A DNA stretch of 64,000 bases from Struthio camelus (taxonomy: Eukaryota; Chordata; Aves; Struthioniformes; Struthionidae): the NCBI RefSeq assembly GCF_040807025.1, contig NC_090946.1, forward strand, positions 3,762,001-3,826,000, written 5' to 3'. A model generated the notes under the pieces. It had not been told where the DNA came from. It saw only the letters and a program-made list of their open reading frames with translations, and ran no database searches. Below, piece by piece: positions 1 through 64,000 of this stretch. The translations under genes were made by a program, and so were the position numbers. Within the stretch, counting starts at the first letter, position 1. Each line of letters opens with the position of its first letter.

Positions 1-293
1 AATTTACATGGTTTAAAAGGCAACTGGCAGAAGAAAAGACAGAGCTCTGCCTGAAGGTTATTAGACCCTGAATCATGACATCCAGGAGCCCTGAGTTTGC
101 CCTTGATCTACAACCCCCAGAGTGCTTGCAGCCAGGAGCATCACATCTGGGCCATCCCCATCCTCATCTAGGGCAGACGAACCTCTTTCACACCAGGGAG
201 CCTCCACGCCCGGATTGCTCCCCCGGCACCCCACAGCAGTGCACAGTTGCCAGACTACACAGTAACACTGCACTGCAGCCGCATGGCCCCTAC

Positions 294-3200
294 CTTCCTC
301 GCCACATCCCGGGAGAAGTAGCTGTAAGGGACGAACTTGAGGATGCACTTGTCACCCGTCTTGTGATTGACGATCTCAATTTCACCTGACTGCAGAAGGG
401 AGGACAAGATTAGACCTGGCCCATGGCCCCTCTCTCCTCCAGTAGTGTGGGGAAACTGAGGCACGGAGCATCGATGCCTCCCCAGGGGCCAGCAGAGACA
501 AGCCCTGGGGCAGTCCTGGCTCCGTGTTGCTCGGGCGTTGTCCTACCTGGTCTATCCAGAGCTTGCCCACAATGATGTTGTGCACGGTGGTTGTGACCTT
601 TTTCCATGTGTAGTGATTGCCGGTGGAGTGGAAGACGCAGTGGATGGTACCTGCGGAGAGGAGGGCTGTGCTGGGAACGGTCCCCTTGAGACTGCCTGTC
701 CCAGTGAAGGGCAAACTGCCACGGGCCAGGATGAGGAGCTGCCTGCTGGTCACGTAGTCGGCTCTCTAAACCCTTCCTTGGGGCTTATCCCATCCTGCAC
801 CTCCCAGTCACTCCCCTTAGCACAGTGTTCTTGGCTACCTGGGGCCAATGAGACCAAGGCTGACCACAAAGGGTGCCCGTGGCCACTTGGGCAGGTTTGG
901 GTCCTCCTCTGCTCAGGGGGACAGCCTGGATCCAGGAGGAGATGAGGCTGGAGAAGGAACTGATGGGCACGGCCAAACACAGGTCTTTCTGATGCTGGAT
1001 TTTGCATGAATTTGTCAGCCACAGCCCCTTAAGCTGGGCCAAACCAGCATGCCAGGAGTGCCTGCATAGCCCTGGGACCACAGACACTTGGTTGGACAAG
1101 CCACAGTCCTGCCCCTGCCATGCTCCCACTTAAGCATGTCTCTAATGTCCCATAGAGACATTCTCCCTCCCTGAAGTGCCTCCCTGTGCGATGTGTGCGC
1201 ATGGAGCCATGGCGCTTACCCAGAGGCATGATGGAGAGGTATTTGCCCCGAAACTTGCTGGTGATTTTAATCTCCTGGCGAAGTGTCCAGCCATGCTTGG
1301 AGTCGACGTGATGGGCAGCCGCTGGTGGGTGGTGACACACCTGGCAGGGAGAGGGGACAAGTTAGCACTGGTGGCGCAGGGTTGGCCAGCAAGCCCAGGG
1401 GAGAGGGGCTGGCGGTACCTGCTCGCAGAGGGAGCGGTAGCCATTCTCCTCCAGGCGGTCCAGCTCAAAGGTCTCCCCCAGGAGTGGGTTGAAGGGCTTG
1501 CTGGTGCGGAAGACAGTGGTGGAATAGGACGAGACAGTAAAGGCGGCCACGTAGCACAGCTGCTCCAGAGAGCTCTCGCACTTGGCTGCCCGGTCGAGCA
1601 GCTCATGGTACTCCAGGTCTTCTGTGAGGCGCTGCAGCATGGACAGCGGCTCGTTGAAGTTCACCTGGGTTAAGAGTGAGAAGTGAGGGAGAGCCCATGG
1701 GGTGCACAGTGCCTGCCAGACCGTCCCACCGGCAGCACCCGCAGCTCACCGGCATGGGGATCTTGGATAGCTCCTTCCCAATGCAGTTTTTCATGATGCT
1801 CCAGAGGTTGAGGCTGTAGTTGGGTTTGTAGGGGATGCGGGTTCTCTTCTCCTTCTTGGTGTCCTCTAGCTGGTGCTTGTACTGGGGAGGCAGGGGCGAG
1901 ACAAGGGCCATCGCAAAGCTGCTGTGATCACTCCCCTCCCGCCCCCGGCCTGCTTCACCACAACAACGGCTACACGGGAACCCAGAAGTCCTTGAGCCCG
2001 GCCCTGCCTCGCAAGCTCAGAGGCAGCAGCCCCCCTGCCAGCCCTGCTGTCCCAGCTCTCACTCAGTCCTGCTTTGAGCCAGGTCAGCTGACAAAGCCAG
2101 CAGAAAGCCACTGTTTCGGGTTGGGAAGGGTGCAGGGCAGGTGGCAGGACTGCTGGGTTGCTCCTTAGCTCCGTGACCCGCCACCTGCTCAGCTCAGGCC
2201 TCTCCAGAGGGAGAGGGTGGCTGGTGGCCACCTGGGGCATCCCGCGGTCTGCAGGACCACTCCGCCCCACGGCCCACCTGGTCGTCCAGGCTGATGTCGC
2301 TGCTGGTGCCACTGATGTTGCTGCCAGTGCGTCTGGGGGGAGGAAAGGAGCAGAGTCAGGGTCTGGCCTGCCCCTGCCCTCCCCACAGGGCTCCGGGCAG
2401 TGCGAGGCTAGGCCAGGCACGGGAGGGCAGCCCTGGGCTGCTGGCCCCAGCACTCACTTGTGACCCATGCTCTCTGGCATGGTGATGATCTCTGGGGCAT
2501 CAAAGAACTCGTTGTCATCATCCTCGTCGCTCATGTCTCCTTTCGCAGGACAGCATGGATCTGGGCAGGGGGAGAAGGATGGGCTCTATGTTTGGGCTCT
2601 CCTTGGCCCAGAGGGGGGACGGACAGCGAGTCCAAGGTCCCCAAGAGGGGCACTGGAGCTGTCTCCCATCACCATCGGCCAGGGAGGGGGCCGGCAGTCA
2701 GTTGTACGCCATCTCTGCCCACCCCAACGCTAAGAGGCAGCAGGCAAGGCTAGTAGGAGTCAGGGTCACAGCAGATGGGGGAGTTTCTTGCATCGTGGGG
2801 AAGCGCTCTGCTGCAGCATGCTGTGGACGCTCAGTTACACAGGAGGGAGATCGGATAAATTCCTCACTCGGGGTTAGTGACATGAAGAAACCAAGTCTGG
2901 CTCAGGAAATGGCCTGGGAAACAGCTGGGGATTATCTAGAGAATATTACTGTTGGCTTTCCATATTCCACTGCCCCCTTAGCATCACCCTGGCATCAGCA
3001 CTGCAGCTGCTTGCATCCCTCTGACTAGCACCCAGCACCCCACACAGGGGCCCCGCAGTACCTTTGACTGAGCCCCCAGTGCCAGGCGCATTAGCAGACA
3101 GGACAGTGGCGCCACGGAAAGCCCTCTCCAGGTGGTTGTGCTGCTTAGCAAGCTGCTCTAGTGTCTCCTCCAGGCGGATGCGCTGGTCCCGCTCATGCTG

Positions 3201-6200
3201 CAGCGACTTCTGCCACTTCTTGCTGTGGGTCTGGGCCAGCACCAGAAAATCCCGGCAGGCCTGAAGGGTCAAGACGCCCAGTCGGTGCACTGTTCACCCC
3301 ACTATCTCCAGCACAGCCTCCTCGCACAGCGCAGGAGAGGCGCTAGATTTATTCCCCCCATGGGGCAGGGTACAGACTCACGTTGATCATGGCGTTGGAA
3401 GTGATACGGAAGAGGGTGGCTCGCTCGTTCACCTGCTTGATCTTCTCGGTGCTCTCGGCTGGCAGCCGGAGGGTCTCCAGCTCACTGAGGGAACGCTGCA
3501 GGGCCGTGCCGTGCTTGGCAATGAGGTCGTTGCAGGTGCTCAGATCCTCCACCTTGCTGGACAGGGTGCGCAGCGTGCTCTGCAGCTCTGTCTTGTCTGT
3601 CTGCGATACCGACTCATCGCCAGAGTCATCTGCCAGCAGGGAGGGTCATTAGTATGGTGCCGCTCGGCTGCAGAGATGCCAGGCCAGCCCCATTGCCTGT
3701 CAAGCTCCGCAGCGTGGCAGGACCGCGCCGGTGTCTGTCAGAGCGCGCAGCCTAGAGCTCCTTAGCTCCAGCCTCACACTGAAACCACCTACGAACCCCC
3801 CAGCTCTCATGTGCTCAGGAGCGACTGTGCAACGAGGTAGGTGTGCCCACCAGGGCAGGGCACAAGACCTCTCTCCTTCCTGTGGAGGAGGAGGAAGAAG
3901 GGATAGCTGTGCGCAGGGAACAACAAGACTGCCTCCTCTTGGAGGGCCATGCCAGCCTCAGACCACAGGGCTGCTGGGATGCAGTGCAGCGCAGCACGCT
4001 GCTGGCAGGAGCGGCACCCACGGGGTAGCATACCACTGCAACCACCACGGCGTCCTAGACTGAGGGGCCACGGCCACAGAGCAAGGCGGGAAAACGCCAG
4101 GGAGAGGCAGGTCAGAGCAGGTGGCTGAATTTCTGGGCACATGAGAAATTACGTTAACAAGGAAGCCAGTGCCAGGCAGTGCCAGGCTGCTGGCAGCTCT
4201 CCAGGCCAGAGCCAGGCAGCAGGGGAGCCGGCTCCGAGCTGGCAGGACAGCACTGCTGAGCTTGCGCTTGGCCGAGCTCACCCGCAAGAGCAGAACGAGA
4301 AAACTGGAAACCCCCCAGGGCTGTCAGTGCTGTCTAGGAGTCCTGGCTTCTCCGAGTGCCCATTCAGAGCAGGGCCCCGTGGCCCAGAGAGCAAAGCACG
4401 AGCCGAGAGCACAAGAGTACCCTGGTGGCTCAGCTAACCTGCCCGCTCGGTGTCTCAGTTTCCCCACAGCACGGACAGGGCTGTACCTTCCAAACCCTGC
4501 TTTGGGAGCAACCGCCCAGCAGCCCAGGTCTGAGATGCCCCTGCACAGCGTGCAGTGACTCCATCTCTGCAAAACAGCCCAGCAGGATCCCTGAGCAGAC
4601 ACAGGAGATGAATGGGGGAGGGGGAGACCCAAAACAAACAAATGAACCGAAAAACCAGGCTGCATTTCTGGCTGGCAGCAAACAAGGTGGCTTGGGAAAC
4701 ATAATGTGATACGTAATGGGCTCACGTTCTGCAGAGGGAAAAAACTGCCCCAAAAGCTCTGGGAGCAGGGCCCGCACAGGCATAGCAAGAGATGGGTACA
4801 TGCGGCAAGGAGCTGGCAAGCTCTGGGGGCTGTGGCAGCGCCAGGAAGGACGCGCGGTGGCTCTCAAGAGGGTTGTGAAGCCCTGGCAGAGGCGTCCAAG
4901 TCCTCGCAGCGCGCAGGCCATACCTGACTCTTCCAGCATCTTGACAGCTTTGGCCTTGGCCAGCTCTAGGGCAGTGACCCAGCGTTGCCGCTCCACCTCC
5001 GAGCTGGCCTTAAGATGGTAGGTCTGGGCACCGCCATTGGAGATGATGAAGTTGCAGGAGTCCTCCACGGTGATGTTGGCCGTGGCCAGGTTGATGGTGC
5101 CGCGGCAAGTGTGCCGCATCTCTGCTTTGGACCTGCGAGGGGAGGCAGACCAGGGGCACAGTGAGCAGGACGGGCAGTGCCAGGGGGCACTGCAGGGGGC
5201 ACAGGACCCCCTGCAGCCCTGCCATGGGAGTGGATGCAGCTGGGAAAAGCGGAGCTGGCTGCGAGGGCTGGGATCACACACAAGCCCAGCGACCCGCTGC
5301 CCCTGTGGCCAAGGCCCCAGGAAGTGCCCAGCTCTCCTCGGTACCAGGGGAACGAGACAAGCCAGAGACGGGGGCCAACCTTCGCGCACAGCAGTGACAA
5401 GGACTGGAGAGGGACAGCCCCTCGCTGCCCTGGGCAGGCTGTCCTGGTCTCTCCCCTCTCTGGGCCGGGGCTGAGCTGTTCGGAGGCCATGGAAAGGGAG
5501 CCCAGCATTCCCCAGTCCGCAGGCAAGGCTATTAATAGGGTGACGGCTCCAAATTGGGCAATTTTGCCAAGCTGGCCGGGCGGCCGCACACCCAGTGGTG
5601 GGGGATTTTGTGTGCTAACGCTGCAACGGGGCCCGGACCGGCAGCACCACTTTGGGAAAAGACACCGGGAAGGGGTGTGCGGCTCCCAGCGGGGCTCCCC
5701 ACTCCCAAAGCAAACACAAAGTGACAGCTCAAAAGTCCCCGAGCAGCCACGTCACTTGGCTATAAACGTGCCTTCACGGAGCAGAGATAGCGAGCACTTG
5801 TCCCCTCACTGCTGTGCTCAGCCCCAGTCCCACGCTCCCCGCAGAGCGCGGCTGCACATCTCCCTGCAGCCCAGGAAGAGGGCGAAGTTCCTGGCACAGT
5901 GTGAGGCTGTACCAGGCTGGCACATCTCCCGCTACCACCTTCCACGTCACTGTGCCCCGCCGGGCTGAAGGTGCCACCAGCCCCAGGGAACCGTGCCGAT
6001 GCAGGGGACACCCGCGCAGCTGTGCCTGGCCAAGGGGCCACCACAGCCAGCGCCTCCCCCAGCCCGCGGCTCTCTGAGGACCTGTAACTCGAGCCAGCGG
6101 CTCCGGCTGCCCCATGAATAATGGAGGGCTGGAGGCGGACAGGGCAGGACCTCCGAATGGCTCAGGCCCTGCCCTCAGGGTGCCCACACCAGAGAGTGCC

Positions 6201-7727
6201 CCAAACCCGCTGCCAGGAGGTGAACGGCCTTGGCGCTGCTAGCTAGTAACCGACAGGGGCTTTCTCTCACACGGTGTTGCTCTGCTGCGGGGTTGCTCAG
6301 TCCGCCTGAAGGCCACGCGCTGGGCCCTGCCTCGAACCCCTGCTGGTCCCAAAGGCGCAGGGGACTCGCACCGCACAGGCAGTGAGGGCAGGTGTCCCCG
6401 CACCGGCCCCGCTGGCGCCCACAAGCGGGCTGGGGAAAACGAGGCACGGCACGTTCAAACTCATCTGCTCCCAGACACGCTACCAGGCCGGTGGTCCTGG
6501 CAGGTGCTCCCAAGATAGCTCGGGACCCCCTCTCACACAGCCCCTCTCCTCGCAACCAGCAGCCTCCAGGATGGCTGCCCACCTCTCCCTCCGTTCAGGC
6601 TGCCCCGACACCATCCCGGTTCAGCCGCCTAGGCGAGGACAGGCAGCAGAGCCTGGCAGGGACAGGACGTGGCAGCCCTTGTCCACCTTCTCCAGGTGGG
6701 GCCGCGAGGCCTGCGCGACGCCAGCTGCGCCCTGCCAGCCGACGGGTCCCGCGGGAGCACGGCCACGGGACAGCACAGCTTGGCCAAGGTCACCAGGGAG
6801 CCCCGCAAACTGCCCTCCAGCCAGACCGGGGACACTAAGACGGGAGGGGAGGAGGAGACCACCAGAACCTAACGGCAGGTGGGGATGGGGGACACGGGGT
6901 CTAGTGGGGTGAGGGCAGGGGTGAAAGGATGACACCGGGGCCTAACAGGGGGGAGGGGGGAAAGACACCGGGGCCAGCGGGGGTTGGTGGTAGCGTGGGA
7001 GGGGGGGTGAAACCAGGAGCTACTAGATGGCCAGGAGGGGAAGGAGGGAACAGGGCAGGGGGAGGAGGACAGTGGGACCCAGTGGGGGTTGGGGGGGGGG
7101 GAAGGACACCAGGGCTAACAGGGATGGGGGGGGGCACACTGGGGGCCAACGGGGGGAGGACACAAGGGGGGCCAACGGGGGGTTGGGGGAGACACCAGGA
7201 GATGGGGGGGGGGAGGACACACCAGGGGCCAACGGGGGATTGGGGGGGACACCAGGGGATGGGGGGGGGCACCGGGGGCCGACGGGGATGGGAGGAGGAC
7301 ACCGGGGGCCGACGGGGGGGGGGGGAAGGACACACCGGGGGCCGACGGCGCTCGGGGGGCCCAGCCCGCCGCGGGAGGAGGGCCGGGGCGGGGCCTACCG
7401 GTAGTAGCTGAGGAGCCCGTTGCTGAGGACGAACCAGCGGCGCTGGTAGCCCTTGATGTAATTGGTCCACTTGAAGAGCCATCCCTCCCGCGCCGACCCG
7501 GAAGCAGAGCCGCCCGCCCCGGAAGCGGAGCCCGCTCCGGGAGCCGCCGTCACCCCGCCCGGGCCCGCCCCGCTGGCGGCGGCGCCGGCCGGCGAAGGCA
7601 GCGCGGGGGCGGCGCCCGGCCCGGGGCCTCCCGCCGCCGCCGCCGCCGCCGGCAGCGCCATGGGGCCGGGCAGCGCCGCCGCCGCCGCCGCGCCGGGGCC
7701 CGGGGCCGCCGCGCGCAGCTCCGCCAT
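294..7727 (-). CDS. OSBP: Oxysterol-binding protein 1, 3' exons beyond window
   Basis: Lipid-transfer protein that exchanges sterol for PI4P at ER-Golgi contacts. Coding exons in gene order: 7727-7399, 5132-4924, 3629-3382, 3260-3062, 2539-2458, 2332-2278, 1881-1750, 1664-1419, 1340-1220, 650-547, 389-294. All have GT-AG borders and the phases sum to 607 open codons. An Ala/Gly/Pro-rich N-terminus leads into a PH domain starting [19 protein letters not shown]; a coiled-coil-like stretch follows; the FFAT motif that binds VAP reads EFFDAPE in the exon at 2458-2539. The sterol-binding domain starts near [11 protein letters not shown] and its fingerprint is split across two exons, reading EQ-VCHHPP where the family has EQVSHHPP. 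Human OSBP is about 807 aa, so roughly 200 C-terminal residues lie off the left edge. The start is the first ATG before the Ala-rich run. The paralogue OSBP2 is less likely given the neighbours and the AAAHH motif. Confidence 0.96.
6880..7345. repeat. G-rich minisatellite in OSBP intron 1
   Basis: Imperfect tandem repeats built on GGGGGACACCGGGGGCCAAC with many G runs on the plus strand. They lie in OSBP intron 1, about 50 bp beyond the exon 1 donor, so the OSBP sense strand is C-rich here. Units vary in length because of G-run slippage. The long open frames across it are by-products of the repeat and are not coding. Confidence 0.85.
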
Positions 7728-8140
7728 CGCCCGAGGAGCCGCCGGAGCCCAGCGCCTCCGCCCGCCCCTCCGCGCGCGCTGCTCCGTCACCAGCCCCGCC
7801 CCCTGCCGCACCCCATTGGACCGCCGCCGGCCGCCCCGCCCCGCCCCGCCCGCTCTATTGGCTCGCCCGGCCGCGCTGGGCGGTGCCCGCACGCCTATTG
7901 GCCTGCGGCTCTAGGGCTGCGCCCTCCTTCCCCCTCCTCAGCAGCCCTCCCGCCCGTCTGTCACCTGGGCGGGCCAATCACAGAGGCCTCCTTGCGGGGG
8001 GGGAAGGGGGAACCGTGACGTCACCGAGGAGCGGGGAGGGGTACTGGCCGAGCGGAGGGGGTGACTCATCCCGCCGCGGATTGGGCGTGCCGCCGCCGGG
8101 GGCGGGCCTTAGGGCGGCGCGGGCTGCGATTGGCCGAGGA
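7728..8140 (-). promoter_or_regulatory. OSBP CpG-island promoter with CCAAT array
   Basis: GC-rich, CpG-dense DNA between the OSBP start codon and the PATL1 3' end. Read on the OSBP strand, CCAAT boxes (ATTGG on plus) occur at 7815-7819, 7857-7861, 7897-7901, 8080-8084 and 8129-8133, with one in the opposite sense at 7974-7978. A full palindromic CRE, TGACGTCA, sits at 8016-8023 and an AP-1-type TGACTCA at 8062-8068. The first three CCAAT boxes are spaced 42 and 40 bp apart. No TATA box is evident, which fits a housekeeping promoter with NF-Y-type control. Factor binding is inferred from motifs only. Confidence 0.7.
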
Positions 8141-8284
8141 GGCGGCCGACCTGGCAGCGGGGCAGCGCCTGCCCGGGGCGGGGGAGCGACCTCCGACCTT
8201 TGACCCCGGGCGGCGGCCGCGGCGGGCCGGGCCGGGTCCTCCCGCCCCCGGCGGCTGCGGCGAAGGACACGCCACGCTCCCAGA

Positions 8285-9367
8285 AGTATACAATTCATCT
8301 TTATTTACAATACCCTATAAAAATGTAAATTTTAGAAACTTTATTCTCATTAACCAGAACCAAAAACAGGGAAGGAAAAAAAAGCACAAAGAAAAAAATA
8401 TATATAATAAAGGAACTTTCCACTTGATCAGGCGGGGGGGGGGGGGGCCTGGAGGGGGCTGGGAGGGTGGTAGGCAGCCGGGGGGGAGGGAGCCGGTTAA
8501 TACCAGGGAGGAGTTACAGGTCGTAAAATACCTACATGTGCAAATCTCTTTGTCTTTCTTTTTTTTTAAAAGCAAAGTAAAATTAAAACCCCACCACCTT
8601 CCCGAGGAGCAGAACAGCAGGATCCAACCGCAGAGGAGACGGAGGTGGTCAACAGGGCCGGCCGCCCCGGCGCCGCGAGGACGCCAGGGACCCGGCCGAG
8701 CCTAGCCCGGCCCTGGAGCTGCTGGGACTGAACCTAGGTGCAGGTGAGCAAAGGGCGAATGAACAAACGGGCTCTCGGGAAGACAAGGCAAGTGTGCAAA
8801 AGAGGTGTGTTCACGGGCCTGTTCAGCACGCTGGAGGGGGCGGGGAGCCACCGGGTGCAGTGTGGGAGGGACTGCGATGGGGACCAGGTCTCAGTGCTCA
8901 GGTGAGGGCTGGGAGAGGGTCTCACACCTTCCCCCGGGGCCGGGGAGAGAGGGGGGAGCGCCATGCCCACCCCCAGACACAGGGAACGCAGGCATCGCGC
9001 AGTCCCACAACCCCCCTCCTTCCCGGGACCGAGGGCTGCCCACATCCCTCAGTAGTGTGTGCGTGTCTACATGGGGAGAAACAGCAGCCGTCGTGAGGAC
9101 ACAGGGAGGGCACCAGGGGGGTGAGAGGCAGCAAGGACACGCAGCACTTGGCAACCTAGCGGCGAGGGAGGAGAGGGCAGGGGAGGGAGGGCAGGGGGAG
9201 AGACCAAACACACACCCAGCCAGGTTCACAGAGCGAGACATGTCTCCTGCACCAGGTGTCCCAGGGAAACACGTCTTGTGAGGCTCCACTTTGCGGGGAA
9301 TCGCCTGCCCTCCATCCACTGAAACGCTCTGGTGCCAACGGCAGTGGCGAGGGGCCGCAGAGACCTC
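8285..9367 (-). other. PATL1: PATL1 3' untranslated region
   Basis: Follows the PATL1 stop codon at 9370-9368 and runs to a minus-strand AATAAA at 8305-8300. It contains a 14-base C run on the mRNA strand (8447-8434). It ends about 150 bp from the most distal CCAAT box of the OSBP promoter, so the two same-strand genes are packed tightly. Confidence 0.8.
8300..8305 (-). terminator. PATL1 poly(A) signal AATAAA
   Basis: Canonical hexamer on the minus strand (TTTATT on plus), about 1.06 kb after the PATL1 stop codon. Confidence 0.8.
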
Positions 9368-12300
9368 CTACCGGATCCCGTGCACTAAGCTGGTACCAGG
9401 GAACAATGACGAAGGGGGTCAGACAGCAGCCACGCGAGCTTTCTCCCCTTCTGCAACGGTGCCTTGCTCACGCGTGAGCAGAGGGGCAGGAAGGGTCAGC
9501 GGGAGCCCAGGCTAACACTTACTGCAATTTTGTCTCCAGCAAGTTCAGCTTCTGCTGGTCAACGTAGCGAGAGAAGAGGGAGATCAGGTTCGAGGGGGTG
9601 GACACTGGCTTCGCCAAGGCCACCTGGGGGATCCGCAGCAGCTCCCGGGTTGCCATGAGCATCAGCTCCGTCCTGCCAGAGAGGGGCACAGGGAGAAGGG
9701 ACAAGTGAGAGACGTTACCACTCCGGGAGCTAGGTGGCCTGGATGCTTCCCAGTTCCCTGCTGGGGACAGGGGCACCCCGGGTAAACGTGCCTAGCAGTG
9801 TTTTGGCACTGGAACCAAGCAGGAGATGGTGGCACAGAGATACCGTGCTGTATCCCCAGCGGCATCGCTGCCTCCCTCCCCTGCACCCTGCTCCTTGTGT
9901 TGGCTAGGCAGTGCGATGCCCAAGGCACAGCAAGCGGGCGGGCACTCACCACTGGTTGTCCTGCATTAGCTCCGTGTTCGCATCCGAGCTCTGCAGTTCC
10001 TCCCCACGGCTCAGGACCAAGTACAGCAGGGACAGGCCGAACTGGCAGGGGGAGAGAGGCTCGTGAAGGAAGGACACTGGGAGCAGGCTGGGCTTTACGA
10101 TTGCCAGCATGGAAACGTCTTGCTGGTGCCGACAGAGGTGCACGTCCCCCTCGTGCGACTAACTCTCACTTCCCCTTTGCCACGGCTGCTCCCGGCTTCC
10201 CTAGGCCTAGCGAGAGCGGCCAAAGCTCTAGCAGCACGCAGGGAACGCTCCTGGCCAGACCCCAGACTCTTCCCACAGCTTCTCCAAGGTCAGATCATCC
10301 TTCCTCCTTCCCTCAAGGATGAACCACTCCCTCACTTGCAAGCTAGGATGAGGTTTGTCCAGGATGTGGAGCAAAGGAGGAAAATGTCGAAGCATGGACC
10401 TACAGGAGTGACCTGGGCTGGCTTAGCTCAGGGACAACCTACCCAAGCCTCCCAACCTAGACAGCCTTCCTTCTCTCACAAGTCCCCAGCACCACAGTCA
10501 AACAGCTCCTGCTCCTCTGAAACACATGTAGCAGCCCAAGCTCAGAGCACAGACACTCCAGGCTGCCTGTTCACTCCCCTAGCTGGCTCACTGTCGCATA
10601 TGCTGACTGTCTGGGTTTTTGGAAGTGTTGGCCTTACAGAGGTCCTGGACTTGGACTGTATTTACACCCAGCAGAGAAGAGAATGACAAACAGGGTAAAC
10701 AAGCCATTGCTGGCATTTCAGGGGCTTTGTCGCACCTCACAAAGAAATCCCCGCAGCAGGGGATGGGCATGACAGGAAGAGCTTTTGTACTATCGGTCCT
10801 CTGTCCGAGCATTTTTAAGGTGCCTCTGGGAATAACCTCCATCTCCTAATCCTCCTGGCACTTCCCACAAGCACACGCAGGAAGATCCTTGGCTCCCTTT
10901 ACAGCCCCTGGGGAGGAGGCCGGTTCACAGGCCTGAGTCACCTCACTTATTTTAGACGTCCATTGTGAGAAGTGACATGGAGCGATGGGCTGCACCCTGG
11001 AAGTGCCCATCCCTGCCCAGCCTGTAAAGGGAGCCTAGCTTGGAGGGACACATTTGCATTTCCCAGCTCCTGCAGCAGAGAAAAACAGATGTCCAGCTCT
11101 GGGAGCACCTCTGGGCAGGCCTGTACTGGTATTTTAGGGAAGCAGTCTGCAACCCAGCGGGATAAAAAAGGGACCTGGCTGTCAGACTGCAGAGGAGACC
11201 CAGGCCACTCAGACAGCTGATTATTGTGAAAGACGTTCTCATTAATCACCAAGGGAAGGGAAGGGAGCCAGGAGGCTCTCTTACAGCAGGGCAGGCAGCC
11301 TGTGGCTCCTGAGCTGTCCCAGCACGGCTTCTACACAATGGCTGCATCCCCTTATCCACCATCGAGCACCAGAAGCTGCTGGGAAACTGGATTTCCCAAC
11401 TACGGGAAGAGGGACTGCCCAGGCTGACATCCTGGGTGCCATTGCCACGAGACAGCTGGACACCCCATCCAGCCCACCCTGGCACGGTCCTGGCTCTGAC
11501 ATGCTTGCCAACAGGCGAGCTGTTCAGGCAGCTGGAGACAAGTCAGGACCTCGCTGTGGCTGCAGCAGGAGGGAAGAGACAGGTACAAACTGCCTCTCAG
11601 ACAAGTGCTCCCTGGCCAAGGGAGCACAGAAGCGTGAGGGAGAGGGGCACACCTTGTTTTGGAGCACAGCAGTGAGGTGCAGGTTGGTGGGTGCTGGCGC
11701 AGTCGCGCTCTGAGGTAGGTTCGTTAGCTGCTGCACAAGGCTGGTGACCGTCCCCAAGGGAAGGTGATAGAGAACATGAGAGAAGGGCCTCAGCAGGCAG
11801 GGCAGCACCTAAGGAGAGAAGAGCAAGAACCACGTCTTGACTTGTGGCTACAAAAGGCAGGACAAGGGGAGCCAGCCTTTCCTGGGCATCCCAGCCTTGT
11901 GGGTACTGTTCCTGAGACGGGATTTAACAGCTCGGGATGCAAGTACTCCACCCCCGTGGCTACACTGACCCCCAGCCTTTGCACTGCACCTCCTTGCCAG
12001 CCAGCATGGGCTTGCAGTTGCTGCTTTCAGCTAGGTTTCCTCATACCTGGCTGGCTGCCCCAGGACCTCACAGCCCAGCAGACAAGAACGCGGCCTCTGC
12101 AGAAGGGCATCACTGCCTCTGCCTTGAGTGCCCCTCACATTCAGGGTGAGGCTGAACTCTTTTTAGTGGCCTTTCCTGCTGGGCATCCCTAGAGCAGCAT
12201 AGGCCAAAGGGGAAACTCTCCACTTTAAATTTAGGCTTTTTCCTTTTTAAATGATCCCCTTTGTGAAAGCAAGCTGGGATTTATTTCACAGATGCCTTAA

Positions 12301-15300
12301 TTTTTGTTTCATAGAGAAAAAACACTGCAAAGAACCTCTTATAACACATCCCTCTGAAGCTCCAAGATACTGCTCTCTGCTTTCTGCCCTTGGAAGATGG
12401 AGTCTCTCATTGCCATCCGACGAGTCAGAGAAGCAGACCTTTAGCCAAGTTCTCTCTTTGCCAATGCTTGGCAAAGAGCTGGGATCATTAAACAAAGGCA
12501 CCATTTATCAGAAACCCTCCCCACTTCCTTCCCGCCAGAGCTGGGCCTTGCTGTGCCACCCCATGCTGCCCCCCACCTTGCAGAGACAACCCCTGCTGAC
12601 AAGGAGAGCCCTCACACCCCCTTGTGGTCACCTCGTCCTGAGCATCCTTCTTGATGAGGAAGGGCAGGTTCCTGGCTGTTGCCATGAGTACATCAGCTGC
12701 TTGTTCTGGTGACAAGAAGGGGAGGATCCGGGCCACGAGGCGTTTTCCTTTCCGGATGCACATGATTTGGATGAAATGGTCATCGCTCGGCCTGCAGAGG
12801 AGAAAAGCGCCGACCATCAGCTGGAAACATCCCAGAGTACCTGGGGTGTCCCCGTGGCAAAGTCCAAAGTCCAGCCCTGCGCTGGCACCAGGCATGGAAT
12901 ACGCCTCCACCAAAAAACATCGCTGGGGAGAAGCAATGCAGGGAATGATGGATGCTCTCATCATGTGGCCAAACTCTCCTCCAGGACAGGCCCTTCAGCT
13001 GCCTTGTCCTGGCTGTCACGCTGGGCTTGGATACCGCAAGCCAGAACTGCAGCATGAGCTCTCCCTGCCTCAATAAGGATATAGCCTAAACCACCTCTAT
13101 CCTTTTGTTCCTGCAACACCAACAGCATTCCCCAGCTTCCAGCCACTTCAGAAGCTGGTAATGCCAAAAAGGACACCCTGAATTAACTATGGAAAGGACC
13201 AGGCTGGCAGACAGCAGCTGTGTGCCTCTGCCCATCCGACAGGCCAGGTAGGAGGACAAGGCCCGGTTTCTTACAGGACAGTAGAGAAGGAGCCACTGAG
13301 GCCCTGCATCCTCCCATGCTCATCTGTGCAGCTGCAGCTACAGGTTAGGCAAGAGGTGACAGACTTAAAAACAGGCAGTGAGAGCTGTGCCATGGTGCTG
13401 AGCACCTGACACACGCTCACAAACATGCAGGCAAGCACCGTTAGCAGCACCCAAGTTGCCGGGGTGGATGTTGTTAAGGGTTTGTAATCACAGTGGGCAT
13501 TTCGATGGAGGAAAATGGCAAAAGAAAGAAAGGAAAAAAAGGTTATTTCACCCCTGTCCAAGCCCCCAGGCAGCAAGTTTAACTAACTTGCTCTTATTTG
13601 GGAAACTACTGACTCTTAGTTGGGAAATAGGTCACTGGAAAGCCAGAAACAACAGCTGCAAGTAGCGATAGACTGTCTTGAGCCCCAGGCAGCAACTGAG
13701 CTGCAGATACCACATCTCTCCTCACCTCTCCTGCCCGGGTGCCTTCCCCCTCAGATTGTCATACATGTCACATATCTTCTGCTTCCTCTCGCCCATGAGG
13801 GCCGGCCGCTCGCCTTCCAGGCTCAGGAGGTAGCGTCTCTCGTAGTCTTCCACGTCTAGGAGAAGGCTGTACGTCTGCCGGAGAGACAGTGATCACAGCA
13901 GGGCATGGGGATCTGTGCCCTCCTCGAGGGGGTTCAGACCAGAAACCAATTTCTGAGCCCTCCCCTGCAGAAATACCTGTTCGCCCTCTCTCTGCCTTGC
14001 CAAGGAAATCGACAAGTACTGGTGGTGGTCTCTAAATTTCAGGTCTGGTCTAGCCCTGCCCCACAGACCTGGAACACACTCGGCCCCAGCCAGGGCCCTC
14101 CTGTCTCCTTTGCCGCTACAGCAGCTGCATCCCCACCCAGAACACATCAGTCTCCTTGAGTCCCAAAAGGCTGTGAAAGGTGACTGAGCAGGGACTTGGG
14201 GACCAGCAGACAGGTACCCCCTCCCACGGCAGCTGCAGAGGGGCGAGAGTTACTGTCTCCCCATTGTGAACTGCTAACTGACCCCGCAAAGTCTGCCTGG
14301 GCTGTTCCGGGACAGAACAAAGGCACGGCTGGTACCAGGCTCCAGCCTTTCTGCTTCAGGATCCCCACTCTCCTGCAAGGAGGACCTCAGCCAGTGTTGC
14401 CCCCAGCTATACAGGCACAGGGGCTCCAATCACCAGCATAGCCAACAGGACACCCAATAATCTCTCAGCATGTCATTGAAATACAGCATGAACCTGCTCT
14501 GAATCCAGCAAGGATGAGACTGAGTCTTCTGGTCTTTAAAACCAAGGCACCTACGACTCCTTTCAGTGGCCTCCACGGGTTCCTCCCTACTGCACAGTGG
14601 TCTTGCTGGCCCCTCCTTTGCCACACAGCAGATCTTTGAAGGCTGTGATAGCCCCTCTCAAGCTCACCTTCTCAATCGTAACAAGGGTCTGGCGCCTCTT
14701 GTCTCGAACCTGCTTCTCCTTCGTCTCCTGCGGGAAGGGACAGCAAATCAGAGGCGTGGCTGGCTCCCGCGCTGGCTGAGCGCGTGAGGCCGCAGAGCTG
14801 TATCGGAGGGGAGGAAGGGCCAGAACTCACATCATCCTCACTGCGGGAGGTCACGACCGCATCTATCATCTTCCGGGGGTTATTCACGCTGGAGACTGTG
14901 AGCTTCCCTAGTGAGCCCTCAAACTGCACTACAGGAAGGGAGGAGAAGGGAGGCAGAAGGAGTCAGTCTGGGCCCAACCCCATATCACCCCGGTTTATCT
15001 GCATCCCAGGGTAGCCTCATGGCTGTCCCCAAACTCAAGCCCACACTGGAAATCCCATCCTCAGCCCAGAATGAACCACCATCCTCCACCCACAGTGGTC
15101 TGGGCTGCATCTCCTGACCTGCCTGCCCTGCCCCCGAGCCAGTCCAGTCCACAACCAGCACTTACCTGGCTTGTAGGTGTGCTCGAGCTTTGCCACCTGA
15201 GGCGTGATGAGTTTAGTGCGTTCCTTTTTGGGACCATCACCCTGGACTTCCTCAGCTGCTGACAACTTCTCCAGCTTCTGGAAGTAGTTCTGAGGCAGGG

Positions 15301-18300
15301 AGAGAGGAGAAACTGCGACCTCAGAAAAATGGCTGGCAAGGACTGATGCAACACACATGCCTTTCCCCACCCCGCATATGGCTCCATCCCTCACCCCATC
15401 ACTTACTGGTCTTTCCAACATCCAGCATAAGCCTCCTCACAGCAGTTTACACCCCCCTCCTTCCCCCAGTACATAAAGAGATAGTTATGTTCTCCTCTCT
15501 AGCATCCCTTGGGATCGCAGAGGTCTGTTCGGAAGCCTCTCCTCAGCCTTCTTTTTCTCGATGCAAACAACGATTCCTTTGTTCTCTTTCTCTCTCCAAG
15601 GTTTCTGATTCCCAGTCTTTCCCAGCATAGTCCAGTTAGCCTGCATTGCTCCATTAGCGTCGTGCCCAGGCTGCACGCTGCATCTGGCCGAGGCCTCCCA
15701 CACCAGCACCTGTGCCGTGTGGTCACGAGCTCCTCCTATCCACCCCAGACAATGTTTGCCTCTTTCACAACAGCAGGACTTTGTTGACGCATGTCCTGGC
15801 TGCAGCCACATCAGTTCCCGTCCTCTGCTGGGGATCAACTCACCCATATCTCCAGTGAAAACCCCAGGTAGCACAAGCTGCCACAGTGCTCTGCACAGTG
15901 CCTCCCCTCCAGCCTGAGAGCAAACACCGAGATCTGCTGTCTGCAGCCACCTGCGCCCACCTTAAATAGCTCTATCCAGACTGCGTTTCCCCAGTGAGCC
16001 CCTCCGACTGCCAATACAACCGAGCAGCCAGACTCAAAGCCAAGACAAACCGCACCAACTGCTTGTCTCCCCTCCTGCTGAGCCCTCCACCTGCTGGAGG
16101 AGGAGACTGGACTACTTTGATGTGGTTCACCATCCCAAGGCCAAGCTGGGTGACTGCCTTCCCTGCTCCTGCCCCACACTCATGACCACATGGCTGCTCC
16201 GGGACTTTTCTCGGAACCGTGGCTGGCTCCTTTCGACCCCTTTTATGAAGACAGGTGCTATGTCTGCCCCTCTCCAGTCTTCTGGCCCCTCCACAAGCAC
16301 TTAGAAATCACTACTAGCAGCTCCAAGAGAACTTCCAGGGCTCTTCACACATCTCAAGGCAAAACTTGTCAGGTGCAAACACCCCAGAAACATTTCAGTA
16401 CTTTCTAGGTTGTTCTTTCCCTAATCCTGACCTTCCTCCCTATCACCCAGCAAAAGCCTTGCTAACCATCTTTAGCGAAGATCAGGGCTAAAAAAGGCAT
16501 CCTTTGTACTTCTCTGTGGCGCCTGCTGTAGCCTTTCCTGCCTGTTAAGCTGCAAACCCACATTTCTCCAACAACCCTCATAGGCTTCTGCCTCTTGCTG
16601 CCTCCCGCTCAGTTTGTGCGCCAGCCCTTGCCATTTGACCCCTACGTGCGAGGTTTTCCTGCCTGTTAAGGGCAGCTCTGCTGGGCCAGGCCCACAGGTC
16701 CACCAGGCCACGGAGCCTGTCTCCCAAAGTGCCCCGAAGAAGACACCTAAGGGGTATATAACCAGGTGGTCACAGGTGATGATCGCCCCAGATACTCTCC
16801 CATGCACCCTGCAAGCCCAGCTCAAGGTGCTCCCACGCCGCATGTCCATGCTGCGTAGCTAAAAGCCCTCTGTGGATTCCCTCCCGCCAACACAGTTGCC
16901 CTGTCTACCCTCAAACCCAGCTAAACCTTGAGCATCCACCACCTTTGGCAAGAGCCCAACCGTCACCTTGCTTTGTCGGCTCCAAATCTGGCTCCTCCTG
17001 GCCCCGTCTGGTGCTCCCTATTCTTGAACCGGAAGAGAGAGCGAGCAGTCACTCCCCATCCACTGTCTGCAACTTGCTCTTCGGACTCCATAGGCTTCAT
17101 CACCATCCCTCCTTTCAGACTAAAGAGCCCTCCCTTACTCAGCCATTCCCTGTCCAGGGCCACCTCGTACATTCAGTCAGTCCCCTTTAGTAGCCTCCCA
17201 GTCTCCTCTTGTGGGTGTTTTACTCTTCCGCTGCCATGCCAGGCACAGCTGCTGGTTTAGACAAGTTGATTTCCTGCTCCGCTCTCGGGCCTTCCACTGC
17301 ACCCTCCAAATTGGTGCTGCTAGCATTCCCCAGCCTCTCCTCACCCCTGGAGATCCTGCTCACCAGCTTCCAGTGCTCACTGCAGACTGCAAGGAGGCAG
17401 GTTACCTCTTGCAGTTGCCCCTCACTTCTCTCGTAGGGGAAAGCTCGCCCCATCCCCTTTCGCGTTCACAGCCTATTCCCTGCAATTGGATCTAGAAATG
17501 GTTCTTCTGCCATTGTTTGTTCCATGGCTCATTTCAGACTCTCAGCACAACGGCGAGAGTCACTTGCAGCGTCCCCAACGCCCATTACAGTCCCCACGTG
17601 GTGGGCACTGAGTGACCCTGGGCATGCACTGGCAAGATGCGGGTGTGGTGGGAGCATTAAAGTGCTGCCCTGCAAGCAATCACAGGTGGGTGAGACGCGC
17701 AGTGCAGTGGGCTGAACACTAGTCTCCCCAGTACCTGGTAGTAATAGTCATCCAGGTAGGGATCAGTGCTCTGCAGCTGCATCATCTGGATCTTGGACAC
17801 CCAGTCCTTCTCCCGCTGCAGCATGAGGTTGGCGTAGGGGTCTTTGCGCATCTGCTCCTGGTGGCTGCTCCGGTGGCCCCCTCGGTCCCCTACTGAGCCG
17901 TTGAGGCTCCGGTGCTGGCTGGCAGGAGGCAAGAAGGGCACCCGTGAGCACACAGGAGCTACAGGAAGGGACAGAGAGCAGTGCACAGGCTAGCCCCGGC
18001 AGCACAAACCCCCCCAGAAGAGGGTCATGCAAACCCTCCCCAGTGCCAGCCGGTCCCTTCCCCCGGCCATCCCTCCCTGCTCCTTGCGTGGGGCAAACAC
18101 TCACTTCCGGTTCTGCTGCTGCCGCTGGTGCAGGAGGCGGCGATGCTGGGGGTGAAGGTGGGTCGTGTCTGGCCGGAACATCTGCGGCTGCGGCCTGAGG
18201 AGAGCGAGAGGTTGCAGAGGCGGCAGGGACCCCTGGAGAGCCCAGCCTCAGCTAAACACACGGCCAGAAAAGGCACAGGACCTACCTCAGGCTCTGCAGG

Positions 18301-21300
18301 TGGGATCCAGGGCCCGGTGGGTGCTGTGGCTGGGATGGAGGTGGAGCAGGGGGAGCCCCGAAGAAGGCACGAAACCCGCTGGCCGGAGACATCATCTGCC
18401 CAACTCTGCCCTGGAGCAGCTTGGGATTCACAGAGGGAAGGGGACTCCCAACAAGGCTGGAGACCCGGGCAAACTGGCTGGGAGACATTCGGCCAGCCTG
18501 GAGGGGCAGAAAGAATACCTCAGAGTCAGCTAGGGAGAAATTCAGGGCCAAGGAAAAGGGTCCAGCCAGGGTGGCCACTTCTGCCTGGGACAGCCACGAA
18601 GGACAGCTGTAAAGCCAGCCCTGATGGCCATGCCAAGGGCTGAAGAGAAATGTAGGGCCCCCAAGCCCTGCCCAGGGAATTGCAGGAAGGGACAGCTGAA
18701 GGGGTAGGAAGTGGGGCTTTACCTGGGCTCCTCCAAGCAGCTGTGCTCTCTGCAGGTGGGTGAGGACAGGAGAGACACTGTGGGGGAACGGGTGGCCCAA
18801 AAGGGAGGAATTCTGGTGAAAGAGAACAGAAAGAGGACTCTGGTCACAGCCCTCCCAGGCAGGACAACCCAGCGGACAGACGTGGAATGGAGGAGGGCAC
18901 AAGACCAAGCCCCGTGAGAGTGCCCCAGGCAGGCTGGGAGCCAGGCCAGGCTCCAAAGAGCAGAGTTAACTCTGCCCAGGGCACGGCACGTTGGGGCAGA
19001 CGGGCCAAGCTAGGGAAGACAAGACAAAGCAGTTTGCTGTCTGCACACATGCAGAGTCCAGTGATCTGAGAAAGCAGCTTATCTGCACAACAGGGCCTGG
19101 ATTTACACGTGGGAGCCGAAAAGGAACAGGGGAACAGGGTGGTCACGATTTCACGGGAGGTTGGAGGACCTCAGAGCGATGTGGGCCTTGAAGGCAGCAC
19201 CCACGGAAAGGGGTCAAGAGGAGACTTGGTACCGGCACGTTGCAGAGCTGATTGGGGGACATCCTCTCGCCGTAGGGAGCAGGGTAACGCTGCTGCATGG
19301 TGGCCCGGATGTGAACAGGCTTTGGACATAGAATCTGAGGGCAGGAAAGCAATACAATTCAGCAGTCAGTCCGCTGCTGAAACCATCTGAGCCACCAGCC
19401 TGGAGAGTGGAGCTGAAAGCAAGTACCTGCTGGTTGAAGTTGGGCACAGCAGCCTGCTTGGGAGGGGTGCCAATGGGGATGGCCCGGACTGGGGGACTCC
19501 CGATGACCGGGGATGACGAACGCCGGGGCAGCGCCCGCTCTGAGGGGTCCCGCTCTTCCTCTCGGGCCTGTGGGGGTCTCTGAGGCAGAGCATAGTCCAG
19601 CACGGACACCGAAGGCATCTCCTGCAAGCAGAAGGGGAGAGAAACCTCCCCCCAGGATAGCAGTCACTTACTGGGACTGGGCAGACGACCACCACACGTC
19701 CCAGAGATATTCCTGCCTGGCTAAGCAGTGAGGGAGACAACAGCTAGAGGCCCTCAGCCTCCACGGAGATATGGCACTCGCAGCACAAAGCAATGCTCTG
19801 AACTGCCCACCCGCAGAGCCAGTCACTGCCCCATCAGTCCTCCTACGCAGTCTCTTCCACACCCCACTCCATTTCCCTGGGCACTCGGCAGCCCCACATG
19901 ACGGCCAGGGATCCCTGGGAAATCCCCGGGCCTGTCCAGCAGATCTCACATCACTGCCAGGATGCCTGTCTGCAGTGACAGCGCTGCCTGGGCACAGCGC
20001 GTGAATGCTCCATATTGCCGCTGCACAGCCCTCGTGCATGCACATACAGGCTGGGTTTCCACCCTCACTCACCCTGCAGAGCTGGGAGACAGGCTGGATG
20101 CGCAGCGCACTCCACTTGCGCTTTAAAGCCTGATTATTAATTAAGCCGCAACAAACAAAACCCTCTGCCTTGAGGCGCCAATATTCCCAGACCTCACAGG
20201 AGCACTGACATCTCTCAGACAGAACAGTTACTTGGGATAACATACTGGCAATAAACCACCCTAGCGTGGCTCTCCAGCCGCAGAGGGAATCAGGAGGGCA
20301 GGGGAGATTTCTGAGAGGCATCTATAAATGAACTGAAACACCTTGATCTGGACCCAGCAAGAAGCAAGCAAAGTGCACTGCTTTGCTAGGCTGTTCTGGA
20401 GGTGCTTCCCAGCACTGACAAACCTTTTGCAGTATAGCAAGTCTCACCCTTTAGGGCCCAGCTGCCTGACACAGGGCTCAGGGAGAAATCACAAGGGATG
20501 TTAGGGAAGTCTCTGCTTCCTCTTTCAGGAGAGGCTCCAGCTCAGTGGGATGGACCAGCGACTCAGCACGAGATCTAGGACGGGCAAACCGCAAGTGCCC
20601 AAGCGCATCCACACCATTTCTGCTCTGGGTAGGGTGAGCTAGGATAGGGAGAGCATCTCCCCTCCTCCCCCAGAGAGGTCACAGTTGAGCGCTGGCACAT
20701 CAGCACCGCAGCATCGTACCTGAGTGAGAAGCGGCCCTCGGATACGCCGCAGGACAGCCGAGCCATCCCAGATGCTGGAGTTCAGCCCTCCTGGCTGCTG
20801 GAAAGCAGACGTGGGAGTCAGCACCATGGAGGCCGCCAGGCCTGCCCCCAGCCCAGCCCTCCAGCCTGCTCCCACCTGGGCAGGGGCCCTGGTTTGCACT
20901 GCCTGCATGATGGCGGGGTCTTCCAGCTCACTGTCGATGACCAGCCTAGTCAGCCTCTCCGCCAGGGTGTCCTCATGGTCGCCCAGCAGGTCTGCGTCAT
21001 CACCACCCGGTCCATCCTGCTCCCCAGCCGCCGCGGGCTTGTCTTCCAGCTCTGCCAGCCGCTCGTGCGCCTCCTGCCAGTCGTCGTCTGCGTGGGATTC
21101 GCAGTGAGGCAGTGAGGAGGGCAAGCCTGCTCCGCATGCCGGCATCGTAGCTCCCCCACCGCAGGCTGAGCCGCGAGCGATGCGCTCACCAGGGCAGAGA
21201 CAGGATGGGCAAGGATGGAGGGCCCAGCCCTGAGGGTGGGGGGGCAGCAGGGGCTGCGGAGATTTCACACCAGGCACCGCAGTGGTGAGGGAATAAGGGG

Positions 21301-22375
21301 GAAAGCGAGCACTCACCAACAGCCCCAGCTCCAAACGTGTCATCGTTGAACTGGTCGATATCTTCATCTTCCTCGCCCAGGGCCTGGAAGGCGTCTTCAT
21401 CTTCATCCAGTGGGCAGTCCTCCAGGGACTGAGGAGAGCAGGGGATGAGCACGCGACTCAGGGCCGCTTGCTGGCTGCTAACACACTTTGCCAGACCTCC
21501 TCTTCCCTTATTCATCTCGCATCCCTCATTCCTGCTGTCATCCTTTACCCCTCTTTAGGAGCCCCCTAACCCCGCCTCAGCCCCACCAAAAGACTTCCAG
21601 CATCTTCGCCCCCTGCCCTAAGTTTCCTGCTCTGCCTCGGTCCCTCACCTTCCCCCCGAGCGGCTCTAACCCTCTCTGACTAGCAGAGGGGGCGGCCGCC
21701 AGGAGACCAGAGCTGGCAGCGCAGAGCAGAACTCATCCTTGTCCACGCCAGACCTCACGCAAGCAGGTGCCACCACACAGCCCCAGAGGAGCGCTCCCTG
21801 CCGACCGTCTCCCCCAGCCGGGGCAGGGGATCCCTGCTCTGCCTCCACAGAGAGAGCCCCCTGCCCCCTGCCACAATCCTCCTTGTGCCCCGCGGCCGCA
21901 CATGCACGGGGTGCGCAGAGACCTGCCCCACGGGAGCCTGCAGCCCGCCCCGGCTGCCATCTCCCCCGGGTCCCCTGTCTGGTGCCCCACAGGCCCCGTC
22001 TCCCCTCAAGCCCTCCACAACATGCCCCCACAGGACCCCTCTCCCCCAAAGCCCCCCGCCAGGCGCCCCACAGGCCCCCTCTCCTCCCTGGGCCCCCGCC
22101 ACGTGCCCCCACAGGATCCCTCTCCCCCAGAGCCCCCCGCCAGGCGCCCCCACGGGCTCCCTCTCCCCCAGAGCCCCCCGCCAGGCGCCCCCACAGGCCC
22201 CATGTTCCCTGAGCCCCCCGCCACGTGCCCCGCAGGCCCCGTCTCTCCCCAGCGCCCCCCGCCAGGCGCCCCCACAGGCCCCGTCTCCCCCAGGCGCTCC
22301 CACAGGCCCCGTTACCCCCCCGGCCTCTCCCTGCCCCAGCCCCCGCCGCCCCCCCCTCACCTGGTACCGGAACAT
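9368..22375 (-). CDS. PATL1: PAT1 homolog 1, mRNA decapping/P-body factor
   Basis: Scaffold linking deadenylated mRNA to decapping (DDX6, LSM1-7, DCP complex) in P-bodies. Coding exons: 22375-22361, 21428-21317, 21087-20876, 20797-20720, 19621-19427, 19334-19233, 18812-18723, 18497-18286, 18194-18105, 17918-17735, 15289-15166, 14928-14831, 14727-14668, 13874-13726, 12791-12632, 11808-11653, 10041-9950, 9672-9523, 9389-9368. Lengths sum to 2301 nt, giving 766 aa; human is about 770. Exon 1 encodes only MFRYQ. The acidic N-terminal DDX6-binding region reads [11 protein letters not shown], followed by a Pro-rich middle and the C-terminal domain with [20 protein letters not shown] and IMCIRKGKR. 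The last exon adds only LVHGIR and a stop; its short coding part was identified from the conserved human end LVQGIR. OSBP follows downstream on the same strand; STX3 diverges upstream. Confidence 0.97.
21960..22330. repeat. C-rich minisatellite in PATL1 intron 1
   Basis: About eight tandem copies of a roughly 42-bp unit, C-rich on plus with the core CCCCCAGAGCCCCCCGCCAG, ending about 30 bp before the exon 1 donor. On the PATL1 sense strand it is G-rich with repeated GGGG runs, the pattern expected for quadruplex-forming DNA. The overlapping long frames are repeat artefacts. Confidence 0.85.
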
Positions 22376-23236
22376 GGCGGCGGCGGCGGCGCCCCCCGCC
22401 CCGCAGGCTCCGCGCGGCCCGCTCCGGCCCCGCGCCCCGCCGCGCATGCGCCGCCGCGGGCGCACGCGCATGACGTCACCCCCGCCCTCCACCGGCCGCC
22501 GGGGTGCCGACGGGGGGGGGGGGGGAAGCGCGCCGTGCTCATGCGCAATGGGTAGGGCGCGGAGGATCCGGCAGGGGGCCGAGCGCCAGGCGGGGGGCGG
22601 AGCACCCGGGTGCGTGAGCCCCGCCCCCTCCCCGCCTTAAAGTAGCAGAGTCGCGATGGGTTCTTCTTAAAGGGCCAGCGGCCCCTTTTCTCCGCGGGGG
22701 CTGCTCTGCGCCTGGGGGTCTCCGCGGAGCCCGAGCTTTCCCCCCTCCCAGAGGGGCCGAGCAGAGCAGCGGGCACACGCCCGTGGGCACCCCCTCGCAC
22801 GCAGCCGCGCGCGCGCGCGCGTGCACACGCGTGTACATGCGTGCACAGACGGCCACACGCGTGCGCTCCCATCCCCGTGGCGTTGGGACAGGGCTGTGCC
22901 CGCCGGCCCTGGGGCAGCGCCGGCTCCTGGGCCCCGGCCTGGTGCCAGCCGCCTCCCCCCCAGCCGTGTCCCCCCCCGCCATGGGCGCCGGGAGGGCGCC
23001 CGCCCCGTCGGGGCTCGGCGGTGGCCGCCCCGTCGCCTGTCCTGGCAGCCGTGGCCGCGGGTGGCTCCACCTCGTCCCTCCCCCGGCGCCTCCTGCCTCC
23101 CTCCCGTGGCCGGGGATTAGCGGAGGGACCGCCCGGGCGGGGACGGCGCCGGGCCACCCGCGCCTCGCCTGCATGTAGGCGGCCGAGGAGCAGCCCCGCT
23201 GCCCCCGGCCCCCCCGGGCCCCCCGGCCCCGGCACC
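22376..23236. promoter_or_regulatory. Divergent PATL1/STX3 CpG-island promoter
   Basis: The two start codons are 861 bp apart and point away from each other. The PATL1 side carries a palindromic NRF1-type GCGCATGCGC at 22442-22451 and a CRE TGACGTCA at 22471-22478. An alternating purine-pyrimidine tract of CG, TG and CA steps lies in the middle (22806-22850). No TATA box is seen. The assignment rests on geometry, CpG density and motifs; transcription start sites cannot be placed by eye. Confidence 0.7.
22806..22850. repeat. Alternating Pu/Py (Z-DNA-type) tract
   Basis: A run of seven CG steps followed by almost uninterrupted TG/CA/CG alternation. Such tracts are the classical Z-DNA-forming sequence under negative supercoiling, and this one sits between two divergent promoters. 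Confidence 0.75.
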
Positions 23237-26200
23237 ATGAAGGACCGGCTGGAGCAGCTCAAGGCGGTGAGCGGCCCCGCGGCGGCCCCGGGGGACCCAC
23301 GGGGCCACCGGGGCGTCACGGGGGGGATCGCCGGGACCGGCCCCACGGGGCACCGGGGGGTCACGGGGGGATTGCTGGGACCGGCCCCACGGGGACACCG
23401 GGAGGTCATGGGGGGGATCGCCGGGACCGGCCCCAGGGGACACCGGGGGGTCACGGGGGGGATCGCCGGGATCGCCCCCACGGGGTACCGGGGGGTCACG
23501 GGGGGATCGCCGGGACCGGCCCCAGGGGACACCGGGGGGTCACGGGGGGGATCGCCGGGATCGCCCCCACGGGGCACCGGGGGGTCACGGGGGGATCGCC
23601 GGGATCGGCCCCACGGGGCACCGGGGGGTCACGGGGGGATTGCTGGGACCGGCCCCACGGGGACACCGGGGGGTCATGGGGGGGATCGCCGGGACCGGCC
23701 CCAGGGGACACCGGAGGGTCACGGGGGGGATCGCCGGGATCGGCCCCACGGGGTACCGGGGGGTCACGGGGGGATAGCTGGGACCGGCCCCAGGGGACAT
23801 TGGGGGGTCACGGGGGGGATCGCCGGGATCGGCCCCAGGGGACATCAGGGGGTCGGGGGGGATTGCCAGGATCGGCCCCACGGGGTACCGGGGGGTCACG
23901 GGAGGATCGCCGAGACCGGCCCCAGGGGACATCGGGGGGTCATGGGGGGGATCGCCGGGATCGGCCCCAGGGGACACCGGGGGGTCACGGGAGGATCGCC
24001 GGGACCAGCCCCACGGGGTACCGGGGGGTCACGGGAGGATCGCCGAGACAGGCCCCACGGGGCACCGGGGTGTCACGGGGGGGATCGCTGGGATCGGCCC
24101 CACGGGGTACCGGGGGGTCACGGGAGGATCGCCGAGACCGGCCCCAGGGGACACTGGGGTGTCATGGGGGGGATAGCTGGGACCAGCCCCACGGGCCACC
24201 GGGGTGTCATGGGGAGATCCCTGGGACTGGCCCCACGGGGCACTGGGGAGTCCTGGGAATGGTGACCAGCAGCGCATTGCCCCACATCACCCAGGACATG
24301 GGGTGCTGCGGCAGGACCCCCCACGCGGGATGTGTGGGGCTGGGGGGTGCCCTGCTGCACCTTGTCCCCTGGGACATGGGGTGCGGTGGTGGGACCCCAC
24401 CTGGGACGTGTGGGGCTGGGGGTTTCCGGGCTGGGTGCCTTCCCCCCGAGAGGCCGTGCAGCTGTGGGGCACGTGAGGGGCTAGGAGCGGATGTGGGTCA
24501 GCCGGGGCCACGCAGCCCCGCGTCTCCGGCGGTTACTTCCTCCTCCTCTGCGCTCTTCCTCAGCGGCCCCACTGCAGGGTGCCGAGCCCGGGGTGCAGCG
24601 CGGGGCCGGGGGCAGCCGGGAGCCTTGGCAGGGACTTAGCGGGGATTACAGAGCCGTCAGCCGCGGGGAGAGGGGATAAAACGCTCGGGAGGGAGAGAAG
24701 GGATTAATTTTATTTTTATTCCCGTGGGAGGAGCAGGGGTGGGGGATGGAGGGCAGGGCGCAGCCAGGCGGCCCCCGGCTCGGGGCTCCCAGCCGCGCGC
24801 GGGGCCGAGGCGCCAGCTCAGGGGCCGGGCCCGGCCGTGAGCCCCCGGCCCGGGGGGCACCGAGCCGAGCCGCGGCGGCCGTGCGAGCCGGCTCCCCTGC
24901 GCGAGCCGGAGGCGCAACGCCAGGGTGACAGCCGCTCCTGGCGGTCCCGGGGAGGCTGCCGAGCCGAGCCGCCGCCGGCCATGGGACGGGCAGCTGGGCC
25001 GGAGGGTCCGGCGGGGGCCCGAGCGGCGGCCCGGCAGGGCTGTGTGGGCACGCGAGAGGCAGCTGCCGCCCGCCGGTGCCTGTCCCCGTCCCATCCCCAT
25101 CCAGCGAGCCCTTAATACGCTGCCGCCGGCCAGCTGTGAGATTAGCCCCGCTCCTCCCTGCGCAGATGGCACAGCAGCCTCTGCCCGGCTTAACCCCTGC
25201 CCCGCCAGCCCCGGCCCCAAAACCCTGCGGCGCTCCTGGCCGGGGGGTCCCCTCCGGGCCCTGGCTGGCCCTGCGGCGCCCGTCCCCGCCGGGGCCGGAG
25301 GGGACAGGGGCTGGCGCGGCGCCCGTAGCCCCCTTCCCGCCTGCCTTGGGTGGCCGCCCCCACGCCGGGGCGCTCGGCCTCCAGAGGGGACCGGCGCCAG
25401 CACGGCGCTGAGCCCCGGGTGGGTGCAGGCTGAGCGCCGCCTCGCCGCCTCCCGCAGAAGCAGGACGCCGACGATGACGCCGAGGAGCTGGAGATCGCCA
25501 TCGACAACACGGCCTTCATGGACGAGTTCTTCTCCGAGGTGAGCGGGGCGGCCAGGCCGGGGGGCCGGCAGGGGGCCGCCGGCTCCGGCCTAACGCCCAC
25601 CCGGCTTGGCCAGATCGAGGAGACCCGGCAAAACATCGACAAGATCGCGGAGAACGTGGAGGAGGCCAAGAAGCTCTACAGCATCATCCTCTCAGCCCCC
25701 ATCCCCGAGCAGAGTAAGGTGCCCCGTCCCGGGGCTGTGGGTCCCCTTGGCGGGGACGGGCGCGGGGGTCCCCTTCGCGGGCCGCCCCGGCTCAGCTGCC
25801 CGTGCCCCCCGCAGAGACCAAAGACGACCTGGAGCAGCTCACGGCCGAGATCAAGAAAATGGCCAACAGCGTCCGGAACAAGCTGAAGAGTGAGTGGCGA
25901 CGTGCCTGCCGCCGTGCCGCGGGGCCGAGCAGGGTGGCCGGGGGTCCCGCGGGTGCCGGGGTGGCGCAGGGCGCCCTGACAGGCTGGGGTCTCCGCTCTG
26001 GCCAGGCATGGAGAGGAACATCGAGCAGGACGAGGCGCGCTCGTCGGCCGACCTCCGCATACGCAAGTCCCAGGTGAGGCTCCGGGATGCGGCCCCAGGA
26101 CCCCGCTGCCCGGGCGGGGGGTGGGGGGCAGCCCCCCCCACCGCGTCCGGGGCGTCCCCGCCGCTCACGCCCCCGTCCCCTTCCCCAGCACTCGGTCCTG

Positions 26201-29200
26201 TCCCGGAAGTTCGTCGACGTCATGACCAAGTACAACGAGGCGCAGGTCGACTTCCGGGAGCGCAGCAAGGGCCGGATCCAGCGCCAGCTGGAGATCAGTG
26301 CGTCCCCCCACCCAGCCCCCTGCCCGCTGGACCCCTGCAGGCCCCGCCCCTTTCATGGAGTGGGCAGGGCTTCACCAGATGGGTGGAGCCAGAGCCATTC
26401 AGGCCCCTCCCCTGTTGGCTGAGGCGGGGCTTCTCCAGTAGGCCCCTCCCCCCGGGGGGCCCCCCCGCCATGACCCTCGGTGCCCCACAGCCGGCAAGAA
26501 CACGACGGATGAGGAGCTGGAGGAGATGCTGGAGAGCGGGAACCCCTCCATCTTCACCTCGGGGGTGAGGGCGCAGGGGGTGCCGCGGGGGGGGGGGGGG
26601 AGAGGGCGCAGTGTCCCGCCGGCAGCAGGGACCCCCCCGCTGATGTCCCCCCCGCCCCGGCCCCGGCTCTGTCGCAGATCATGGACTCGCAGATCTCGAA
26701 GCAGGCACTGAGCGAGATCGAGGGGCGGCACAAGGACATCGTGCGGCTGGAGAGCAGCATCAAGGAGCTGCACGATATGTTCGTCGACATCGCCATGCTG
26801 GTGGAGAACCAGGTGTGGGCCGTGGTGCGGGGCCCCGCACGCGGGCTGCCTGGGGACCTGTGCATGGGGCCACCTGGAGACCTCTGCATGGGGACCTGTG
26901 CATGAGGCCGTATGGGGACCTGTGCATGGGGACCTGTGCACAAGGCCACCCGGGGACCTGTGCATGAGGCTGTATAGGGACCTGCGCATGGGGACCTGTG
27001 CCTGGAGCTGCCTGGGACCTGTGCATGGGGCCATCTGGAAACATGTGCATGGGGACCTGTGCATGAGGCCATATGGGGACCTGTGCCAGGGGCCACCCGG
27101 GAACATGCACATGGGGACCTGTGCATGGGGCCATATGGAGACCTGTGCCTGGAGCTGCATGGGGACCTGTGCATGGGGCCACCTGGAAACATGTGCATGG
27201 GGACCTGTGCATGAGGCCATATGGGGACCTGTGCATGGAGCTGCATGGGGACCGGTGCATGGGGCCACCTGGGGGCCTGTGCGTGGGGACCTGTGCATGG
27301 AGCTGCATGGGGACCGGTGCATGGGGCCACCCGGGGGCCTGTGCATGGGGACCTGTGCATGGAGCTGCATGGGGACCGGTGCATGGGGCCACCTGGGGGC
27401 CTGTGCATGGGGACCTGTGCATGGGGCCACCTGGGGACCTGTGCATGGGGACCGGTGCCTGGTGCCGCATGGGGCTGCTCAGGAACCTGCCCAGGGACCC
27501 CTGGCCAGGACCCAAGCACAGGGCCACGTGGGGAGGGTGTGCAGCACGCTGGGGAGGGCGCGCGCTGTGCATGGTGGTCCCGGCCCCCCTCTCAGCCCCT
27601 CTCTGTCATCCCCACGCCACGTGAGGACCGGCCGCACGCACCAGGGCAGGGTGAGTACCGCAGCACGGGGCCGTGCCGGGGGGCCGGGGGCCGTGCCGGG
27701 GCCCCTGCTGAGCCCCTCCTGCCCCCGTATCTGCAGGGCGGGCTGGTGGATACCGCGGAGCTGAGCAGGACGCACGCGGCTGAGCACGCCAGGAAGGCGC
27801 TCCGGTACCAGGGCCAGGCCCGCAAGGTCTGGGGGTGCTGGTGCCTGCGGGGGTGCTCAGCACCCCTCTCTCTCTGCCCGCGCCCCGACAGGGAGCCATG
27901 ATCGACCGCATAGAGAACAACATGGACCAGTCCGTGGGCTTCGTGGAGCGGGCCGTGGCCGACACCAAAAAGGCTGTGAAGTACCAAAGCGAGGCCAGGA
28001 GGGTGAGAAGGACCAGTGCCCCTGCTGGCCCCAATGTCCCCCAGCTGTCCCCAGCAGCGGCCTAGCTCCCTGCATCCCCACCACCCCAGCGCCCTGAGCC
28101 CCCCGTGCATCCCCCCAGCCGCCCCCAATGGTCCCTGCTACCCTGCCCACTCCCTTGGCAACCTCCGTGTGGCGCACAGCTCTGCTCTCCCCTCCCCAGT
28201 GCATCCCTTTCCCGTCCCCACTCCTACCCCACAGGTGTGATGAGCTGGTGAGGGCTCAGTCTCAGTTTCCCATGACCCCCCCAGGGCTGTCCCACCACGG
28301 TGTCTCAGGGCTCCTCTGCACCCATCTCTGCTGTCCCCATGCGTGGGACATGTGTAACTGGGCCCTGCGTCCCCCCCCTCCACTTCTTGTCCCCTCCAGA
28401 AAATGCTGATTTTGGCAGTGGTGGTGGCAGTTTTGCTGGGCATAGTTGCCCTCATCATTGGACTCGCTGTGGGGTTAAATAAGTCCCCGAAGACGTAAGT
28501 AAGTAGCATGGGGCAGGCAGGCAGGGACCCACCGTGGGTGCTGGGCCGTGGGTGCTGGGCCAGGTGCTGGCACTAGGCTGTGGGTGCTGGGCCAAGGACA
28601 CGCGCTGCCACTAGGCTGTGGGTGCTGGGCTGTGGGTGTCCATAGGTCCCTCCTGGAACCCCGTGTCCCCTTTTCCCCGCTGGTGCTTCCTGCCAGAGCT
28701 GATGTCTCCCCCTTTCCCTCCTGCAGACGCTCCCGACCGTCCCAGCGGGGAAGCCTCCCTGCAGGATCCTCCCGGGTGCTGCGGCCCCATCCCCTCCTCT
28801 CCCTGCTCCTCCCGGACCTGCCCCCAGCTCGGCACTACCTGCCTCGTCCCTCCTGGAAGCGCTCCCCCCACCTGATGGTCCCCTGCGACTCCTGCTCTTC
28901 CCCTGGCACCTCCTGCCCGCCGACCCCGCATCCCCCCGCGTCCCTGACGGGAAACGGCAGCACTCGGCTCTTGGCCTCGGCATTCCCGGCGTGGGCTGGC
29001 TGCGCGCGCGGCCGCCTGCCAGCTCAGGACCCCTTTCCCGGCCGTAGCAATGCCAGTTGCAGCTGCAGGGAGCAGGGACCACTGCGGGCGGGATCCTTAC
29101 CCTGCAAAGGTGTGGCTGGGAGCTAGGCGACAGGGATGATCGTCAGGACGGGGTGTGTTTGGGCTGGCACCGACAGCTCCCGGCGGGTCTGGCTAGGCTT

Positions 29201-29956
29201 CGCCGCCACCCCTTGCTGGCTCTTCCCCGTGCCAGGGCAGATGGAGCCGCTGGCCACCCTGGGGTGGGGTGGGGAAGCGGTGGCTGCTGTTATTTAATTC
29301 CCGGCTACAATAAATATCGATGCTGACCCCTGCCTCTCCTGATGTGAAGTGACTGCTGGGGGCCAGCCCTGCACAGCCCTGAGGCTGCGGGGGACAAGCA
29401 GGGAGCCCTCCCTGGGCTAGGGGATGGCAGCAGCACCCCTGCATGCCCTTGGGCTGAGAACGTCTTCAGCTCAGCTCACCCCACAGAGCCTTCGCGCCTC
29501 AGCGCTGCTCGTGGCCGCCGTTGTGTTAAAGCCCAGCTAGCGGCTTTGGCCTTCGTTTTTGCCACGATGCAGCAAAGTGCCCCCTCAGAAGGGTGGCCAA
29601 AGCAGGCTGGGCAGGGGAGCCCGGTGCTGTGGGTGAGCGGACGGCCGCAGACAGCCGCACGCTGCCTGGACCCTGCCGGACCGGCCCAGACTGTCCTCCC
29701 CTATGGTTTCGGGTAAGTTGCTGGGTTGTAGGGGAGTCACCAACACCAGCCGTGTCCTGGCGCTGCATGAGACCAGCTCATGCCTGCCCCACCGCCTGCC
29801 CAGCCTCCTGTACCCACCTCCCCGTCCCTGCATCCAACACGTCCCTGCCTGAACCCTCTCTCCTCTCTTGCAAAGTAGAAGAAGATCATGATCATGATCT
29901 GCTGCATTATTCTCGCCATCATCCTGGCTGCCAGCATTGGGAGCATCTTCGCCTGA
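23237..29956 (+). CDS. STX3: Syntaxin-3, two alternative C-terminal halves
   Basis: Target-membrane SNARE of apical and ribbon-synapse exocytosis. Constant exons: 23237-23266, 25458-25538, 25614-25713, 25815-25889, 26006-26073, 26189-26297, 26491-26564, 26678-26812 (224 codons). They cover the N-peptide MKDRLEQLK, the Habc helices and the first SNARE half up to the zero-layer Gln in MLVENQ. Two candidate exons for the second SNARE half follow: A at 27737-27826 (starts [10 protein letters not shown], 30 codons) and B at 27892-28002 (starts [10 protein letters not shown], 37 codons). There are two membrane-anchor exons: A at 28400-28498 ([19 protein letters not shown]) and B at 29879-29956 ([20 protein letters not shown]). 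A+A and B+B both give 286 aa. The B pair is syntaxin-1-like, as in the STX3B form known from mammalian retina. Exon A lacks seven residues relative to human and has a weak GTCTGG donor. Confidence 0.95.
23283..24262. repeat. 44-45-bp minisatellite in STX3 intron 1
   Basis: About 21 tandem copies of a 44-45-bp unit with the core GATCGCCGGGACCGGCCCC followed by a CACGGGG or AGGGGAC variant and CACCGGGGGGTCACG. It begins within 20 bp of the exon 1 donor and is G-rich on the STX3 sense strand. Because the unit is near 45 bp, open frames of several hundred codons run through it on both strands; they are low-complexity and not genes. Confidence 0.95.
26826..27475. repeat. Minisatellite in STX3 intron 8
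   Basis: Tandem array of 18- and 21-bp submotifs built on GGGGACCTGTGCATG with GGGCCACCTG or GAGCTGCATG. It fills most of the intron between the last constant exon (ends 26812) and alternative exon A (starts 27737). Unit lengths are divisible by three, so open frames up to 343 codons appear on both strands without being coding. Confidence 0.93.
29309..29314 (+). terminator. STX3 proximal poly(A) signal (A form)
   Basis: AATAAA about 0.8 kb after the stop of membrane-anchor exon A (28496-28498) and before anchor exon B, so it would end A-form transcripts. Confidence 0.75.
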
Positions 29957-30645
29957 GACCCCACCTGCCCTCCAGGTGACCTGGCGCCTCAGGGGATGGT
30001 GGTGGTCGGGGTCCCCTGAACCCTCCTTGGGCTTGGGCCTCTCCTTTCTGGGGTTTAGCAGGGCTTGGGCTGGCAGAATTTGTCCCCCTCGGACTTGCCA
30101 GCGGGTCCCTAAGGAGCTGGCACAGACCTGGGCTGTCAGGGAGGAGGGGGATGGGGACCCCTGCAGTGGTGGGAGCCACGTCTCCGTCCTCAGCGGTTCC
30201 TCTTCCTCCTCCTCTGGTTTGCAGATGGCCTTTCCCTCTCCTGCCCTGCCATCCGGATGATCCTGCCTGTGCTCATCTCCTCCAGCTCGCGGAGAGGCCC
30301 CTGCCACCATAGGACCTTCCTCGGCTGCAGCCGTCGCTGCATCTCCTCGCTCACGCTGGAGGAGCCGATTCCTCTCCCGGTCACGCTGCCCACCAGGACT
30401 GCTGTCGATCGCTGGAGGCAGAGGGAACCCAGCAGCTGGGAAAGTCGGGTGGAGCCGCTGGGTGCCCCGGGGGCGCAGGACACCCCGCTCCTCCCAGCCT
30501 CCGAGGTGATGCGTCTCCTGTCACCTGTCCTGGAGAGTGGCTGAGGGGAGAAACCTCTCCCCTCGGTTGGAGTTTGTCTGCGGTGATGTCTCTGTATAGC
30601 CAGCTGTCCGGATGTATGGCCACCCGCACCGGAGCCCTCCTTCGC
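29957..30645 (+). other. STX3 B-form 3' untranslated region
   Basis: Follows the B-form stop codon at 29954-29956 and runs to the distal poly(A) signal. No other gene is seen in it. Confidence 0.65.
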
Positions 30646-30651
30646 AATAAA
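30646..30651 (+). terminator. STX3 distal poly(A) signal (B form)
   Basis: AATAAA about 0.7 kb after the B-form stop. The convergent MRPL16 signal lies only about 170 bp further on, so the two genes meet tail to tail. Confidence 0.75.
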
Positions 30652-30816
30652 GAGATCAGCTACATTGCTGCTCGGAGGTGCTGAGTCCACCACAGGGGTG
30701 CCAACAGCGGGGGCCCTGATTTAGGGAGTCAACACCAAGGATGTCCCTGGCCTCCTCTTCTGAATTTGGGGTCTCCAAACAACACAGCAGCAAGTACAAG
30801 AAGTTATGGGGGGAGA

Positions 30817-30822
30817 TTTATT
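30817..30822 (-). terminator. MRPL16 poly(A) signal AATAAA
   Basis: Minus-strand hexamer about 25 bp past the MRPL16 stop codon, implying a very short 3' UTR. Confidence 0.8.
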
Positions 30823-30847
30823 AAGGCAGCCCAGCCCCCCCCGCGCG

Positions 30848-32592
30848 TTACACCCTGTGTTTCAGGAAGAACTTGCCCCAGTAGCGTCCCTTGAACCTCA
30901 GGTCGTAGGGGCTGAGGTACTTGCGCATCCCCAGCATGTTGGCTGTGATGATGCGCTCGAAGGTCCAGGGGTTCTGGTTGTTGAGCTGCTTCTCCTCCTC
31001 CTCCTTCTGCATGCGCTGGAGCGTGTCGCGGCTGACGGCCACCGCAGGGAAGGGCAGCTTCCTGGCCACCTGCGTGAGGAAGTGTTTCACCTCCCCAAAC
31101 TCGCAGCGCCCACCCACCTCGACGACCAGGCGCCCGCTCTTCACTGCTGTCACGTAGTGGTCGATGGGTCCTTTGCCGCCCCCCATGCGGTGCCCCAGGC
31201 TCTTCCGGGTGATGGGCTTGTAGGGGGCTGGCACGCGCCACACAGCAAACATGGTCTTGGGGTCCATGCAGCGGCCGATGGTCAGGCGGATCATCTCAAA
31301 GTGGCCCCAGTGGAGATAACCACCCCCCAAGGCCTGCGGGAGGAAAAGGAGGAGGCACATCAGGGACCAAAACACTCACAGGGGCATGAGGGGTGCAAAT
31401 ACATGACCTGCTTCTGCCACGTTAGTAGCTGTCTCTTCTCCCTTTTGCTTTTGGGTGGGAGCAGCCTCATTTAAGAGGTTTCAGAGTTGCCTTTCAAATC
31501 TGATTTAGGCAGTACGTTCCTTACCCTGTCACCAGAGAGGAACTGCAGGTCCCTGCTGGCAGAGGGAGGCCAGATAACTTGGGAAATTCAGCTTTTCAGA
31601 GCCTAGTTCTGGCTCTGAGAAGGGCTGATCTGGTACTGGCTCCCTCCCTTGGCTCGTTTCTTCAAAGAGCGCTGGCCGTTTTGCTGCCTGCAGGAGGGCT
31701 CAGCGCCACATGGGGGATCTCCAGCCCGGGACCTGCTGGCACCAGAACAGGCTGCAGGACAAGTGGCCGGAGTAAACCTGCGGACCTGCGACCGCTTCTC
31801 CAGCCCCAACCTCGGTCGCAGTCGGGTGGGCAAGCAAGATATTCCCACGCAGAGCCCGTTGGAGCCTGTGGAGCAGGACCTCTTGCCACTTGCTCTGGCT
31901 GCAGCCACAGCCGAATCCTGCCCCTGGGGTCCAGAGCTTGCACGGAGCCAGCTCTGCTGGTTTTGGGAGGGTGCAAGCCACCCTGGGGCAGCCCCGTGAC
32001 CTGCCTCGGGCTGTGCCCTCCCCACGCCTGCGCCTTGCCCCCCTCGGAGGCACCAGGCCGCCGCGCTCACCAGGATGCCGTACTGCCCCTGGCTGAACTC
32101 GGTGGCCTCGCTGGACGGGCCGCGGATGTCACGCAGCCTCCGGGGCTCCCGCCTCACTTTGGGCACCGCGGGGACCTTGTCCATGAACTTCAGCTTGGGC
32201 CTCTCCGGCAAGGTGACATCTGGCAGGGGAGAGACGCGCCAAGGTCACCGCAGGCTCGGCCGGCCCCGGCCGCGCCGGCGACGCCGCCGAGCTCGGGGAA
32301 GCGACGCCAGCCCGGCGGAGGGGCCCGCGCCCCGCTTACCGCTGTAGTCCGGGGGCAGCACGTACTTCTTGAGGCCGGCCCGGGGGACCAGGGTGCCGCC
32401 GGGACCTGGCGGGCAGGAGGAGAGCACTCAGACAGGGCTCGGGCCCCCTCCCCGTCCAGCCTCCCCCCGCCTCTGAGCAGCACCCCCCGCCCCGCAAAGG
32501 GCAGTGAGGACCCCGGCGTCCCGCTCGCCCCCGGCTCGCCCCCGCCCCTGACCTCCGCCGGCCGCCAGCGGCCGCCCCAGCCGCTGCCACAT
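30848..32592 (-). CDS. MRPL16: Mitochondrial ribosomal protein uL16m
   Basis: Large-subunit mitoribosome protein near the peptidyl-transferase centre. Coding exons: 32592-32553, 32405-32340, 32219-32071, 31333-30848; they sum to 741 nt, 246 aa, against 251 in human. The N-terminus [13 protein letters not shown] is Arg-containing and lacks acidic residues, as expected of a mitochondrial targeting peptide. The L16 core includes [36 protein letters not shown] and NPWTFERI, ending FLKHRV. The start at 32592 was chosen because it gives the phase needed by exon 2 and a human-like MWxLL N-terminus. A more upstream ATG at 32635 is out of frame although it sits in a perfect TISU motif. Confidence 0.95.
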
Positions 32593-32627
32593 CCCCGCTG
32601 CCACCAGGCCGGAACTCGCCCTTGGGC

Positions 32628-32639
32628 GCCGCCATCTTG
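32628..32639 (-). promoter_or_regulatory. YY1/TISU element upstream of MRPL16
   Basis: The minus strand reads CAAGATGGCGGC, matching the TISU/YY1 consensus SAASATGGCGGC. Its ATG (32635-32633) lies 43 nt before the MRPL16 start, out of frame. The surrounding CpG-rich stretch (about 32593-32925) is the MRPL16 promoter, and no gene is seen in it. Confidence 0.7.
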
Positions 32640-32925
32640 GACCGCCCCCTTAACCCGCCCGGCCGGAAACACTTCCGGCAGCCCCAAAAGGAGGGGGGGG
32701 AAACGGGGCCGAGGTGCTCCCGCCCGAGGCGCCCGGCGGGGCGCGGAGCCACGGCAGCTTGGTTCCGAGGCGGAACCGACGGGTCCGCCCCGCGGGGCGA
32801 CGTCTCCCCCCTCCCCCCCCCAACCCCGGCCCCAGCAGGCCCGTAGGGGGCGGCCAGCTGGGCCCCCCTGTCCCGTCCCACCCCAGGGGCAGCAAGGAGA
32901 CAGGCTGGGCTGCGTGCCAGAACTG

Positions 32926-32931
32926 TTTATT
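32926..32931 (-). terminator. CBLIF-like poly(A) signal AATAAA
   Basis: Minus-strand hexamer about 34 bp after the stop codon at 32967-32965. Confidence 0.75.
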
Positions 32932-32964
32932 GCGCGTGGTGGCGGTGGCGGGTCCCTCGGCGCC

Positions 32965-35006
32965 TCAGTAGGTGCTGAAGACGGCCTGGATGTGCTCCCC
33001 GTCCCGCGGCTCGTAGGCGTCGACGCCTGGGCAAGGGCACGGCGTGAGGCGGCGGCACGGCGGGCCCCCCGCCCCGGCCCCGGCCCCAGCCCCCCACCTT
33101 GGTCCAGGGCGTCCTTGCCGCTCAGCAGCCGCCAGTAGGTCTTGTCGGCGGCGCTGGCGGCCAGGCCGTGGATGGAGACCACCATGGCGCCCCAGGACGT
33201 CGCCTCGGTCTGGAAGCTGCCGCGGAGAGGCAGCGGAGGGAGGGCGGCTCGGAGGGGGTGTCCCCCCCCCAACTGCCGCCGGCTGCCCCCTCCGGCCGCG
33301 GGGCCTCACCTGAAGCGAGCGGGGTCCTGCTCCTGGGCCGCCCGCAGCACGGCCAGCAGCACGGAGCCGGCGGGGACCTGCACCCGGGTGGTGTAGTTGA
33401 AGTGGGCTCCCCGCAGCTCGTTGACGACGGAGTAATACACCGTGATGAGGGAGGCTGCGAGGGGTGGGTTGGGCGCCTCGTTAGTTCGGGAAGAGCCTGT
33501 CGGCGTGGAGCGTGGCAGGGATGGGGCCGAGGGTTGTCACCCCCACCCCTTGGTGGGGACACCATGGTGGACATCACGGGGGGCGGGGAACACCCAACCT
33601 CGGTCAGCCCTGGCCGTGCGCCCTCGAGCTGGGGACCGCGTGGTGCTCGTGGCGGCGGTGGCGGCAGCGGTGGCGGTGGTGGCGGCGGCAGCAGCAGCGG
33701 CGCAGTCCAGGCCGGCGGCATCCAGGTACGTCCTGCCCAGCAGGGCGGGCAGCACCTGGGCGATGGCCACGGGCTGCTGGAATTGGTGCTGGAGCACCAC
33801 CGAGAAGGCCTGGGCGCAGTCCCACTCCCGGGGGGCATAAAATGCTGCCGTGGCGGTGAGTGCCTGCGGGGGGCAAGCGTGAGGGGCTGCGGGGGCGCGG
33901 GTGGCTGGGCCGCCCCTGGCGCGGCCAGCTCCCCCCTACCTGCAGGGCTAGCCCCATGCTGTAGATGTTCCCGATCAAGCCGTTCCCCTGCTCCTGCTCA
34001 TCCAGGAAGGTGTTGGCCACCTCCGTCACCGCGTCCCGGAGAAGGTCCCGCACCTCGCTGAGGCCCGCCGCGGCCGCCTGGCCGTAGGCGCAAGTCAGCG
34101 CCAGCGCTGCCACAGCGCGGGTGTCTGCAAGGCCCTGGCATCAGCCGGCTGCCCCACGGCCGGGGGACGGAGGAGGTCGTGGGGCTGGCGAAGCGTCTTA
34201 CCCACGGAGAGCCCGCTCTGGGGGCTCAGCACCTCCTTGGCCAGGATGACGGCAGCCACCTCGTAGCTACCCGTCCCCTCCAGGCACAGTGCCAGGACAT
34301 CCAGGCTGACCTGGTAAAACGTGGTCTGCGGCGTGTCCTCGACCTCTGCAAAGCAGCGGGGCGCCGTGAGCCAGCGGCAAGGGGGACGCAGCGCCCCAGG
34401 AGGGCTCATGGCCATCCCCTCCCTGCCGTACCGAGGTAGGCCACCTCCTTGTCCGTCTTCTCCTGCAGCAGGCGGAGCAGGTCGACGGTGTGCCCCAGGG
34501 CCTGGACCTGCCGGGGGCTCTGGCAGGAGGAGAGGAAGGCGAGCGTGTACAGCGCCAGCTCCCCCGACGTCATATCTGCGGGGACAGAGAGCAGCCGGCA
34601 GTGCGGGCCCCAGGGACGCGGCCGAGGTGGGCACCCCCGGGCCCCCACCTACCCTTTGGGGCCCTCTCCACCGCTGCCTCCTTTAGCTGCTGGAGCAGCA
34701 GCTTGCAGCTGCTGCTGTCAGCGGCCCCGGCCAGGTTCAGCGCCAGCAGGACGCTGGGGTCGGGTGGCTCGTCCACGCCGGCAGAGCCCTCCAGGCGCTG
34801 CAGCATCCGGGAGACGGCGTCGTGCGGCGCAGCTGGAAGGAGCACGGTCGGACACCCCACAGGACGTCACCGGCAGAGCCCCGCGGGCTGCCCCGGCAGG
34901 TCCCGCGGCGGGACTGACACTCACCGCAACCGTCCGCGGCGGCGGGCGGCACCCAGCTGCCCGCCAGCCCCAGCAGGGCAACGACACCGAGGGCCGCGCA
35001 GAGCAT
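32965..35006 (-). CDS. CBLIF: Cobalamin-binding intrinsic factor/transcobalamin-1-like
   Basis: Secreted vitamin B12 carrier. Coding exons: 35006-34925, 34832-34653, 34575-34432, 34345-34202, 34124-33940, 33863 to about 33599, 33454-33310, 33216-33098, 33026-32965. With the 33599 donor the frame sums to 441 aa (human CBLIF 417, TCN1 433). A signal peptide (MLCAALGVVALLGLAGSW) precedes the alpha/alpha-barrel repeats (GELALYTLAFLSSC, SLDVLALCLEG, AVAALALTCAYG, NGLIGNIYSMGLALQ) and the C-terminal beta domain (SLITVYYSVVNELRG, ATSWGAMVVSIHG, KTYWRLLSG). The linker between the domains is an Ala/Thr-rich run coded by GCC/ACC triplets. The donor of the sixth exon is unclear: 33599, 33578 and 33563 all fit the phase. 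Choice between CBLIF and TCN1 rests on position next to MRPL16. Confidence 0.88.
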
Positions 35007-35204
35007 CCTCTGGTCCGGGGGGGGGGGGTCCTGGCCTCTCCGGGCGTCCTCCCTGCTCTGAGTCGCTGACAGGACGGTGGCCGTGCCCGTCTCCGTCCGC
35101 CTGCCCCGAAGCCGCTGTCCCCGTGCCGCCCAGCACCAGCTGCTTATCTACGTGCCTGGCACGGGCGCTCAAGGGTGACTTTGAGCACTCCACCTGAGGC
35201 TTAC

Positions 35205-35308
35205 CTGCATGGCCAGTCCTGTGCTGCAGGCATTGCCAAGGAACCCTTTGTCACTGTGAGCAAGGATCTTCTCCCGTGGGCTCTTTGCATTTCCCTTGAG
35301 GATCCCCT
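35205..35308 (-). pseudogene. Relic exon of a second intrinsic-factor/transcobalamin gene
   Basis: One 104-bp exon with a good acceptor (TTTTCCTTACAG) and donor (CAG/GTAAGCC) encodes KILAHSDKGFLGNACSTGLAMQ-like residues, matching the end of the fifth exon of the neighbouring gene (NGLIGNIYSMGLALQ) and human CBLIF (KKGFVGNIYSTGLAMQ). Phase in and out equals that of the neighbour's exon 5, but it is about 80 nt shorter. No partner exons are visible within the 600 bp between the two flanking start codons, so it is most likely a leftover of a deleted tandem copy. Confidence 0.75.
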
Positions 35309-35608
35309 CTGTAAGGAAAAGTGGCCTGCTGTTGTAGAGGCAGGTTTGGCAGGGGGACAGAAATGCAGGGTTGGTGCAGAAAGCCACCAGTGCATGTTTG
35401 TGCATGCACGCACATGCATGCAGCATCCCCCCCCTCCCCAGGGCAGGGCCCTGACTTACCCCCCCGGGAGGAGCAGGGCTCTGCGGGATGGGTCCCAGCT
35501 GGGTGCAGGCTTGCAGGGGCTCCCATTGGGAGAGCTGTGGCCACCTGACTGCGGCCCCAGGTGTAAAAGCAGTTGGGGGAGGGCTGCTCATCTTCCTCTT
35601 TGCTCACG

Positions 35609-38275
35609 ATGAAGGTTCTGGGGAGGAGGTGGCTGCTCCTCCTTCTTGCTAGTGCTTGGGCCCAAAATGCCCTGGGTAAGGGGCTGGGGAGGGGCTGATC
35701 GTTGGGGGTGAGAGGGGGGTGCTGGGGCAGCAGTCCTGTGCTGGCTGACCAGCTGGCTGGGTCCCTCTGCCCTGGGCAGGGCTGTTTGCAGCAGGGCTGC
35801 AGGTGTGGGATGTGGTGCTGGGGAGGCTGAGCACTGACTCTCCCTGTCCTGGGCTGGTGGTGCTGAGTCCAGCAGTGCCCATCCTGCCTGTTTCAGCCTC
35901 CCCGAGCCCCACTCCTGGCCCTGCGGCAGTCACAATGGCACGTGGTGGCTCACAGCTCAGTGGCACGGTGCTGCCTGCCCTCCTGGGCAGCAGCGAGCTG
36001 AGGCTGGGGGCTGGCTGCCTGGTGACTGCCATCAATGGAGACCGGCACCCACTGGAGCACCCTGCCATGGAGGTGAGATGCCTGGGGAGGGTGTCCCTGC
36101 AGAGCTGGTGTGGGGTGGGCACGGGGCTATGTTTAAGAGGATAAACAGGGGGAATAGGCTCGGGGCACCCTGGGTTGGAAGCAGGGAAGGAAACTGTGGG
36201 ACTGGCCCTTTTGGGTCCCTGACAGCTGGGCTGCTGGTGCCAGCTGTTCCAAGCACCCGGTGGGATTACCTTCCCCTCTGCACATACCCGAAAAAGCATT
36301 TGCTGATTAGCCTGAGCGGAAATGCTAGCTTTCCTCATAACTGGGTGGTGAGCAGGGGTGCTGTTATCGATTCCCCTGAGATCTGGCACTGGCCTGGAGC
36401 TTTTGGGCTCTCAGGCAGGTGATGCTGCTCCTGATGGGGTTGCTGGGGACCTCCTGGGGCTGGGGAGATGGGTGGCCTGGGGACCTGCTCGCTGCTGGGG
36501 CAGCATCCCTGCAGGGGCTCTCGTCCGCTTGCTCTCCCTAGCTCTTCCCGGACCGTGACGCCCGCGCCAGCCCTGTCTCCCTCCCTGTGGACTGCCCCTA
36601 CCCCAGGTGAGGGGACGCCCGGGACCCTGGGTGCCAAGCCTGCTGGCCTGCACAGGGAGGGTGCATCCGATCGGCACCCGGGAGCCCCGCAGTGGATGCT
36701 CAAGGGTGCTCTGTGTTGCAGGAGGGATGTGTCTTCTGGGACCAGCCAGCCCACCTGGGTGCCCTTGGTCTCCACTGTGTCCAAGCACAGACGCCTGCGC
36801 TTCGCCCTGGAGTTGTATGACAGTGAGTGGCCAAGACCTCCCCCTCGCCCCGCAGCAGTGCGGGAACCAGGGCAGGATGGTCCTGTGGGTGGGCAGCACG
36901 TGGGGCAGCCACCGCCGCCTGCCCCCCAGGTGCCTGGTCCTCCCGCCTGCGCCAGCCCACGTATTCCCGGGGTGACCTGATCCACGTTGAGGCCTCGGTG
37001 CGCGCCGGCCCCCGCCTGCCCTTGCGCGTCTTCGTGGACGAGTGTGTGGCCAGCCCCAGCGTGGCCTCGCCGGTCATGTACCCGATCATCGCAGACAACG
37101 GGTGAGGGCCGGGGCTGGGTAGCGCGGCCGTGGCTCCAGGGGGGTCTCTGCTGCCCCCACATCGCTGCAGAGCTGGGCTCACCCCCTGCCTCCCCGTCCC
37201 TCCAGGTGCTTGGTGGATGGGCAGCTCGGGCGCTCCCGCTTCCTCTCCCCACGGCGCGGCCGCTCCCTGCGCTTCCAGCTGGACACCTTTGTCTTCCCGA
37301 ACGCCTCCAGCAGCCAGGTCGGTGCCGCAGGGTGATGTCCGCTTGCCAGCACGGGGACGGGATGCCCTGTCCCCAGAGGAGAGATGTGGGGTGGCCTCTT
37401 GCTGAGGTGCATTGGGGCCTTTCCTGGTCCCAGCAGTGGTCCAGGAGGATGCCTGTCCCTGCAGATCTACCTCCGCTGTCACCTGAAGGCCGTAGCACAC
37501 AAGGCTGGCGGCGAGTCCAGCAGAGCCTGCTCGTATGACCGCGACACAGCCACCTGGCACTCCCCGGATGGGGCCAACTGCTCGTGTTGCGGCGCTCCAG
37601 CCGGCTGCGGGGGCCGGCGGCAGCGCCGGGGGGCTGGTGGCAGAGGTGAGAGCCGTGCCTGGGGCCAGGAGCCCTTCTGTGGGCATGCCTAGGCCCCATG
37701 GGGGGGGGGCATGGCCAGCCTGGCCCACGCTGCAGCATCTGGCGGGTTTCCCCTTGCAGGGCTCCTGGGGGAAACCAGCGCCCACCTCGGCCCCCTGCGG
37801 CTGCTCCTGGCTTGGCCCAGTTCGTCACCAGAGCCAAGCACGTCGCCGGAGCCGGGCACGCCACTGCTGCGCCGCCCCTCGGCCCCCGTGGTCAGAGGGG
37901 AGAGGAGGGACTCGGGTGAGTGCGAGCACCCCCTGGGGCACCCGCTGCCCTGAACCAGGGGATGCCCTGAGCCCCCCTGCACAGCCCCCCTGGCATGGGG
38001 GAGACGCTGTTTTCTGGTCGCCCTCACGGCCCCGCACTGCTATGTCTCCTGCAGGGCTGGCTCTCCCGGCGCCCGGCCCCACGCTGGCCATGGTGGCCAT
38101 GGGCTCCATCCTGGCTGCCGTGGGCATGCTGGGCTGCTACTGCTCCGTGAGGCGCGGGCGCCAGGAGGGTGCTCCCGATGAGCTCCATGGCATGGCCATG
38201 GCACCCACCACATCTGGCCCTGGGAACGCTGAGCCGGGGGCGCCTGCTGCTCCCGGAAACCCCAGCATGGTGTGA
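35609..38275 (+). CDS. ZP3-like zona pellucida protein, short ZP-N half
   Basis: Predicted egg-coat glycoprotein, 455 aa. Exons: 35609-35675, 35780-36072, 36542-36606, 36722-36822, 36930-37101, 37206-37317, 37465-37645, 37760-37915, 38055-38275. Exon 1 is a signal peptide (MKVLGRRWLLLLLASAWA). The ZP-C half is clearly ZP3 type: VDCPYPRR, TWVPLVSTVS, PLRVFVDECVASPS, NGCLVDG, LDTFVFPNASSSQIYLRCHLKAV and a CSCCGAPAGC cluster. A furin-type site RRQRR follows, then a membrane anchor (MVAMGSILAAVGMLGCYC) and a short tail. The ZP-N half is reduced: the region corresponding to the human ZP3 stretch around LHECG is absent, and the first Cys of the domain is replaced. It diverges from the CBLIF-like gene. 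Confidence 0.85.
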
Positions 38276-38290
38276 GCCTCCCGTTTTAGC

Positions 38291-38296
38291 AATAAA
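38291..38296 (+). terminator. ZP3-like poly(A) signal AATAAA
   Basis: Hexamer 15 bp after the stop codon, implying a very short 3' UTR. Very short 3' UTRs are also typical of egg-coat ZP genes. Confidence 0.8.
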
Positions 38297-40170
38297 CCAG
38301 TGGAACGAAGGACGTGTCCGGCTGTGTGCATGAAGGGGTGGTGGGCGAGCAGGGAGGAAGGGAGGGGGGTGAAGCATGATCCCAAGGGGCTTCCCTGGTT
38401 CCCAGTGTCCCTGCGCATGGGTGGGAACTAAGCTGGTTTGTACCTGTCTTAATGCCGCTCTGTCTGGGTTATTTGCAACACCACCCCTTCCCGAACGCCG
38501 TGCATGGCTGCAGCCCCTCATCCTGAAGGGAAGGGTGGCTGGGGAAGAGGCCCAGGGAAGGATGGAGGGAGTGCTGGGAGCTGCTTGCAGGGCTGCAGGT
38601 GGGCTGGGAAGCTGCAAGAGGGGGACAAGCGGAGCAGCTGGAGAGGGCTGATGTCTGGTGTGGGAGCTCCTGGGTTGTCTTGGCATGTGGCTCTGTCGGA
38701 TGCCTCCAACGCGGTCCTGGGGCTATTCATAAAAAACCTCTTTCCTCCCTCCCCTTCTCCTCGGGGCTGGGCCACCAGCTGCAAGGGCGGCTCTGCTGCT
38801 GGTGCCACGTGTTGCCTTGCTTTATCAGCATCTTGCTGCAGGGCTGTGGGTGCAGTGTTGCCTCTGGGGCAATATCGCCTGGCCCTGGTTGGTGTGCTGC
38901 TGTTTAATTGTTCACTTCTTTTATTTGTTTTCTCCCTGGCTGGAGCACTTGACTTGATAACACCAAACCCAGATAATGCACCAAGTGCTACGGGGCCAAG
39001 AGCAGAGCCTGGGTGAGGGCAGTGGAGCTGCCCCAGTGGCAGCAGCTGGGGAACAGCTGCCGGGAGCCTGCTTCGCCCAAGGGAGCTTGGCTGAGAGGAG
39101 AACAGGTCATTGCCTATAAACACACTGGTGCAGTGCGACATCGGAGGGGGGAACGTTTTTCTTCCTCTTGTATTTCAGAGGTTTTGTATCTCCCCCTGCC
39201 AAAGGAAGGGTCCTGGGCTGGACCAAGGACCTCCAAGGAAAGGTTTGCTTTTTAACAGAGGGAAAAGGTTGGCTTTTAATGGCAAAAAAGACAGACAAGA
39301 CCAGAAGCATCCCAAGGAAGTGCCTTTTCTCCAAGGCCACATCCTTTAGCCACCCCAGCTGGCCTTGGCAAACACTGCAGCTGCTCAAACCAGAGTTAAT
39401 AATTCAGCACCCGTTTCTGGCTCAGCTCCTTTTTCTGTTTAACCATAATGAGGAGGAAATAGCAGAGACCAAGGTGGGGTTCATCTCTGCTAGCTTCCCA
39501 TGGCCCAGCTGGAAATCGCTTCCCTCTGTACCTAGCAGACCTATTTGTCTCCCTGGGGTGCGATTCAGCCAGTGTTTGGTGATGGCAGTGAATCCCCTCA
39601 GCCCGTATCCATTTCTTCCCACTTACTATTGAGGACGTGCAAGCAACTGCCTAGGAGTTAGAGCTCTCTGCTGAAAGGCAGGTGGCACTGCTGTGGCACT
39701 GGGACGCGCACCCTGCTGCTTGCAGGGTTTCTCTCCCCAGCTATTTTTGCACAAGGGTGTTTCTGCACGTGGGACAAGAGGGGTGAGGGGGCTCCTGTGC
39801 ACAGCTGTGCTTGGACTTGCTAGCGGCATGTCTGTCTCCTGGTTTGCTGGGTCCCCTCTGCCACAGAGGGAGCAGCTCCTGTGCAGGCAGAGTACCTGCT
39901 TGTTTACCCCCTGCCAGGCTCCTTTGCTTGCTCCTTATTTGATTCTACGAAGCAAAGCTTTCATTTCTGCTTTTCTCAGAAAACACGTGACCTACCTCCC
40001 AGCACAGCCCCGGCTGGCAGTGGGGGGATCTCCCTGCGCTTGCTCCCAGCCCCTTTTTGGTCCCATCCCCTGGATCAGTCCCTGTTCTGGCAGCTTGGCT
40101 CCCACCACGCGCCCTGCTTTTGCAGGCCCCAGAGCAGAGGTGAGGGTGAGACAGCCTGTTTGCAGCTTGG
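38297..40170. other. Intergenic region, ZP3-like to MS4A gene A
   Basis: No convincing exon was found. It may hold non-coding first exons or the promoter of the following MS4A gene. Open frames here lack splice-site and family support. Confidence 0.5.
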
Positions 40171-42346
40171 ATGCCGCTCACCACCTACCCAGTCACCCCT
40201 TGGAGTGGCCCACAGCCAGCCCAGGCTGGGCGCACCGCGTCGGCCAAGTGCTGGGTAATGGGGGTAAGTCATGGCGGGCCAGTTGCCTTCCCCCGGCATT
40301 GCTAGCCCCTGTAGGCAACCCATATCCTTTAAGGGGCTGCTCATGTGCCTCTTAGCCCAGCATGGAAGGCTTTGGCCAGGCCTGAGGCTTATGGCTGTTG
40401 TGGTTGTGCTCATCCCCTTTGGGTGTTTCCTTCCATGCAGGTGGTACAGTTCTTCATCGGGCTCGTGCTCCTCGGGCTTGGTGGCACCTTGTTCTTTGCT
40501 TCCAGCAACTACAACTTATGCATTGCCTACTGGTACCCGCTCTGGGGGGCTGCGCTGGTAAGTAGGAAACTGGGAAGGCTTTGCTGGAGGAACTGGGGAG
40601 GCAAGACTTTGGCACATATTCTTCTCTTCCTTCCAGTATGTCATCTCTGGCTATTACAACTCTTCCATTGCTACAGATTCTTCAAGATGTCTGGTGAGTG
40701 GGAGAGGGGTGGAGGTCTCTGCCTGCTCCAGTAACCCCAGGGCAGTGGCTGTTCCCCTCCCCAAAGGGCCCCTCTGAGTCCCAGCTGGGGCCCCTCAGAG
40801 GTGGGAAGAGGTTAGAGCTGCATGACAAGGCCAGAGCCTAGACTAACTCCGGCTCGGTCTCAACCAAACTGCTAGTGTTGGCATGGCTAACCCTGCCTCT
40901 GCCCCTCTAGGTGTCCTGCAGTGCTGTTTCCAGCTGCCTCAGCTTCTTTGCCTCACTGATAGGAACTGTGCTTCTGGCCCGGGACCTGGTGAAGGTTTCC
41001 TTCCTCTACCCGCTCCCAGGCAGCTCTACGGTGTTCCTGTACTGCGAGAGGAGCCACCTCCCGGCTGAGCACTGTCGCAGGTTCCTGACCTATGAGCTGG
41101 TGAGCTGGCGCGTGCTGGCAGGATGGGCAGGGGAGCCAGTGTGCAGGTGCAGACAACACTGGGGCCAAGCTAGTGATGCAGTCCCCTGTTGTCCCCACTG
41201 AGAGCGGGGCTGGCAGCATTTGGGCTCCCCAGGATTGCTTAACCCCCTACCCCGGGACAGGCTGGGGGCTGACCTGCTGAGAGCAGCTCTGCAGAGAAGG
41301 ACCTGGGAGTTAACAAGTTGACCATGAGTCAGCAATGTGCCCTTGTGGCCAAGAAGGCCAATGGCATCCTGGGCTGCATTAGGCAAGGCATTGTCAGGGA
41401 GGTGATCCTGCCCTTCTACTCAGCCCTGGTAAGGCCATGTCTGGGGTGCTGTGTGCTGTTCTGGACTCCCTAATACAAGAGAGACACGGAGCTCCTGGAG
41501 TGAGTCCAGCAAAGGGCTCCTAAGATGATGAAGGGACTGGGGCATCTCTCATCTGAGGAAAGGCTGGGAGAGCTGGGCCTGTTCAGCCTGGAGAGAAGAC
41601 AGAGAGAGGATCTGATAAGTATCTGAGTATAAGTGTATAAGTATCTGAGGGAAGGGCGTCAAGAGGATGGGGCCAGACTCTTCAGCAGTGTTCAGTGATA
41701 GGATGAGAGGCAACGGGCGCAAACTGAAACACAGGAAGGTCTGTCTGAACATAATGAAAAATTTTTTCCTGTGAGGGTGACTGAGCACTGGAGCAGGTTG
41801 CCCAGAAAGGTTGTGGCATCTCCATCCTTGGAGATGATCAAAAGCCATCTGGATGTGGTCCTGGGTGACCTGCTGTAGGTGACCCAGCTTGAGCAGGGGG
41901 TTGGACTAGAGGAACTCCAGAGGTCCCTGCCAAGCTCAACTGTTCTGTGACTGTCTCCTTCCTGTCGTCTTTGCACAGGGGTTGCTGTTGCTGATGATTA
42001 TCTTCACTGTTTTTGAGATGACTATCTCTTCCATCATGTTCAGCTACAGCCTGGTAAGGATGCCTGCTCTGTCCCTAGCAGCTAGAGGCAGCACCCATCG
42101 GGGGGAGAGGAGGGCTGTGTGTGTGTGTGTGTGTGGCGGCAAGGGGGGCAGCAGGGACTAACATCCTCCTGGCTCTCGATGCAGAAAGACAGAAGCTTGG
42201 ACCATCAGCCCACGCAGCAGGCTTTCCCATTGCTGGAAGCTTGGCCTCAGCAAGATGTGGCTGGGACCAGTCCCTTTCAGCTGTCCTATGGGCTCCCGCC
42301 ACCATACACCAAAGAAAACTTCCCCTCAGAGCACCAGGACGTTTGA
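40171..42346 (+). CDS. MS4A-family tetraspan protein (gene A)
   Basis: Four-pass membrane protein of the MS4A/CD20 family, 230 aa. Exons: 40171-40263, 40441-40557, 40637-40693, 40911-41099, 41979-42053, 42185-42346, all phase 0. The first coding exon is short ([13 protein letters not shown]... to SAKCWVMG) and was found by the family rule that this exon ends in a V-M/L-G motif directly before TM1. TM1: [21 protein letters not shown]2: [18 protein letters not shown]3: [15 protein letters not shown]. An unusually long Cys-containing loop ([17 protein letters not shown]) precedes TM4: [21 protein letters not shown]. The tail is Pro/Gln-rich and ends [16 protein letters not shown]. The exact mammalian orthologue is not recognised. 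A CR1 LINE lies in the intron before the TM4 exon. No poly(A) hexamer was seen close by. Confidence 0.85.
41290..41955 (+). mobile_element. CR1 LINE fragment, sense, 3' end retained
   Basis: Matches the 3' part of avian CR1: a reverse-transcriptase end region (AATGGCATCCTGGGCTGCAT, TACTCAGCCCTGGTAAGGCC) and the 3' terminal signature GGTTGGACTAGAGGAACTCC. The 5' part is missing, as is usual for CR1. It lies in MS4A gene A, in the intron before the TM4 exon, and its end is about 25 bp from the splice acceptor at 41978. Confidence 0.9.
42117..42134. repeat. Short (TG)n microsatellite
   Basis: Nine TG dinucleotides in the last intron of MS4A gene A, about 50 bp before the final exon. Confidence 0.8.
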
Positions 42347-43762
42347 TTTCCCCGGTGTTTTCAGGAGCATGCTGGAATGCAGATGAACCCTTTCTGCTCA
42401 CCTCAATACCTGCAACACCTGATGAGGATGAATGTGGCTCCTCCTGGCTCTCAAGGATAGAGATCGGGTGGGCATTGGTGACCCACCACCTGCTTTTGCG
42501 TTAGCCTCTTCTCTGGGGGGTTGCAAACCTGAGCCAATGGGGGAAGAAGGGACCTGAAAACACAGGGTTTTCTCACGTGTGTCCTGAGTCCTGGAAGCCA
42601 CTGGGATAGGAGGCAGTGAATTGAAAGGGAGGTACCACGCTCATGAGCCAGAGGATGGAGCACAATCGTGCTGGATGTAGCGCCCTTCTTGCCTGCCTGA
42701 TGCTGTTCCCACTACTTGCATAGTTTTCCTCTTGGGCTGCAAATTTTCTGAGCTTGGTCCTACTGCTATCTCTGCATGAACTCTGTGGAACACCTGAGAG
42801 TGTGGAAATTTTTTTTCCCCCCCTATCTTAAACTGTGGTGCTCTCTTGAGTAGATGTGTCCTTGCCTGGCTGGGCAGGAACGCCCTCAAAGAAATAGCTC
42901 CCCTGGGCTGGCTCCCCAACAGCAGGCCTGGCAGCCTTGGGCTGGAGCTTGAGCTCGGCTGGTGCAATGTGACTGCTAGACTCATTTGGTCTGGTTCCCA
43001 ATCCCTCCCCTTGCCCTCCAAGCTGCAGAGACCTGATAAGATAAAGAGAAGTTAAAGGAGGAGAGGTGGGTGGGCATCGGTGCTGCTGTGGGCTCCTGGC
43101 ACTAGTCCCTGGGGCTGGGCAGGATCTGCTCTGACTCCCATGTGGGAGCTTCCCCAGCTTTGCCCCAGTAGCCTCTTCCCAGCTTGCCTATGCCAGGGTA
43201 AGGAGCAGGGTTGCTGCCAGTAGCACTTGAGTGTGCTGGGTAGCAGGACTGATAAAGCTGTAAGACAGCTCTGTGGCACCACCAGGGAAATTTGGACCCT
43301 CTCCCTGGCCAAAAAGCCCCAAATCCTAGGATCCAAGGGGAAGCTGCACCCTCCCCCAGCCCCAAATGCTGCCCGCCGGGCTGGCGAAGGAGCTGAGTGG
43401 CTGGAGCTGCTCTCTGCAGCCTCCCCCTGCCTCACCAAGTGCTGCGAGCTCCTCAGGGAAGACTTATTTCTGTGCCTAATGGCTTTGATGGATCTTTCTT
43501 CCAGGAACTTGCTGTGGTGCTTTGCTCTCCCGCCCCTGCTTCTTTTGAGCCCCTGTAAACATTTTATCTTGCTGGGCCAGTTTCAAGGGGAGGTGGGGAC
43601 AGTTCTCGGCTAGACTTAGCTCAGCCAAGGGAGGTGCCCCCCATCCCTAGGGCTGTGGGTCGCTGCCTTCTCCGCTCCCCAGGGCGTTTCACAGGGGAGG
43701 TGGAGAGCCCTGGGGCAGGGGGTATTTCTCAGAGCACCTGAGCAGTGGGGCCGGATGGGGGT
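42347..43762. other. Gene A 3' flank and intergenic DNA
   Basis: Probably includes the gene A 3' UTR, but no AATAAA was found. No exon recognised. Confidence 0.5.
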
Positions 43763-43902
43763 CAAGGGGCACCAGCCGGCAGCTCTCTGACCCCTGCCCC
43801 AGCCCCCTTCCCCAGCTTGCCCCCATCGCTCGGTTCTTGCCCTTAGGCAGCATCTCAGCTGTGTACATCACTGAGCGGCTGCCCAGCCGTGAGGTCCCCA
43901 GT
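43763..43902 (-). pseudogene. Inverted copy of MS4A gene B exon 1 and its donor
   Basis: Reverse-complement copy, about 90% identical by eye over 137 bp, of 44511-44650, covering most of gene B coding exon 1 and the start of its intron. On the minus strand it still reads RLGSRSVMYTAEMLPKGKNR. The start codon is lost (the second ATG of gene B is CTG here) and the GTGAGT donor reads GCAAGC. It is therefore a non-coding duplicate, forming an inverted repeat with a spacer of about 610 bp. Confidence 0.88.
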
Positions 43903-44500
43903 GGGGGGGGGAGGGGCTTAGTGGGGCTTTCTGTGCTGTCCTGCTCCCCTGGTTCCCTCATCGCCCTGGCCTGCTGCCTGCCCCCAGGCAGCCCCAGGTG
44001 TGCTGGGGGGTGAGGTCTGAGCTGCGTTCCCCTTTTCGGCCGGTCTCTGAGACCACCTGTGGCTGGGAGCAGTGGGACTGTGGTACGTCGTGTCCCTTGT
44101 TCCCCCTCCCCAGTGTTATGTCCACTCTTTTGGGGGTCTGGATGGGTTTGCAGGGATGCTCTGGGGACCACCGCTCCATGTCCAGCCTCCCAGCTCCATC
44201 GGAGGCAGGCAGCAAGCGCGGGGGGGGTCTCCTGTTTCGGCAAGGCTCGTGCATCCCTGCAGCATCCCCTTCCAGGCAGCGAGGGGCCCCGGGGCAGCAC
44301 GGACCCCCGTCCGGCAAGTGAGCCGGCCGGCCACGCGTGGGTCAGCCCGGGGATGCTGCAATCTCGCTGCCTCTGACGACACACCGGGCTGCGCCAATCG
44401 GCGCTCGCCGGAGCGGGATGTAGGGCAGCCCCGCTGCTCCCGAGCCAGCGGGGACGGGGGCTGTGCCGGGGGGGCCGCCGCAGGCCGGCCAGCTGCGCCC
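43903..44500. other. Spacer between inverted exon copies
   Basis: GC-rich, CpG-containing DNA directly upstream of MS4A gene B; presumably its promoter. No exon or clear core motif recognised. Confidence 0.5.
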
Positions 44501-46521
44501 ATGCAAGGCATGGGGACCTTGCGGCTGGGCAGCCGCTCGGTGATGTACACGGCTGAGACGCTGCCCAAGGGCAAGAACCGAGTGATGGGGGTGAGTCGGG
44601 GAAGGGGGCTGGGGCGGGGGTCAGAGAGCTGCCGGCTGGTGCCCCCAACTCCTTGGCGGGGACAGGACGCGCTTTCCTGGCCCGTCTGGGGGCTGCTAGG
44701 AGGTGATGCTCAGCCCCTCCACCCCCGTTGTCGAGGCTGGAGCTGGTCATGGAGGACCTCATCCTGGAGGGCTGGCAAGAGATGGGGGGGATGCAATGGG
44801 GGGGGCTGCACCCGAGGGATCCCCTGTCCTTTCTGGAGAGCTGCAAGGGAGGGGGGCTGAGATGAGCCCCTGGGAATGGGGCTGCAGCGACATCCCCTCC
44901 AGCCTGGGCTCCCCCGTCACTGCAGCACTGCCAAGTGGGGGCTGCTCCAGGGCAGCTCAGCTGGGGGATGCGGGGGGAGACCAGTGAGGTGAAGGGATGT
45001 CCGGCCAAGCACCCCTGTCTCCGTGCTGGGGGGTGTGTGAACGTGCCCCACTTTCTCTCCCTGCCTCCTCCCTCAGACCATTCAGATCATGACCGGCTTC
45101 ATGCACATCGGCTTCGGGATCGTCCTAACGACGCTCACCAACGTCTACACCTCCGTCTTCGTCATCGGCGAGATCCCCTTCCTGGGCGGCGTGTCTGTGC
45201 GTGACAGCAGGGCTGGTGGGGGGGATGCTCCCCGGGACCCCTAGGGCTCCCAGGATTCCCTAGCCTGCTGGGGACCGGGCACGTGGGGGGCTCAAGTTCA
45301 GTGGCTCAGTACAGTGAATTGCAGCAAAATGTAAGGACTAGCAGTCTATGAAAGCATCCGGCCCTTCTGCCTGCAAGGCGGGGGGGGTCCCCGTCCCTGG
45401 AAGAGCCACGGGAAAGCCAGTGCTCAGCCACGAGGCTGCGGTGGTGGGCGGCTGTTTAACGCCACCATGCCCAAGGGGATGTACAGCTGAGAGTGGGGTG
45501 GAGGGGCAGCGCTGTGGCCGACCGCCCGCCTTTCTCCCTCGGTGCAGTTCATCATCTCGGGCTGCCTGTCCATTGGAGCGGAGAAGAGCCCCACAGAGTG
45601 TGCGGTGAGTGTCCACGGCCTGTCACAGCGACAGGGTGGCTTGCCCGGTCCGGCTGGGAGCCGGGCGTCCCCGCCAAGCATGGGGAAAGGGCTTTTACCC
45701 CTGCGCCAAAACCCCTGCCCGTCTCCCCGTGGCCACAGGTGAAGGGCAGCCAGACCATGAACGTCATCAGTGCCATCTTCGCACTGCTGGGCATTGTTGC
45801 TTTCATCATAGACCTGAACCTGAACGGGCTTTACCGCTCCGGCTTTGACTACTACAGCTATCTCATCATGGTAAGCAGTAGCACAGCTGGCTCTGCTGTT
45901 TAGGACTGACTGGAGGTGGAGCTGTGAAACACTCACCCCCAAGATGTGGGGTGGGATCTGTGCTGCACTTCCACTGGGGCTTGGCAGCGCTGCAGATCCT
46001 CACCCTCCTGGCTGGGCGCTGCCGGGAGCAGAGCCAAAGGGGCTGAGGGTTGGCGAGCGTGCATGCCGGCGATGCTCACGGGCGCTTTCCCCCGGCCTGG
46101 AGCTCGCAGGGAACGGGATCTCCATCGTGCTGCTCATCTTCACCATCCTGGAGTTCTGCATTGCTGTTGCCACTGCGAATTTCTGGTGCCGGGCCACTCG
46201 CCTCAGCTCCAACGAGGTAGGTAGAGGTGGTGAAGCGAGCCTGAGCAGAAGCTTCTGGCCACGCAGGTCCCGACAGCGAGCTCCATCTCCTCCTCCCTCG
46301 CAGGCCATGCTGATCGTGCCCAGCACCACCCGGGCGGACCTGGCGGTGCCCCCGACGGACCTGCCCCAGCCGCCCAGCTACACTGAGGTGAGCTATGAGC
46401 CCAAGGAGTGGGTCAGCTGGGAGCGGAGCTGGGGTGCAGGGGGCCACGGGGCAGGCAGCTCCCAGAAGCAGCAGCCACCATTTCCTTCTTCTTCTTGCAG
46501 CTGGTTGCCCCGGATGTCTAG
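44501..46521 (+). CDS. MS4A-family tetraspan protein (gene B)
   Basis: Complete MS4A gene, 205 aa. Exons: 44501-44590, 45077-45196, 45548-45604, 45739-45870, 46103-46216, 46304-46387, 46501-46521, all phase 0. Cytoplasmic N-terminus MQGMGTLRLGSRSVMYTAET to KGKNRVMG. TM1: IQIMTGFMHIGFGIVLTTL. TM2: IPFLGGVSFIISGCLSIGAEK, crossing an exon border. TM3: MNVISAIFALLGIVAFIIDL. Extracellular loop GLYRSGFDYYSYLIM. TM4: ISIVLLIFTILEFCIAVATA. The tail has PPTDLPQPPSYTE, a PPxY-type motif common in MS4A tails, and ends LVAPDV. The acceptor at 46102 (CCTGGAG) was chosen over a nearer CAG because it keeps phase 0 and gives the conserved LAGNG start. The layout resembles mammalian MS4A4/8/12/15; the orthologue is not settled. 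Confidence 0.9.
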
Positions 46522-47142
46522 CCAGGTGACGCGTCTCGAGGATGTCCCGTGCGCCTGGGCGCGTGGCACAGAGCCGAAGAGCAGCGCTGGGTTGCCTCCT
46601 CGCGCTGGATCCTGCCTCTGCGCTCCCCAACCCGCTGCCCCCAACCGGCTGCTGCTGCTGGAGCGGTCCGGCTGCCGCAGGCGCAGCGCCCTGCCCCGGG
46701 GCGAGGGCCGAAGGCTGTGCGCATCCTCCTCCCAACGCGTGGCCGTGCCCGTGACCCAGCCGGCCCTGAGTTGGCGACCCTCCTGTGGACATCCCCTGTG
46801 GTGGCGGGGCAGCTTTTTACTCATCTTCCTCCCCTGCTCCCACGTCCCATGTTGCCTCAAGGAGGGGCTTTTTTTTGCCCACTGGCTGCTTTTGAGAAGG
46901 GTCTTACTTGGGGGGGGGAGGGTATCTTGGGACCTCACGGGATGTTTCTGCCAGCCATTAAATACCTGACTGGCTACTGGGGTTCATTAATATGAAGTGA
47001 CCTTCCAGAGGTCTGGTAGCAACGTAACAGGTAGCTTAGAGAAACCCCTGATCCGATGTACGCCAGGAGCTGTGTGGATAGCCTGTATCTGACTCGGTCT
47101 TCTACCTCGGGTTGTACCCTGTTGGCTTTATTTTATCTTTGA
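46522..47142 (+). other. MS4A gene B 3' untranslated region
   Basis: Runs from the stop codon to the poly(A) signal at 47143-47148. No exon seen. Confidence 0.65.
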
Positions 47143-47148
47143 AATAAA
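47143..47148 (+). terminator. MS4A gene B poly(A) signal AATAAA
   Basis: Canonical hexamer about 620 bp after the gene B stop. Confidence 0.75.
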
Positions 47149-50100
47149 TGCTCTGGTCGGACCTTGGTGTTCTCCTTTGCCAGGTCTTTCGTGAAGTGGG
47201 AGCTGCAAAATCCTCCCTCGGGCCAAAACTCTCCGGCCAGCCCTCCTCCGGAGCTGGCCATCCATGTGCCGAGGTCCGTGCTGCACCTGGTCAGGGTGAG
47301 GGGTTCGTCTCATTCAGCTTTAAAGCTCCTTTAGGAGCCAGGCTGCCAAAGGATGGAGATGGGCATCCTTGGAGGGTACTTCAGACCTGGGCAGCAGAGG
47401 ATAGCAGTGATTTCAGTGGGGACCGGCCCGCTGGAAATGTTGGGACACCAACACACTCCTGTGTCTCCGTTCCTATGTCCTGCTCCCTACAGCAACCAAA
47501 TCTGCACACCAAAATCTGCCACCCTGCTCCTTTCCAGGAACAATGCCCTATGGTCATCTCCCTTCTGGCTTCGGCCACTTTGGGGGCTATGGTGAGCCTG
47601 AGAGCCAGCACCTCTCAAGCGACGGCGCCTCAGACTGAGCTGGAAAGGTTAAAGGAAGACGGGAAAGTTCAAGGATGTCTCTGAGAGCAGCTGGCTATAT
47701 ATAGTGCTCCCGGAGCAGCTGCTCTGCTTGCAGAGATGACAGCAGCTCCTTCGATTTCACGGTGCCGCGTTGCCTTGCACAGGCTGAGGAGCTGCCTCCG
47801 GGCTGCTCTCAGCAGAAGGGCACCAAGCGCCGGGCTCAGGCAAAGAGCCGCAGCATGAGGCTGCTGTTAACTCAGCGCTAATGCGAAGCAAGCCAGCGTG
47901 GCAGACTGGCGCTGGCCCTGGGGCAAAGCACGCTGCAAAGCGACCGAGCAAAGAGTTGGTGGCTGTGAGAGCGAAGGGAGCCTTGCACAAGCAGCCAGGG
48001 AGACGGCGGCTAGTGGGAACAGCTCCTGGTGTCGGAGGTGCCCCCGGGGCTGCCTGCCGGCCCAGGACATGGCTGGGGTCTGGTATTGCTGCTGGCGTAA
48101 GGCCCTTTCCAGGCTGACGGTGGGGCTCAGGCTGCCAGAAACAGTTCCCGTCCTGCTCCCCTGATGCAACCTCCATGCCGGCAGCCGGCTGTCTGTGGCG
48201 TGCGGTACCCTCAAGCCCCTTGGCAGCTCCCCGGAGGAGGGCACCGAGGGGACCTGCCAGCCCTCTGCGAACAGCCATGGCACATGCTTCCCCTCCCTGG
48301 AAGGCTGTGAATGGGCTGGGTGATCCCCTGAACCTAAAAGAGCGCCAGTGATCCCCAGAAAGTCACTGATCCGGCAGGTTTTGAGATGGCTCTCAGCCCG
48401 TTTTTAACAAGCACCGAGGTTTGTCAGCTCCCGATGAGCTTGTTACTGACTGGGACACAGGCACCTTCCTCCCACAGCAGCTGGGGTGCTCGAGGCCAAC
48501 GAAGGGTGACAGAGGTGCCAAGCCCCCACATGTCTGCACGGTGCCTGGAGAGCCCTGGAATCCTCCAAAAGACATTTGGGGTGGAGTTAAATGTTTTCTT
48601 TCTCATTTCAAACAACCACACGCATGCACGCACACACACACAGTGCTCAGCCGAAATCTCATGGATTATTCACTCATTGTCAGTTATTTCTGTTCTCAGC
48701 TCTGAAAAAATAATGAGCCGGGTTCAGTGGAAGAAGCCCCAGAGATTCAGGGAATATGGACAAACAGGCTGTCTCGGATCTGATTTACGGCCCATTATGA
48801 CTCCTGATCCTCAGTGGTGCCTCCAGAGCCTCCTGCTCTGGGGTGGCTGGCAGGGAGGCACCCGCAGCGTCGCGGGGCTCCGAGAAGCAGGTTTGGAGCC
48901 CAGGAGCCGGCAGCACCAGGGTCAGTCAGGTCTGTCTGTAAAGCTGCTTCTAATGCTGATCGATAGAGTGGGATTTGTAGACTTTCAGTGAAATTACAGT
49001 CAGGTCAGGCCAGCCTCCCCAGACAGCCCAGAGTCTGTCCAGGCCCCAGCTCCTCCCCGGCGGGCTGACGCTGAGGATAAGGAGCAAGGCAGGGGCCAGA
49101 GCATCTCTCCAGCCACTCCTGCATCCATTTCTGGCTTGGACTTGTGTCCACAGCTTTGTGCTCAACATGCATTTCTGTGAAATCAGATGTTAACACCATA
49201 ATAACCAAAAGCCCACACGGTAACTTGGGGATCTCTATACCCAGGGCTTGTTTCTACCGGCTTTCAAAGTTTTCCACTGCTTTGCTGTGTTTCAGTGCAA
49301 CTTGCTCCCTTACATGCAGAAATATGCATGCATGGAAATGTATGTATTTTCTGCATGCGCACATCTATGTTTTGCTGCCTAGGGGGAGGAAGGGGCATCT
49401 CCTGGGAGCGAGTCACCCACAACGCGGCATGCCGGGGCCAGGGACAGCACATGGCACGGGTCAGAACCCGGCAGGGCAATGAGGGGGGCATGCTCGGCCC
49501 AAGCGCGGTGCTGGCGAGCCAGCAGGGTGGTGGCACTGCGAGGGCCATAAAAAGGGTGGAGAGGCAGGCAGGGGGTAGTGACTGGTGAGGCAGCAGGGCA
49601 AAGGCTGGCAGCCGATGCGCCCCGTGCCGGTGAGAGCGGGGCTTGCTGGGAGCGCGGTGAGTGCCCCATGCCGGGCGGAGAAACAGGGAGATGCCTTCGC
49701 CACAGGCATGGTGGCTGGCAAGATGATAGCGAGGATGGCAGAAGGATGGGGGATTTGCTCCTCTGTGCTCAGGGCCCATGGGAAACCCGGGGGGCCCACA
49801 GGGCTTGGGGCTCACTCCCAGGAGAGCTCTGCTTGGCGGAGCAGCTGTTCTGCCCTGAGCCCTGGTGCCACTGGTGGGACTCCCCCTGCCTCTGGCAGCA
49901 CCTCTGTGGGCTGGGGGAGCCGGAGAGATGCCCAGCACACTGGTCCCTGCGTCCCCTGCCCTGCCCTGCCCTGCACTGCCCCGAAAAATGCTTTGGGCTT
50001 GTCCCAGCGCAGCCCTCGAAGCATGTTAAAGCATTTATTTATGGCATTCGCAACAGCTGCTGCAGCTGCAAGCCGACCCTGAAGACAGGACCAGTGTCTC

Positions 50101-50752
50101 TCCCTCTGTGTCAGCTGGGTTTGCTCAGAAAGGTCTGGCTTTCTCCTCCTTGGGTTGGGGGCTGAAACCACATCTGGGAGCTGTCAATGTTCCCCAGGGA
50201 CCACATCCCTACACCGGCTCCCACAAGCAGACCTAGGATCGACCTCCCGTACGTATCTGCTCACCCCTCTGAACATGTGCTGCGGCCCTCAGACATGCCT
50301 GAGGGCCAAAGGACTGCTTGGCTCATCCTGGCGGTCCCGAGTAGGTCCCCTCTTAGAGGGTAAGAAAAGTAAAGACAGGGCAGCTGGCAGATGAGCAGGC
50401 TTGTGCTCTTTGGGGTGGAAAAGACAGCTGGAAAAGAGGTCTAGGAGAGCATGTGAGGCAGCCAAAGATGAAAAGGAAATGCTGGTTCCCTATCTTTATT
50501 TGATATGCAGGGAACGTCAAGTGAAGCGAGCTGGCTGGGAAGGGGCTGCAGGAGGGGTTTCTGCACCCCACAATCAGTGAAATGGGCGACACAGAGCTGA
50601 AAAGGCTCAGAGATCAGCCAAGCAATTTGGCATGGAAGGGGAGAATAAAACCCACTGAGGGCTACCAAGAGCTGGTTCAAAGCTGCAACACGTCCCCCGT
50701 TCGCCCTGCTGCTGGCGCTGGGTGAAGGGGATGGTGCTGAGCAGCTGGCTGC
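47149..50752. other. Intergenic region, MS4A B to C
   Basis: No convincing exon. Minor features only: a CA/CG-rich dinucleotide stretch near 48610-48645 and a few CCCTG pentamers near 49960. Confidence 0.5.
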
Positions 50753-52599
50753 ATGTCCTCTTTGTTGCAGCACCTGGGTGGCGGTGCTGGGGACCATGTC
50801 CAGAGAGCCCTTTGCTGCCTTCCCTCCCTACACCACTCAGGAGCCCATGCTGGTGGGGCAGGGGGCAGTGCTGTGGGGCAGCCACTGCAGGCTGGTGCCG
50901 AGTGCATCCCAAAAGCAGAGCTCAGCGTGCTGGGGGTAAGTGAGAGTGCCTGCCAGCCCTTGCCCCCCTGCCGGGCTTGCAGCCACTTCCAGGCATTCCC
51001 ATGTCCCTTCTCCTCCCAAGGGCCCCCAGCTCCTCCTCGGCTTTGCTCACGGCGGTGCTGGCGGTGTCCTCATCTCCTTCACCAGTGAGCTGGTGGAGAT
51101 GCTGACCATGGACTCCTGATACCTCTTCTCGGGGGGGAACTCTAGGTGAGGACCCTGTCGGCCAGGGCTGGAGCAGGGAGAAGGGGATGATGCCCCAGGT
51201 GGGAAGGGCAACAGGGCATGCAGCAAGCTCTGGGTGTCCCAGGACACGTGCGATGACCCTGACCATGCGCAGCTTCCCTGGGACCATGCCTTGCAGAGGG
51301 GGTAAAGCCCCCAGCCACCCCTAACCCAGCAGGGGACAGACATGTCCCCTTGCTTTCAGGATAGTGCCTGCTCTGTCATGCCCACATCCTCCTTTCCAAA
51401 CATTTCATCTCCTCTGGCTCCTGCTCCATGGTGGCAGAGAAGAACCAGGGCACCTATGTGGTAAGTGGAGACACGAGGACTCTGTGGCTGAGAAAACCCC
51501 ACCGAGGAAAAGAGCCAAAGGGAAAAATGCCTGTGGTGGCTTGGAAGGGGCTTGGAGGGAGCCTGCCCCAAGGAGGGTGCCTGCCTGGCCCTGTCCCATT
51601 CAGGTGAGGGCCGCATGGCCCTCAACGTCACCAGTGTCCTTGCAACAGTGATGGGCATCACCCTGGTGCTCTGGGACCTCAACCTCTGCGACGAGCTTTG
51701 CTACGAGCCTGTGTTGCATCAGGAGCTGGTGAGTGCTGTCGGCTCAGGACCAGGTTCATGGTGATCAGATGTCCTGGTGGTCATGCGGGGGAGGCAGAGA
51801 TGGGTGCCCATTCCCCAGGGCAGGTTGGGATGTGCATGGAGGACATGCTGCTGCTGAAGGATGACCTCTTTCTACAGGTGCAGCAGCTCATCACTGCTTC
51901 TTGAGGATATTACTATGTTTATAGCATTACTCCATGCTTTTTGAGACATGCAAAGTTTATGCAAGAGGGAAAAGGTGCTATTTGCTCCCTCCCTGCTGTG
52001 GTTGAGGCTGTAACATCTTGGTAAAGCCCTGGAGCAAGGCGATGCTTGCCACTCGGTCTCATGCAGTCTCTTTTCTTGCCAGTGTGTGGCAAGGGGGCTC
52101 CTGGGCATCCTGCTGATGTTCATGGTGCTGGAGACCTGCATCACCCTTGTCTGCACCTACTTCAGGTGGCAAATCCAGCTGGCTGCCTCCACATTGGTGA
52201 GTCCCGAGGCAGGCAGTTGAGGAGGGGGAGGTGGGAGGATTCCTGCCACTGGCAATGCCAGAGGAAGAGGGGCTCCAGGGAGGGTGACAAGGCCCCATAG
52301 GGGATGTGTCCACCTGCATGGGCCTTCCCAAATGGCCATGAAGGCACTGTGTGGGACAGCACAGCATCGACAGCTACCTAAGGAGCAGATCTGATCTAGC
52401 GGGTCCTGGTGCTGTAGGCTGGCAGCCAGGGCAAGGGTTGATGGGTTTCCTCACTCTGCAGGCTGCAGATTTCATCCCCAACTATGTGCCTCCACCCACG
52501 GTGGTGCTGCCACCTCCACCAGCTTACAACGAGATATTTATGAAAGTGGACAGACAGGCTGCACGGAGGGGGGGATTTGAAGATAGCTCGTCCCCGTGA
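50753..52599 (+). pseudogene. Decayed MS4A-family copy (gene C)
   Basis: Exon-by-exon counterpart of gene B. Possible N-terminal exon 50753-50935 ends AELSVLG before GTAAGT. TM1 exon 51021-51145 (PQLLLGFAHGGAGGVLISF) has an in-frame TGA at 51117-51119. TM2 exon 51404-51460 (FISSGSCSMVAEKNQGTYV) keeps the 57-bp length and donor but has no AG acceptor (AAC precedes it). TM3 exon 51604-51728 (MALNVTSVLATVMGITLVLW) is 125 bp against 132 and needs a frame change near 51613. The TM4 exon 52083-52196 (GILLMFMVLETCITLVCTYF, 114 bp as in gene B) and the tail exon 52462-52599 (PNYVPPPTVVLPPPPAYNE) are intact. A variant AGTAAA lies at 52808. Three independent lesions argue for a pseudogene. Confidence 0.75.
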
Positions 52600-54100
52600 T
52601 GGTCCCCTGCTCCCTCCAGCTCTTTCGCTCTCCTCTTCTTCGAGGGCCCCATCTCTCCCGCCTGGCTCCACCGAGCACGTTGGCCACACGGAGGCTTTCT
52701 AAGCACTGGATGGCGAGCCCAGCCGAGCCCAGCAGGCTGCATCTCCAGCCCTATCTGCAGGGCTGACACTACTGCCCCTGCATCCTCCCACCAGGAATGG
52801 CATCCTCAGTAAAACCCTGACAGCTGGACATGCGAGTGCCCTGGGGTGTGAAGGCTAGGCAAGGTTTGAGGTGGGAGAGATGCTTAAGGAGAGCCTAATT
52901 GCCGAAGGGTTTAGGTTGGCTGGGACACTGGGGGGCTCTGGTCAAACTCCAGTCCCCAGCGGGCTAGAGCAGGTTGCTCAGTGTCTGGTTGTGTTTTTCA
53001 ATATCTCCAGGGATGGAGATCCTACACCTCTCTTGCTCCTGTCCCAGTGTTCTCAGAGCCATCTGCCTGAAAGTGCTCCTCCTCCTGTGGAGACCTCCTG
53101 TCAAAATGATCAGGTATAATTGCAGAAAATGAGAGGTTTTCTTCGAAAATTGTAATGGAATGCCCCGTAAAAGGGAACCCTTTTTCTCTGGGGGCTTGTT
53201 CAGGCCTTAGATGACACAGCAGGGTGTGGTGGGGTGCTAGGTTTTCTGGGACTACTGAAAATGCAATGGGAAAACCAGGGCCTTCCTGCAAAAGGTGTTC
53301 GGTTCACAACACCTTGCCATGCAAGGAGCCTTGCCATGGGGATTTTGGGTTTGTCCTCTGTCCATGCTGGCAGGCCTGGGCTGGCCCCAGGGCCAGTGCC
53401 CTGCTCCTGGGCTGCCAGAGAGAACAAGCTGCTGGCAGCGGGTCCTTGCTGGGTGCCACTGCCGCAGCAGCTGGGAGTGCCAGCGGGAGAACAGGACTTT
53501 GGCAGGTCTCTCGGGAATGATAGCACGGGGGATGGTGGGAGGGGTGGGGGCCTTCCATCAGAAAATATCAGAGCCAAGGACTGGTGATGGGCAGCAAGAG
53601 AGAGGTGGCCCTGGCTCTCAGAGAAGGGGGTCTGTCCATGTCCCTGGCCCCAGAGCCATTTCTCCTCCCTGCACCTGGGTGAGGGTGTGCATCCCAGCCC
53701 TGGGACGGGAAGGGAAGGAAGAAAAATAGGGAGGAGAGGTAGAGGAAGGAAGTGAAGGGCAATTAGGACAGTGGGGCAAGACTGCTGTGCTGCACATTGG
53801 CTCTTGCTGAATCTAGCGGAGATGCTGGCCCCCTTCTTCCTCTTTGGCTCATCAAATTAGCACTCCTTGAAGGGCACTTCCCACCGAGCTGGCCAAAATT
53901 ACAAAGTGCCAGCTCTGGGATGCCTTTTTCTCCCTGTCAGGCTGCCCCTGGGTTCCCAGATGTGATTTTAGTCCCAGGGAAGACCTTCTGTGCCACTAAG
54001 AGCTTTCCGGACTGCTGTTCTCCCTCTGCTTGGGGACCAAGCCATGGGATCCCATTGGGGTAACCGAGACAGCTCACTCTCTCCCTAGGGTCCCCAACCT
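52600..54100. other. Intergenic region, MS4A C to D
   Basis: Contains the CR1 fragment annotated separately. No supported exon; a non-coding first exon of gene D could lie here. Confidence 0.5.
52920..53095 (-). mobile_element. Short CR1 LINE fragment, antisense
   Basis: The plus strand reads the reverse complement of the CR1 3' region: CAGGTTGCTCAGTGTCTGG, then ATATCTCCAGGGATGGAGAT and a CTCTTGCTCCTGTCCCAGTG-type stretch. Strongly diverged. Confidence 0.7.
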
Positions 54101-56731
54101 GTGGCAGCCCTGGAGCCGCCCATCTGTGTTCACCCCGCCATGCTGCAGCCCCAGCATGAAGGGTCTCGGTGCAGTTTCCAGCCGTCTGGGATAACCCCAT
54201 GGGGACACCCTGTGGTCCGGCACTCTGAGCCCAGGGGACTGGCTTCAGCAGGTGCTCTCCGACAGACAGGGACGATGGCTGAGACCTTTTCCTGGGCAAA
54301 GTCCAAGCTCTTCTCCCCTACTGGGGAGCTGTTGCACTGTTGCAGTGGGGGGCTGCACTGGGATCCCCACAGCCCCTCTCCAAGGTGGGAGGACCACAGC
54401 AAACCATCTTGCCTCCTTCCATCCCAGCATGCCCTCCAGATCCTCATCGGTGTGGCTCATCTCAGTTTCAGTGGGGTGGCCTCCATTATCTCTGAGCCAT
54501 CCTTGACCTACTGGGCTTTGACTGTGACTACCGGGTACCGATTCTGGGGCGACCTCACGGTTCATACAGGTGACAGGGCATCTTCTGAACAGTGGGGCAG
54601 GCTGCTGGGTATGAAAGTGGGACCTGCAGTCAGGGAGGGGGCTGAGGATGCCACATCTCTTATACTTTCCCCTTGTGGCTGGGGACATGTTTTACCCTCC
54701 CTGCAGGGAAAGGAAAGCCAGATCCTCCAAACCTGGAGGCTCTCTAGGCAGTTGCCTGCCCCACAGCGATCCCTCATTATTCCCACCTCTGCGCATCCAA
54801 CCCACGTGCCAGGAAGAGCAGATGAGCCACGGGGTCGTGCGAGGTACTGGACACAAGTGCTGCAGTCCCTGCCATGGTCTGGCTTGGGGGATAGGTTTTG
54901 TTCTGTGCCGTTTCCCATTCTGAGGAGACAGTGGTAGCTGTACCAAAGCAAGCCATCATCCGTATGAACAGCCCTGCTTTCTCCTTCTGATGCAGTTTGT
55001 CACTTTGGGATCCCTCTCAGTGGCCACCGAGTATGTTCACAAGCCCATTCTGGTGAGCATATCCCCCTCCAGTGCTTCCCCATCCATCCCTCCATGCAGT
55101 GCAGCTATTCCCAGCACCTAGGGAGGGGTGGGCATGGGAAGAGCTCTGCAAAGCCCACTTTTGAGGGCAGGCAGGACTTGAGCCTCTGGGCTTGGGTTTG
55201 CATGCCGAGAACAAGACGGAGCCGAGGTCAAATGCTGGGGGTGGACACGAAGATCGGGCACGGTCTTGTGCTGTTGGTAAGCCAGGCCTGTGCACCTCTC
55301 TTGCAGGTGAAGGGCAGCCTGGGAACAAATATAATTAGTGCTGTATTTGCAGGAACTGGATTCATCCTCTTAATAGTAGAGCTGGCTGGAAATGGGGTGT
55401 ATGACTTCTCATCATTGCATCTCTCAGTAAGTGACTCTACGAGCCATCTCTATTCAGTGCAGCCAGCCATGAGGGTGGGTTTTCTTTCCCTACTCAGTTT
55501 GCATTCCCCATTCAGAGCCAAAAGCGGCCACCAAGTGAACGCAGCAGAAGTTTTTGCCGTTGCCCAGGCTAATGCACCCACAAAGAGCCAGGCTGTCATC
55601 TCAAGGGCTATCCGCTTGTGTACCCCACGTGAGCTGTGATAGGTGCCAGCCCCAGCTTGACTCATTAACTGGGACTGCCATTAAAAATAAATGGCATTTA
55701 TAACATTAGAAACCCCTCATTACTACAAGTTTTTGCTGGATTTATTTTCTGACAGTTCACTGAGTTGAATTGGCTCAAGAAAGTTTGCTGTGACTGACAT
55801 AAGTGAGGAGGCCAGAGAAAGATGGACTGGTCAAAAATCACTGGGCTTTGCTGGGAAGGAAGGATGCAATGGTTTTCTTCTATATCTTCCTTTAGCTTTG
55901 GGAAAATGGCTGGTGAAAGCCTTTTTTTTTTTTTCAAGTCACCAGTTGGATGTTAGCCCATGATGTGATTTCCATTCACACTTATAGAGGGTTGTAGCAG
56001 CACCCTGACAAAAGAAGAGCTCCCAAGGCTTGGTCTGGGGAGCGAATGGCCACACACAGGGGTGGGCACTGAGGGAGTAGCAGTTCCTACTTGGACTGAG
56101 CGCTGTTACACTGCTCTGGCAGTGCTGCTTGGGGCATCAGTGAGCTGCTGGGGCCAGAGGTGGGTTCCTGACCATATGAATTGGGCTACCACACGCATGT
56201 TGTGATGCTCTGCAGGGCTGTGTCATCTGCAGAAAGCTGGCAATGCACGCATGATAGACTGCAGGCATGATGCTCTTCATCAGTCTCCTGGAGCTCTCCA
56301 TTGCCATCCTGCTGTCCTACCAGGGGTGCCAGGCTACCTGCCACCTGCCCCAACCCATGAGTAACCCTGGCTGGATCCACATGCATGAAAGGTGCTGGGG
56401 ACAGGCATGAGCTCGGGTCGGGACTCGGTGTGAGCTTGGGCTGCATCAGTGGAGGCATCTGCAATGTCCCTGCTGTGCTGGCAGAAGTGCCTGTGGGGTC
56501 CCCAGGACATTGTGCAGCCCCAGGCTATCTCCTAGCTCCATGGCGCTGATCAAGGTGACGAGCAAGGCGAGGATGGGAGAGTGCCAAGGGTTGGGGATCA
56601 GGGTGGGGGCTAACAGTTCTGCTTTGCAGGCCCTGCCTTTTGTGGCCCACACTGTAAGCAGCAACCCTGCAGGTCTGCCCGTAATCCCGTTGGCTCCTTC
56701 AGCCTACTGCAACGACGACTATCCTCCTTAA
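54101..56731 (+). CDS. MS4A-family gene with unresolved ends (gene D)
   Basis: Clear MS4A exons: TM1-TM2 at 54428-54559 (LQILIGVAHLSFSGVASII), TM2 at 54996-55052 (FVTLGSLSVATEYVHKPIL), TM3 at 55307-55426 (TNIISAVFAGTGFILLIVEL), TM4 from 56258 (MMLFISLLELSIAILLSYQ) and a last exon 56630-56731 ending PLAPSAYCNDDYPP. The start is not fixed: the frame of the TM1 exon is open upstream to 54101, and a fair ATG is at 54139. The donor at 54560 (GTTCAT) is poor, and the TM4 exon has no in-phase GT donor close to its expected end (a GTAACC at 56361 would shift phase). It may be a gene with unusual splicing, a gene ending early in an intron, or a young pseudogene. Confidence 0.65.
55686..55691 (+). terminator. 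Intronic poly(A) signal in MS4A gene D
   Basis: AATAAA 47 bp after a stop codon (55637-55639) that ends the frame running through the TM3 exon donor. Together these could form a composite terminal exon without TM4. Confidence 0.5.
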
Positions 56732-56992
56732 TGAGGGCCCAGCATGGCATCATAGGAGCCTGGCCTGGGCAGCAGCAGAGATGTGATCCCAGCTGTGCTG
56801 GTGTGAGTGGGCTCTTCCCTTTCTATGGATGCTGTCCAGAGCTTGCACGGAGCCAGAAAGACCCTGCTTTCATCCCATGGGCTCCATGCCACAGCCTGAC
56901 TCTGTGCATGGAGTCAAATGGTGGAGTTAAACTGGAGGAACGTCCAGCTCTGGCAAGACCCCAGCTCAGTTGCTTCTCTTCATAGTGCCCAC

Positions 56993-56998
56993 AATAAA
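56993..56998 (+). terminator. MS4A gene D distal poly(A) signal
   Basis: AATAAATAAA about 260 bp after the last-exon stop codon at 56729-56731. Confidence 0.65.
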
Positions 56999-56999
56999 T

Positions 57000-57765
57000 A
57001 AACTGGAGGTGGATGGATGCCAGTCTGCCCCATGAATGGGCTCTGTGCTCCGGGAGAGGAACAGCATAGAAAGGAGTCCCTGGACTGTGCCCAGGGTGCA
57101 TTGCTGCCACCAGGCAATCCCTGTTGCCTCCGCCTTTTCCCCATCCTCGCTATCCCAGAGACATGGACAAAACGCTTGGGGTGGAAATGAACGGGAACAG
57201 GCACAGGGGGCTTGGAGGGGAATCCTGCATGTCAGGGACTGCTGTCCACATCAAGCCTTGCCCTGCTGGCCTCCCACCCCACAGCCTTGGTCCTCCGGCT
57301 GGAGCTGAGCAGTGCTCTGACCAAAAAAAACTGGATAAGAGAGTGGAGAGTGATATACAGACAGAAAAGAGACCTCAAGGTGGGAAGGAGATGAGTGGGA
57401 GGAAAGGGCTGGTGGGCTCCCACATCTCCCTTTCTGCATGGCGCTGAGGCTTTGGCACAAGCCAGGGGAACAGTGATGTCTTCTGGCTTGCTGTTCAATG
57501 CACTATAGCTGGGTCAGCCATGGGATCAGGAAGTTGAAGGCCCAGGGACACCCTCGTAGATCCAGGGGTGTGGGAAGTGGTAGTAGAAATGAGAAACACG
57601 ACATGGATGTCTCCTGTCTCATTTTCCCTGCAGCCTCCCACCTCCCTGCTCTTTTATCAGTTTAAGGATGGCCAAATGGGCTTGTCTCTCATTGCTTGTG
57701 TCCAGCAGGCAGAGCTAATTTCCCAAGCGTGCCTTTTAGCCCATCATTTTCCAGTCTCCCACCTC
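57000..57765. other. Intergenic DNA after MS4A gene D
   Basis: No supported gene. Open frames here have no recognisable family match. Confidence 0.5.
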
Positions 57766-58050
57766 TTGCTGGTCCCCGATCTGTGTCAGGGGCCCTGTCC
57801 ATCTCTCCATTGGTGAGATATTTCCTTCTCACTCAGCTCTGGCTACTGTGCGAGTGTTACAAGCGAGGTGTTGGAGGTCTCCTGACAGTGACGCTGCTTC
57901 TGCTGTCTTCTCCCTGCCTTTGCCTCATCAGGATAGGGCAGAGACCTTGCAGAAAACCACTAAAGCTGAAGGCCAAAGGGGAAGAACGAGGAGGCAGAGA
58001 GGAAAATAAGGAGGTATCAAAAAAACCCATGTCTGGCAAGAAGACAAGAA
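57766..58050 (+). pseudogene. Possible MS4A-like remnant with TM and basic tail
   Basis: A segment ending at a GTGAGA donor (57812) reads SVSGALSISPL, like the MS4A TM2 exon. Only 25 bp later an acceptor (CTCACTCAG, ends 57836) opens a frame with a hydrophobic stretch, GVGGLLTVTLLLLSSPCLCL, followed by a Lys/Arg/Glu-rich tail (KPLKLKAKGEERGGREENKE), and a strong donor GTAAGC at 58051. A hydrophobic helix plus a charged tail recalls the end of CD20-type MS4A proteins, but the 25-bp gap is too short for an intron. It is either a broken fifth copy or an unrelated exon. Confidence 0.35.
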
Positions 58051-59382
58051 GTAAGCAATTAGCTTGGCATCTTCATTCCCAGCCATCTTCATTCTTTTCC
58101 CATCTTCATCCCCCTCCCTAATCCCCCAGCTAAAAGCATCTTTGCCATGCAGAACCTGTGTGATATTTCACTGAAGCCTTGGAGACTCAGGACAGGTTTT
58201 CTACAGCATCAGAAGTTTTACTGGGAGCAACTGATCAAAGGCTTGCATATAGCAGGAAGATGATGATGGACACATTTGGGATAGGCTTTAGGAATGATGC
58301 CAATGCAACCCAGTATCAAATAACAAAAAAACCCCACCTGATGTGTTTCTGAACACCAGCTGAATCCTGCTCCTGGCATCACAGAGCTTTCTGGCCACTC
58401 TAGATGGGGCAGGTAGAAGGTGGAGGACACGTTACCCTTTGGGTGGGTTTCAGGGTTTTACAGTAATTTTAAAAGCCTTTAGAATGGTTCAGTGGGGACT
58501 TCTGGAGAGGTGGCACAGACGCCTGCCTGATACTGGCTTTGTGTGCACCAGCTGTTACGGCCTCTTGTTCAAGGGGTTTTCCGTGGTACATTCCCTGCTC
58601 CAAAAAGTTGTCTTTGGTCATGGTTGCATTCCCGCCTTGCAATGCATTTTCCTCTCCGCTGCACCTCTTTGGGGCAGTCAAAGTGCTTGAAGGTGCCAAA
58701 GAGCAGAAACATCCCAGGCAGTTCTCACCAGTGTTTGAGCAGCCATGTTCAGTCACCACAGCCAGTCCTGTGCTGGTTCTGACAGCAAAAGAGGGCAAGG
58801 ACTGAACCAGCATGCAGCAACGCTTCCCCCAACTCTCTCTGCACCTCTGGCAATTTGTGGCTCAGGGATTTCCCAAGCCAGGGGAGACACCTTGGTGTTT
58901 AACACCCTCAGTGGAGGTCCCCTCCGTGGCTTTGTCCAGGTATGGTTCGGACACAAAGAGGGGACAACATGGACCAGGAGCCTGGGATTACAGACCAGCA
59001 TATTTGTCTGCAGAGAAGAGAGAAGGGTTTGGCATCATGACCACCCAGAAATCGTTATGCCTTCCCAGGGAAAAGGGCAGAGATAAAAGCCATCTCTTTT
59101 CCTAACTGACACTTGCCCCAGAAAATGTGGATTTCTCATTATGGAACCAATATCATAACAGTCTTGCTAGAAACAGAAACATTTGGAAGAAAAGCAAGAT
59201 GTTGACTTTTGGTATTTTTATGGGGAATATAAAGTTTTTCACAGGAAGCAGAAACTTTCTGTGAAAAGCATTTATCCATCAGAATCTATTTTCTTTGGAA
59301 AAAAAAAGCAGGGCTTATTGGTTGGAAAAAGATTTTCAGTTCCACTAGGCTCATAAACTTATTCAGTGCTGGCTGACTCAGT
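58051..59382. other. Intergenic DNA, no gene recognised
   Basis: AT content rises compared with the left half of the window. No exon, RNA gene or repeat was identified. Confidence 0.5.
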
Positions 59383-59830
59383 GTCATTGAACCACAGGAT
59401 AACTCTAGTTGGAAGGGACCTCAGGAGGTCTCTAGTCCAGCTCCTGCTCAGAGCGGGGTTAATCCTGGGGTCAGACCAGGTTGTTCAGGGCTTTTGCTAG
59501 TTGGGTCTTGAACACCTCCAGGGATAGAGACTGCACAGCCTTGCTGGGCCTTGCTCCACTGCTTTGACTGTCCTCATGGGGAAAAAGTTTCTCCTTGTAT
59601 CCAGCCTGAGCCTCTCCCGTTTCAGCATATGCCCGTTGGCTCTCATTCTCCTGCCATGCAGCGCCAGGAAGGGCCTCCCTCTGTCTTCTCCATCACCTCC
59701 TGGTAGGCTCTGCGGGGGCTGCCATTAGGTCTCCCTGAAGCCCTCTCCCTCCAGGCTGAATAACCTCTACCCTCTGAGCCCCACCATCCAACCAGGTTTT
59801 TACCCATCCAGCAGTCCACCCATCCAGATC
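59383..59830 (-). mobile_element. CR1 LINE fragment, antisense
   Basis: Begins with the reverse complement of the CR1 3' end (CTCTAGTTGGAAGGGACCTC, TCTCTAGTCCAGCTCCTGCTC) and continues through the CR1 3' region to about 59830 (TCCCTCCAGGCTGAATAACC). The element is on the minus strand and 5'-truncated. Confidence 0.9.
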
Positions 59831-61594
59831 GTGACATCCTAACTTGGATGCAAGAGCACTGTATTAAATTCATTGAACTTGTGAGTTCATAACCTACAGA
59901 TAATGTATGTTTATACTTACACCCCCACACTGAAAGCTATGCTCACACATACAGTTTTTGCCAATATCGAACATCTCAGCTAACACCCGCCCTCAGTCTG
60001 TGCTGGATATACACATTTGCTCTGTATGCATGTGTTTAATTTGCTGAGTTTCCTCCTGGTGATGTAAAATAAAGAATAAGCATCAAGGGAAGATTTGCAT
60101 CTGCCAGGAGAGCAAAATTCTACTTTAAAAAATCTTAGCAACTCACTGTATATATCAGCAAAGTCAGAAATGCCTGCAAGTAAAGGACAGGAAGGCTACA
60201 TCGTCCAGGACTTGCCACTTCCCAGTATCTGCTCAGCCAGATGCTAAAAAACCTTCACCTCCTCTGGCATCTGTTTCCAAAGTAAATTGTAACATCCTAC
60301 CTTGGGCTCCTGCCATCCCCAGCTGGACCCCGGCTTTATTTAAAAAAGGAAGAGCACTTTCTCCACAGATACCTCATTCAGAAATGGGTTTTGCTCAGAC
60401 ACTTAACAAAACCCTGCTGCAGGGATAAGACCAGTCAAGGATGTTTCTGGCTGAAAGGCTGAACATTCAGGAATGCTTTAGGAACCCGAAAACATGGATT
60501 TGTGAGGAAATCCACTGTAGCGAGGTGGTTTCAGCTGGAAGCACAACTTATATTACTTATTATCACTCATGTGGGCAGGCACCATGCCTGTACAAAGGCT
60601 ACATGTCAGCTCCCATCATTTTCATGGGCTTACCCCATGTGTAGCTACAGAGAATGAAACAAGATCAGAGCTCGAATGAGAAAATAGTTAGCGTCAGGAT
60701 GTCAAAAAAAAGGTCTCCCTCCGGAGAGAGATGTTGTCAAGTTACCAGCAAAAATTAAACATTAAGAGCCATCAGGAGTGTGATTAACAGTTGAAACTCA
60801 TCCATCTCCGTGTTTTTGCTGGAAAACTGTGTCTCCAGTTGCAGCCTTGTACAAGTCCAAACACTCCGTTCTCTCACAAGAGGCTGCGCGATAGAGGAAT
60901 GCCACCCAGTGGCTCTTCCAGAGCTCACACGCGGAGCAATGCTATGCACTGCTAGAGCATTTTGCTTTCAGCAGGCTTTAGTTGCCTGCAGTTTTCTGCC
61001 TGGCAGCTGCCACTGAACGGTGGATTTGGGTGGGCTGTGGAGTTGGGTGAGCCCGCTGCAGTCTCAACCCTGCTCTCTGGCCACATGCAGGACAGTGCGG
61101 TTTGCCTGGAGACATGAAGGCAGCAGGAGCCCAGCCAGGAGCCAGGGTGGTGGGGAACCGGTTGCTCACTGCTCCTTGCTGACTGGGTTTGCCCTGACAG
61201 GTCTTCCCAGCTCTTTTTAAAGGAATGATTTAGATTGGTTTGGTGAGAACCTCTTCATTTGTCATCCCTCCAGCTACTGGCCCCATTTCCCAGTGTGTGG
61301 GAACACGCAGGAGGGCATAGGAACTGGGCTTGCTCTCATGATGGGAGACCGAAGGTGCTCCATCTCACTAGCCGACAGATGAGGATCTCAGGAAATGGTC
61401 TGACTACAAGGACAAAAAAATGGGACACTGATGAGGTCTCAAATCGAAGCTCAGTGGCTAAGGCCAGGCAAGTTCATGTGAGACCTGCAGTACGTGGCAG
61501 TGAGGAGACCAACTCCTGTCCAACCTTGGGGTACACAAGCTCATCCATGCTGCAACATGGGAGCCACCGTGGCCTCATCCTTGGCTCCTAAGCC
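59831..61594. other. Intergenic, AT-richer, no gene recognised
   Basis: No coding exon with splice support. DNA near 61450-61594 may belong to the diverged upstream part of the olfactory-receptor pseudogene. Confidence 0.45.
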
Positions 61595-61858
61595 GCCACT
61601 GTCGTGGCCAGCTTGTGCATCCTCTCATCCACTGGTCAGTGCAAGGCTGTCTCTACCTGCGCTGCTTACTTGGTGTCCTTTTCTGTGGCTCTATTCTGCT
61701 CAGGGGCTTGTGGCCCAGTGCCCAGGGGGACAAGGTGGCCACCCTGGTCCACACAGCGGTCCACCCACTGGTCAGTTCCCATGGTTTACAGTCAGCACAA
61801 CAGGGCTGTGAAGAAAGCCTTCAGGAAAGTCCTCAGAAGAAACATAAGAGCCAGCTGA
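61595..61858 (+). pseudogene. Olfactory receptor pseudogene, TM5-to-C-terminus remnant
   Basis: Reads SSTGQCKAVSTCAAYLVSF, matching the conserved olfactory-receptor TM6 entry (SAEGRxKAFSTCxxHL), then about 130 bp later PMVYSQHNRAVKKAFRKVLR, matching the TM7 end NPMIYSLRNxEVKxALxKxL, and a stop at 61856. The segment between them (HTAVHPLV) is in another frame, so at least one frameshift separates the two motifs. TM1-TM4 are not recognisable. Olfactory-receptor genes also neighbour OSBP and the MS4A cluster in mammals. Confidence 0.7.
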
Positions 61859-64000
61859 TCTGCATGCATATATGAAAGAACAGCTTCACACCCTGGTCTC
61901 TGCAAACAAAATGAACAAGGCAGGAAACAGAAGTGTTGCTGATCCCTCCATTTACCAGTGGAAAAACAAAGATATGGCAACTATATATGATCTATATATG
62001 TATCTAATTTTGGTATCGTTATTATTTTGCATTCCTGGGTTGGGCAGCCTTGGACTGCTGCTTATTCCTTGCTTGAGTTTATACCTCATCAGCTGGATTC
62101 AGCTCACCTATGTTGTGCTCTAAAAGTGGTGTCTAGTCTAAACCAGCTGTCTCAGCTCCCTCTAGGGTCAAAAGAAAGAAAAAGGCACTTCTGACAGTTG
62201 CTTCAGCTGCTCCTAAAATCATTAGGAGGAACTGCCCTGTGAAGGGTCCTGTCTCGTGGTGGGTTTGCGATGACAAGTGTAGATAGAGATGGTGATATTT
62301 AAGGGAGATGTGCTGAGACCCTTAACACTGCTGATGCTCGTGTTCATGCTCATGTTCAACACTCATGATGCTCATGTGATGTGAAGCCAGCCTTAAGCTC
62401 CCTGAGACAAGCTAGCAACTCCACTCAGAGATATCAGAGCATTGTGTTTAAATATTCCTGCCTTACCATGGAAATAGCTCTTGTGGATGTGGTCAGAAAC
62501 TGCCAGCCTCTAAAGAAGAAAAAATCCAAGCAGGGTCCCAGAGCCATGTCTGCCAACACCCTGCTCCCTCCCATCTGTTCCTCAAACCAACTTCCACCTC
62601 AGGTCTCCCAGGTAGAGATCAAGTCAAACCTCATCCCATTGCTTCTCCAGCATAGCAGCCACCTTGGGCACGGGAAGCTTTGTTGCTCTGCGCAGTCCTA
62701 AAGCCGAAGCCCTCTACAGTGCCTTGGTGCTGGGGAGCTGACCCAGTGGAGGTGCTGTGGCTGGGTTTTACCTTCTAAGCACAAGAGGAGCCGAGGACAG
62801 GATGGGACTGGGGCCAGCATCCAGCAGGCTTTGTACAGACAGACACCCCAGCAGCACCACTGGGCCCATCTGCTGCTCACGTCTATCCTGGGCCTGTCAA
62901 ACAAGCAGTGATTTGCCAGCGCTTGTCAAAGAAACCTGGGAGGTCCTCGCAGGCCAGCACGAAGGATCCCAGCCGTCCTAGCGAGCAGATGGGGATGATG
63001 GCCCCAAAGGAAATAGCTGTTTTCTGGCAGACCTGGAAGACAGTGGTCTGAGGAGGGAGGAAGAGGGCCTCAAAGTTTGTGTCTCGTGAGCTTTTCACCA
63101 TGTGTGGTGGCTCCGTTCCCAGGCTGAACTCTAATTTCCTATTGGAAAGAATCGCATCTCTTTTCGCTTTGGGAGGACGAGTGGTCAGAGACCCCTGCAC
63201 CAGCAGGCTCCCGCTGGGTCCCACGCTGGGAACTGTCTGGCAGTGTCTGCATCACCACTGCTCGGCCGCCCACACCTCAGGCTCATTTGTGGGGCGGTTA
63301 GCTGTCATCAGCAGAGATGGATCCACAGTATTGAGCATTGGACTTTGTCAGGAAGGAGAAACCTGACTAAAATTAAAAGGCAACAAAGGAGCTTTGTTAG
63401 GAACTTTATAGACTGACAATGCTTATAAGCTTTGTGCTAAACCTCATTTCACTACTCTCTTTCCTGTAAGAGAAACTCTGCCAGGACTGGGAGGCTCTTA
63501 ATTGTTGTAAGAAGCTGCTCAGGGCTCTGCAAGCCAGATGCTTGGGATGGGCAACTGCCAGTGTTACATATTTCTGCAATCCCAGAGTGGGCAAATGAGT
63601 CTCCAAGTGCCTTGTTAGGACTCTGCCAGGGCTGGCGCTTGGTTAATTGCAAAGCTAACTGTTGAGCACCCTTCTCTGAGCACTTAGTGACTCCCTCGTT
63701 TCCGGCAGTCCACTCTGCCCTATACCACCTCAAAGATGCTCTCAGCACATCTCTGACTCCTCCCTGTGCTGCTATTGCACGTGGCTCTGTCAACCCCAAA
63801 GACACCTGGGAGCACCACAAAGCTTCCTCTCCCATTTGTTTTTGAGCCAAGGTCCCCATCCTGAGCCGGCTTGGAAAGGGAGGTGCAAGGCTCTGAAGGG
63901 ACCTGGGCTGAGATACACAGTGCTTGGAGATACAGAGGTTTACACCTCCCCTTTCCAGGTGATACATGAATGCCTCACTGTTCAAACACGACTGCCCAGC
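61859..64000. other. Right-end region, no gene recognised
   Basis: Only a weak candidate exon was noted on the minus strand (about 63041-62928, after a polypyrimidine acceptor CTTCCTCCCTCCTCAG). It encodes VCQKTAISFGAIIPICSLGR, which I cannot assign to a family. Confidence 0.4.

Follow-up and report, generated by a model that had tools for sequence, protein, structure and literature searches.

The slot between a cobalamin-binder gene and CD20/MS4A-like exons holds a ZP3-like gene in the window analysed here, a stretch of DNA of 64,000 nucleotides. In human 11q12, where we take the gene order to be the same as in the window, the OOSP genes lie between TCN1 and MS4A. The locus raises the question of which kind of ZP protein this gene encodes, and whether it bears on the origin of the OOSP genes. 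On the basis of one sequence, we lean towards a diverged sauropsid (most likely avian) ZP3 paralogue, which would act mainly via its ZP-C half.

The gene order in the window is OSBP, PATL1 (weak), a syntaxin, MRPL16, an intrinsic-factor-like gene, the ZP gene and CD20/MS4A-like exons. Pfam searches matched an OSBP exon (3.2e-35) and STX3-like exons (syntaxin, 3.4e-25; SNARE, 1e-13). PATL1, between OSBP and the syntaxin, gave 0.00067, below the Pfam cut-off, and was otherwise recognised by eye. The matches flanking the slot are the following.

30860..31300, minus strand: MRPL16 exon (Ribosomal_L16; PF00252, 2.5e-21)
32965..35006, minus strand: cobalamin-binder gene (PF01122, 9.6e-64; exons joined by eye)
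45074..46219, plus strand: CD20/MS4A-like exons (PF04103, 9.3e-8; three exons joined by eye)

The first-pass annotation had placed the ZP gene between MRPL16/cobalamin binder and MS4A, and this position was borne out, with the flanks matched by Pfam and PDB searches. Among solved structures, gastric intrinsic factor was the best match of the cobalamin-binder gene (at best 4.5e-60, 2pmv), ahead of transcobalamin 1 (1.7e-51) and transcobalamin 2 (at best 1e-28). Mammals carry both CBLIF and TCN1 where the window has one cobalamin-binder gene. The start codons of this gene (35006) and the ZP gene (35609) diverge and lie head to head ~600 bases apart, so the two genes may share a promoter region.

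The ZP3-like gene consists of nine exons on the plus strand (35609-38275), which form a single open frame of 416 residues in an ab initio model with exon borders picked by eye. All eight introns are bounded by GT-AG, and the start at 35609 and the stop at 38275 assigned in the first reading were both exact. Exons 3 to 9 have a GC content at the third codon position like that of genes (0.77-0.92, compared with 0.61-0.75 in the introns). The features of the gene are listed below.

35411, 35496, 35542, 35558 and 35570, plus strand: E-box CANNTG motifs, from a pattern scan, CANNTG being common by chance
35562..35569, plus strand: TATA-like TGTAAAAG, 47 bases upstream of the ATG, from a pattern scan
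35609..35675, plus strand: exon 1, signal peptide MKVLGRRWLLLLLASAWA (by eye) and start of the mature chain
35897..36072, plus strand: exon 2, occupying the place of most of ZP-N, with ZP-N similarity undetectable
36542..36606, plus strand: exon 3, final ZP-N strand with cysteine 4 (RASPVSLPVDCPYPR)
36722..36822, plus strand: exon 4, linker and start of ZP-C
36930..37101, plus strand: exon 5, ZP-C with cysteine 5
37206..37317, plus strand: exon 6, ZP-C with cysteine 6
37465..37645, plus strand: exon 7, ZP-C cysteines 7 and 8, the ZP3 subdomain cysteines (CSCC...C) and the RQRR cleavage site
37760..37915, plus strand: exon 8, AHLGPLRLLLA (by its place and motif a candidate external hydrophobic patch) and a spacer
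38055..38275, plus strand: exon 9, transmembrane segment (residues ~353-371), short cytoplasmic tail and TGA stop
38291..38296, plus strand: AATAAA polyadenylation signal, beginning 16 bases past the stop

A very short 3' UTR is typical of ZP genes and is common to this gene. An example of a tryptic peptide predicted from the protein is VFVDECVASPSVASPVMYPIIADNGCLVDGQLGR.

The ZP-C half was readily recognised. A whole-protein Pfam search matched PF00100 with an E of 4.9e-20, the only other match being a chance one to a transposase HTH family (0.12, below its cut-off). A PDB search returned 3nk3 at E 2.5e-37, with residue 88, immediately ahead of the final ZP-N strand, as the first aligned position. 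ZP-C identity was 69/168 (41%) with the ZP3 of 3nk3 and 69/164 (42%) with 8bqu, compared with 84/172 (49%) between 3nk3 and 8bqu themselves. Seven ZP-C/subdomain cysteines (175, 195, 236, 253, 270, 272 and 273) align with 3nk3, the last three with its CNCC, so that the ZP3 subdomain cysteines past ZP-C are present. Cys 279, beyond the 3nk3-aligned part, is presumably the eighth. A furin-type site, RQRR, occupies residues 283-286. The membrane anchor corresponds to residues 353-371, where the hydrophobicity of the protein over 19 residues is highest.

Comparison with ZP3 (ZPC; a type I ZP protein; 3nk3, 8bqu) shows that ZP-C, the ZP3 subdomain cysteines, the cleavage site and the anchor are shared, but that ZP-N is unrecognisable save for its last strand, two of its four cysteines are gone, and ZP-C stands at only 41-42% identity. 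The description of the locus as a full ZP3-type gene with signal peptide, furin site and anchor was therefore upheld in part: the signal peptide (by eye), RQRR, the anchor and ZP-C are present, but ZP-N with four cysteines was unmatched in Pfam for the gene model used, in which exon 2 is uncertain.

The absence of a ZP-N match was examined against controls. The whole protein gave no match to PF23344 (ZP-N) at E up to 1, and the N-terminal part, with either a short or a long exon 2, matched no Pfam family at a limit of 10, at which the HMMER filters nevertheless discard most matches above ~0.1. A hybrid ZP3 control, built only in part from the letters of 3nk3, was matched in both domains, with ZP-N at 4.4e-15. 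Because ZP-C is still 41-42% identical to 3nk3 and 8bqu, we infer that an ordinary ZP-N should have been seen. The ZP-N region contains two cysteines (residues 63 and 99), as against the four that hold ZP-N together (PMC9154058, PMC1479692). Residue 99 corresponds to cysteine 4 of ZP-N, and residue 63 is tentatively placed.

The extent of the remaining ZP-N was estimated by alignment, with shuffled sequences for comparison. The N-terminal region together with exon 3 scored 69 against 3nk3 (shuffles: mean 26.0, sd 4.5, reached by 0/500), 47 against 3d4c (0/500) and 38 against 8bqu (19/500), and the alignment with 3nk3 continued upstream into the last part of exon 2 (TAINGDRHPLEHP). On its own, the exon 2 part scored 30, 23 and 22 against 3nk3, 3d4c and 8bqu; of 500 shuffles, 57 did as well for 3nk3, 245 for 3d4c and 374 for 8bqu. 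When the part before residue 87 was shuffled in the form with the short exon 2, the score was reached by 78, 485 and 659 of 1000 shuffles for the same three structures. A profile comparison with ZP-N gave a probability of 75% with exon 3 and 0.3% without it. Judged from these alignments, the region including exon 3 appears clearly ZP-N-related, and the exon 2 part alone does not. Set against the 49% shared by 3nk3 and 8bqu, the 41-42% identity of ZP-C indicates that the loss is specific to ZP-N, rather than a result of general divergence. Set beside a stand-alone ZP-C protein, the gene has a ZP-C and no detected ZP-N, yet the last ZP-N strand and Cys 4 are kept, with exon 2 uncertain.

We consider it unlikely that the gene encodes a full ZP3-type protein with a missed ZP-N exon, the first exons being different from those modelled, or lost or altered in the assembly. 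This alternative draws on exon 2, for which the model is weakest and least supported. A frame of 59 codons, the length of this exon, is expected to be open by chance in roughly one case out of three, and the GC of the exon by codon position (0.72/0.63/0.71) is a weak codon signature; the exon could thus be misread and the true N-terminus may differ. A second in-frame acceptor is present at 35779, from which exon 2 would begin at 35780, and the frame is kept either way, the short (176-base) and long (293-base) forms both being 2 modulo 3. The long form adds a cysteine and is by eye collinear with ZP-N, but was rejected as evidence of ZP-N because shuffles score equally well: when the residues ahead of position 87 were shuffled, the scores against 3nk3, 3d4c and 8bqu were reached by 255, 643 and 764 of 1000 shuffles. 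For the whole long form, 0/1000 shuffles reached the score against 3nk3, which is owing to exon 3, compared with 28/1000 against 3d4c and 220/1000 against 8bqu. The longer exon 2 thus gives no better ZP-N match, by Pfam or by shuffles. Skipping exon 2 entirely was also rejected, as it breaks the frame (67 bases, where the next exon needs phase 0).

A missed exon elsewhere in the window was sought with a ZP3 profile built from three sequences, which was run over 1716 six-frame stretches of at least 20 residues covering the whole window. Five stretches had E <1, all in the ZP3-like gene, and all five matches start at profile position 87 or later. The scan of the 64,000 nucleotides thus gave no ZP-N exon before profile position 87 (E <1), and no ZP-N other than that in exon 3. 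In leave-one-out controls, ZP-N pieces planted among the window stretches were recovered in 9/9 cases at 7e-8 to 4e-28 (first pieces, 1.1e-8 to 1.4e-15; second pieces, 6.9e-8 to 2.1e-10; both pieces joined, 2.1e-19 to 3.6e-28), and exon 3 (0.08 to 0.41) was the best-scoring stretch of the window itself. No ZP-like exon was seen by eye in the three plus-strand frames of 35420-36730, which cover introns 1 and 2 and the region just upstream. The window is also without any N, which argues against loss in the assembly.

Equally improbable, in our estimate, is that the gene is becoming a pseudogene that lost ZP-N to begin with and whose remainder is open by chance or because of its recent age. The domain lost, ZP-N, is held to be the half of egg-coat proteins that drives polymerisation, and the composition of exon 2 seems little constrained. 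Feng et al. 2018 reported ZP3.2 and ZP3.3 pseudogenes in four tetrapods (ZP3.2 in panda, cat and opossum; ZP3.3 in python; PMC6262864). Against decay, a frame of 416 codons would be open by chance with p ~0.00035 in DNA of the same composition, a rough value because the choice of exon borders is ignored. The GT-AG borders of all the introns, the ZP-C cysteines, the cleavage site and the anchor have likewise been kept.

As a diverged ZP3 paralogue, the gene would encode a secreted precursor with a signal peptide, intact ZP-C and ZP3 subdomain, a furin-type site and a membrane anchor, in which the ZP-N half would have decayed down to its last strand. The precursor would reach the cell surface like ZP3, be cut at RQRR and lose its tail. 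The protein would then join or cap egg-coat filaments by ZP-C contacts, not by ZP-N self-assembly. With ovary expression assumed, we infer a possible role in the egg coat or at the ovarian surface, exerted via ZP-C. A precedent for ZP-C-led function is LET-653 of C. elegans, in which ZP-C carries localisation and function (PMC7665627), and the nematode stand-alone ZP-C families provide a precedent for ZP-C alone (PMC7456536).

The nematode stand-alone proteins resemble the predicted ZP3-like protein in that ZP-C is kept and ZP-N lost, with a signal peptide in most, but they are generally described as lacking a cleavage site (PMC7456536), whereas the ZP3-like protein has RQRR. It differs from them also in its anchor, ZP3-type subdomain and remnant last ZP-N strand. 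In the literature passages drawn on here, the examples of stand-alone ZP-C proteins come from nematodes (PMC7456536, PMC7665627, PMC9154058), and none of the matches listed from the open-licence full-text literature describes, in its title or the opening of its abstract, a vertebrate ZP-C-only protein. A vertebrate ZP3 relative in which only ZP-N has been lost would offer a natural experiment on the role of ZP-C by itself.

Additional paralogues of ZP3 in Sauria are on record: Feng et al. 2018 describe several ZP3 subfamilies, with ZP3.3 in Sauria and Neopterygii (PMC6262864). The ZP3.2 and ZP3.3 subfamilies are extra ZP3 paralogues, as the ZP3-like gene would be, and it may be a member of one of them. 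A turkey egg-coat study names ZP1-4, ZPD and ZPAX (PMC8508634). No ZP gene in the cobalamin-binder/MS4A slot is described in the titles and abstract openings of the open-licence matches listed; the slot may figure in the figures or tables of Feng 2018.

The first-pass annotation had proposed that a ZP gene in the slot either gave rise to the mammalian OOSP genes or was replaced by them, a proposal that we regard as quite doubtful. It is favoured by the collinearity of the slot with the human order and by the relationship of OOSP and PLAC1 to ZP-N, these proteins being described as containing a four-cysteine ZP-N and no ZP-C (Jovine 2006, PMC1479692). Judged by that published description, the ZP3-like gene differs on both counts, with its ZP-C and without a recognisable four-cysteine ZP-N: OOSP1-3 and PLAC1 are ZP-related like it, but have ZP-N only, the opposite half (PMC1479692). 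Since opposite halves are kept, it is unlikely that OOSP descends directly from such a gene; as it stands, it cannot be the OOSP source, and only a common full-length ancestor could be. In addition, the HGNC is cited as grouping X-linked PLAC1 with OOSP (PMC7226750, PMC1479692), which places a member of the family outside the slot. The Oosp genes are ovary-enriched in the mouse and described as conserved across a variety of mammals (PMC7226750).

The common ancestor would be a full-length ZP3-type gene in the cobalamin-binder/MS4A slot of early amniotes, its ZP-N kept and multiplied in mammals as OOSP and its ZP-C kept as the bird gene. Such a split would fit the synteny and the published domain descriptions; we hold it to be very unlikely, and independent replacement at the slot is as compatible with the data. 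If the split were true, mammals and birds would each have retained a different half of a single egg-coat gene, and the bird gene would be a vertebrate near-stand-alone ZP-C egg protein. Should other sauropsids have a full-length gene in the slot, it would become possible to test directly how mammalian OOSP originated.

No ZP-N match indicative of an OOSP gene was found elsewhere in the 64,000-nt window. Mouse Oosp3 itself gave only E 1.2 in a published profile search (PMC1479692), so the missing match proves little. A PDB search with the ZP-N profile to E 10 returned no OOSP or PLAC1 structure; its four distinct sequences were three ZP3 and one unrelated enzyme at 0.27.

Two further parts of the window showed minor features. 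At 33639-33701, an exon of the cobalamin-binder gene runs into alanine/threonine repeats (GCC/ACC) past an LDC motif, which represent either a low-complexity linker or intron sequence. Downstream of the ZP gene, positions 41294-41431 match no Pfam family and are a probable CR1-like LINE fragment, which along with the short introns suggests an avian or other sauropsid genome. Groups of MS4A/CD20-like exons occur within 40435-62400 (at ~40.4, 45.1-46.2, 51.6-52.2 and 54.4 kb); one of five groups tested, that at 45-46 kb, passes the Pfam cut-off, and hydrophobic exons near 62 kb gave no Pfam match. A chicken MS4A gene with tandem units has been reported (PMC2826416).
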